Source: Clostridia bacterium DTU068 (GTDB lineage Bacteria > Bacillota > DSM-12270 > Thermacetogeniales > Thermacetogeniaceae). Taken from it: a DNA stretch of 46,457 nucleotides. Positions within the stretch are counted from its first letter, which is position 1. Each line of letters opens with the position of its first letter. Where the stretch lies: contig LFTQ01000046.1 in the NCBI GenBank assembly GCA_001513545.1, forward strand, positions 15,574 through 62,030. Reading direction: 5' to 3'. The position numbers and the translations under genes were made by a program. Positions 1 through 46,457 of this stretch are shown piece after piece. The notes under the pieces were generated by a model. That model was not told where the DNA came from. It was given only the letters and a program-made list of their open reading frames with translations, and ran no database searches.

Positions 1-65
1 CCTTCTGTTTCACCTGTCACTTTGGCTTCTTCTTCATTGTGTAAACCGTTCTGTTCACAGCTCAA
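1..65 (-). CDS. grpE: GrpE nucleotide exchange factor, N-terminal fragment (truncated by window edge)
   Basis: Reverse strand reads AGGAGGG-7nt-TTG then L S C E Q N G L H N E E E A K V T G E T E, an acidic N-terminus; position directly downstream of hrcA fits the hrcA-grpE-dnaK order. Too short for certainty. Confidence 0.6.
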   Translation of the reverse strand, partial: MSCEQNGLHNEEEAKVTGETE

Positions 66-178
66 ATATTTTCCCTCCTTGAAAAATAGCTGCAACACCA
101 TTTGCCAAACAATTACAAAGGGCAGCTGTTTACAGCTTCTGACCTCAGCTGTAAAGATATTTCACCACAAAGTGCATT

Positions 179-1213
179 TTAATAAAAGTTATCCTCTGAC
201 AGAGCTTCGGAGAGAACACTGGTAATATGCTCTACCACAGTCATGGCGCGAGCATAATCCATCCGCATGGGGCCCAGCAAGCCCAGCGTTCCCATAATAT
301 TCCCCCCGATGTTATAAGCAGCAGTTATCGCACTATATTTTGTGGCCTGCTCACTCTTAATCTCTTCTCCGATCTTTACGGTCACCCGGTAGGGATCCGC
401 ATCCTGCAGGATCGTTATCAGGTTTTCTTCTCTCTCAATAAAATTCATCAGATTGCGGACCTCTTCAACATCACTGTATTCCGGCTGTTTTAAGATCCTA
501 TTGGTGCCCCCCAGGTAAAGGTTTTCTTTCATTTCCTCCTGAAGCACCACTTCCATAATTTCCAGAATATGATTGATGGTCTTCCTGTACCTGGTCAATT
601 CATTATATACATCTTTTAATACTGTACGAGTTATCTGTGTGAAGGTCAGTCCCTGGAAATAGTGGTTGAGCACCAACTCTATATATGCCAGGTCATCTGC
701 TGTTATATCAGAAGACAGATCCATCCCTTTGCTATGAACCCATCCGGTTTCAGCCATTATTACCAAAAGAGCCTTTCCCGGCATAAGCTGAATAATTTTG
801 ATCTTTTTGAGCACATCATTCTCAAAATAGGGCCCGGAAAGAAAAACCAGGTAATCGGTCAGCTGGGTCACTGCTTTTAGTGTGCACTGGATAATATCAG
901 CCAATACCTTAACCCTCTTCGCAAATATTGCCCTGATCAGCCTTTCCTCCCGCGGTGTCAAATCAGCCTTCTTCATCAATTTGTCTACATAATAACGGTA
1001 TCCCTTCTGGGAAGGCACCCGGCCTGCAGATGTGTGAGGTTGTCTGATCAGCCCTATCTCCTCCAGATCCGCCATTTCATTGCGAATTGTTGCCGGGCTG
1101 ACGCCTAAATTGTATTTACGGGCAATACTGCGGGAGCTCACCGGTTCCGCTGTTTCAATATGACTTACCACTATAGCCTCTAATACCTGTTGTTTCCGTA
1201 AATCCAAAGCCAT
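179..1213 (-). CDS. hrcA: Heat-inducible transcription repressor HrcA
   Basis: ORF 179..1225; ATG at 1213 has a better-spaced RBS (AAGGTGGTG). Winged-helix N-terminus 'LDLRKQQVLEAIVVSHIETAEPVSSRSIARKYNLGVSPATIRNEMADLEEIGLIRQPHTSAGRVPSQKGYRYYVD' is characteristic of HrcA; CIRCE upstream. Confidence 0.97.
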   Translation of the reverse strand: MALDLRKQQVLEAIVVSHIETAEPVSSRSIARKYNLGVSPATIRNEMADLEEIGLIRQPHTSAGRVPSQKGYRYYVDKLMKKADLTPREERLIRAIFAKRVKVLADIIQCTLKAVTQLTDYLVFLSGPYFENDVLKKIKIIQLMPGKALLVIMAETGWVHSKGMDLSSDITADDLAYIELVLNHYFQGLTFTQITRTVLKDVYNELTRYRKTINHILEIMEVVLQEEMKENLYLGGTNRILKQPEYSDVEEVRNLMNFIEREENLITILQDADPYRVTVKIGEEIKSEQATKYSAITAAYNIGGNIMGTLGLLGPMRMDYARAMTVVEHITSVLSEALSEDNFY

Positions 1214-1234
1214 CGGCGTCACCACCTTTTATAA

Positions 1235-1261
1235 TTAGCACTCGTATCAAATGAGTGCTAA
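1235..1261 (-). promoter_or_regulatory. CIRCE operator (TTAGCACTC-N9-GAGTGCTAA)
   Basis: Perfect 9-bp inverted repeat with 9-nt spacer immediately upstream of hrcA. Confidence 0.98.
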
Positions 1262-1335
1262 AGCTCTAGAAATAACATACCATCACGCCTTTTGGATGTC
1301 AATAGCTATAAAAAATGCAGCTGATGTGATGCTCA

Positions 1336-2469
1336 TTAAACAAAGAAAGATAAAACATAATTGGAAAGGAGCTGTCCCCTTTCTGTAAGGAAGACAGCCT
1401 CATCACTGATAGCCATTAAACCATCATCTACCAATTTTTTTAATACCTTCTCATATAATGATTCAAAGGAACAGCCGAACCGCCTGGTAAAGTCTGGGCG
1501 GGAAAGCCCCTTAGTCAGGCGCAGTCCCATGATGATGGTGTCGACCATCTCTTCTTTTGGACTTTGCTGCTCCTCAAAAGCCCGGGGGAATTCTCCTTTC
1601 TCCACCATTTCAATGTATTTTTGAATCTCTTGTTCGTTACCGTAACGCACATGTTCATGATAACCATGTGCCCCTGCACCCACCCCCAGATAGGGCCTGT
1701 TTTCCCAGTAGGTAATGTTGTGCCTGCATTCCTTGCCGGGCTGGGCATAGTTGGAGAACTCATAGCGGATAAAACCAGCCTCTGCCACCATAGATGCGGT
1801 TTCCTCCCACATGGATAGCTGCATCTCTTCACTGCAGGCTTCCAGTTTACCCTTTTTCAGATCAACTGCAAGAGGGGTGCTATCCTCCAGGGACAATCCA
1901 TAGATAGAGAGGTGTTCAGGGCTTAAGCGGATAGCTGAACGCAGATTATCCCTCCAGAACTGCAGACTCTGTCCGGGCAGGGCATAGATCAGGTCCAGGT
2001 TGATATTGTCAAATCCCGCTTTTCTTGCTGCATCATAAGCAGCATAGACCTCTGACACAGAATGGGACCTCCCCAATAGACCCAGTTCTGCTGACTTGAA
2101 GGATTGAACACCCAAGGATAGGCGGTTTACTCCGGCATCCTTCAATAGTTGGAGCATCTTCTGAGTTACTGTACCCGGGTTGGCCTCGATCGTGATTTCA
2201 ATCTCCGGGGAGCAGACAAAGCTTTCTTTGCAGCGGGAAAGTATCCGGCAGAGGGACTCCGCCGGTAGCACTGTGGGAGTTCCCCCGCCCAAGTAAATGG
2301 AAGATAATGATTCGTTGGGGTAAAAGGATGCATAAATTGCAATCTCCTTTTCCAGTGCCTGCAGGTATCCCGTCACCAGCATGTCATCTTCCGGCACGGG
2401 TATAGAATTGAAGGAACAGTAGCGGCATTTCTGCAGGCAGAAGGGGAAATGCAGATAAAGAGCTGTCAT
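1336..2469 (-). CDS. hemW: HemW-like radical SAM protein (oxygen-independent coproporphyrinogen III oxidase family)
   Basis: N-terminal '[18 protein letters not shown]' (CxxxCxxC), 'YLGGGTPT', 'SLGVQSF', adjacent to lepA as usual in Firmicutes. Confidence 0.93.
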
Positions 2470-4268
2470 TCCTTATCAACCCGGAGCACAGCCAGGAATG
2501 CCTCCTGTGGTATTTCCACCCTGCCCACCTGTTTCATGCGCCGTTTCCCTTCCTTTTGCTTTTCCAGCAGCTTGCGTTTTCTGGTTACATCACCGCCGTA
2601 GCACTTCTCCAACACATTTTTTCTCAGCGCTTTAACGGTTTCCCTGGCGATCACCCTGTTCCCGATAGCTGCCTGGATGGGAACATCGAAAAGCTGCCTG
2701 GGTATCAGCCTTCTGAGTTTTTCCACAAGAGCACGCCCTTTTTGCTGGGCCTGGTCCCTATGTACGATCATAGAGAGGGCATCTACCATCTCTCCATGCA
2801 CCAGGCAGTCCAGTTTGACAAGATCTGCTGCTCTGTAGCCTGATATATCGTAATCAAAAGATGCATAACCTCTGGTACAGGATTTGAGCCGGTCAAAAAA
2901 ATCAAAAATAATCTCTGACAGAGGAAGCAGGTAAGTTATCTGCACCCTCTGCGGGGACAGATAGTTCATTTCCTGGAACTCACCCCTGCGATCATGGAAG
3001 AGATCCATTACCGCTCCCACATAATCAGAAGGGGTTATTACATTGGCCTCAACATAGGGTTCCTCTACCTGAGCGATCTCTCCTAAATCCGGCCAGAGAG
3101 CAGGGTTATCCACTGTGACTACCTCTCCGTTATTTTTGGTCACCCGATAAACAACATTAGGGGCGGTAGTGATCAGTTCCAGACCGTACTCCCTCTCCAG
3201 CCTTTCCTGTATGATCTCCATATGCAAAAGCCCCAAAAAACCACAGCGAAAACCGAAGCCCAAAGCCACAGAAGTCTCAGGCTCATATTGGAAGGAGGCA
3301 TCATTGAGTTTAAGCTTACCCAGCGCATCCCTCAGATTTTCATAGTCATTGGCTTCCACAGGGTAAAAACCGCAGAATACAACAGGTAGCACTCTCCTGT
3401 AGCCTGGTAGGGGTTCTGCTGCAGGTTTAACCCCATCGGTAATGGTATCACCCACACGGGTATCAGCGACCTCTTTTATGCCGGCAGCGAGATAGCCCAC
3501 TTCCCCGGGACCCAGTTCATCCACCTGGCTCATCTCCGGGAAAAACACCCCTACTTCGCTGACCTCATATACCTTACCTGTTGACATCATCATGATCTTC
3601 ATCCCACTCCGCACTCTGCCATGGAAAACCCTGATATAGGAGATCGCACCTTTGTAGGGATCGAAATGGGAGTCAAAAATTAAGGCCTGCAGGGGTTTAT
3701 CCTCATCCCCCTGGGGTGGGGGAACCTGATGAACAAGGGTTTCCAGCAGTTCAGGGACACCGGTTCCATCCTTTGCTGAAACATGTAAAATGTTTTCTGA
3801 GTCCAGTCCGATCACTTCCTCGATCTCCTTGGCCACCCGCGCCGGATCAGCTACCGGCAGATCGATCTTGTTGATGACCGGAATGATCTCCAAATTGGCA
3901 TCCAAAGCCAAATAGGTGTTGGCGATGGTCTGGGCTTCAACACCCTGGGTGGCATCCACAACAAGAACAGCGCCTTCACATGCAGCCAGACTCCGGGAGA
4001 CCTCATAACTGAAATCCACATGCCCCGGGGTATCGATCAGATTCAGCAGATACTCCTGGCCATCTCTAGACCTGTATTTCATGGTGACTGGGGTCAGTTT
4101 GATAGTAATCCCCCGTTCCCGCTCTAGGTCCATCTGATCAAGCACCTGCGCTTTCATCTGTCTTGACTGCAGTGTACCGGTTATTTCTAAAAAACGGTCA
4201 GCCAGTGTGGATTTGCCGTGATCAATATGAGCGATTATACAAAAATTTCTTATCTGTTGTTGCTTCAT
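2466..4268 (-). CDS. lepA: Elongation factor 4 (LepA)
   Basis: '[23 protein letters not shown]', '[36 protein letters not shown]', 'NKIDLP'. ATG at 4268 is the better start (ORF extends to 4277). Confidence 0.98.
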
Positions 4269-4282
4269 TAATATCACCTTTC

Positions 4283-5863
4283 TTACCTGATGGTGCTGGC
4301 TTTTCTTTTCATACCGAGTCGCCTCTTAATCAAATCCAGCACCAGTTGAAACTCCTCCAGACGCATGAGATAAGACAATAGGAAATACACTAAAATACCT
4401 GCACCTACTCCCCCGCCCACAGATATCAGCTGGGCGGTCTTAGCCGCAGTACCCAATATGCTTTCCAACAGTGTCACAACAGTATAAGCCACAACACCTG
4501 TTACCAGCGCAGCTAAGCTAGAACCTAGTGCAGACATTGTAATCTTTTTCCCATCAACACTGCCGATCTTCTTCTTTAGGAGAAGGATCAGCAGCATCAT
4601 ATTGACCATCCCTACCAGAGAATAAGCCAGAGCCAATCCGCTATGTCCCATCGGTTTGACCAACCAGATATTCAAAATTATGTTCAATATAACTGTGCCA
4701 ATACCTACAGCAACAGGGGTTCTGGTATCCTTCAAGGCATAGAAAACCCTGTTTAAAACTGTGGCCCCTGAATAGCCGATAATACCAAAAGAATAATAAA
4801 ATAAAGCGATTGATGTAGCAGCTGTGCTCTCAGGGGTAAACTTTCCCATTTCGAAGAACAGCCGCACAACCGGGAGGCCGATGGCGATCAACCCTGCCAC
4901 ACAGGGAATTGCCAGAAAATTGGCGGTGCGAACACCCAGAGAAAAGGTGCGGCGAAACTGTCCCCATTCCATGCGGGCAGCATGCTCTGTAAGGGTAGGG
5001 AACACCGCAGTGCTGATGGCCGCAGCAAAGATCCCGATAGGCAACTGCATGAAACGCTGTGCAGTGCGCAGAGCAGCCAGCTGTCCGCTGGGAAGGTTAG
5101 ATGCCAGGTTCTGGCTGACAAACAGGTTAAACTGTGAAACCGAAAGCCCAATCAGTACCGGGAAAACTAGAATCCCAATCTGTTTGATCCCCGGATGCTT
5201 TAGATTGAGCAGCGGTTTATACCTCATCCCAAACTTTAATAATGGAGGCAGCTGTACAGCAAAGTTCAGAACAGCCCCCACAACAACTCCTATCGCAAAG
5301 GCCACAATCCCGATGCGAGGCCCCAGTACCCCTCCTACCACTACAATAGACAAACTATAGAGCACAGATCCCACTGCAGGGGTGACAAAGTGCTTATAGG
5401 AGTTCAGGATCCCCATGGATACCCCACTCAAACCCATAAAAAAGGTTTGGAAAAACATGATCCGGGTGAGGTAAACGGTCATATCGATCTCTGAAGAGTT
5501 AAAACCAGGAACCAGCAGCCGGATCAGATTCGGGGTAAAGAGCATGCCCAGTGTGATGGCGGTGATCATCAAAATAACCAGCAGGTTGAGCATAGTGTTG
5601 GCCACCTGCCACCCTTTTTCATCCTCTCCTCTGGCAAGGTATCCTCCAAAAACAGGAATAAAAGCGGAGCTCAAAGCACCTCCGATCAGAATCATATAGA
5701 TAAAATCGGGTATAGAAAAAGCAGCATTATAAATATCTGTAATTCGGTTTTGGCCAAAAATAGCATAGAGCAGAGCATCCCGCACATAGCCCAGTATACG
5801 GGCAATCACCATACAGATAGTTATGATCCCTGCTGCTTTCGCAATTTTTGCACCTTCAGACAT
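4283..5863 (-). CDS. murJ: MurJ/MviN-type lipid II flippase
   Basis: Polytopic MVF-family protein, '[18 protein letters not shown]...[19 protein letters not shown]'. ATG at 5863 preceded by GGAATGGAG; ORF extends to 5923. Confidence 0.93.
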
Positions 5864-6083
5864 TTCTCCATTCCTTATCAAAAAAATTGAACACCCAAAG
5901 AAGATATTATCACTTTGTGCCACATAACAAAAGTGTTTGTTTTGTTTTTGTTAACCTTTGCGGACACTTCAACTTGCTTTCTTATAGAAACATCACTTTG
6001 TTTATCTATAATTGAAAAGAATCAAGCTGTTTGTAATGACTAGTATAGATATTTTATCACCAAATCTATCAAAAATAACAACA

Positions 6084-6104
6084 GGAGCCTCTAATAGAGA
6101 CTCC
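6084..6104 (-). terminator. Putative intrinsic terminator downstream of spoIIP
   Basis: Near-perfect inverted repeat GGAGNCTCTAATAGAGNCTCC, followed on minus strand by TGTTGTTATTTTTG. Confidence 0.5.
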
Positions 6105-6234
6105 TATAAAGCTGCCTAACCTTGCTACAGGTGAACCGAAGACTGTTGAGAGTCAACTTGTAGAGACTCCATAAAGCTATCTGACCATTCTAAGGTATGA
6201 TAGCGGCAAACGGGTTTTTACTCAATATCGAAAC

Positions 6235-7245
6235 CTATTCTTGAATCAGTTCTGCCAAAACCTCTCCTAGACAGCGTCCTGCCACTAAGGCTTCTTCAAG
6301 AGTGTTTTTATCACTCCCGATCTCCACCAGGATCGCCTTTGGGGAGAGGTTTTGGTTGTAGCAGCCATTTTTTATGCGCACAGCTTTAACTACACCAGGA
6401 TACTTCTCTTCGAGCCGGTTGGCCACCTTACGGGCAAAGGCAAGATTTTCCCTCCAATGGGGGTTGGGAATTCCCTGCCCATTCCCGATAACAAACAGGA
6501 TCAGCGCTGATTCCTGTCCATTAACAGTGGTTATCTGCTTTTTTGGGATTCCCGCGTCTCTATGCAGATCAATCAAAACCTTTAACTCAGCATGCTCATT
6601 AAGGAGACGGCTAGCTGTTTTTTTCGACTCAATATAAGATCTGGGAAAATTCGGGTGGTCATGGATCGTTAGATCTTGCACCCCCCGCACCCCCTTTTCT
6701 GCCAGAGTTTTTATGATCTCTTCCCCCACTAGGGTGATTCCTCCGTTTTTCCCCTGTACCTTGCTTTTTTTGTCCAATGGAATATATGTCTCTGCATTAT
6801 GGGTGTGATAGATAGCCACTTCAACAGGCTTTTTAGCCAGTTCTTCTTCTAAAGAAGGCTCTTTCAAATGCAGAGTGCTTTCTGCAGGAGGCTCTTCAAG
6901 ATGATAACCTCTGCTCACCGGAGCATTCCTACCACCGGTGATACTGTAGGGCAGACCCTTTTGCAAAACCCCAGGAAGATCAAATGGGTCAATACCGCAT
7001 AAAAAACAGCACAACTCCCTTGATAGAGATACTTCCTCACTCTGCCTGCCGCCCAATTCAAACTGCAGGAGCATTGTATATGAAAGATCACCGATACCAA
7101 ATCCCATCAGGCAAAAAAATGATAAAAGCAAAACTGTGAAACCTTGTCCCAACCTAGGTTTTTCTTTAAAATGGTTACGCAAATTCAGTTCCCCCCTGAA
7201 AAAGCCGTCTGCCAAATAATATTCCAGCATGTGGTAAAATATCAC
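6235..7245 (-). CDS. spoIIP: Stage II sporulation protein P (SpoIIP)
   Basis: 'VAIYHTHNAETYIP', 'VLIDLHRDAGIPKKQITTVNGQESALILFVIGNGQGIPNPHWRENLAFA', 'ILVEIGSDKNTLEEAL'. Confidence 0.93.
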   Translation of the reverse strand: MIFYHMLEYYLADGFFRGELNLRNHFKEKPRLGQGFTVLLLSFFCLMGFGIGDLSYTMLLQFELGGRQSEEVSLSRELCCFLCGIDPFDLPGVLQKGLPYSITGGRNAPVSRGYHLEEPPAESTLHLKEPSLEEELAKKPVEVAIYHTHNAETYIPLDKKSKVQGKNGGITLVGEEIIKTLAEKGVRGVQDLTIHDHPNFPRSYIESKKTASRLLNEHAELKVLIDLHRDAGIPKKQITTVNGQESALILFVIGNGQGIPNPHWRENLAFARKVANRLEEKYPGVVKAVRIKNGCYNQNLSPKAILVEIGSDKNTLEEALVAGRCLGEVLAELIQE

Positions 7246-7482
7246 TGGATAACCAATTCCAGCAAGAATAATCTTTGGGGAACTGGGCAGGATTTCACTA
7301 AAATCGATGCTTGCAAATCTCCATTAATCGTGATACCATCATATTTGGCCTTATTTGATCAAGCAGTAATCAGCTGCCGGACTTACAAGAGGCTGAGATT
7401 TTATGGAGTTTTTATCTGGCATCAGTCGGTTAAACCCCAGATGATGCAGGTTTCATTTTATGGTACAAGGGGGTGAAGAGAA

Positions 7483-7749
7483 ATGGCAAATATCCGGTCC
7501 GCGGAAAAAAGGGCAAGGATCGCCAAGGTTCGTGCCCTGCGCAACGCTTCTCAAAAGTCTGCCATGAAGACCGCCATCAAAAAATTTGAGGCAGCACTGG
7601 CAGATGGAAATAAAGATGATGTGGAGGCCACCTTCAAAAAAGCGGTTCATCTCATTGACAAGGTTGCCGCTAAAGGAATCATTCACCCCAACGCCCGGAA
7701 TCGCAAAAAATCCCAGTTGGCAAGAAAGCTCAATCAGGCTCAGCTGTAA
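7483..7749 (+). CDS. rpsT: 30S ribosomal protein S20
   Basis: 'MANIRSAEKRARIAKVRALRNASQKSAMKTAIKKFEAAL' with GGGGGTG RBS. Confidence 0.98.
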   Translation: MANIRSAEKRARIAKVRALRNASQKSAMKTAIKKFEAALADGNKDDVEATFKKAVHLIDKVAAKGIIHPNARNRKKSQLARKLNQAQL

Positions 7750-7764
7750 ACAGAAAAAGATAAG

Positions 7765-7789
7765 AACCCCTTCAAGAGAGGGGTTTTTT
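7765..7789 (+). terminator. Rho-independent terminator of rpsT
   Basis: AACCCCT-TCAAGAG-AGGGGTT followed by T6. Confidence 0.9.
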
Positions 7790-7795
7790 ATATGC

Positions 7796-8839
7796 CTAAC
7801 AGACCTCCCCTAAAAAGGCCGCCAGCAACAACTCTGGAGAACCCTTTCCCTGTTTGATGGATAGATCAAGTTCCAATAAAGAAAAAAGAACCTTTTCTAT
7901 CTCCTTAATGCTGGAGTTGCGCATCTGTTTTGTCAGTTTTTTGCCAACATATGGGTGAACACCCATCTGAGAGGAAAGGTCCTGTGCAGGAACCCCTTCT
8001 TGTAGCAGGTAAGCTGCCTCCAGCATTTGCAGATAATGACGGGAAAGCATAGAAACCAGCAGTACAGGGTGATTACCCTGTGCCAGGAGTTCACCGGCAA
8101 TCTCCAGGGCAGCCTTTCCTTTGTGTTCAGCCACAGCATCCACAAATTCAAAAAGGGTGCGCCCTGCAGTTCTGCTGCCGACCTTTTTAAGTATATCTAC
8201 AGTTATTCTCTTTTCGCTGCCCAGATAGACGGCAGCCTTTTCAATCTCACCTGCAAGAACTGCAGGGTCATCCCCACAGGAAAAACGCAGATACTCAACA
8301 CTGGAAGCAGGAAGTTCCTTACCTTTGGCTGCTGCCTCTTCAGACAGCCATTTAATCAGGTCCCTGCCTTTAGGAGGTGAACACTCAACAACCCAACAAT
8401 TTTCAGCTTGAGGGATATCCCTTTTTTTCAGTTTATTATCAAAAAGCAGCACACATACAAGGCGCGGATTATTGATTTTCAGATAATTTTTCAGTTGAGC
8501 AGTTTGAGTATTATTGATCACCACCAGACGCCTGGATAGCCAGAGGGGTATAGTGGTCAATGAGGTAAAAATATCAGCATCACCGGTTTCTTCATCCCAT
8601 TCCAGGTACTCTATCTCATCACTTTTTTCCAGAAGATTTCTTAATTCCCTGATCAGCTTCCTGGACAGATAATGGGCTTCACCATGCAAAATCAAAAAAA
8701 CGGGATATTTCCCCCGGGCTAAGGCTTGTCTAGCCTGGGTATAAGTCAGGACAGGAATATTTTCCACCTCCTCAATCCACATATTCCCATAACTGATTTG
8801 GGTTCTGCTTCGTTGAAAACAGCCAGCTAAACCAGTCAT
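7796..8839 (-). CDS. holA: DNA polymerase III delta subunit
   Basis: 347 aa; 'VFLILHGEAHYLSRKLIRELRNLL', 'SCGDDPAVLAGEIEKAAVYLG', C-terminal 'LLELDLSIKQGKGSPELLLAAFL' and conserved position next to rpsT. Confidence 0.9.
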   Translation of the reverse strand: MTGLAGCFQRSRTQISYGNMWIEEVENIPVLTYTQARQALARGKYPVFLILHGEAHYLSRKLIRELRNLLEKSDEIEYLEWDEETGDADIFTSLTTIPLWLSRRLVVINNTQTAQLKNYLKINNPRLVCVLLFDNKLKKRDIPQAENCWVVECSPPKGRDLIKWLSEEAAAKGKELPASSVEYLRFSCGDDPAVLAGEIEKAAVYLGSEKRITVDILKKVGSRTAGRTLFEFVDAVAEHKGKAALEIAGELLAQGNHPVLLVSMLSRHYLQMLEAAYLLQEGVPAQDLSSQMGVHPYVGKKLTKQMRNSSIKEIEKVLFSLLELDLSIKQGKGSPELLLAAFLGEVC

Positions 8840-8983
8840 ACTCCTTTTCTAACAATATTTATCAAGCTGTAAGGCTTTTTAATGGGTTTCATTAATGAAA
8901 GCTGAAACTATAGGTTTCGAAATGTTTTGCGTCCATAGTTAAATTATACATGAAATTAAATAACCCTTTCATCCCACTTGCTC

Positions 8984-9298
8984 TTAATCCTGGTTGAGAA
9001 AAAGCTCCATCATTTTCAACAGGTCAACGGAAAGCTCTTCATCACCCAACTGCTGCGCTGCCTGTGATATATATTCTTTAAGCTCCTGGCGCTTTTCTCC
9101 GGTGATGCCTGATGTCAGCTCCCTGACCAATCCGGCCATTTCATCCTGTTTTAGGTTGCTGTCTGAACCGATGCTGTCCAAGACCTCTCCCGCATGCCAG
9201 CTATTACCGCCGGCAATACCCCCTTCCCCCAGTTTTCTTTTTATGTCCCCGCTGAGTCCCAACTGCTTTAGTAAATCAATAATATCTTGATTATCCAT
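8984..9298 (-). CDS. Small hypothetical protein (104 aa)
   Basis: ORF called as 8984..9601, but GGAGGGTAAAAATA-ATG at 9298 gives 'MDNQDIIDLLKQLGLSGDIKRKLGEGG...'; the longer form would run into the pfkA 5' end. Confidence 0.7.
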   Translation of the reverse strand: MDNQDIIDLLKQLGLSGDIKRKLGEGGIAGGNSWHAGEVLDSIGSDSNLKQDEMAGLVRELTSGITGEKRQELKEYISQAAQQLGDEELSVDLLKMMELFLNQD

Positions 9299-9515
9299 TA
9301 TTTTTACCCTCCTATGCAATAAAGATAAACACCCGATCTTACCATCAAGGGGTAAGCAAACAATTACCTCTTTCACAAATCGGCTGAGCAAGGCTCCTAT
9401 ATACAATATGTTAATATCTTGTATTATTTGCAGCATCGTGCAGGGAATAATGCTTGACCGGTAAAATACTAATAGAGGGGAATAATCAGCTGCGTTCTGC
9501 AAAGGAGGAAAAACC

Positions 9516-10595
9516 ATGCGTGTCGGAATATTAACCGGAGGAGGCGACTGCCCTGGATTAAACGCTGTGATCAGGGCAGCTGCCAAAACTCTGTTTGCCA
9601 ATGGTGTTGATATGCTTGGGTTTCGGGATGGATACAGGGGAATTATCTATAAAGACTTTATTCCCATTGATAAAAGGGCGATTTCCGGACTGCTACACAG
9701 GGGGGGCACGATCCTGGGCACAAACAACAGGGATAACCCCTTTAACTTTCCTGTAAAAACAAAGAGCGGGGAAACCCAATATCGTGATGTATCAGATAAA
9801 CTGCTGGAAAATTTCCATAAACTAAAACTTGATACCCTGATCTCCATCGGAGGGGATGGCACTCTTTCCATTGCCAAGGAATTAGTGGATAAAGGCGCGA
9901 AAATCATCGGTGTTCCCAAAACCATTGACAACGACCTGGCTGCCACAGATCAAACCTTCGGTTTTGATACAGCGGTGGCCACAGCAACCAGCGCACTGGA
10001 CAAACTCCATACAACCGCAGAATCACACCATAGGGTGATGGTCCTGGAAGTTATGGGGCGCTATGCCGGTTGGATCGCCCTTTGGTCCGGGATTGCCGGT
10101 GGTGCTGATGTTATTCTGATACCGGAAATACCCTGGTCCCTGGAGGGCATTATCAAAAAAATTCAGCAGAGGAGACAGGAGGGAAAGATGTTCAGTGTTA
10201 TCGTTGTGGCTGAAGGCACCCCTGGTCCCGATGGGGAGAGGGTGGTCAGGGAGAGGATCAAAGGAAGCGGTGACCCGCTGCGGCTGGGGGGTGTAGGACA
10301 GGTGGTGGGTAACCTTGTAGAACAGGCTACAGGGATTGAAACCCGTGTGACCGTATTGGGCCACATTCAGCGGGGTGGTTCCCCTTCACCCCTGGACCGC
10401 ATTCTGGCCACCCGGTTCGGTGTGGCTGCCGCAGAGTTGGCTATCTCCGGTCAGAGCGGTCTGATGGTGGCCTTAAAAGGGAATAAAATTACCGCGGTCC
10501 CCCTCCATGAAGCAACGAAAAAGATATCCCTTGTGCCCAAAGATCATCAGTTGGTTCAGGCCGCTAGGTCCATCGGTATCAGTTTTGGAGACTGA
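9516..10595 (+). CDS. pfkA: 6-phosphofructokinase
   Basis: 'MRVGILTGGGDCPGLNAVIRA', 'SIGGDGTLSIA', 'VPKTIDNDL', 'EVMGRYAGWIAL', 'LGHIQRGGSPSPLDRILATRFG'; AAGGAGG RBS. Confidence 0.97.
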   Translation: MRVGILTGGGDCPGLNAVIRAAAKTLFANGVDMLGFRDGYRGIIYKDFIPIDKRAISGLLHRGGTILGTNNRDNPFNFPVKTKSGETQYRDVSDKLLENFHKLKLDTLISIGGDGTLSIAKELVDKGAKIIGVPKTIDNDLAATDQTFGFDTAVATATSALDKLHTTAESHHRVMVLEVMGRYAGWIALWSGIAGGADVILIPEIPWSLEGIIKKIQQRRQEGKMFSVIVVAEGTPGPDGERVVRERIKGSGDPLRLGGVGQVVGNLVEQATGIETRVTVLGHIQRGGSPSPLDRILATRFGVAAAELAISGQSGLMVALKGNKITAVPLHEATKKISLVPKDHQLVQAARSIGISFGD

Positions 10596-13011
10596 GTGTC
10601 ACACCATCTGTGGTAAAGGTGATATCTCCTGCTTTATCTGTGCGCAAGACCTGAGCACCCTGTTCCTGCCAGAAGAGGATTGTCCTTTTGTCCGGGTGGC
10701 CGAAGGGGTTTTTCCCAGTGCTGATCACAGCAAATTGGGGTTTGACAGCTGCAGCAAATTCCTGGCAGATACCACCGGCGCTGCCGTGATGGGGCACTTT
10801 GAGGACAGTGGCCTGAATCCCCCCGGGATATTTACCCTCCTGGTTTAATGAAGCCAGGAGGGATAAAGCCTCTTGCTCCAGGTCACCGGTGAACAGAAAT
10901 GTTATTTTCCCATAGCGCAAATAAAGCACCAGAGAATTGTTGTTGGCATCACTGGAGGTTCCTGATAATAGAGGGCGTTCCGGCCATAAAACCGAAATTT
11001 CAACAGAAGGGTCAAGTTTGATGGCACCAGCAGTCAGGGTAGAAGCCCTGATTTTTTTATTCTTGAGCTGCTGCTGTACCTTTAAAACCAACGGTGTTGG
11101 GTGATCCACAGGTGGAGCGGCATACCTCTCCACCTTTACATAATCGAGCACAGCAGGGATACCCCCCAGGTGATCCTCATGGGGGTGTGAGTTGACTAGC
11201 AGATCCAATTTCCTGATCCCTCTTTTGGCTAGTGCTGGAACCACAACCCGGCTCCCGGGATCAAAAACAAAACTGCTGTATGACAGACTGCCTCCGGCAT
11301 CAATGAGCATTGTCCGCCCTTTTGGGGTTTGAACCAAAATGGCATCCCCCTGCCCCACATTGATAAAGGTCACCTCCAGTTTTCCCGGGTCCTTTTTCAC
11401 TGTGCCTGTAAAAACCATAGCAGTACAGCTGATAACCAACAGCAGAGCAGGGAACAGTCTGCGGGCAGCAGCTGACTGATAGCGAAAATGGGGGAAATTT
11501 ATCGTAAAGCCCTCTCGAAATACCCAACCCAGCACAAGCAGTGAAATATAGTACAAAAAACATAACCACAAAGGAGGCGGCGGCACCAGAAACGCTGCTC
11601 CCGGAAGATCTGACAGCAAATCAAGAAGCCATCTAATGGGATAAAAGAAGGCCCCTGCTGTAAGAAAAAAGGGGTTTAAGATGCCAGGTGCAGCCAGAGC
11701 CAAGACCATCCCCGCCAAACCCAGGTAAACCACCAGACCTGCCAGGGGCACTACCAAAATATTGGCTATCACTCCCATTGCTGCAGCCTGCTGAAAATAC
11801 AAAGCAGCCAGTGGCAAAATGGCCAGTTGTGCAGCAAGCGGTACTGTTACCGCTTCTCGTAATCCAAGAGGTAGAGATACGTATCTTCCCAAAGGAACAG
11901 CCAAATAAATAATTCCCCATGTAGCCGCAAAGGAAAGCTGAAAACCGGGCTCAAAGAGCACAGACGGGTCGATCAGCAGGAGGGCAAAAGCCGCCAGAGC
12001 GAGGGAATTGAGAGCATTGGGCCTTTGCTGCCACAGGTAGGCAGCTAACCCAGCAGTGGCCATCACCGCAGACCTGGTCACCGGGGGATTAAAATCGATC
12101 AACCCAGCATACCCCCATAATCCTGCAGTTACCAGGATAAAGGTAGGAAAACGCTTAAGTTTAAGTAAATTAGCTGCCGCCAAAAGTGCAATGAATACAA
12201 ATCCCAGGTGCAGCCCGGAAACAGAAAAGAGATGCATCACGCCTGTCCTCTGGTATATTGAGCGATCCTCCGGTGTGATTCCCCCTTTGGAGCCCAACAA
12301 AATGCCTTCCAGAAACATGGCTCCCTCAGCAGGAAGGCTATGATGGATGGCATTCTCGATCCGCAGACGCAGTGATGCAAAGACGGTGGACAGACCCTTT
12401 TCTCCTGCTTCCAATGGAGTCAGTTTTTTGGCGGTCACCTGAGCAAAAATATTATGCCGCTCCAGATAGGCACGATAATCGAACTCTCCTGGGGATAATG
12501 CCGTAGGGGGGAGATCAATTAATCCATCCACACTGACCCGGGTTCCAGGAAGCAGAGAAGCACGGAGTTGTGCGTCAGCTTCATTGATCTTTGCTTTTGT
12601 CCCACCTTTTTGCAGATAATAAACCACTTGAAGCTTCCCCTGCCCCTGCCATATATCCTCATCCAGTGCAACCACAGGGGTGTCCAGCACCAGAACCATA
12701 CGGTTTGAGTAAAGAGTTGGGAGATCCTCAACAACTCCCTCTACTTGTACATAGTGCCCCAGCAAAGGCTCCAGAGAACAGGGGAAAGGCACCTTATCTA
12801 TACCCATCCAGGTAAAGCCGAGACAGAAAAAACATGATAATAACCAGATAAAGGAACCCCTTTTCCCTTGAAAAAAGAAAAAGGCGGCTGTGGCCAACAG
12901 TATGATGGCTGTGATAAATGCTGCCAGCACCCAACCGCTTCCTGCCCGGCTGATATATGCCGTAAGAATTCCCAATGCAAAAATAGCGGTAAGTAAAACA
13001 AGAGGGGGCAT
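10579..13011 (-). CDS. comEC: ComEC/Rec2-family DNA internalization protein with metallo-beta-lactamase-like C-terminal domain
   Basis: 810 aa; 'HLFSVSGLHLGFVFIALL' competence domain; C-terminal 'FINVGQGDAILVQTPKGRTMLIDAGG', 'NSHPHEDHLGGI'. Overlaps the pfkA 3' end convergently by 17 bp. Confidence 0.95.
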   Translation of the reverse strand: MPPLVLLTAIFALGILTAYISRAGSGWVLAAFITAIILLATAAFFFFQGKRGSFIWLLSCFFCLGFTWMGIDKVPFPCSLEPLLGHYVQVEGVVEDLPTLYSNRMVLVLDTPVVALDEDIWQGQGKLQVVYYLQKGGTKAKINEADAQLRASLLPGTRVSVDGLIDLPPTALSPGEFDYRAYLERHNIFAQVTAKKLTPLEAGEKGLSTVFASLRLRIENAIHHSLPAEGAMFLEGILLGSKGGITPEDRSIYQRTGVMHLFSVSGLHLGFVFIALLAAANLLKLKRFPTFILVTAGLWGYAGLIDFNPPVTRSAVMATAGLAAYLWQQRPNALNSLALAAFALLLIDPSVLFEPGFQLSFAATWGIIYLAVPLGRYVSLPLGLREAVTVPLAAQLAILPLAALYFQQAAAMGVIANILVVPLAGLVVYLGLAGMVLALAAPGILNPFFLTAGAFFYPIRWLLDLLSDLPGAAFLVPPPPLWLCFLYYISLLVLGWVFREGFTINFPHFRYQSAAARRLFPALLLVISCTAMVFTGTVKKDPGKLEVTFINVGQGDAILVQTPKGRTMLIDAGGSLSYSSFVFDPGSRVVVPALAKRGIRKLDLLVNSHPHEDHLGGIPAVLDYVKVERYAAPPVDHPTPLVLKVQQQLKNKKIRASTLTAGAIKLDPSVEISVLWPERPLLSGTSSDANNNSLVLYLRYGKITFLFTGDLEQEALSLLASLNQEGKYPGGIQATVLKVPHHGSAGGICQEFAAAVKPQFAVISTGKNPFGHPDKRTILFWQEQGAQVLRTDKAGDITFTTDGVTLSLQN

Positions 13012-13127
13012 CTTTCAGCCCTCCTGCAAATATTTTACATATATATTCTCCCTTTCCCTGTTATTCCCTTCCCGATATTATCATGTTCCCATCAGTTTTA
13101 TGTAAACCGCGTCACACTGACATCAGC

Positions 13128-14306
13128 TTATTGACGCTCTCCGAGGGTAACTGTTACCTTAGTTGAATTCTTATCACGCCATACAGTTATCTGTACCCTC
13201 TTATCAGGCCCTATCAGCCTTAATTGTTCAAGCAGTTCATCGCTGTCCTTAACCTCTTTTTCATCAATGGCCAAAATCACATCACCCTGCTGCAGCCCGG
13301 CACGGTCAGCTGGTCCTCCTGATAAAACATTGCGGATCAATACACCCTCAATGTCCGACAAACCAAGCTGATCAGCGATAGTTGGTGTGACATCCTGTAT
13401 TTCCACACCAAGCCAGCCCCGTCTTACTTTCCCCTCATTGATCAGATCATTTAAAACACTGCGTACAGTATCACTGGGAATTGCAAATCCGATACCCTGG
13501 GCTTCTGCCACAGCTGTATTGATTCCGATCACATCACCCCGCAAATTGAGCAGCGGTCCCCCGCTGTTACCAGGGTTGATGGATGCATCGGTCTGCAGCA
13601 GGTTCCGGTAATTCCTGTCCTGAACAGATACCGGCCGTCCCTTTGCACTGATCACCCCAACGGTTACTGTATGGTCAAGTCCGTAAGGGTTGCCAATGGC
13701 AATAACCCAACTCCCTACGGCAATATCATTGGAGTTTCCCAACTTTAGTACAGGGAGATTATCCCCTGCATCGATCTTCAAAACAGCCAGGTCAAGGTCG
13801 TGGTCGTCTCCTATCACCTTAGCTGGCAGCGGTTTTTCTCTGCCAACAAGATTAACCTGGATTTCCTCAGCCCCGTCCACTACATGCTCATTGGTAAGGA
13901 TATAGCCATCCTTGGAAATGATAAAACCTGAACCAATACCCTGCTGTACTTTTTGTTGGGGTGTGGGGGAAAACTGCCCAAAAAAATCTCGGAAAAATGG
14001 ATCATTAAAAAAAGGGTTAGACTGCTGGTTCGTTGATACAAATGTTTCTATTTTAACCACTGCTGGTCCAGCTTGTTCAACAATACTGGCAATAGTGCCT
14101 GGCTCTACACCAGGAGGGATGCTGGTATCAATTTTAGGGGTAGGTTTCTGTGCACCCAGTATCTGATCAAGCCAATAATTGCTAGATGCAAAAATCGCAC
14201 CTCCTACAAAGGCTATTCCCATCAGAAAAGCAAACAATGCCACAACTACCAAAGTCTTTCTTGGCTTTATGACTGCTCCCTCCCTTCTGTTTTGTTGTAT
14301 CATCAC
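13128..14306 (-). CDS. htrA: HtrA/DegP-family trypsin-like serine protease with PDZ domain
   Basis: Catalytic triad motifs 'LTNEHVV', 'DLAVLKI', 'NPGNSGGPLLN'; C-terminal PDZ 'GVLIRNVLSGGPADRAGLQQGDVILAI'; N-terminal TM. Confidence 0.93.
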   Translation of the reverse strand: MMIQQNRREGAVIKPRKTLVVVALFAFLMGIAFVGGAIFASSNYWLDQILGAQKPTPKIDTSIPPGVEPGTIASIVEQAGPAVVKIETFVSTNQQSNPFFNDPFFRDFFGQFSPTPQQKVQQGIGSGFIISKDGYILTNEHVVDGAEEIQVNLVGREKPLPAKVIGDDHDLDLAVLKIDAGDNLPVLKLGNSNDIAVGSWVIAIGNPYGLDHTVTVGVISAKGRPVSVQDRNYRNLLQTDASINPGNSGGPLLNLRGDVIGINTAVAEAQGIGFAIPSDTVRSVLNDLINEGKVRRGWLGVEIQDVTPTIADQLGLSDIEGVLIRNVLSGGPADRAGLQQGDVILAIDEKEVKDSDELLEQLRLIGPDKRVQITVWRDKNSTKVTVTLGERQ

Positions 14307-14347
14307 CCTTTTCTGATTATGTCCACATAAATCTATTCAGTACTCTG

Positions 14348-14689
14348 CTACACAGGCTGATCCTGTGTTTCTTCTCCATTCTGTTCTGCTTGTTCAGCCT
14401 GTTTTGCAGTTGATTCCTCTGACACACTGTCATCTCTGTCTTTTTCTTCTGAGCTGCCAGAAGAAGTTTCTGTTCTGCTGGAATAAGCGGTTTTATTGGT
14501 AGCAGGGGTCTCCTCCCTGGTAACATCATCCCAGACACGCTGTAAACTGGATGATGCTTTGCGAAACTCTCTCATTGCTTTGCCCATTGATTTAGCTACT
14601 TCAGGAAGTTTACCAGGGCCGAAAACTATAAGCACAACAACTAGTATCAATATTAGTTCTCCAGCACCTATATTCAACATCATTCTCAC
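14348..14689 (-). CDS. tatA: TatA/TatE-like twin-arginine translocase subunit
   Basis: 'IGAGELILILVVVLIVFGPGKLPEVAKSMGKAMREFRKA' followed by an acidic low-complexity tail. Confidence 0.88.
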   Translation of the reverse strand: MRMMLNIGAGELILILVVVLIVFGPGKLPEVAKSMGKAMREFRKASSSLQRVWDDVTREETPATNKTAYSSRTETSSGSSEEKDRDDSVSEESTAKQAEQAEQNGEETQDQPV

Positions 14690-14784
14690 CTCAGATCAAT
14701 TATAACTTCTCAGATAAGCCCGAACAAGATCTATAGTTTTTGCATCAAAGATAAATCTGCAGCATACAGCCGAAACATTAATCC

Positions 14785-14816
14785 AAAAAAAGGTCCCAAC
14801 CTTACGGCAGGGACCT
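14785..14816 (-). terminator. Intrinsic terminator of the ech operon
   Basis: Minus strand AGGTCCC-TGCCGTAAGGTT-GGGACCT-TTTTTT just downstream of echF. Confidence 0.88.
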
Positions 14817-14844
14817 GTTGTTCAAAATGATAATTTATATTATT

Positions 14845-15204
14845 TTATTCTTTTTTAGCCTTTTCTTTCTTCCCCTTGGCAACATGCACCTCTACTGGTT
14901 TTGTATAATAAGGTGTCCGCCATTTGTTTGAAGCAATTACGGCATCTTTATTGCACGCTTCAACACAAACAAAGCAGATTATGCAGCGTGCCGGATAAAA
15001 GACTAACTCGTTTTTCTCTTTATTGATCTCTATTGCTGCAGCCGGGCAGCGCCTGGCACAGTTGCCACAGAGAATACACTTATCATCATTAAACTCAATA
15101 TGCCCACGCGCCCCTTCAAAAGGATCCCGCACCTGTACTGGATACATCCTGGTGGCAGGACCCCCGAACAGGTTGCGTATAACAGTCGGCAGCATTACTG
15201 GCAT
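14845..15204 (-). CDS. echF: Energy-converting hydrogenase ferredoxin-like subunit (EchF-type, two 4Fe-4S)
   Basis: 'CILCGNCARRCP' and 'CIICFVCVEACN'; last gene of the hydrogenase operon. Confidence 0.88.
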   Translation of the reverse strand: MPVMLPTVIRNLFGGPATRMYPVQVRDPFEGARGHIEFNDDKCILCGNCARRCPAAAIEINKEKNELVFYPARCIICFVCVEACNKDAVIASNKWRTPYYTKPVEVHVAKGKKEKAKKE

Positions 15205-15232
15205 AGTGCTCCACCTCCTTTAAATTTCCGGG

Positions 15233-16315
15233 CTACCTTTCAGTACAACTGATGCAGGGGTCTATTGACAATACAATTATTGGTACATCAGCGAGTTCAC
15301 TACCTGGCAGCATCACAAGTAGAGACGGAATATTGGCAAAGGTCGGTGTCCGCACACGCAGGCGCTCCAGGTTGCGGGTGCCGTTCCCTTTGGCATAGTA
15401 GAACACCTCGCCACGAGCCTGTTCACACCTGTAAACGGCTTCATTGGCTGGTGGGCTGCCTTTAGGTCGTACAAAAATTTCCCCTTCCGGCATCTTACTG
15501 AAAGCTTCCAACTGCAGGTCAATAGCCTGCAGTGCTTCTCTCGCCCGGACCAAGGCCCTGGCGTAGCAATCGCCATCAGTCTCTACAATCGGCTCAAATC
15601 CCAACTCACCATAGGCCTGCATCCCTAACATCCTGCAGTCCTCCTTAACACCGGAGGCCCTCAGGTGGGGGCCATTGTTGCCCAGCAGAATAGCCTGTTC
15701 TTTGGTGAGAACGCCCACACCCACGGTACGCGCCTTAACTGTGGGATCAGTTGCCAGAACATTGACCAAAGCCTCAACTTCTTTGCGTACCTCCTGCAGT
15801 GTTCTGATGCAGATCTTCTTCTGTTCATCATCGATATCACGGCGCACACCACCGACAACAGATACTGATTGGGTAACCCTGCTACCGCACGTCATTTCCA
15901 GCAGGTCAAGAACTTTTTCTCTGATCCGCCAGAACTGCATGAACATACTTTCAAATCCCAATGCATCTGCCAGCAATCCAAGCCAGAGCAGGTGGCTATG
16001 GGTCCGGCTCATCTCTGACCAAATGGTGCGCAAGTACTTGGCACGCGGCGGAACTTCCATAGGCCATAGCCTTTCTACAACCTCACAATAGCTAATCCCA
16101 TGCATGCAGCTGCAGATCCCGCAGATGCGCTCACATAGGTGGATATTCTTGGGATATTCATTAATCTCGCATGCTTTTTCTATACCACGGTGACCGTAAC
16201 CGAGAGCCGGCACAACATTGACCACTTTTTCATCTTCATAAGTGATCTTCAGCTGAATCGGTTCCGGAAGTACCGGGTGCTGTGGACCAAATGGTGCAAC
16301 TGTACGCGGTGCCAT
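15233..16315 (-). CDS. echE: Energy-converting [NiFe]-hydrogenase large (catalytic) subunit, EchE-type
   Basis: Both Ni-binding motifs present: 'CERICGIC' near the N-terminus and 'DPCISCTER' at the very C-terminus; NuoD-like overall. Confidence 0.93.
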   Translation of the reverse strand: MAPRTVAPFGPQHPVLPEPIQLKITYEDEKVVNVVPALGYGHRGIEKACEINEYPKNIHLCERICGICSCMHGISYCEVVERLWPMEVPPRAKYLRTIWSEMSRTHSHLLWLGLLADALGFESMFMQFWRIREKVLDLLEMTCGSRVTQSVSVVGGVRRDIDDEQKKICIRTLQEVRKEVEALVNVLATDPTVKARTVGVGVLTKEQAILLGNNGPHLRASGVKEDCRMLGMQAYGELGFEPIVETDGDCYARALVRAREALQAIDLQLEAFSKMPEGEIFVRPKGSPPANEAVYRCEQARGEVFYYAKGNGTRNLERLRVRTPTFANIPSLLVMLPGSELADVPIIVLSIDPCISCTER

Positions 16316-16693
16316 TTACTCGCCCCCCTTCCCACCGGCGGCATTGTCTTTAACCATAGGTTTAACCGGGCTGTCTTTACCCAGGAGCATCAATCCGCCG
16401 AAATCTATAGCCATATCCTTCACCTTGAGACCATACTGCTCAAACATTTCATTTTCACTGAGCACAGCTGTGAGGTAAATCCCACTGATACTGGGCACCT
16501 CTTCATCCTTGCCGACAAACATGCGCAAAGCTACCATATCTACCCCAGGGCTGTAGTTAAAGTAATATGTAACCTCCAATTTATCACCCAGGTCGCTGCA
16601 GACAGTTGTCACAAAACGTGCCTTAGCATCAGCGAACTTCTGAACCTCTTGCAGCAGCGTATCTTTGCTGATTTCTTTCAGGTTCTCAATCAT
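16316..16693 (-). CDS. echD: Energy-converting hydrogenase subunit, EchD-type (NuoC-like)
   Basis: 125 aa; 'DLGDKLEVTYYFNYSPGVDMVALRMFVGKDEEVPSISGIY' resembles the 30-kDa Complex I subunit; operon position C-D-E. Confidence 0.85.
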   Translation of the reverse strand: MIENLKEISKDTLLQEVQKFADAKARFVTTVCSDLGDKLEVTYYFNYSPGVDMVALRMFVGKDEEVPSISGIYLTAVLSENEMFEQYGLKVKDMAIDFGGLMLLGKDSPVKPMVKDNAAGGKGGE

Positions 16694-17127
16694 TTTGCCA
16701 CCCCCACAGCTTTAGAAAGTTTTTGTAGGGCCAGCACAACACCGTCGATGATCGCCTCCGGGCGGGCTGCACAACCGGGTACATACACATCCACAGGTAT
16801 TACCTTATCAACACCGCCCATGATGTTGTAACAATTGTGGAAGACCCCGCCTGTGCTGGCACAGGCACCAACAGCAATCACCATTTTCGGATCGGGAATT
16901 TGATTATACAGGTTTTTCAGCACTCTCGCGGTACGGTAATTAACCGGTCCTGTAACTACCATAACATCAGCGTGTTTCGGATTGCCCATATTGACCAACC
17001 CAAAACGCTCAACATCATAAAGGGGTGTTAAGCAGGCCAATACCTCAATATCACAACCGTTGCAGGAACTGTTGCAAAAGTGCAAAATCCATGGTGATTT
17101 AACTTGAGATGTTTGAATGATTCCCAT
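16690..17127 (-). CDS. echC: Energy-converting [NiFe]-hydrogenase small subunit, EchC-type (NuoB-like)
   Basis: 'CNSSCNGCDIEVLACLTPLYD', 'VVTGPVNYRTARVLKNLY', 'GACASTGGVF', 'YVPGCAARPEAIIDGV'. Confidence 0.93.
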   Translation of the reverse strand: MGIIQTSQVKSPWILHFCNSSCNGCDIEVLACLTPLYDVERFGLVNMGNPKHADVMVVTGPVNYRTARVLKNLYNQIPDPKMVIAVGACASTGGVFHNCYNIMGGVDKVIPVDVYVPGCAARPEAIIDGVVLALQKLSKAVGVAK

Positions 17128-17988
17128 TTATGCCACCCCCCTCATGAAATAGATATACAGAATATTCAGAACGCAGAGCACTAACGCTGCGGCCCAGCAG
17201 ATTCTAACCATCAAACCGCCGGTCAAACGAGCGTTAATGTTGTCGATGAACAGTTCCAAAATAAATGCTGCCAGGGCAATCAAGATACCTACCCACAGCG
17301 GATTGCTCCAGAACAGAGCGATAAGACCAAGCACCAGTACCAGTTCATACCATTCAGTCAAAGTAACTAAGGCATAATAGGGACCGGAAATCTCAGTCAT
17401 AATACCCTTAACTAACTCCTGATGGCCATGGTGCGAAGTTGCAATATCAAAGGGTGATTTCCGCATCTTGATGGTCAAGGCTATCACCACAGCGATAAAG
17501 ACCGGCCAAAGTGACGCTAACAGCGGTGTGCTGTTTTCCAGAATACTGCTGATCATGAAACTGCCATTCTGGGCATAAACCGCAAGTGCAAACAGAAGAA
17601 GTATTGGTTCATAAGAGAGTATCTGCATCAGCTCACGGTTTGCACCAAAGTGGCTGTATGGCGACTTTGTGCTGAAACCGGCCAGGACAAAACTGATCCC
17701 TGCAAAACCAAGCAGGAATACCAGAAGAAGCAAGTCCTGCTGCAGCACAAGAAACACCAGGCAAGTTATCATAAAGACCAGGTAAGCGATCAGCCATATA
17801 AACTGGGTTCTACTGGTAGCAATCTTGGACTTGCCTAGTAATTTAAAGAAATCATAAAATGGCTGTAAAAGCGGAGGGCCATAACGCCCTTGCAGTCTGG
17901 CAGTTAACTTTCTATCGATACCGGCCAGCAAGCCTCCGATAAATGGTGCCACAACAACCGCAATAATCGCTATCCACACCTGGTTCAT
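17128..17988 (-). CDS. echB: Energy-converting hydrogenase membrane subunit, EchB-type (NuoH-like)
   Basis: 'GIDRKLTARLQGRYGPPLLQPFYDFFKLLGK', 'RKSPFDIATSHHGHQELVKGIMTEISGPYYAL'. Confidence 0.93.
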   Translation of the reverse strand: MNQVWIAIIAVVVAPFIGGLLAGIDRKLTARLQGRYGPPLLQPFYDFFKLLGKSKIATSRTQFIWLIAYLVFMITCLVFLVLQQDLLLLVFLLGFAGISFVLAGFSTKSPYSHFGANRELMQILSYEPILLLFALAVYAQNGSFMISSILENSTPLLASLWPVFIAVVIALTIKMRKSPFDIATSHHGHQELVKGIMTEISGPYYALVTLTEWYELVLVLGLIALFWSNPLWVGILIALAAFILELFIDNINARLTGGLMVRICWAAALVLCVLNILYIYFMRGVA

Positions 17989-19970
17989 AAGATCACCCCC
18001 ACTACGATACCGAACATTAAGGTTAACAGGGCGATGGCAACAACATAAACCCAGGTATTCAATGCCTCTTCACTGGCGGCACCCTTAAAGTAATAACCAC
18101 CAATTTCCAGTTTGGATACATTATCAGCTTCAGCATACCATTCGTCAGTATCAACATCTCCTGCTTGCTCTCCGCACAGGTAAACAGGCTTGAGTTCCTG
18201 CGGTTTCAATTTGACAAAGAGCAGAGGCAGAACAATTGCTATTGCAAAAACAATGAACAACGGCAATACCGGATAGGAACCGAGCAGTTCAACTCCCCTT
18301 TCCAGAGAAAGAGCAGTGGCCGCATCCGGTAAAATGATCTGCCATCCTTCTGTAAAAGCATGCTGAACAGCTATAACATTATTCACTGCACCTCTGATGA
18401 AACTGTCATATAGTGGGGCAATGCCAATACCGACCACAAAAATCCCCACAAACAGTGACCACAAAGGCACACTATAGCTGAGAGACAGAGACTCTATCTT
18501 TTTACCCAGTTTAGGTGTCACCTGTAAGAGGCGGCCAAGCCATTTTGCCCAGAAGACCATAGTAGCTGCACTGGCCAGGACAAAGAGAATCGCTGCCAGC
18601 GGAACTGCATAAACAGCCTCCAATGCCATCCACTTACCGAGGAGCATACCAAAGGGCGGCAGGAACATAGAAAGCATTCCTGTGATTGTAATAAATGTGG
18701 TAAGGGGTGCTTTCTCTGCGAGACCCTCCATATCCTCGATCTCCCGGCTCCAAATCTGGTGCTCGATGGTACCAGCACACATAAAGAGGAGACCCTTGGA
18801 GATAGCATGGAAGATAATTAACAGCATAGCTGCAGCTATGGCAAGCTCTGTTCTAAGGCCGGCACATGCAATGATCAAACCCAGGTTGGCGATGGTAGAG
18901 TAAGCCAGCACCCGTTTCCCTGTGGTCTGGCTGATAGCCAGGACTGATGCAGCAAAGAAGGTAAATGCTCCACAGACAGCCACAATCATTCCCAGAACAG
19001 GGTTAAATGCAGGAGCAAGCCTGATCACAAGATAAACCCCTGCCTTCACCATGGTACTGGAGTGGAGCAGAGCTGAAACAGGTGTCGGTGCCACCATCGC
19101 TCCCAGCAGCCAGTTCTGGAATGGCATTTGAGCGGCTTTGATCATACCGGTAAAGCACATTAAAGCCACAGGCAGCAGTAAAAATACCTCTGTACCACCG
19201 CTGGCAATAATGTTGCTCAAGGACAGATATTCAATATTACCACCATTGGTATTGTAGAGATAAATCATTGCTGCCACCATTGCGGTACCGCCGATGGAGT
19301 TCATCCACAAAGCCCGGGCACCGTTGTTGATCGCCTCTTTGGTGAGATCATGTGCAATCAACTGGAAGCAGCACAATGTGGTGACTTCCCAGAAGAAGTA
19401 AAGCCACATTAAATTGTCGGCCAAAACAAGGCCGTTCATTGCTCCGAGGAACAGCACCAACCAGAAAAGGAACCGGGACTGCCTGGATTTTTCCAGAGGC
19501 TTGTGTTCCTCATGATCATACATATAGCGAATAGCATAGACACAGATCAGTGAACCGATAATCGAAATAACAAGAACCATTAAAACAGCAAGATTGTCGA
19601 TCAGAAAAGCAGGCTTAATCTCTTCGAGAGCATGACTGGCACCAAGGCCAAACTCCCACCATGCCAGCGGGATAATCTGAGTCAGGGCAAAGATAAGAAC
19701 AAGCCAATTTTTCAATGACAAACCTGCGTAAATATAAAATAACAATATTGCATAGTCAAGAACTGTGATTATCGTGCCCCAAATGGGATTATCCGGCGTA
19801 AAATTGACTGGTTCGCCCAGCTTCAGGAAGTAAATGGAGTTGACAATCAGAGCTACTGCTGTAACTATTACAATCAGTCCGCGTAATTGATACTGACGGA
19901 TAAGAAAAACCAGGACTGCAGCTACAACAGGCAGCAGTATAGCAACTGCCAACATCCCTTGGATATCCAT
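17985..19970 (-). CDS. echA: Energy-converting hydrogenase membrane subunit, EchA-type (NuoL-like antiporter family)
   Basis: 661 aa polytopic; 'FFWEVTTLCCFQLIAHD', 'AAQMPFQNWLLGAMVAPTPVSALLHSSTMVKAGVYLVIRLAP'. Confidence 0.92.
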   Translation of the reverse strand: MDIQGMLAVAILLPVVAAVLVFLIRQYQLRGLIVIVTAVALIVNSIYFLKLGEPVNFTPDNPIWGTIITVLDYAILLFYIYAGLSLKNWLVLIFALTQIIPLAWWEFGLGASHALEEIKPAFLIDNLAVLMVLVISIIGSLICVYAIRYMYDHEEHKPLEKSRQSRFLFWLVLFLGAMNGLVLADNLMWLYFFWEVTTLCCFQLIAHDLTKEAINNGARALWMNSIGGTAMVAAMIYLYNTNGGNIEYLSLSNIIASGGTEVFLLLPVALMCFTGMIKAAQMPFQNWLLGAMVAPTPVSALLHSSTMVKAGVYLVIRLAPAFNPVLGMIVAVCGAFTFFAASVLAISQTTGKRVLAYSTIANLGLIIACAGLRTELAIAAAMLLIIFHAISKGLLFMCAGTIEHQIWSREIEDMEGLAEKAPLTTFITITGMLSMFLPPFGMLLGKWMALEAVYAVPLAAILFVLASAATMVFWAKWLGRLLQVTPKLGKKIESLSLSYSVPLWSLFVGIFVVGIGIAPLYDSFIRGAVNNVIAVQHAFTEGWQIILPDAATALSLERGVELLGSYPVLPLFIVFAIAIVLPLLFVKLKPQELKPVYLCGEQAGDVDTDEWYAEADNVSKLEIGGYYFKGAASEEALNTWVYVVAIALLTLMFGIVVGVIL

Positions 19971-19983
19971 TTAATTTCCCCCC

Positions 19984-20085
19984 TTAGTACATAAAATTTG
20001 GCAGTGTGTTCTTGATATCTGTTACACTACCATCAATCACCTCCCAAAAATAATACCCAGTTGACAGGCTCCCATCATCTGCCAA
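19984..20085 (-). CDS. Possible leader micro-ORF upstream of echA (33 aa, TTG start uncertain)
   Basis: Reads LADDGSLSTGYYFWEVIDGSVTDIKNTLPNFMY-TAA, ending just before the echA RBS (GGGGGGAAATTAA-ATG); no well-spaced RBS for the TTG. Confidence 0.2.
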   Translation of the reverse strand: MADDGSLSTGYYFWEVIDGSVTDIKNTLPNFMY

Positions 20086-20215
20086 CCGCGGCCCCCGATA
20101 TCACCTCCTTAATTCCCCGTTGTACGTTGTTGCAGAACAACGCCACTCTCCCTAAAAACACACAGACATCAATAGATACTTATTCTTGATTTTTTGTAAA
20201 ATTCCTGCCTGTCCC

Positions 20216-20240
20216 AAAAAATAATTGGCAGCTCGCTGCC
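20216..20240 (-). terminator. Intrinsic terminator downstream of comEA
   Basis: Minus strand GGCAG-CGAG-CTGCC-AATTATTTTTT. Confidence 0.75.
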
Positions 20241-20267
20241 TGCTGTTGTCACCTTCGGGCTGTATTA

Positions 20268-20882
20268 TCATATCGTGACCAGAGCTTTGAGCTGTTCATA
20301 TCTTCTTTCACCGATTCCTGATACTTTTTGGAGATCGGCAATCGTACGAAAGGGGCCATATTCTGTTCGATAATCGATTATCCGCTGAGCAATAGCAGGG
20401 CCAATACCCGGAAGGGTATCCAGTTCAGCAGCTGTTGCTGTATTGATATTGATCTTCTGCCCTGCTGACCCTTGTTCTGTAAGAACAGCACCGCTCATAG
20501 CTTGTTCGGGTGTTTCCCCCTCCCTGGGAACATATATCTTCTCACCATCAGCTAATTTTCGAGCGAGATTGAGGGTGTTTAAGTCCGCCTCTGCCAGAGG
20601 TTCAGCCAAGCGAAGGGCATCCTCTACCCGCGATCCCAGGGAAAGGTAATAAACACCTGGTTTTTTCACCGCACCGGCTATATGTACCCCTAATTCTTTT
20701 ATCTCTCTAGAATCAATATCTTCAACATTATTTTCAATAATAACCTCTTCTTCCGAACCTGAGGCCAGCCACATGGCATACTTATAGCCGCCTGTAAAAA
20801 TCAAAGCTGCAGCAATAAGAAAAATAAAGATCTGTACTTTGCGATCGATCTCTAACATAAGCATATTACCTGCTTTCCTCAA
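20268..20882 (-). CDS. comEA: ComEA-like helix-hairpin-helix DNA-binding protein with SLBB domain
   Basis: N-terminal TM, SLBB 'VHIAGAVKKPGVYYLSLGSRVEDAL', C-terminal HhH 'ININTATAAELDTLPGIGPAIAQRIIDYRTEYGPF'. Start may be an internal ATG. Confidence 0.93.
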   Translation of the reverse strand: MRKAGNMLMLEIDRKVQIFIFLIAAALIFTGGYKYAMWLASGSEEEVIIENNVEDIDSREIKELGVHIAGAVKKPGVYYLSLGSRVEDALRLAEPLAEADLNTLNLARKLADGEKIYVPREGETPEQAMSGAVLTEQGSAGQKININTATAAELDTLPGIGPAIAQRIIDYRTEYGPFRTIADLQKVSGIGERRYEQLKALVTI

Positions 20883-21121
20883 ACAGTCTGGACATCTCCT
20901 CCAAAGCTCTTCTGTCCCCCTTTTCCCACCTCTGCAGCAGATCTTTTAATCAGGTTTATTTATCTTCCCCCTGCAGCTGTGATTGCCTAATCTTCCATGA
21001 CAGTACATCACCCGGTAGCAGAGCACAAACAAAAAATACCATATATACCTTTCGCTACTATTTACTGGTTTTCCTGCTGTCCTAGTTAAATTTTACAAGC
21101 ATATGGAATTTTCCAGAAAAT

Positions 21122-21149
21122 AAGCAAGCAGTGCTCCTTCTGCCTGCTT
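21122..21149 (-). terminator. Putative intrinsic terminator downstream of leuS
   Basis: Minus strand AAGCAGGCAG-AAGGAGCA-CTGCTTGCTT-ATTTTC. Confidence 0.7.
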
Positions 21150-21228
21150 TAAGAATAATTGAGCACTGCAAGACTTGTTACGCCTACCCACAGAGGTTTT
21201 CAGGGGGTTTTTATTGATCTGGACATTT

Positions 21229-23718
21229 TCACTTAACAACTAAATTGACCAGTTTATTAGGAACACAGATCACCTTGACCAGCTCTTTACCCTGAATCAG
21301 ATTAGCAACCTTGGGTTGGGAAAGCACCGCTTCCTCCATTTTTTTATTGTCCAGCCCTACCGGGACCTGTATGTGATCCCGCACACGTCCATTGATCTGA
21401 ACAACAATTGTGATCTCCTCTTCCTTTAATGCTTCCCTGTCCACCTGAGGCCAGGGCTGCTCATGCACACTGCCCTTATTCCCCAATACCTCCCATAGTT
21501 CTTCAGCAAAATGAGGGGTAAAAGGAGCAAGAAGAAGAGCTAGGGTGGTGAGCCCCTCACTGAGCACCCCTTTGTGCCATTGTTCTTGATCCATCCCTTC
21601 AATATAGTGATAAAAGGCATTGGTCAGTTCCATGATGGCACTTACCGCTGTATTGAAGTTAAACCTGGTCTTGATGTCATCTTCTACCCGCTGAATGGTT
21701 CTGTGGATAACCCGCCGTAGATCCTTTTCAGCAGAGGACAGAGATGAAACCTGCCACTCCACCTTTTCTTTGACTTTAGGTGCTACACGCTGCACCAATC
21801 GCCATACCCGGTTGATAAAGCGATAAGCACCCTCCACTCCCTGGTCGCTCCAGTCCAGATCCCGCTCCGGAGGAGCAGCAAAGAGAATAAAGAGCCGAGC
21901 GGTATCTGCACCGTAGTTTTCAATGATCTCCTCAGGACTGACAACATTCCCTTTGGATTTCGACATTTTGAAACCATCTTTTAATACCATTCCCTGGGTG
22001 AGCAGGTTGGTAAATGGCTCATCAACGGTAACCAGATTTTGATCATAAAGCACCTTGGTAATAAAGCGGGAATACATCAGGTGCAATATGGCATGCTCCA
22101 CCCCACCGATATACTGGTCAACAGGCATCCAATAAGCAACTTTTTCCGGGTCAAAGGGCTGTTCATCCCGGGGGCTGCAATAACGCAAGAAATACCATGA
22201 GGAGCAAACAAAGGTATCTATTGTGTCTGTTTCCCGGCGTGCCGGTGCTCCGCACTGGGGACAGGTTGTATTTATGAAATGATCTGCTTTACGCAGTGGT
22301 GATTCTCCAGTGGGCTCAAAAGCCACATCCTCCGGGAGCAGCACCGGAAGGTCCTTTTCAGGTACAGGCACAATTCCGCAGTGGTCACAGTAGATAATAG
22401 GGATCGGTGCTCCCCAGTAGCGCTGTCTGGAGATGAGCCAGTCCCTGAGGCGGTAATTGACCTTCTCTTCTCCCAACCCCTTCTCTTTCATATGTTCAAT
22501 GATTCTTAGGCGAGCCACCTCACTGTCCATGCCGTCAAACTCCCCGGAATTGACCATAATACCGGGTTCCGGATAAGCCTCATCGATGGTGGCAGCATCC
22601 AGGTCCTTGCCTAGGGGCTGGATAACCACTTTTACCGGTAGCTGATATTTGCGAGCAAACTCCAGATCCCTCTGGTCATGGGCAGGCACACCCATTACCG
22701 CTCCTGTACCGTATTCCATTAAGACATAGTTGGCTACCCAGATGGGGATCTTTTCTTTACTTAAAGGATTAACAGCATAGGCTCCGGTGAAAATGCCCTC
22801 CTTTTCTCCTTCAGCAGAGGTCCGCTCCATTTCACTCTGTTTTTTTACTCTTGCCACAAACTCCCGTACCTTAGCTGCCTCTGCTTTATCCTTAATCAAC
22901 TCCTCAACCAGAGGATGCTCAGGGGCTAAAACCATATAGGTGACACCAAAAATAGTATCAGGCCTTGTGGTAAAAACCCTGATCTCTTTGCCATTCTCTG
23001 CTGTGAACCTGACCTCTGCGCCAACACTTCTGCCGATCCAGTTGGTCTGCATCAGCTTAACCTTTTCCGGCCATCCCGGTATTTTTTCCAGATCTTCCAA
23101 CAGACGGTCCGCATAAGCAGTGATCCGGAAGAACCACTGCTCCAGATCCTTTTTTTCTACCTCAGTGTCACACCGCTCACAGCAGCCGGCAACAACCTGC
23201 TCATTGGCAAGTACTGTAGCGCAGGAAGGGCACCAGTTCACCGCCTGTTTCTTCTTATAGGCTAATTTATTATGATAAAGCTGAAGGAAAAGCCATTGGG
23301 TAAAACGGTAGTAATCAGGATGGCAGGTAGCCACTTCCCTGGACCAATCATAGCTCAGACCCAATGACTTCAATTGACTGCGCATACTGTTGATATTGTC
23401 CCATGTCCACCTGGCGGGGTGTATGCGGTTCTTAATAGCAGCGTTTTCCGCCGGCAGTCCAAAGGCATCCCAACCCATAGGATGTAAAACATTTAAGCCC
23501 TGCATCTTAAAAAAACGTGCTAAAACATCCCCTATAGCATAGTTGCGGACATGGCCCATATGCAGCTTTCCTGAGGGGTAAGGAAACATCACCAGACAGT
23601 AATATTTCTGTTTTTCAGGATCCTCAGCAACCTGAAAAGCACCGCTTTCTTCCCAGCGCTGCTGCCACTTCTTCTCCACAACCCGAAAATTATATCTCGT
23701 ATCCAAACCACTCACCAT
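21229..23718 (-). CDS. leuS: Leucyl-tRNA synthetase
   Basis: '[30 protein letters not shown]', '[17 protein letters not shown]', '[16 protein letters not shown]'. Confidence 0.98.
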
Positions 23719-23798
23719 CCGTCTATGTTTTAAGATTCAGTTTGTTTTATTTCGATAGCTTATCTTACCCCGGCAGCTGAAACCGTTTTCCAATTACT

Positions 23799-23835
23799 AA
23801 AAACTCCCGCCCCTGTTAGTTCAGGGACGGGAGTT
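23799..23835 (-). terminator. T-box terminator upstream of leuS
   Basis: AACTCCCGTCCCTG / CAGGGGCGGGAGTT 14-bp stem (one G-U) followed by T-run; mutually exclusive with the antiterminator. Confidence 0.92.
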
Positions 23836-23869
23836 GTTCCCGTGGTACCACCCAGATTGGTAAATATAT

Positions 23870-23944
23870 TGGTGGAGCTGGCGGGAATCGAACCCGCGGC
23901 CTCTTCCATGCCAAGGAAGCGCGCTCCCGCTGCGCCACAGCCCC
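23870..23944 (-). tRNA. tRNA-Ala (anticodon GGC), CCA encoded
   Basis: GGGGCTG...CAGCTCC acceptor with G3-U70 (Ala identity pair), D stem GCGC/GCGC, anticodon arm CTTCC-TTGGCAT-GGAAG, T arm GCGGG-TTCGATT-CCCGC, discriminator A + CCA. Confidence 0.97.
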
Positions 23945-24130
23945 ATTATCTACCCACTTTAATTGCATATAACGCTTGCATTGCGTTACCGGCTAATAGG
24001 TTTCACCGGTACTGCTCCCGGGCGAGTTCAACCCCCGGCTCGGCCGCCGGCTCGCACCCCGTACAACCGGCTCTCTGAAGACCTGCCGGAGTGGGTTTAC
24101 TACTCCCGTTCCTCGCATTTGCCGAACCTT

Positions 24131-24159
24131 ATTATATGAAATATTCCGGTGTATGTCAA
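24131..24159 (-). promoter_or_regulatory. Consensus sigma-A promoter for the T-box/tRNA-Ala/leuS transcript
   Basis: TTGACA (24159-24154), 17-bp spacer, TATAAT (24136-24131); starts transcription just upstream of Stem I. Confidence 0.93.
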
Positions 24160-24233
24160 CACCGGATTTTCATTAATGTTGTTAAGCATCAGATAGAAAC
24201 TGCTCTGTGATCCACAGATCTTAAACCGATGCC

Positions 24234-24269
24234 GAAAAAAAACAGATAGGACTAGTTAAAACCCTACCT
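24234..24269 (-). terminator. Terminator of the SipW/LPXTG surface-protein operon
   Basis: Minus strand AGGTAGG-GTTTTAACTAGT-CCTATCT followed by a long T-run. Confidence 0.75.
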
Positions 24270-24293
24270 GCCGCTTGGTATTATGTACTTTTT

Positions 24294-25097
24294 TTACTTT
24301 TTTCTCAGGACAGTAATGACAGCACCGATAAGCAGCATTGCTGCACCTGCAAAATAGTAGCAGACAGCATTGCCACCGGTTTTAGGCAGATCAACTATCC
24401 CTGCTACAACATCTTCTGATCCACTACCGTTTTCTCCCTCTTCTTCACTGACGATACTATCTGCAACCTCTGCGGCCTCCGCCGTCAGTATCAGATCAAA
24501 ACAATAGGAATGATTTTGCTCAGCTGCCTGCAGTACATGAAATTCAAGTGCACCTACCATAACTTCACCGGGATATTGGATGTCCCCGCCACTTCCAGTC
24601 CAGCGAATTTCCAGTACAGCATCATCAGGGGTGCTGGTCCCCTGTGATAGTTCTCCATTTCTATGCAGATAACAGATCAATCCTTCTAATATTTCTGCTG
24701 TTTTGCCTTGCCAGTTAATCACTGCTTTTTTCTTTTTTACCGCGATCTCTCCAAAATTCTTTATATCGATATTTATCTTGTTGTAATATGAAGGGTAAGC
24801 ATTCCCAACATCAATCTTTAAACTGTCATGAACACCATCATTATTGGCATCTTTTACTGACACACCGGTTGAACCAACATCCTTGCCCTCAGCTATCAAG
24901 CGGGGATTTTTCAATCCTGGATCACAGGTTTGGTCTGCACCGTGATCACTTTGAGACACAGTTTCCTCCAAGATACCCCAACCGAACTTACTGGTCTGGA
25001 CAGGGGTATCCATTATTGATTCTGAACTGGCAAAGGCATGATCCATCACAAAAAATGCCAGCATAAGGGTTAAAATAAAAAACGCCATTTTTTTCAT
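24294..25097 (-). CDS. Surface protein with LPXTG-type sorting signal (LPKTG)
   Basis: Sec signal peptide 'MKKMAFFILTLMLAFFVMDHAFA', C-terminal 'LPKTGGNAVCYYFAGAAMLLIGAVITVLRKK' (LPXTG + TM + positive tail). ORF called to 25106 (GTG); ATG 25097 preferred. Confidence 0.85.
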   Translation of the reverse strand: MKKMAFFILTLMLAFFVMDHAFASSESIMDTPVQTSKFGWGILEETVSQSDHGADQTCDPGLKNPRLIAEGKDVGSTGVSVKDANNDGVHDSLKIDVGNAYPSYYNKINIDIKNFGEIAVKKKKAVINWQGKTAEILEGLICYLHRNGELSQGTSTPDDAVLEIRWTGSGGDIQYPGEVMVGALEFHVLQAAEQNHSYCFDLILTAEAAEVADSIVSEEEGENGSGSEDVVAGIVDLPKTGGNAVCYYFAGAAMLLIGAVITVLRKK

Positions 25098-25193
25098 GTT
25101 ACACACTCCTTGCTAACCAGGAGTACCTTTTTTGTGAAAAAATGCAGCTAAGTCTAGAAGTGTATGGAATACTAAATAATGGAATAACAGTCG

Positions 25194-26294
25194 TCAACTT
25201 TCAGAAAACTCTACTTGACTGCACCTTGGAGAAGAAATTACCTCATCGGGCAGCTGAGGAGCCTGGAGCATGTGCTGGTAAACCGTCAAGCCATCGATAA
25301 CATAGCAGGCAGGAACATCATGATCAAGGCCGATCTCCTGGTAAATAATAGGTTTACACGCTTCATCAGCCACTTTTATCAAATCTTCTATTGAAGGAAG
25401 GGAAATAGGGATTAGCTGATCAGGCATTATAAAATCCTTCCCTAACCTTACCATACGCTCACCATTCTGTTTCCACAGCTTATCTATCGCACAGTCGATC
25501 TCACTTACCGGCACAGGCTTTTTTGATTCGGTCCGCAGGACAAAGAGAATAGAGAGCAGCATTAAAACCCCCGCTAGTAAAGCCGCAATGACTTTCTTCC
25601 CTCTCAGCCCAGGATTGGGAACTAGCACAGAGTCTTTCAGAGCCCCATCCTCCTGCGGCGCAATTGTTCCGTCTATCTTAAACTCACTCATACCTAAAGG
25701 GATGACCATAGATGGTGTCAGCTCATCTCTGACCTGGCCATCAGCTGTTTCAGCAGCCACATTGATCCTTGCCTCAATAGTAACTTGTGGATTGTTAGCA
25801 TACACTCCCAGTTCCCGGTTGACAGTGTTCACAAACTCCTCAAAATTTTCTAGATTAAAGGAAAAAGGCCTAGAAAAAGAAATCTCTTTCCCTTCCCCTT
25901 CAACTACCGTTTTAGGAACAAGAGGAAATTCCTTAGCCCACACTTCAGGTTCTTCGACTACCGCCACAACCATATAAGATGCAGTCAATTTAGCTGGTTG
26001 GTCAGCAGTATAGCTGTAAGAACAATGAGCATCAAATGCTTCAACAAGATTTGAATAATATGATTCACCTGGTCCCAAGGTTTTTTCATTGAACACACTG
26101 TTAGGCTTGATTTGAACTTGATAATCGAGCTTCCCTTGATGCTGGTAGCTGTATACCGGAACCTCCTTAGATACAGTGGACGGTTCACTGTATACCCTAT
26201 ATAAATTATAAAAAGAACCGGCTAACAACAGACACAAGACTGCCAAAATAATGATTCTAGTATTTTTGTGTATCTCTATTTTGCACTGGCGCAT
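25194..26294 (-). CDS. DUF5305-like membrane-anchored protein
   Basis: Two TM segments flanking a large extracytoplasmic domain; next to a SipW-type peptidase. ATG at 26294 with GAGAGGAAAGGGG RBS; ORF called to 26348. Family name by recognition only. Confidence 0.6.
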   Translation of the reverse strand: MRQCKIEIHKNTRIIILAVLCLLLAGSFYNLYRVYSEPSTVSKEVPVYSYQHQGKLDYQVQIKPNSVFNEKTLGPGESYYSNLVEAFDAHCSYSYTADQPAKLTASYMVVAVVEEPEVWAKEFPLVPKTVVEGEGKEISFSRPFSFNLENFEEFVNTVNRELGVYANNPQVTIEARINVAAETADGQVRDELTPSMVIPLGMSEFKIDGTIAPQEDGALKDSVLVPNPGLRGKKVIAALLAGVLMLLSILFVLRTESKKPVPVSEIDCAIDKLWKQNGERMVRLGKDFIMPDQLIPISLPSIEDLIKVADEACKPIIYQEIGLDHDVPACYVIDGLTVYQHMLQAPQLPDEVISSPRCSQVEFSES

Positions 26295-26311
26295 TTGGCA
26301 CCCCTTTCCTC

Positions 26312-27478
26312 TCAAATGAACATATTCCTTACAGCTATCGATATCCATCCCACTTTAGGAGCGACAAACACTACCGCTCCATTAACCTGCTCTGGTACAA
26401 TCGGCTGATCATCCTGTTCATTGTTATCCCCTTTAGTTATGATCGTCTTGTCTCTATTTATCTTTTTAATCCGGTGGACAACAGGAACAGGTGAATCCTT
26501 AATTCGGTAAGAAATAATATCCCCCTCTTTTAAAAGAGCCGGCTCTTTTTTAGCCACAATAACAATATCACCGGCATCAAAAGCAGGACGCATACTACCA
26601 CTGTAAATAACGATTGGACGCACTGGAAAAACACCTATAGAGAACCAGATGATCCCCACCAGCACCGCCCCGAAGACTGCTGTGCTGACATATCCCGTTT
26701 CCTGCTTTTTGGGTCTTCTGCGGGGGATACGCTGATCAGCATAAAATTCTTGGATAACCGCCAACCCCACTAAAGGGACCACTGTGCCGACAAGAGCCTT
26801 CATCGCCCAGTTAAGGTCGGGAAGGATGGGAGAAAACCATTCAAATGCCTCCAATATACCGCTGTAAGCCAGAGCAGGCACAGGCCCACCCCACATTGCC
26901 AGGAAAGAGGCCAGCAGCTGTTTCAGCGAAATGGGAAGAAATGTGGAGCCGAAAAACTGTGTCCAGGCTTCCAGAGTGCTTCCCCAGGATGGGAATTTAC
27001 TTATTGGGATGGTAAGTAATGTATAAAACAATGCCAACAGAATAGGAACCGCGACATAAGGTTTACGCAGCAGTCTGTTAATCAACCACGCCCTGCTCAG
27101 TTCCATCCCGATCAGTATGCTCATCACATAGAAGATATTGATCAGAATACCGCCGATTGTAAAAGAATATGGGCTCCTGCCGAAACCATCAAAAAAACCG
27201 GCCAGCACCATCAAATATATCTGAAAGAGAGCAATGCCACAGGCAATCTTAATCAGAGCCGGCTGCAGCCGCTGTTTCCCACAGCTCTTTTGTCGAGGGA
27301 GGCGAATGACATAGAGCGCTATGACTATCCAGGCCAGAGGGTTAGCTATATAAGCTGCAGCTGCTCCTGTTAAAAAACGGGGCACAATATACCTAACCAA
27401 GAGCGGGAGCAAAAGAACCGCCCCTAAAACAAGCCACCAGTCAACTGGGATAGTGATTCTCTTGTTCATTCCACTCAT
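26312..27478 (-). CDS. SipW-type (S26B) signal peptidase I with multi-TM N-terminal extension
   Basis: 'VIYSGSMRPAFDAGDIVIV' (catalytic Ser), 'GDIISYRIKDSPVPVVHRI' (His base of the ER/SipW type), 'ITKGDNNEQDD'; about 280 aa of hydrophobic N-terminus. Confidence 0.88.
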   Translation of the reverse strand: MSGMNKRITIPVDWWLVLGAVLLLPLLVRYIVPRFLTGAAAAYIANPLAWIVIALYVIRLPRQKSCGKQRLQPALIKIACGIALFQIYLMVLAGFFDGFGRSPYSFTIGGILINIFYVMSILIGMELSRAWLINRLLRKPYVAVPILLALFYTLLTIPISKFPSWGSTLEAWTQFFGSTFLPISLKQLLASFLAMWGGPVPALAYSGILEAFEWFSPILPDLNWAMKALVGTVVPLVGLAVIQEFYADQRIPRRRPKKQETGYVSTAVFGAVLVGIIWFSIGVFPVRPIVIYSGSMRPAFDAGDIVIVAKKEPALLKEGDIISYRIKDSPVPVVHRIKKINRDKTIITKGDNNEQDDQPIVPEQVNGAVVFVAPKVGWISIAVRNMFI

Positions 27479-27531
27479 GAAAACTCCCCCAACCTACCTA
27501 CACTCCAATCCTATCTATTACCAATAAGGAT

Positions 27532-27564
27532 GGTTGCGGGGAGCTTGATGAGCACCCCGCAACC
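27532..27564. promoter_or_regulatory. Strong intercistronic hairpin between the TasA-like gene and the SipW-type gene
   Basis: GGTTGCGGGG-AGCTTGATGAGCA-CCCCGCAACC, 10 perfect bp plus a GCT/AGC inner extension. Confidence 0.7.
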
Positions 27565-27587
27565 TTTTCCATAGATTTTATAGATTT

Positions 27588-28316
27588 CTAAACTTGTTCT
27601 TCGTACCTATTCCACTGGACAAAATCGAATTTGATTATACCTTTTAATGTAGCATTTTCAGGGCAAATGGAATCACCGCAGCCATTTTGCTCAATTCCTG
27701 CATTCACCTTAACCCAAACCTTTCCATCCTTATGAATCTGGATGCCCTTAAGCGCTTGGCAAAGTCCATCCCAACTCTTATCACCGGGTTTAATTGTCCT
27801 GTATTCTTTTGGTAAGCCATGGGATTTAGGATTATCGACGTAAATTTTCCAATCAATCACCTTAATAAAGTTGCTTAACCCATCGTTATCTTCATTAATG
27901 TCAAATGTTACATTCTGAATCTTAGCTGGCACAGAACCATTGCCCTGTATGAAGAAGGTAAACTGTGGATTGTACCATGGATAAGCATTTTCTATTGCTA
28001 AATACAACTCCTTGTCATTACCCTTAGAGTATGGACAAAATGTAATATGTGCAACTTTCTTACCTTCGTCATTATTTCACTTGCCCCACTGAGGGTCGCG
28101 ACCATCGTCACATTGTACGTATCCATCGATACCGTAATAAAATCCATAGCCATCGTCATTGGTGTCGAACGCGTGAATAGAAACATCCAAGTCGCCTGTT
28201 TTTACAGTGCCATGAACTTTCAATTCATCTGTCCACTTAGCAAAACCAAAACCCATCAAAGAAAGAGCCAAAACTGCCACCAGGCAAAATATCAGTGCCT
28301 TTTTGGATTTCATCAC
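27588..28316 (-). pseudogene. TasA/CalY-like SipW-dependent protein interrupted by one in-frame TGA (codon 80)
   Basis: 28316..28077 reads 'MMKSKKALIFCLVAVLALSLMGFGFAKWTDELKVHGTVKTGDLDVSIHAF...DPQWGK', TGA at 28079-28077, then continues in the same frame 'NNDEGKKVAHITFCPYSKGNDKELYLAIENAYPWYNPQF...' to 27588. Confidence 0.8.
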
Positions 28317-28584
28317 TCAACCTCCTTACAATAATTGAAATAAACCATTAAAGCACCAATGAAAACTTTTAACTCAGCTGGCCCATCACCCCCCTACAGG
28401 TATTGTCGTAATTTTGGTGTGATTTGTACGTATTAGTAAAAACAACCATACCTCATGCTCAAAGATTATCATGCCTCACCCATCACCTTCTATTGACCAG
28501 ATGGAGTAAAAACAAGGTGAAAATATTAAACCGCAGCAGCAAAAGGATTAATTTGGGATGAACTATATGGGGTAGAGATACAAA

Positions 28585-28613
28585 TAAAAAACCGGGGAAA
28601 TGGAAACTCCCGG
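28585..28613 (-). terminator. Terminator downstream of the LuxR-family regulator
   Basis: Minus strand CCGGG...CCCGG followed by TTTTTT. Confidence 0.7.
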
Positions 28614-28657
28614 CATAAAATCTGTTTTTAGATTCAGTTTTTGCACGATCAGATGAT

Positions 28658-29305
28658 CTACCCGGTCACAGCTTTTGTTCCTGCAGTATTAATACCACTC
28701 TGAAGGGCCAGTATCTGTGCCTCATTGCGCTTGTTAACCCCCAATTTGCGGAAAATGCTGCGCAGGTGAGATTTGACAGTAGACTCGGAAATATAGAGGG
28801 CAGAGGCAATCTCTGAGTTGGTTTGTCCTTTTCTAAGCAGTGTGAATACCTCTTGTTCTCTTTTCGTCAGGGAACCTAAAAGGGAGTAATTATCTTGAGA
28901 ATTGATCTTGTTGTGGTATTCAGGTCCAAACCGTGGGAGACATAGCACTCCTGCATCCAGTATCAACTCAACTGCACGAACTATCTGTTTTGGTAGCAAC
29001 CGCAAAGGCAGACAGCCATGAAGACCCAAATGGATTAATTCTATCATATTATACTCCCCTGGATCCCGTAATACGATCACCAGGCGAGTTAAGGGACTCT
29101 TGGCTTTAGTCTCTGATATCACTGGTATTGGATCACCATTGACTTTCCAAAGGATAACATCAGGGTAGAGAGAAACACCGGTCTCAATAAGTTCAGGAGT
29201 AGAAAATGTCCCTAACACATGGAAAGAATTACTTATCTTAAAGGCTGCTGTAAGGCACTCACACCACTCCACTGAATTACCTACGATCACAATGCGGTAT
29301 TTCAT
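28658..29305 (-). CDS. LuxR/NarL-family regulator with degenerate receiver domain
   Basis: C-terminal HTH 'LTKREQEVFTLLRKGQTNSEIASALYISESTVKSHLRSIFRKLGVNKRNEA'; N-terminal receiver-like fold without canonical acidic residues. Confidence 0.88.
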   Translation of the reverse strand: MKYRIVIVGNSVEWCECLTAAFKISNSFHVLGTFSTPELIETGVSLYPDVILWKVNGDPIPVISETKAKSPLTRLVIVLRDPGEYNMIELIHLGLHGCLPLRLLPKQIVRAVELILDAGVLCLPRFGPEYHNKINSQDNYSLLGSLTKREQEVFTLLRKGQTNSEIASALYISESTVKSHLRSIFRKLGVNKRNEAQILALQSGINTAGTKAVTG

Positions 29306-29624
29306 TTCAACCCTCCTTTAGAGTAGTTCTGTTCTATGTCAACGAACTAATATCATCCGAATTAACCAATGATTAATCAATTATGACTAGATATTTTGCT
29401 GAAGCATTAATTCTCCAGTACTATATAAACATCCTTCCCATTTATTGTTATATTTTATAATATATGATGATAATTAATTAACAGTTTTCGACCGATAGGA
29501 GCAAAAACCATCAATGTTGTTCGCTCTTTCAGTTACATCCTTATTGGATAAAAACCTCAAATCAGCTCTCAGAAAGTGATGGAAAAGTAGGTAAGGCGAG
29601 AAAATAAAATGTCACAATTGCGGT

Positions 29625-30563
29625 TCAATTGACGATACAGCTAGGAGGGACATGAAAGAAACTTTCATTAGTCAGGGTATAAACCCCATCATCTTCCTGT
29701 TCAACAATATCAAGGAAATGTACAATAAGGCGTGGATCGAACTGCACACCAGCACATCTGATCAGCTCAGTCACAGCTTCATCATGTGTTTTTGCCCTGC
29801 TGTAGGGTCTATCAGAAATCATGGCATCATAGGCATCCGCAATAGCAATAATACGGGCACCCAGAGGGATCTCCTCCCTAGCTAATCCTGATGGATAGCC
29901 TGTCCCATTATAAAACTCATGGTGGTGCAGTATAATCGATGATATTTTCTCTGAAGCAATCAGTGTTTCCAGGATTTTTGTTCCTATTTCCGGGTGTTTA
30001 CGCACTTTAGCAAATTCTTCTCGGGTAAGAGCCCCCGGTTTTTTCAAAATATCTTCGGGAATCCCTATCTTCCCCAGGTCATGGAGCAAAGCAGCACAGT
30101 ATAAATCAACCAAATCCTCTTGAGACATATCCAGCCTTTTACCCAGAGCAACAGCATAATTGGCGACTCGTTCCAGGTGCTGCAGGGATGTGTCATCCCT
30201 CGCCTGCATCACAGCTGTAAGGGCATTTAATGCGGCAAAATATATCCGGTTGGCTTCATCCTTTGCATTGATCAGAATATCTTTCAGTTCGGAATTAACC
30301 CTACATAAACTGAGGTATCTTCCCTTATAGCTGATGAAAAGATAAAACATCCACAAAAAAGCTATCAGTACCAATACAGCTCCCCCGGCCAAAATGAAAT
30401 AACGGAATATATCAGCGGTTGGGAGAACTAATTGTACAGCCTGCAGATAAATTTTTACGGTCAAGTAGACTAATACTGCGATCACTGCACTTGCAAACAT
30501 AATAAAGAGAATGGTTGCTTTGTTATTCATCAGCTTGAGAATAGCGTCTCGCAAAAAACTCAC
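29625..30563 (-). CDS. Membrane-anchored HD-GYP domain protein (putative c-di-GMP phosphodiesterase)
   Basis: Two N-terminal TMs; 'LLHDLGKIGIPEDILKKPGALTREE', 'ILHHHEFYNGTGYPSGL', 'IIAIADAYDAMISDRPY'. Confidence 0.93.
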   Translation of the reverse strand: MSFLRDAILKLMNNKATILFIMFASAVIAVLVYLTVKIYLQAVQLVLPTADIFRYFILAGGAVLVLIAFLWMFYLFISYKGRYLSLCRVNSELKDILINAKDEANRIYFAALNALTAVMQARDDTSLQHLERVANYAVALGKRLDMSQEDLVDLYCAALLHDLGKIGIPEDILKKPGALTREEFAKVRKHPEIGTKILETLIASEKISSIILHHHEFYNGTGYPSGLAREEIPLGARIIAIADAYDAMISDRPYSRAKTHDEAVTELIRCAGVQFDPRLIVHFLDIVEQEDDGVYTLTNESFFHVPPSCIVN

Positions 30564-30646
30564 GCCTTATCTGTGCAGTATATATACTCACAGTAAAATA
30601 AAATTCGACGAAATATTTTACAATTCCTGCAGAAAAATAACTTTAT

Positions 30647-30994
30647 CTAAGAATTTTGCATAATTATACTGGCATCACCCCATAAATGTTCAATATCATA
30701 AAACCTGCGTGCTTCTTCACTAAAGATATGGACCACAACACTGCCGTAATCCAACAATATCCATCCGGACTGTGGAGTTCCCTGTCTCCGGAAATAATCC
30801 TCACCTGATTTACCTAATTCTTCTTGTATATCCCTGGCGATCGCTTCCAGATGTGTGGTACTGCGGCCGCTACAGATCACAAAATAATCTGCTACAGGAA
30901 AAATACCTCTTAGATCAAGCACTACGACATTGTGCGCCTTTTTCTCAGCTGCAGCTTGTGCAGCTTTGATGGCCCTTTCCCGGCCTGAATCCAA
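30647..30994 (-). CDS. rsfS: Ribosome silencing factor RsfS (Iojap/YbeB family)
   Basis: 'VVLDLRGIFPVADYFVICSGRSTTHLEAIARDIQEEL', 'GWILLDYGSVVVHIFSEEARRFYDIEHLWGDA'. Confidence 0.95.
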   Translation of the reverse strand: MDSGRERAIKAAQAAAEKKAHNVVVLDLRGIFPVADYFVICSGRSTTHLEAIARDIQEELGKSGEDYFRRQGTPQSGWILLDYGSVVVHIFSEEARRFYDIEHLWGDASIIMQNS

Positions 30995-31011
30995 TCTTTA
31001 ATTTCCTCCTT

Positions 31012-31584
31012 TCATTTGCTAACAACATAATAATTCCAAGCATCTATGGTTCGCGGATGAATCAGTTTATACCTCTGCAAACAGTAACCAATAGTGGAGG
31101 CAAAACACTCCAAAAGAGCTCTATCAAGGTCATTCCTGGCAATTTCCCGCAGGCGCTCAACAGAGGGGAAATCTCTCCCAGGAGCTATCAGATCAGCAAT
31201 ATAGATCACCTGTGCCAACCTTCCCATAGCAGGACTCCCCAAAGTATGCAGAGCAACAGCCTCCAGCAGGTGAGGGTTATCAATACCCAATTCTTCCTTA
31301 ATCAGCTGTGCCCCTAAAGGCCCATGCAAGAGCAGGGGAACTTTTTCCTCAACAGAACAGGTAACCAATCCTCTGGCTCGCGCCATACTCAGCAGTTGAT
31401 CAGCAGAAATATCCCGGGCATAGTCATGAAGCAGGCCCGCCAATTCAGCATCTCTTTGTTCAAGCCCGTGTATGGCAGCTAATTCTGCTGCACAATCACG
31501 CACAGCTAAAACATGCTCCATTCTATCTTTTGATAATCTTTCCCTAATTGCTTTTTCGTACTCCTGCATTCTATCCCTCTTCAT
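31012..31584 (-). CDS. yqeK: YqeK-like HD-domain hydrolase
   Basis: 'HVLAVRDCAAELAAIHGL', 'LAGLLHDYAR', between nadD and rsfS. Confidence 0.9.
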   Translation of the reverse strand: MKRDRMQEYEKAIRERLSKDRMEHVLAVRDCAAELAAIHGLEQRDAELAGLLHDYARDISADQLLSMARARGLVTCSVEEKVPLLLHGPLGAQLIKEELGIDNPHLLEAVALHTLGSPAMGRLAQVIYIADLIAPGRDFPSVERLREIARNDLDRALLECFASTIGYCLQRYKLIHPRTIDAWNYYVVSK

Positions 31585-31605
31585 ATGGATAAAAGAGCTG
31601 TTTGT

Positions 31606-32208
31606 TTATAGTAAATAGAGCTTCTGCTGAATGATATATTGTTCAACTGATTCAGGAACCAGATATTTTATCGACCTACCCTCCCTGATACGCTTTCTGA
31701 TATCAGAGGATGAAATATCCAGTTGAGGCATCTCCAGAGGTATAACAACCGAACTGTAATATTTCCCAAAAATCTCACCGACAATGTGTAAGTCTAAACC
31801 GGGACGGGCAGCCACAATAAACCTGCAGAGTGATAAAAGCTCTTCCGGCTCTTTCCACCCAAATACATCCAGTATTGTATCAACCCCGGTTATAAAAAAA
31901 AGTTCAGCAGCATCACCATAGATCTGGCGCAGCTGACGCATGGTATCTACTGTATAGGTAATCCCTCCCCGCTCATACTCCAGACGGCTGGCCTCAAAAA
32001 AAGGGTTCCCAAGGATGGCAAGCATAACCATCAGATACCTATGCCAAAAGTCTGTTAATATACCATGCTTATGAGGTGGGATAGAGGTCGGCATAAAGAT
32101 AACCTTATCCAGGAAGAATTTTTCCCTTGCAGCTTCAGCAACCATCAGATGACCATAATGAATAGGATCAAAAGTGCCGCCCAGTATCCCCAATCGCTGC
32201 TCCTTCAT
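31606..32208 (-). CDS. nadD: Nicotinate-nucleotide adenylyltransferase
   Basis: 'LGILGGTFDPIHYGHLMVAEAA', 'DISSSDIRKRIREGRSIKYLVPESVEQYI'. Confidence 0.95.
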   Translation of the reverse strand: MKEQRLGILGGTFDPIHYGHLMVAEAAREKFFLDKVIFMPTSIPPHKHGILTDFWHRYLMVMLAILGNPFFEASRLEYERGGITYTVDTMRQLRQIYGDAAELFFITGVDTILDVFGWKEPEELLSLCRFIVAARPGLDLHIVGEIFGKYYSSVVIPLEMPQLDISSSDIRKRIREGRSIKYLVPESVEQYIIQQKLYLL

Positions 32209-32245
32209 AAGTTTGTTCCTGCCCCTTCAAATATATTAAAAATAT

Positions 32246-33502
32246 TTAAGACCTGATCTGCCCATCGCCCAGGATAACAAACTTGGTAGAGGTCAATTCC
32301 TCCAAACCCATAGGTCCCCGGGCGTGGAGTTTTTGGGTACTGATCCCTATCTCTGCTCCAAAACCAAATTGGTGTCCATCAGTAAAACGGGTGGAGGCAT
32401 TAACAAATACAGCAGCTGCATCAACCTTTTGCACAAATAACATGGCTTTCTGATAATTGCCGGTAATAATCGCCTCAGAGTGTTTTGTGCCGTAGGTATG
32501 AATATGATCAATAGCTTCATCCAGATCCCGGACCACCTTCACTGCAAGGACAAGATCCAGGTATTCTGTACCCCAATCCTCTTCTGAAGCGGGAAGGCAA
32601 TCAGGTACAATTTCCCGAGTTTTTTCACAGCCCCGCAGCTCCACTCCTTTTTCCCGAAGAGCGGCTATTGCTGCAGGCAAAAATGCCTTTGCACATTTTT
32701 CATTTACTAAAAGGGTTTCCATAGCATTGCAAACACCGGGTCTTTGTGTTTTAGCATTGACCACAATTCTATTGGCCATTTCCAGGTCTGCCTCATCATC
32801 AACATAAGTATGGCAGTTGCCCACACCAGTTTTCAATACCGGTACTGTGGCATTTGTTGTCACCGCATTGATCAAACCGGCCCCACCCCGGGGGATCAGA
32901 ACATCGATGTAATCATTCATGGTCATCATCATATTCGCAGCCTCCCTGTCGGTTATGGGCACCAATTGAATCGCCCCCTCAGGAATTCCCGCACTCACCG
33001 CTGCTGCACTGATCACCTGGGTTAAAACAAGGTTTGACTGAAGTGCCTCAGAACCGCCCCGCAGAATAACAGCATTACCGGCTTTGAGACAGAGTCCGGC
33101 AGCATCTACAGTTACATTAGGGCGGGCCTCATAGATAATACCGATCACACCAAGGGGTACTCTTAACCTGCCGACACGCAACCCATTGGGGCGTGTCCAC
33201 ATCTTGATAACCTCACCAACCGGGTCTGCAAGGCCCACCAGATCCCGCAGCCCATCAGCCATTTCCTTGATCCGTTCCGCTGTCAGCAACAAACGATCCA
33301 GCAGAGCCCCACTCAACCCCTTAGCCCTCCCAGCATCCATATCCTGCTGATTGGCATCCAGGATCAATTCCATTCTTTCTTCCAGTGCTCTGGCCATGGA
33401 CAACAAGGCGTGATTCTTGACCTCAGTGGAAGTCCCTGCAAGTATATAAGACGCCTTTTTCGCCCTTTCCCCAAGTTCTATCATCTGACTTTCCAACGAC
33501 AT
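32246..33502 (-). CDS. proA: Glutamate-5-semialdehyde dehydrogenase
   Basis: 'PLGVIGIIYEARPNVTVDAAGLCLKAGNAVILRGGSEA', 'FVNASTRFTDGHQFGFGAEIGISTQKLHARGPMGLEELTS'. Confidence 0.97.
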   Translation of the reverse strand: MSLESQMIELGERAKKASYILAGTSTEVKNHALLSMARALEERMELILDANQQDMDAGRAKGLSGALLDRLLLTAERIKEMADGLRDLVGLADPVGEVIKMWTRPNGLRVGRLRVPLGVIGIIYEARPNVTVDAAGLCLKAGNAVILRGGSEALQSNLVLTQVISAAAVSAGIPEGAIQLVPITDREAANMMMTMNDYIDVLIPRGGAGLINAVTTNATVPVLKTGVGNCHTYVDDEADLEMANRIVVNAKTQRPGVCNAMETLLVNEKCAKAFLPAAIAALREKGVELRGCEKTREIVPDCLPASEEDWGTEYLDLVLAVKVVRDLDEAIDHIHTYGTKHSEAIITGNYQKAMLFVQKVDAAAVFVNASTRFTDGHQFGFGAEIGISTQKLHARGPMGLEELTSTKFVILGDGQIRS

Positions 33503-33526
33503 AATATTTGCCTCCTCTCTACTAGC

Positions 33527-34669
33527 TTATCCGCCATTTATAACAAGTGTGAGATTGTCACGGTGAACAATTTCATCATAATCATGATAGCCCAGAATCT
33601 CTTTGATCTCCCTGGTGTTATGCCCCTTAATCAACTGCATTGCAGCACTGTGGTAATTGCTGATACCTCTGGCAATTTCCCTTCCGGAAGGATCAACAAT
33701 ACTGATCACATTCCCTGTACTAAAAGTGCCTTCAACACTGACCACACCACTGGGCAGCAGGCTCTTACCCTTTTTTAACAGAGCCGCTGCTGCCCCTTCA
33801 TCCACAACCACCCTTCCCTGAACCGGGGAGCCAAAGGCAATCCACAGCTTACGTGCCTGCATGCGATCTTCCTGGGGCACAAAAAGGGTACCCACTGATT
33901 CGCCCTGCAATACTGCTGATAGTGTTCCCTTTTTCATGCCACTGGCGATCACAAGGGGTATCCCTGCCTGCATAGCGATCTTTGCTGCCTGAATCTTAGT
34001 CTCCATCCCACCTGTAGCCAAATCTGACCCGCACCCACCGGCACTGATCTCGATCTCCGGTGTGATTTCAGCTATTTCCCGGATCAGCTGCGCATCTTCA
34101 TGCCGGTGAGGGTCTACTGTGTAATAACCATCAAGGTCTGTAAGTAAAACCAAAAGGTCCGCATCCACCAGGCAAGCTACCAGAGCAGCCAGGGTATCAT
34201 TATCCCCAAAGCGGATCTCTTCCACTGCTACAGTATCATTTTCATTAACGATGGGGACCACCCTGAACCTCATCAAGGCCTGCAGGGTGTGACGTGCATT
34301 CAAATAGCGTTCCCTGTGATTGATATCTTCCCTGGTAAGCAGCACCTGGGCTACGGTTATCCCTCGCGGTGAGAAAAAGGATTCATAGTGCTGCATCAGA
34401 ATTCCCTGACCAACAGCTGCTGCTGCCTGCTTTTCGGGAATGGTTCTGGGTCTGCGTGCCAACCCCAATCTCCCCACTCCAGCGCCAATCGCTCCGGAAC
34501 TGACCACAATTACATCCAGTCCTTCATCCCAGAGAGCCGCCAGGTCCTCCACCAGGCTTTCCATGCGCTGGAGGTTAAACTGCCCCTTGTTCCCGCAGAG
34601 GATCTTTGTTCCGACTTTAACCACTATACGGCGTGCCTGTTTTATCTTTGCGCGTTGAAAAACGGCCAT
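33527..34669 (-). CDS. proB: Glutamate 5-kinase
   Basis: 'RIVVKVGTKIL', 'IVVSSGAIGAGVGRLGL', 'NENDTVAVEEIRFGDNDTLAALVA', C-terminal PUA domain. Confidence 0.96.
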   Translation of the reverse strand: MAVFQRAKIKQARRIVVKVGTKILCGNKGQFNLQRMESLVEDLAALWDEGLDVIVVSSGAIGAGVGRLGLARRPRTIPEKQAAAAVGQGILMQHYESFFSPRGITVAQVLLTREDINHRERYLNARHTLQALMRFRVVPIVNENDTVAVEEIRFGDNDTLAALVACLVDADLLVLLTDLDGYYTVDPHRHEDAQLIREIAEITPEIEISAGGCGSDLATGGMETKIQAAKIAMQAGIPLVIASGMKKGTLSAVLQGESVGTLFVPQEDRMQARKLWIAFGSPVQGRVVVDEGAAAALLKKGKSLLPSGVVSVEGTFSTGNVISIVDPSGREIARGISNYHSAAMQLIKGHNTREIKEILGYHDYDEIVHRDNLTLVINGG

Positions 34670-34693
34670 CTTTAAGCCTCCACTCTCCCATTT

Positions 34694-34996
34694 TTATGGC
34701 AGCGTGATTTCTGGTTCTTCTCCCTGACGATAAAAGACTGCATTGCGGCCGATCACCTGTACAAGCTCTGCTCCAGTGCGCTCACTTAACAGAGCCGCTG
34801 TTTCACCAGCACTTAAAGGAGCCTGAGGCAACACACGTATTTTCACCAGTTCCCTTGCGGTCAGAGCATCATCTAACTGACACACCAGGTTTTCACTGAT
34901 CCCCGACTTTCCCACCTGTAAAATAGGATCCATCCGATTAGCAAGGGACCGTAAGTATCTTTTCTGCTTTCCTGTCAGCAATTCCTGCACCCTCAC
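34694..34996 (-). CDS. yhbY: YhbY/CRM-domain RNA-binding protein
   Basis: 'LTGKQKRYLRSLANRMDPILQVGKSGISENLV'. Confidence 0.92.
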   Translation of the reverse strand: MRVQELLTGKQKRYLRSLANRMDPILQVGKSGISENLVCQLDDALTARELVKIRVLPQAPLSAGETAALLSERTGAELVQVIGRNAVFYRQGEEPEITLP

Positions 34997-35043
34997 CTTC
35001 TACCCTGAAAATAGATCACTGAATATTCACACTTATTTACTTA

Positions 35044-36645
<1,602 letters not shown>

Positions 36646-36654
36646 AAACAAATT

Positions 36655-36677
36655 CCCCTGGCCATCAGGACCAGGGG
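36655..36677 (-). terminator. Possible weak terminator or attenuating hairpin after rpmA
   Basis: CCCCTGG-CCATCAGGA-CCAGGGG; minus strand continues AATTTGTTTAAAAAG (weak U tract). Confidence 0.45.
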
Positions 36678-36702
36678 AGTATCTTTTCATTATGTTAATT
36701 GA

Positions 36703-36987
36703 TTAAGCTTCAGCGTAAACACTCACCTGTTTTTTGTTTTTCCCCTTAGCCTCAAACCTTACATAACCATCAGTCAGGGCAAACAGGGTATCATCTTTAC
36801 CGCGGCCAACATTCCAACCGGGGTGAACCTTGGTCCCCCGCTGGCGAATGATGATATTTCCAGCAGTGACATATTGTCCACCATACCTCTTTACACCAAG
36901 GCGTTTGGACTCACTGTCCCGCCCGTTCCGTGAGCTACCAACTCCCTTTTTATGAGCAAATAACTGCAGATCAAATCTATCAAACAT
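36703..36987 (-). CDS. rpmA: 50S ribosomal protein L27
   Basis: '[49 protein letters not shown]'; N-terminal extension '[10 protein letters not shown]' fits a Prp-cleaved leader. Confidence 0.97.
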
Positions 36988-37330
36988 CTTGACACCTCCT
37001 CACCGCTAAATATTCTCCGTAACCGCCGGCGATCCCCTGCATTCCCAGTTCCATAGTTTTCAAGAGCAACTGTGCGGTTCTTTTATCCTCTTCGTTTAAA
37101 TTATCAGGCAGTTTTAACTTTACAAAAACACTGTTTTTACTTTTTATTCTGTTTTCCACCAGCGGGGCATCTGTGAGAAAATGTTTAAGACCTGCCACTG
37201 CTGTCTGGACAAGGGCTGAAACACCGGCACAGACAATGTCTTCCCCTGCAGGCTTATAACCTGCATGCCCCTCAACAATGAATCCCTGCAGTTCCCCGCT
37301 CTTATTTTCAAAAAAAGTCGCCCTGATCAT
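36980..37330 (-). CDS. prp: Ribosomal-processing cysteine protease Prp (YsxB)
   Basis: '[33 protein letters not shown]' between rplU and rpmA. Confidence 0.94.
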
Positions 37331-37333
37331 AAC

Positions 37334-37675
37334 TTATTCAGCAGCTGCTGTTTCTTCCTGTGTTCCTAAAGAAATTTCCTCCACAATAACTTCAGTAAAC
37401 AGCTGTCTGTGCCCCTTCCGGCGGCGATAGTTCTTTTTAGGCTTGTATTTAAAAACAAGAATCTTTTTAGACTTGCCCTGATCGAGCACTTTTGCTTTTA
37501 CCTGTACTCCGGGAAGATAAGGTTTCCCTACCTTGAAATCACCGTCCATATCCACTGCCAGGACCCTGTCAAAGACCACTTCATCCCCTACAGCAGCATC
37601 CAGTTTTTCTACCCGCAGCACAGTTCCCTTGCTGACTTTATACTGTTTGCCGCCTGTTTCTACAATTGCAAACAC
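37334..37675 (-). CDS. rplU: 50S ribosomal protein L21
   Basis: GTG at 37675 after GGAAGGAGG gives 'MFAIVETGGKQYKVSKGTVLRVEKL'; ORF 5' extension to 37783 is leader sequence. Confidence 0.95.
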   Translation of the reverse strand: MFAIVETGGKQYKVSKGTVLRVEKLDAAVGDEVVFDRVLAVDMDGDFKVGKPYLPGVQVKAKVLDQGKSKKILVFKYKPKKNYRRRKGHRQLFTEVIVEEISLGTQEETAAAE

Positions 37676-37803
37676 AAAAACTTCCTCCTTCCGCCGGGCT
37701 TTCTTTATGGGTGGCATTCTCTGCGCTTGACTGACCCTCCCCGAGCGTTTTATTGTGCAACAGTTACAACGGAATTTTAGCACCTCATACCACCGGTGTC
37801 AAG

Positions 37804-39474
37804 TTATCGCTCTAAAATGCGGGCTTTGGCATAGGTGCGGTGAACTTTGTCAACCTTTACCAGAACCCTCTGCCCGACATAATCCCTGCCATTTTCAATA
37901 TCGATAATATACCCGTGGATGCGGGCTATCCCGTCATTGTCATTTGTGGCATGGGCATCTTCCACTTCTACATCAAGAATTTCTCCCTGTCTGACCGGAG
38001 CGGATAGAGCAATGATCTCTTCCTTGCTGTAAAGTGATCTAACCTGCACATCCTCCAGATGTGAAGCATCACTTCCTTTAATAATGATCTTTTTGCCGAT
38101 CTCCTCTTCCAACTCCCGGAGATGGCTCCCCCCTCCCCCGATGAGAAAAGCCGCTACTGTTGGGTGTACCTCCACCAAAATCCCCAAAGAATCCTCTTGA
38201 TCAGCTATAGATCTAATGGCCCGACAGGCATTCATGCTGACAGTCTCTTCTGAAAGAACCCTGCCTGTTCCCTCACAATAGGGGCAGGAGCGTTCAAGCA
38301 AACTGCTCAAACTGGGACGAACCTTTTTCCTGGTCAGCTCTAACAGGCCCAACTGGGTAAGACCAAGCACACAGGTTCTGGTCTTGTCCTTTTTCAATTC
38401 TTCCTCCAGCTGCTTGATCACCTCACTGCGGTGTTCCGGCAGTTCCATATCAATAAAATCAATAATAATGATGCCCCCTAAATTCCGCAGGCGAATCTGG
38501 CGCACGATCTCCTGCATTGCCTCCATATTGGTGCGGAAAACCGTTTCAGCAAAGTTTTTTGTCCCAGTATATTTGCCTGTATTGACATCAATAACGGTCA
38601 AGGCCTCAGCCTCATCGATTACCAGGTAGCCACCGCTCTTCAACCAAACCTTAGGGCGCAGTGCTTTGGTCATTTCCTGTTCCAAATCAAACTGCTCAGC
38701 AAACTCAGATGAGGTAAGACAGATCCGGCTGCACAAACTGGGTTCAAAGGTCTGAACCAGCTCGATTATTTTCTCATAGGTTTCCTGGTCATTGGTCAGC
38801 AGCCGGTCCACATCTTCCCCAAAAAGGTCCCTCACCACCCAGGAAACCAATTCAAGCTCCTGGTGGATTAATGAAGGTGCAGATTTACGGGCAGCCTTTT
38901 CCTTGACCAGGACCCAGAGATTATGAAGCTCACGCACATCCCTTTCCAATTCCTCTGCAGAAACACCCTCAGCCACAGTGCGCACAATAAGGCCACGCCC
39001 CGGAATACGCACCTCTTCAGCTATCTTTTTTAAACGCTCTCTTTCCCGCTCCGATTTGATGCGCCGGGAAACCCCAACAGTATTGAGATCAGGCATAAAA
39101 ACCACATACCGCCCTGGAAAGGTCAGATGGGTTGTTACCCGAGCTCCCTTGGTACCAAAAGGTTCCTTGACAACCTGTACCAGCAATTCTTCACCTTCAC
39201 GCACCAAATTTTGAATAGGTAGTGTTTTCTCATGATTATTGGATCTGACATCTTCTACATATAAAAAAGCGTTTCTCTCTAGACCGATACTGACAAAAGC
39301 CGCTTGCATCCCGGGGAGCACATTGGCTACCTTACCTTTATAAATATTCCCGGCTAGTCGCTTCTGAAAAGAACGATCCAAATAGATCTCCATCAGTTTC
39401 CCATTTTCCAACACAACAGCCTTTGTCTCTTCCTTGGTTACATGAATATAAATTTCTTTCTCCATTTCACCCAA
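37804..39474 (-). CDS. rng: Ribonuclease E/G family
   Basis: 'GNIYKGKVANVLPGMQAAFVSIGLERNAFLYVEDV', 'VIDEAEALTVIDVNTGKYTG', 'IIIIDFIDME', 'CPYCEGTGRVLSEETV'. Confidence 0.95.
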   Translation of the reverse strand: MGEMEKEIYIHVTKEETKAVVLENGKLMEIYLDRSFQKRLAGNIYKGKVANVLPGMQAAFVSIGLERNAFLYVEDVRSNNHEKTLPIQNLVREGEELLVQVVKEPFGTKGARVTTHLTFPGRYVVFMPDLNTVGVSRRIKSERERERLKKIAEEVRIPGRGLIVRTVAEGVSAEELERDVRELHNLWVLVKEKAARKSAPSLIHQELELVSWVVRDLFGEDVDRLLTNDQETYEKIIELVQTFEPSLCSRICLTSSEFAEQFDLEQEMTKALRPKVWLKSGGYLVIDEAEALTVIDVNTGKYTGTKNFAETVFRTNMEAMQEIVRQIRLRNLGGIIIIDFIDMELPEHRSEVIKQLEEELKKDKTRTCVLGLTQLGLLELTRKKVRPSLSSLLERSCPYCEGTGRVLSEETVSMNACRAIRSIADQEDSLGILVEVHPTVAAFLIGGGGSHLRELEEEIGKKIIIKGSDASHLEDVQVRSLYSKEEIIALSAPVRQGEILDVEVEDAHATNDNDGIARIHGYIIDIENGRDYVGQRVLVKVDKVHRTYAKARILER

Positions 39475-39566
39475 CCCTCATAAAATCTTTTCCTCCCCAA
39501 CTGCCGCTCATCTCACCCTCAGAGCAAAAATAAGGACTGCACAGGCATCAACTGGAGTATTATACT

Positions 39567-40238
39567 TTATTTTTCTCCTAGTAGATGTGTATTCTTTATT
39601 AATGGATCTGTGATCAAACCCTTTTCCAGATGAAACAAAGCTGTGCGGGTGACTAGCGTTGGCAGTAAAACAGTAGTACCAATCCCTTTATTAAGGGCTT
39701 CCAGGAGAGTGCGCACTGACACCCCCTCTTGACCCACTCGCATCAATACTTCTAAATAACCTTCCGCCGGATCAACACACCACTTTAATAACCCTTCTTT
39801 AAAGCTGGGGTGTTCCTCTTCCAATTTAATAAACAATTGTTCCCAAGAAATTGTGGAAATAGATGAGAAAATAGCTGAATCCAGTTCTATTCGATAGCAG
39901 GCACAGTTAATAAACTTCCCTAATCCCATTTCACCGGGGTCTAACTTTACCAGATCCTGTGCTATGATACCTGGAGGGAGTTGATCGTTGAGAAGCTGCA
40001 GATACTCCTGGGTGGAAATTTCCCCATCCAATTCCAGATCCATATACTCACTCAACCCTGCTACTCCTACACCTAAAGGAGGCCCGTAGGACAACTTGGG
40101 GCGGGGGTGGTGCCCCCTGGTATAGGTAAGAGGAAAGGATGCCCGCTTCATAGCGCGCTGCAGTGTGGTCATCAGTTCCCGGTGAGAAAGATAACGAGCT
40201 GTATCTTTTTTTATATATTTCAGTCTGTACCTGGGCAC
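39567..40238 (-). CDS. DUF2344 / TIGR03936-type radical SAM-linked protein
   Basis: 'YRLKYIKKDTARYLSHRELMTTLQRAMKRASFPLTYTRGHHPRPKLSYGPPLGVGVAGLSEYMDLEL'; overlaps the radical SAM gene by 1 bp. Confidence 0.88.
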   Translation of the reverse strand: MPRYRLKYIKKDTARYLSHRELMTTLQRAMKRASFPLTYTRGHHPRPKLSYGPPLGVGVAGLSEYMDLELDGEISTQEYLQLLNDQLPPGIIAQDLVKLDPGEMGLGKFINCACYRIELDSAIFSSISTISWEQLFIKLEEEHPSFKEGLLKWCVDPAEGYLEVLMRVGQEGVSVRTLLEALNKGIGTTVLLPTLVTRTALFHLEKGLITDPLIKNTHLLGEK

Positions 40239-42079
40239 TATCTTCCCCTCCCCTTAACCAAACAATTGGCAACTTTCAATGATGAACAGACACCGCATTT
40301 CCCGCATATACTTGTGCGGCAGTCAGGGGTTGGCTTTCCGGCCAGTGCCCTCTGATGTTCCTCAATTAAAAAATCTTTGGAAACACCTGCGTCAATAACA
40401 TCCCATGGCAGAGCCTCATCATAGGTGAAAGTTTTTTCTGCATAATCCACAGGATCAAGCCCCAACTCTTGAAAACTCTCCATCCAGAGAGAAAAGCGGA
40501 AATGCTCACTCCAACCATCAAACCGGCAGCCCTTTTTATAAGCTGCTTCCAAAACATCAGCCAGTTTCCGGTCACCCCTGGCAAAACAAGCCTCTAAAAA
40601 GCTGGTATCAATACTATGCCAGTTATACTCAGCCCTGCTTTTTTTTACTAGATCCCTTACATACTCATGCTTGTTAGTCAGTAAATCTCTGGAGTTTTGA
40701 CCCTCCCACTGAAATGGAGTGTGCGCCTTAGGAACAAAGGAGGAAGCGCTGACCGTTACCCGTGGCCTTTTCTTCCCCCTGCTGTACCTCTTACCTATCT
40801 GCACCACTTCATTCACAAGATCTGCTATACCCTTCAGGTCATCTATGGTCTCTGTGGGCAGACCAACCATAAAATAGAGCTTCACCGCAAACCATCCGGC
40901 CTCAAAAGCAGCCTCAACAGCCTTGAAGAGGTCCTCTTCGGTTACCCCTTTATTGATCACATCCCGCAGACGCTGAGTGCCCGCCTCTGGGGCAAAGGTG
41001 ACACTGGTCCGGCGTCCGGGGAGTCCCTGAGCTGTTTTCACACTGAAAGAGTCCACACGCAGTGAAGGGAGTGAAATCCCGGTTCTCGTCGCCTCACAAC
41101 CCTGAGTAAGCTGTGGGAGCAGTTGATCCAGTGCCCCATAATCAAGGCTGCTCAAAGAGATAAGAGAGACCTCCTCAAACCCGGTATTCTTGATTATGTC
41201 CCGGGCAGTTGCCAGCAGTGTCTCCGGTTTTCTCTCTCTCACCGGACGGTAAATAACCCCTGCCTGGCAAAACCGGCAGCCGCGGGTACAACCGCGAAAT
41301 ATCTCCAACATACCCCGTTCATGTACAGTCTCAGAGAGGGGTACCAGTTGTGAGACAGGGAAATAAGCGGCATCCAGATCCCGCACCACCCGGCGCTGCA
41401 CCCGTTCCGGTGCCTTTGGATGAATGGGTTTTTTATACTCCGCACTATAATATGAAGGTATATAAACACCCGGTTTCTCCACAAGACGCTCCAGAAGCTG
41501 GGAGCGGGAGGCTCGTCCTTTGCCCCCCTTGACCTCACCCACTATATCCAGTATCTCCAGTACAGCCTCTTCACCTTCACCGATCAAAAATGCATCAATA
41601 AATGGGGCAAGGGGCTCCGGGTTGTATGCAGCCGGACCGCCGGCAATCACTAATGGTTGATCATCCTGCCGGTCAGCGGACCTGAGAGGTAGTCCGGCCA
41701 GGTCCAGCATATTGAGCACATTAGAAAAGGTCAGTTCATACTGCAGTGTAAAGCCAACAACATCAAAATCTCTAAGGGGGCGGTGGGACTCCAGGCTGAA
41801 CAGAGGCAGCTCAGCCCTGCGCAGTTCAGCCTCCATATCAACAGCAGGCGCAAAGGCGCGCTCCATCAAGCAGTTTTCCCTTTGATTGACCAAACCATAT
41901 AGGATCTGCAGTCCTAAATGGGACATCCCCACCTCATAGAGATCGGGAAAAGCAAAAACCATCCTTACAGGAACTGCATCAAAATCCTTATGAACAGAAT
42001 TCCACTCTGTACCCAGATACTGAGCAGGTCTTCTCACCCGGGGCAAAATTTTTTCTATCAACAACTCCTTTATTGTCAC
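40238..42079 (-). CDS. TIGR03960-type B12-binding-domain radical SAM protein
   Basis: 'LEIFRGCTRGCRFCQAGVIYRPVRER' (CxxxCxxC), 'LPSLRVDSFSVKTAQGL', 'VTVSASSFVPKAHTPFQWEGQ'. Confidence 0.93.
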   Translation of the reverse strand: MTIKELLIEKILPRVRRPAQYLGTEWNSVHKDFDAVPVRMVFAFPDLYEVGMSHLGLQILYGLVNQRENCLMERAFAPAVDMEAELRRAELPLFSLESHRPLRDFDVVGFTLQYELTFSNVLNMLDLAGLPLRSADRQDDQPLVIAGGPAAYNPEPLAPFIDAFLIGEGEEAVLEILDIVGEVKGGKGRASRSQLLERLVEKPGVYIPSYYSAEYKKPIHPKAPERVQRRVVRDLDAAYFPVSQLVPLSETVHERGMLEIFRGCTRGCRFCQAGVIYRPVRERKPETLLATARDIIKNTGFEEVSLISLSSLDYGALDQLLPQLTQGCEATRTGISLPSLRVDSFSVKTAQGLPGRRTSVTFAPEAGTQRLRDVINKGVTEEDLFKAVEAAFEAGWFAVKLYFMVGLPTETIDDLKGIADLVNEVVQIGKRYSRGKKRPRVTVSASSFVPKAHTPFQWEGQNSRDLLTNKHEYVRDLVKKSRAEYNWHSIDTSFLEACFARGDRKLADVLEAAYKKGCRFDGWSEHFRFSLWMESFQELGLDPVDYAEKTFTYDEALPWDVIDAGVSKDFLIEEHQRALAGKPTPDCRTSICGKCGVCSSLKVANCLVKGRGR

Positions 42080-42152
42080 AACCTATGCCTCCTAAAAAGC
42101 CTGGATTAGTAGTTATTCTATTATTCTCCCCTTTTCAATTCAAGTTAAAAAC

Positions 42153-42770
42153 TCACTGTATTCGTGTGAGAGGATCAACCAGTTGATCCCCTTCCTGCAC
42201 TTGAAAGTGAAAATGTGTCCCTAGTGTAGTTCCGATTACCTGCCCCTGCGCTACCTTCTGGCCGGCTTTCACCCCTATCTCCCCAAGGCGCCCATAAAGG
42301 GTGGCACAAGCTTGGTCATGCTCAATAATCACGATCCTTCCCAAAGACCTGTCTGTACCCACATGCACAACCTCACCTGGCAGGACAGCCCGGCAGGTTG
42401 TTCCTTTGTCCACCGCTAATTCAATCCCTGGCATGAACACCGGCCAGTCATTCTCATCCCTCTGCCAGCCAAATCCTTTAACCAACTTACCTGAAACCGG
42501 GAGATCCGGAAATCTACCAGGTGTGCTTACCTCCACTTCCAGGTCAGGCTGAATATCTAAAAACGGCAGATCAGGAATTAGATGTGATATTCTTGTCAAA
42601 TAACCGGAGAGATCATAGTTTTTCGTTAACAGGTATTCAACACCGGTGCGAACAGAACTTCGCCAAACCCCATCAATAACAGTACCCGCATAAACTGCCG
42701 CAAAGATAATAAGAGCCAAAGCAAAACGGATCAAAAAACTTTTTGCCCAGCGCGAGGATAAATATTTCAC
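42153..42770 (-). CDS. M23/LytM-domain membrane protein (SpoIVFA-like)
   Basis: N-terminal TM; 'TTCRAVLPGEVVHVGTDRSLGRIVIIEHDQACATLYGRLGEIGVKAGQKVAQGQVIGTTLGTHFHFQV'; next to rodA-min genes. Confidence 0.82.
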   Translation of the reverse strand: MKYLSSRWAKSFLIRFALALIIFAAVYAGTVIDGVWRSSVRTGVEYLLTKNYDLSGYLTRISHLIPDLPFLDIQPDLEVEVSTPGRFPDLPVSGKLVKGFGWQRDENDWPVFMPGIELAVDKGTTCRAVLPGEVVHVGTDRSLGRIVIIEHDQACATLYGRLGEIGVKAGQKVAQGQVIGTTLGTHFHFQVQEGDQLVDPLTRIQ

Positions 42771-42819
42771 AGGCGACCACCTCTAGTTTCTATATATGGC
42801 CGCCTATGGTTGTTTATAA

Positions 42820-43953
42820 CTAGAACAGCATTTTTTCCCTGCGCAGCTGTACATTTAATATTATCCCTACACCGATCAGGTTGGTAACCATGGCAGTACC
42901 ACCGTGACTCATAAAGGGTAAAGGTATTCCGGTAATAGGCATTACCCCGATGGTCATCCCGATATTCTCAAAAATATGGAATAACCACATACAGAAAATA
43001 CCCCCTACCAGCAGCCTCCCCAGTAAATCCCTGGAACGGAAAGCTGTTCTAATGGTTCTGGCGATTAGAATATAATAAAGCAGGAGTAAAAAAGCAGCCC
43101 CAACAAAACCCAACTCTTCTCCCACCACAGAGAATATAAAATCAGTATGGTGTTCAGGAAGGAAATTGAGCTGCACCTGGGTGCCGTGGTAAAGACCTTT
43201 ACCTAATAGTCCTCCTGATCCGATAGCAACCAGAGACTGTATAATATTCCATCCGGCACCATGTGGATCCTTATAGGGGTCCACAAAAGCGATCAGCCGG
43301 TTAAGCTGATGCTCCTCCAGGGGAAGGGGAAAATTGAGAGGTGAAAAGTGCAGTACCAGTGCCAAAGTCACAACAGCAGCTGCGGTAAAAAAAATACCTG
43401 CTAACAGCTTAGGATTGGCTCCAGCCAAAAAGAGCATACCGAATAGAATGACAATAAATACAAGGGCAGTACCAAGGTCAGGTTGAGCAACAATTAACAA
43501 AAAGGGTACAGAAAAATAAAGAAAAGAAGGGATCAAATCCTTGAACGTTTTCAGCTCACCCTGCCTCTTGACCAGATAGGAGGCAAAGCAGACAATCATC
43601 ATTATTTTCCCGAACTCAGAGGGTTGAAAATTAAAAGGTCCTATAGCTATCCACTGCTGTGCTCCATGGGAAGTGATACCCTTGATTTCAACCAAAATAA
43701 GCAGAATAATCAACAGAACATAGATATAGTTATTATAGCGAACAACTTTTGCATAATCAAAAAACAATATAAATACAGCACAAGCAATCCCCAATGTGAT
43801 AGAAATAAGATGTTTCTTCACAAAATAAAGGGGATCACTTGTGATATTGGCGGTAGCGCTGCTCAGTACGAGCAGGCTTAAACCCAGGATCACTATGATG
43901 TCTATGATTAAGATATAATCAAGGTTCTTAAATAGACGCTTATTAAGTGGCAA
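42820..43953 (-). CDS. rodA: RodA/FtsW/SpoVE-family SEDS glycosyltransferase
   Basis: 'LVLSSATANITSDPLYFVKKHL', 'AQQWIAIGPFNFQPSEFGKIMMI', 'AQPDLGTALVF', 'LPFMSHGGTAMVTNLIGVGIILNV'. Confidence 0.95.
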   Translation of the reverse strand: MPLNKRLFKNLDYILIIDIIVILGLSLLVLSSATANITSDPLYFVKKHLISITLGIACAVFILFFDYAKVVRYNNYIYVLLIILLILVEIKGITSHGAQQWIAIGPFNFQPSEFGKIMMIVCFASYLVKRQGELKTFKDLIPSFLYFSVPFLLIVAQPDLGTALVFIVILFGMLFLAGANPKLLAGIFFTAAAVVTLALVLHFSPLNFPLPLEEHQLNRLIAFVDPYKDPHGAGWNIIQSLVAIGSGGLLGKGLYHGTQVQLNFLPEHHTDFIFSVVGEELGFVGAAFLLLLYYILIARTIRTAFRSRDLLGRLLVGGIFCMWLFHIFENIGMTIGVMPITGIPLPFMSHGGTAMVTNLIGVGIILNVQLRREKMLF

Positions 43954-44058
43954 CTACCGCCTCTCCCTTCTCATACCGGACTCCTCTTTAATAATAATCC
44001 ATTCTCAGGACCGCGTCCATATTTCCGGGCAGGAAGATCAAGGGGAGGCAGATTATAA

Positions 44059-44334
44059 TTAGCTATTAGGAAGTCTTTTCATTCTAACCACAGGGATATT
44101 GGCTACCAATGCCACACACTGCTGGTCTTTCTCCAAGTTGATCTCCATGGTTTTTTCATCAATTACCATATATTCCTTGATCACATTCATCAGATCAGTA
44201 CGTAATTCCTCCAGTACCTTTGGTGAAAGATCCAGGCGGTCATGCATCAACACAAGGCGCAATCTTTCATGTGCAACATCTTTGCTTGTTTTATAAGAAT
44301 CCCTACGGAAGATACGCTGCAGCAGTTCTAACAC
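44059..44334 (-). CDS. minE: Cell division topological specificity factor MinE
   Basis: 'SKDVAHERLRLVLMHDRLDLSPKVLEELRTDLMNVIKEYMVID' between minD and rodA. Confidence 0.95.
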   Translation of the reverse strand: MLELLQRIFRRDSYKTSKDVAHERLRLVLMHDRLDLSPKVLEELRTDLMNVIKEYMVIDEKTMEINLEKDQQCVALVANIPVVRMKRLPNS

Positions 44335-44349
44335 TTATATCTCCTCCGA

Positions 44350-45150
44350 TCAACTGGTACGCAAACCTAATAGACGCCGGACCCGATCCATAAAACCTCC
44401 CCCGTTTTCCAGGTTCATCAACGGGACCTCTTCTCCGGCAATACGGCGTGAAATATTGCGGTATGCCTCACCGGCTTTGGAGTGGGAGTTCAATACCGCT
44501 GGTTCACCTCTGTTAGTGGAAACAATGATAGATTCATCATCGGGAACTATCCCTAAAAGCTCAATGGCCAAATGCTCAATAACATCATCAACATCAAGCA
44601 TATCTCCAGTTCTGACCATTTTGGGGCGGATCCTGTTGAGTATCAGGAGAGGATTCCTGATCTCAGATGCTTCCAGCAGGCCGATAATGCGGTCCGCATC
44701 TCTGACCGCGGCCACCTCAGGTGTTGTGACCACAATTGCCCTGTCCGCTCCAGCAACAGCATTCCTAAATCCCTGCTCAATCCCTGCAGGGCAGTCCACT
44801 AGAAGATAATCGCACTCTTTTGTTACCTCATCACAAAGAGCTTTCATCTGTTCGGGACTGATAGCATTTTTATCTTTGGTTTGTGCTGCAGGCAGGAGGT
44901 AAAGTGTTTCAAAACGACGATCACGGATCAATGCCTGCCGCAACCGGCACCGGCCATGAGCCACATCAACCAGGTCATAAACAATCCTGTTTTCCAATCC
45001 CATGACCACATCCAGGTTGCGCAGCCCGATATCAGCATCCACCAGTACTACCCGGTAGCCCAGCATAGCCAGTGATGTACCGATATTGGCGGTGGTAGTC
45101 GTTTTTCCCACTCCACCCTTACCAGAAGTAATAACATAAACTTCACCCAT
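44350..45150 (-). CDS. minD: Septum site-determining ATPase MinD
   Basis: 'VYVITSGKGGVGKTTTTANIGTSLAMLGYRVVLVDADIGLRNLDVVMGLE'; C-terminal amphipathic tail 'GFMDRVRRLLGLRTS'. Confidence 0.97.
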   Translation of the reverse strand: MGEVYVITSGKGGVGKTTTTANIGTSLAMLGYRVVLVDADIGLRNLDVVMGLENRIVYDLVDVAHGRCRLRQALIRDRRFETLYLLPAAQTKDKNAISPEQMKALCDEVTKECDYLLVDCPAGIEQGFRNAVAGADRAIVVTTPEVAAVRDADRIIGLLEASEIRNPLLILNRIRPKMVRTGDMLDVDDVIEHLAIELLGIVPDDESIIVSTNRGEPAVLNSHSKAGEAYRNISRRIAGEEVPLMNLENGGGFMDRVRRLLGLRTS

Positions 45151-45775
45151 TTATGCTCCCCCTTTTACGATCTCCTCTGTGATATATGTCATATCCGGGC
45201 TGGTACTTCTCTATGATTACAATCCCATCCTGAACTCTTGCTATTTCAGGCTGATAGACACTGGCATAATCCCCTTCCGGTGCCCGGGTGATATACCCGG
45301 CAATCCTGAGTTGCGATGGCTCCAGCTGCAGTGCAGCTATAATCGCGTCCTCCTTACCCAGGGCTCCTGCATGGGCAATACCCCTGAAAGTGCCCATCAC
45401 AATAATATTTCCTCCAGCGATTACCTCTCCCCCCGGGTTGACATCCCCTAAGACCACCACATTACCCGGATAAAAAACCCTCTGTCCGGAGCGTATGGTT
45501 CGCTGTACTAAGATCGTTTGCTCCTGGGAAATTATATCATCTCTGATCTGTCGCACCGGGGTATATCGAATCACCGGAATGTCGTCTTTTTCTTGATTAT
45601 CCCTCTCTGTGGAACCGGCAGTTATTGATGTATCCTCCTCTGCTTCAGCATCCTGAGAATCGATCAATACTGTATCTTCCTGAGGATCAATCTGTTCCTT
45701 AGCTCTGCGACCCTTCTTTTTTTTCCGAGCCCGTGAGCTTACAGCGTCTACAGCCTCCTGCTCCACACTATTCAC
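45143..45775 (-). CDS. minC: MinC-like protein (C-terminal domain only recognisable)
   Basis: C-terminal beta-helix 'TILVQRTIRSGQRVFYPGNVVVLGDVNPGGEVIAGGNIIVMGTFRGIAHAGALGKEDAIIAALQLEPSQLRIAGYI'; first ~70 aa charged, low complexity. Confidence 0.9.
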   Translation of the reverse strand: MNSVEQEAVDAVSSRARKKKKGRRAKEQIDPQEDTVLIDSQDAEAEEDTSITAGSTERDNQEKDDIPVIRYTPVRQIRDDIISQEQTILVQRTIRSGQRVFYPGNVVVLGDVNPGGEVIAGGNIIVMGTFRGIAHAGALGKEDAIIAALQLEPSQLRIAGYITRAPEGDYASVYQPEIARVQDGIVIIEKYQPGYDIYHRGDRKRGSING

Positions 45776-45959
45776 CCCCTGGTCTGTTTTGGTATCTCTA
45801 TCACATAAAAAAGCACAGGTATATTATACCTCTAATTCTATTGCTGAGATAGATATTTCTATCTGGAGCTTTTCTATTCCTGCCCCTCCCCTCTAAAAAC
45901 AAGATAAAAAATTCCTTGATTTTCCAGCTTTTTTTAGCAACCTTTGACAAAAATCAGAC

Positions 45960-46457
45960 TCATTGAGTTTCTGATGTATTATCTTTTACTCCGAAATATA
46001 CCTCAAAAACATCCCTGCAAACAGGTCCTGCAGATGTGGAGCCATGATAGCCATCTTCTATGATCCCGGCAAAAGCGATTTCCGGGTTGTCAGCAGGAGC
46101 AAAGGCAATAAAAACCCCGTGGTACTGTTTTTCTTTATACTCAGCTGTTCCTGTTTTGGCAGCCACCTTAACCGGAAAGTCCCTAAAGAGGCTGTACCCA
46201 GTACCACCGGGAGATGTGACTGCCTTCATCGCTTCTTTCACCCTGTCCATGGTCTCAGTAGAGGCATCGATCTCATTTAAAACAGTAGGCTCAAACTGTG
46301 AGATAACCTCACCCTCAGGTGATTCAATTCGCTGCACCAGATAAGGTTTCATTACCTTGCCACCATTGGCTACTGTTGCCGCAAAATTGGCAAGACCGAT
46401 AGGAGTAAAGGCACCTCCCTGTCCGAATGCCGTCATATATGTCTCATAGGGCTGCCA
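45960..46457 (-). CDS. mrdA: Penicillin-binding protein 2 (MrdA-like), C-terminal part, truncated by window edge
   Basis: 'AFGQGGAFTPIGLANFAATVANGGKVMKPYLVQRI', 'KVAAKTGTAEYKEKQYHGVFIAFAPADNPEIA' (KTGT); frame open to window end. Confidence 0.88.
   Translation of the reverse strand, partial: WQPYETYMTAFGQGGAFTPIGLANFAATVANGGKVMKPYLVQRIESPEGEVISQFEPTVLNEIDASTETMDRVKEAMKAVTSPGGTGYSLFRDFPVKVAAKTGTAEYKEKQYHGVFIAFAPADNPEIAFAGIIEDGYHGSTSAGPVCRDVFEVYFGVKDNTSETQ

Follow-up and report, generated by a model that had tools for sequence, protein, structure and literature searches.

A complete tRNA-Ala(GGC) gene lies inside the T-box leader of leuS in Clostridia bacterium DTU068, where alignment, folding, and covariation indicate that it forms the loop, or cap, of Stem III, with the helix kept around it. 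At the sequence level, the leader has every defining feature of its class and is best described as a T-box variant. T-boxes sense tRNA; this one harbors a tRNA gene as well, with the sensor helix preserved. The anatomy of the locus, the covariation of Stem III, the conservation of the arrangement, and the lack of any other tRNA-Ala(GGC) gene in the assembly were established directly. All coordinates below refer to the window, the whole stretch of 46,457 nucleotides of DNA that was analyzed.

Anatomy of the leuS leader

A cmscan search of the window gave a single, full-length match to the T-box family RF00230 (24122-23820, minus strand, 119.4 bits, E = 5.6e-26, model positions 1-219 of 219), well above the gathering score of 93 bits, and the tRNA appears as an insert within this one alignment. 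The original prediction of a complete tRNA-Ala(GGC) gene in a leuS T-box was thus borne out, as the same match spans the tRNA called by both ARAGORN and RF00005. Upstream, at 24131-24159 (minus strand), sits a putative sigma-70-type promoter, TTGACA-N17-TATAAT, that agrees with the consensus at 12 of 12 positions, as had been claimed, and for which transcription would be expected to start near 24124. It was the only such sequence in 23650-24250, and no second promoter-like site was found there, including between the tRNA and the T-box sequence, where an independent leuS promoter might have been placed. An 8-pair palindrome, TCCGGTG-TTGACA-TACACCGGA (24166-24145), overlaps the -35 box and is a possible operator; if so, the promoter of leuS and the tRNA would be regulated, a point against constitutive expression. 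Farther upstream, 24294-27478 holds genes on the same strand; by eye, one of them encodes a protein whose C-terminal region carries an LPKTG-like sorting motif, and another a predicted signal-peptidase-like protein.

The RF00230 alignment assigns the leader, all on the minus strand, to Stem I (24014-24117, with AGAGAG at 24076-24071), Stem II (23987-24011), and the Stem IIA/B element with its F-box GCGTTA (23970-23986). The specifier loop in Stem I reads GAA-CTC, and the alignment places CTC at 24026-24024, confirming the earlier assignment of a Leu specifier; this codon agrees with the downstream gene, and the expected ligand, tRNA-Leu(GAG), is present in the source genome. Stem III follows, with its 5' arm GGTAGATA at 23947-23954, the tRNA gene at 23870-23944 (RF00005, 68.5 bits), and its 3' arm TATTTACC at 23859-23866. 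The antiterminator (23823-23854) contains the T-box sequence GGGTGGTACCACGGG, with the core GGGTGGTACC at 23853-23844, and its UGGU bulge matches the ACCA end of tRNA. It competes with an intrinsic terminator predicted from the fold and sequence, a 14-pair stem AACTCCCGTCCCTG/CAGGGGCGGGAGTT followed by a T run (TTTTT) at 23799-23835. The controlled gene, leuS, encodes a leucyl-tRNA synthetase of 829 amino acids (21229-23718). The conserved T-box sequence, the competing antiterminator and terminator, and a Stem III that follows the F-box element together place the leader in the T-box class. With Stem I called upstream of the tRNA by the covariance model, one promoter, and one antiterminator, which lies downstream of the tRNA with no separate complete copy before it, nothing that the original prediction had named as speaking against it was seen.

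The embedded tRNA has a complete cloverleaf with a GGC anticodon, G3-U70, A73, and an encoded CCA. Examination of the tRNA matches in the source assembly revealed no second tRNA-Ala(GGC) gene; the assembly is 89.7% complete, so that a further copy could be missing from it. Of 100 leaders, 78 have U at position -1 of the tRNA, compared with about 20% T at nearby positions; RNase P prefers U there. A plasmid search with the locus as query gave no match.

Stem III as the insertion site

The tRNA had been placed between Stem III and the antiterminator, with TAACGC/GCGTTA (~23987-23970) taken as Stem III. That helix is in fact the IIA/B element with the F-box, and both the Rfam alignment and covariation put the tRNA in the Stem III loop instead. 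The order in the alignment is GGTAGATA (23954-23947), AT, the tRNA, and TATTTACC (23866-23859). In RNAfold predictions, the minimum-energy structure and the centroid agreed in setting Stem III directly below the acceptor stem, and the whole leader folded better than 100 of 100 shuffled sequences (z = -2.8).

Covariation was assessed with two anchors, AGNG, which the 5' arm follows, and AANNNNGGTGG, which the 3' arm precedes; 17 of 102 leaders lacked these anchors and were omitted. Across 52 distinct leaders, 252 of the 312 cells at six Stem III pairs were paired (80.8%), compared with 22 to 50% when one arm was slid by 1 to 3 bases, and two-sided compensatory changes were seen at all six pairs. 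In an eight-pair version, 412 of the 552 cells were paired; none of 1,000 shuffles exceeded 350. The slide control preserves relatedness and the shuffle control does not, and the results of the two were concordant. An earlier, unanchored test, which compared the best helix anywhere with that of swapped arms, had shown a modest gap (8.1 versus 6.4) because related sequences have common arms, and it was superseded by the anchored arms with slide controls. In some relatives, Stem III is short or weakly paired.

Leaders without a tRNA point to the same site. In tRNA-free leuS T-boxes of the same phylum, a tiny loop caps Stem III, as in GGTAA-TTTA-TTACC of locus L187, whose leader reads GAGTGG-GTAATTTATTACC-AATGTGGGTGG at the place of tRNA insertion; the tRNA therefore substitutes for the Stem III loop. 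Stem III can evidently carry a folded RNA of 75 nt and yet remain under selection as a helix.

Distribution and decay among relatives

The original prediction pictured a tRNA module inserted locally into one riboswitch and proposed a search of related genomes for leuS T-boxes with an internal tRNA; the search revealed a widespread arrangement. With a pattern requiring a tRNA T-arm and then the T-box sequence within 15-45 nt, 19 of 20 genomes of the source family matched, and the twentieth (locus L184) keeps the promoter, tRNA, and terminator, so that the arrangement is conserved in all 20, more often than chance would allow. In a phylum sample, 90 of 399 genomes matched a looser pattern that includes some chance matches, and a reversed control pattern gave far fewer. 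The phylum of a Thermomicrobia locus yielded 13 of 101 genomes, and the control gave no match. Across 85,462 species scanned, more loci exist than the matches listed; among those listed, ARAGORN filtering left at least about 100 distinct loci in which tRNA-Ala(GGC) adjoins a T-box. By record title, these fall in Bacillota, Chloroflexota, Thermomicrobiota, Armatimonadota, Atribacterota, Coprothermobacterota, Caldisericota, and Actinomycetota; single loci titled Pseudomonadota and Bdellovibrionota come from metagenome bins and are possibly mislabeled. Recurrence in about 100 loci and roughly eight phyla speaks against an accident and for an arrangement that is old and has been maintained.

The leaders keep their architecture. 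Six divergent loci gave T-box matches above the gathering score that span the tRNA, and at a lower threshold all nine of nine further divergent loci did so as well (E between 1e-8 and 1e-21), one of them also above the gathering score. The specifier is CTC in nearly all relatives, some embedded leaders reading CTCA or CTCGT, and the F-box motif CGTTA is discernible in most of the relatives listed. Among 102 relatives, the promoter agrees with the consensus at 12 of 12 positions in 37 and at 11 of 12 in 29 (66 of 102 together), and terminator-like hairpins occur in 85. A TTGTCG-17-TATAAT sequence at -70 of the tRNA in Ktedonobacteria, a candidate internal promoter, was judged probably incidental to the F-box sequence. 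The next long open reading frame is leuS in the great majority of the roughly 100 loci.

No embedded tRNA other than Ala(GGC) was found among the matches listed. The few Ser, Gln, and Gly hits of the pattern scan lie outside T-boxes and were rejected; those to Ser and Gln have neither leuS nor a T-box context, and locus L165 is a tRNA cluster of Gemmatimonadota.

Several variants were noted. An acyl-CoA ligase gene separates the T-box from leuS in some Desulfotomaculum-like genera: L071 and L141, and similar reading frames in L086, L113, and L164, have the tRNA-bearing T-box ahead of this gene, an order found in Desulfotruncus, Desulfallas, and probably Desulfofundulus. leuS follows the ligase gene in L141, and its start is visible in L086 and L113. 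In L057-L064, L083, L144, and L168, just 41-48 nt separate the specifier from the tRNA downstream, and Stem II and the IIA/B element are apparently missing; Stem III with its tRNA is kept. Locus L030 carries tandem repeat copies starting GTGCGCCCGGCATGGGCG, resembling group II intron RNA, just after the T-box terminator and has no leuS within 1.5 kb.

Two relatives have lost parts of the sensor. In L184 (~1150-1485), of the source family, the Leu specifier and GGTGGTACC are gone, and a perfect promoter, the tRNA-Ala, and the terminator are retained. In L025, a 12-of-12 promoter lies only 93 nt before the tRNA, and the tRNA, T-box sequence, and terminator remain; neither an AG bulge nor a specifier motif was found in it, which together with the short spacing suggests that Stem I was deleted. 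These natural deletions, in which promoter, tRNA, and terminator outlast parts of the sensor, argue for a need for the tRNA that does not depend on the T-box.

When the presence of a tRNA in the leader was mapped on a tree of 104 LeuRS sequences, at least 11 changes were required, compared with 25 expected under shuffled labels, and well-supported branches force 6 of these changes; the tree is quick and unrooted and does not fix the number of gains. Since the tRNA identity, anticodon, insertion point, and neighboring gene are constant, it is simpler to assume one ancient acquisition followed by repeated loss, and perhaps occasional transfer, than several separate gains.

A probable composite unit and the alternatives to it

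The near-consensus promoters (12 or 11 of 12 positions), the lack of another tRNA-Ala(GGC) gene, the presence of tRNA-Leu(GAG), and the U at -1 lead us to read the locus as one unit. We consider it probable that this unit is composite: the promoter would supply tRNA-Ala on each transcript, and uncharged tRNA-Leu(GAG) would decide read-through into leuS. Co-transcription, constitutive tRNA output, the order of events, and regulation by tRNA-Leu are the parts of this scheme that we infer. One strong, apparently constitutive promoter would initiate the whole RNA, and the near-consensus promoters of the relatives would fit a stable-RNA promoter. Stems I, II, and IIA/B would fold first, then Stem III with the tRNA-Ala precursor at its apex, then the antiterminator/terminator switch, with leuS beyond. 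As had been pointed out, the tRNA (23944-23870) precedes the terminator (23835-23799, minus strand), and its place ahead of the decision point means that each pass would transcribe it. With tRNA-Leu(GAG) charged, the terminator would form and leave a short RNA that amounts to a tRNA-Ala precursor ending in a terminator of its own. Uncharged tRNA-Leu(GAG) would pair with the CTC specifier and the UGGU bulge, stabilize the antiterminator, and permit read-through into leuS.

The pre-tRNA would stack on Stem III, with the helix extending the acceptor stem, and its presence may be tolerated because only the variable loop is replaced and the helix is kept. RNase P, aided by the U at -1, and 3' processing would then free tRNA-Ala, probably after the decision has been made. 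The original prediction raised the worry that this processing would separate the sensor from the expression platform; the arms of Stem III could still join the two halves of the leader once the tRNA is excised, which would weaken that worry. A single promoter and terminator may suffice for a stable RNA as well as for an enzyme gene under attenuation, in an arrangement long-lived across many phyla. tRNA folding, RNase P cleavage, and the antitermination decision would all take place within about 150 nt of nascent transcript, making the leader a testable case.

A tRNA that landed once in an ancestral Stem III loop and was kept as the sole tRNA-Ala(GGC) gene, with no coupling and no benefit, would account for the constant tRNA identity, for the lack of another Ala(GGC) gene found in the source assembly, and for the persistence of the tRNA where the T-box has decayed (L184) or Stem I is lost (L025). 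We regard such a neutral passenger as unlikely: the common strong promoter and terminator are themselves retained, and the explanation departs from that of a composite unit only by denying a benefit of sharing. We are still more doubtful that the pre-tRNA is part of the switch, such that its folding, its RNase P or 3' processing, or its binding by AlaRS or RNase P would tune leuS antitermination as a second input. It would do so by altering Stem III or when the antiterminator forms, and leuS would then respond to the maturation of tRNA-Ala as well as to the charging of tRNA-Leu. The constancy of the Stem III apex and of Ala-GGC in about eight phyla, despite varying T-box details, speaks for such an input, and Stem III, which also pairs the leader of the pre-tRNA with its trailer, could slow RNase P. 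However, the same constancy is expected from one ancient event and inheritance, no specific contact between the tRNA body and the leader was seen, and the same phylum also has leuS T-boxes that share the specifier but hold no tRNA, which argues that the tRNA is dispensable for switching. If a second input did operate, alanine-tRNA maturation would be coupled to leucyl-tRNA synthetase supply, and the use of a functional tRNA as a structural domain of a riboswitch would predate the divergence of several bacterial phyla.

A two-codon T-box, in which the loop reads CTC-GCC and tRNA-Ala(GGC) also binds at GCC, would make use of the GAACTCGCC found in many leaders; it is highly improbable, given that CC is paired at the loop base in the Rfam model, that some embedded leaders read CTCA or CTCGT, and that tRNA-free leuS T-boxes share the CTCG context, so that a second codon has no link to the presence of an embedded tRNA. 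tRNA genes and T-boxes may adjoin in principle, but a tRNA-Ala gene merely abutting an independent leuS T-box is scarcely credible here, and the single riboswitch originally proposed stands, as one T-box match, with Stems I, II, and IIA/B upstream of the tRNA and the antiterminator downstream, spans Stem III arms that covary across the tRNA, and one promoter and one antiterminator serve the whole.

Relation to known RNAs

Compared with transcriptional RF00230 T-boxes that carry a Leu-CTC specifier ahead of leuS, the composite leader shares the Stem I AG bulge, specifier loop, and apical motif, Stem II, the F-box, Stem III, the GGGTGGTACC antiterminator, the terminator, and the downstream aminoacyl-tRNA synthetase gene. 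It differs in that a whole tRNA-Ala gene replaces the Stem III loop, that the leader is about 75 nt longer, and, as proposed above, that it would yield a stable RNA besides the leuS decision. Annotation pipelines that limit T-box length or mask tRNAs will conceal this whole class of leaders. The tRNA-tufB operon of Escherichia coli also has tRNA genes co-transcribed with a protein gene, the tRNA being processed from an mRNA-containing transcript; there the tRNA is a separate element before the gene, whereas here it is nested in a folded regulatory RNA.

The nearest precedent for a structured noncoding RNA with a predicted internal tRNA gene is GOLLD, a large phage-associated RNA of obscure function; PMC6582537, which cites the original report, describes the predicted tRNA and adds that the inner tRNA of mycobacterial GOLLD is a pseudo-tRNA whose expression was not detected. 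Unlike the leuS leader, GOLLD as outlined there includes neither a riboswitch nor an aminoacyl-tRNA synthetase gene. T-box reviews, a database paper, and surveys (PMC7778990, PMC7583486, PMC2494555, and PMC12452182) make no mention, in the passages searched, of a tRNA gene inside a T-box. We likewise found no description of a T-box variant of this kind, although priority is uncertain pending Vitreschak 2008 and Gutierrez-Preciado 2009.

Tandem or contiguous T-boxes resemble the present leader in having several RNA elements ahead of an aminoacyl-tRNA synthetase or biosynthesis gene. They are repeated riboswitches, whereas here a tRNA gene lies within one T-box, and according to a survey of tandem T-boxes, aminoacyl-tRNA synthetase genes except thrS typically have a single T-box (PMC12452182). 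Elsewhere in the source genome (G000:C214:152-551; loci L006 and L011), two T-box matches of 102.7 and 32.3 bits lie back to back and are possibly tandem.
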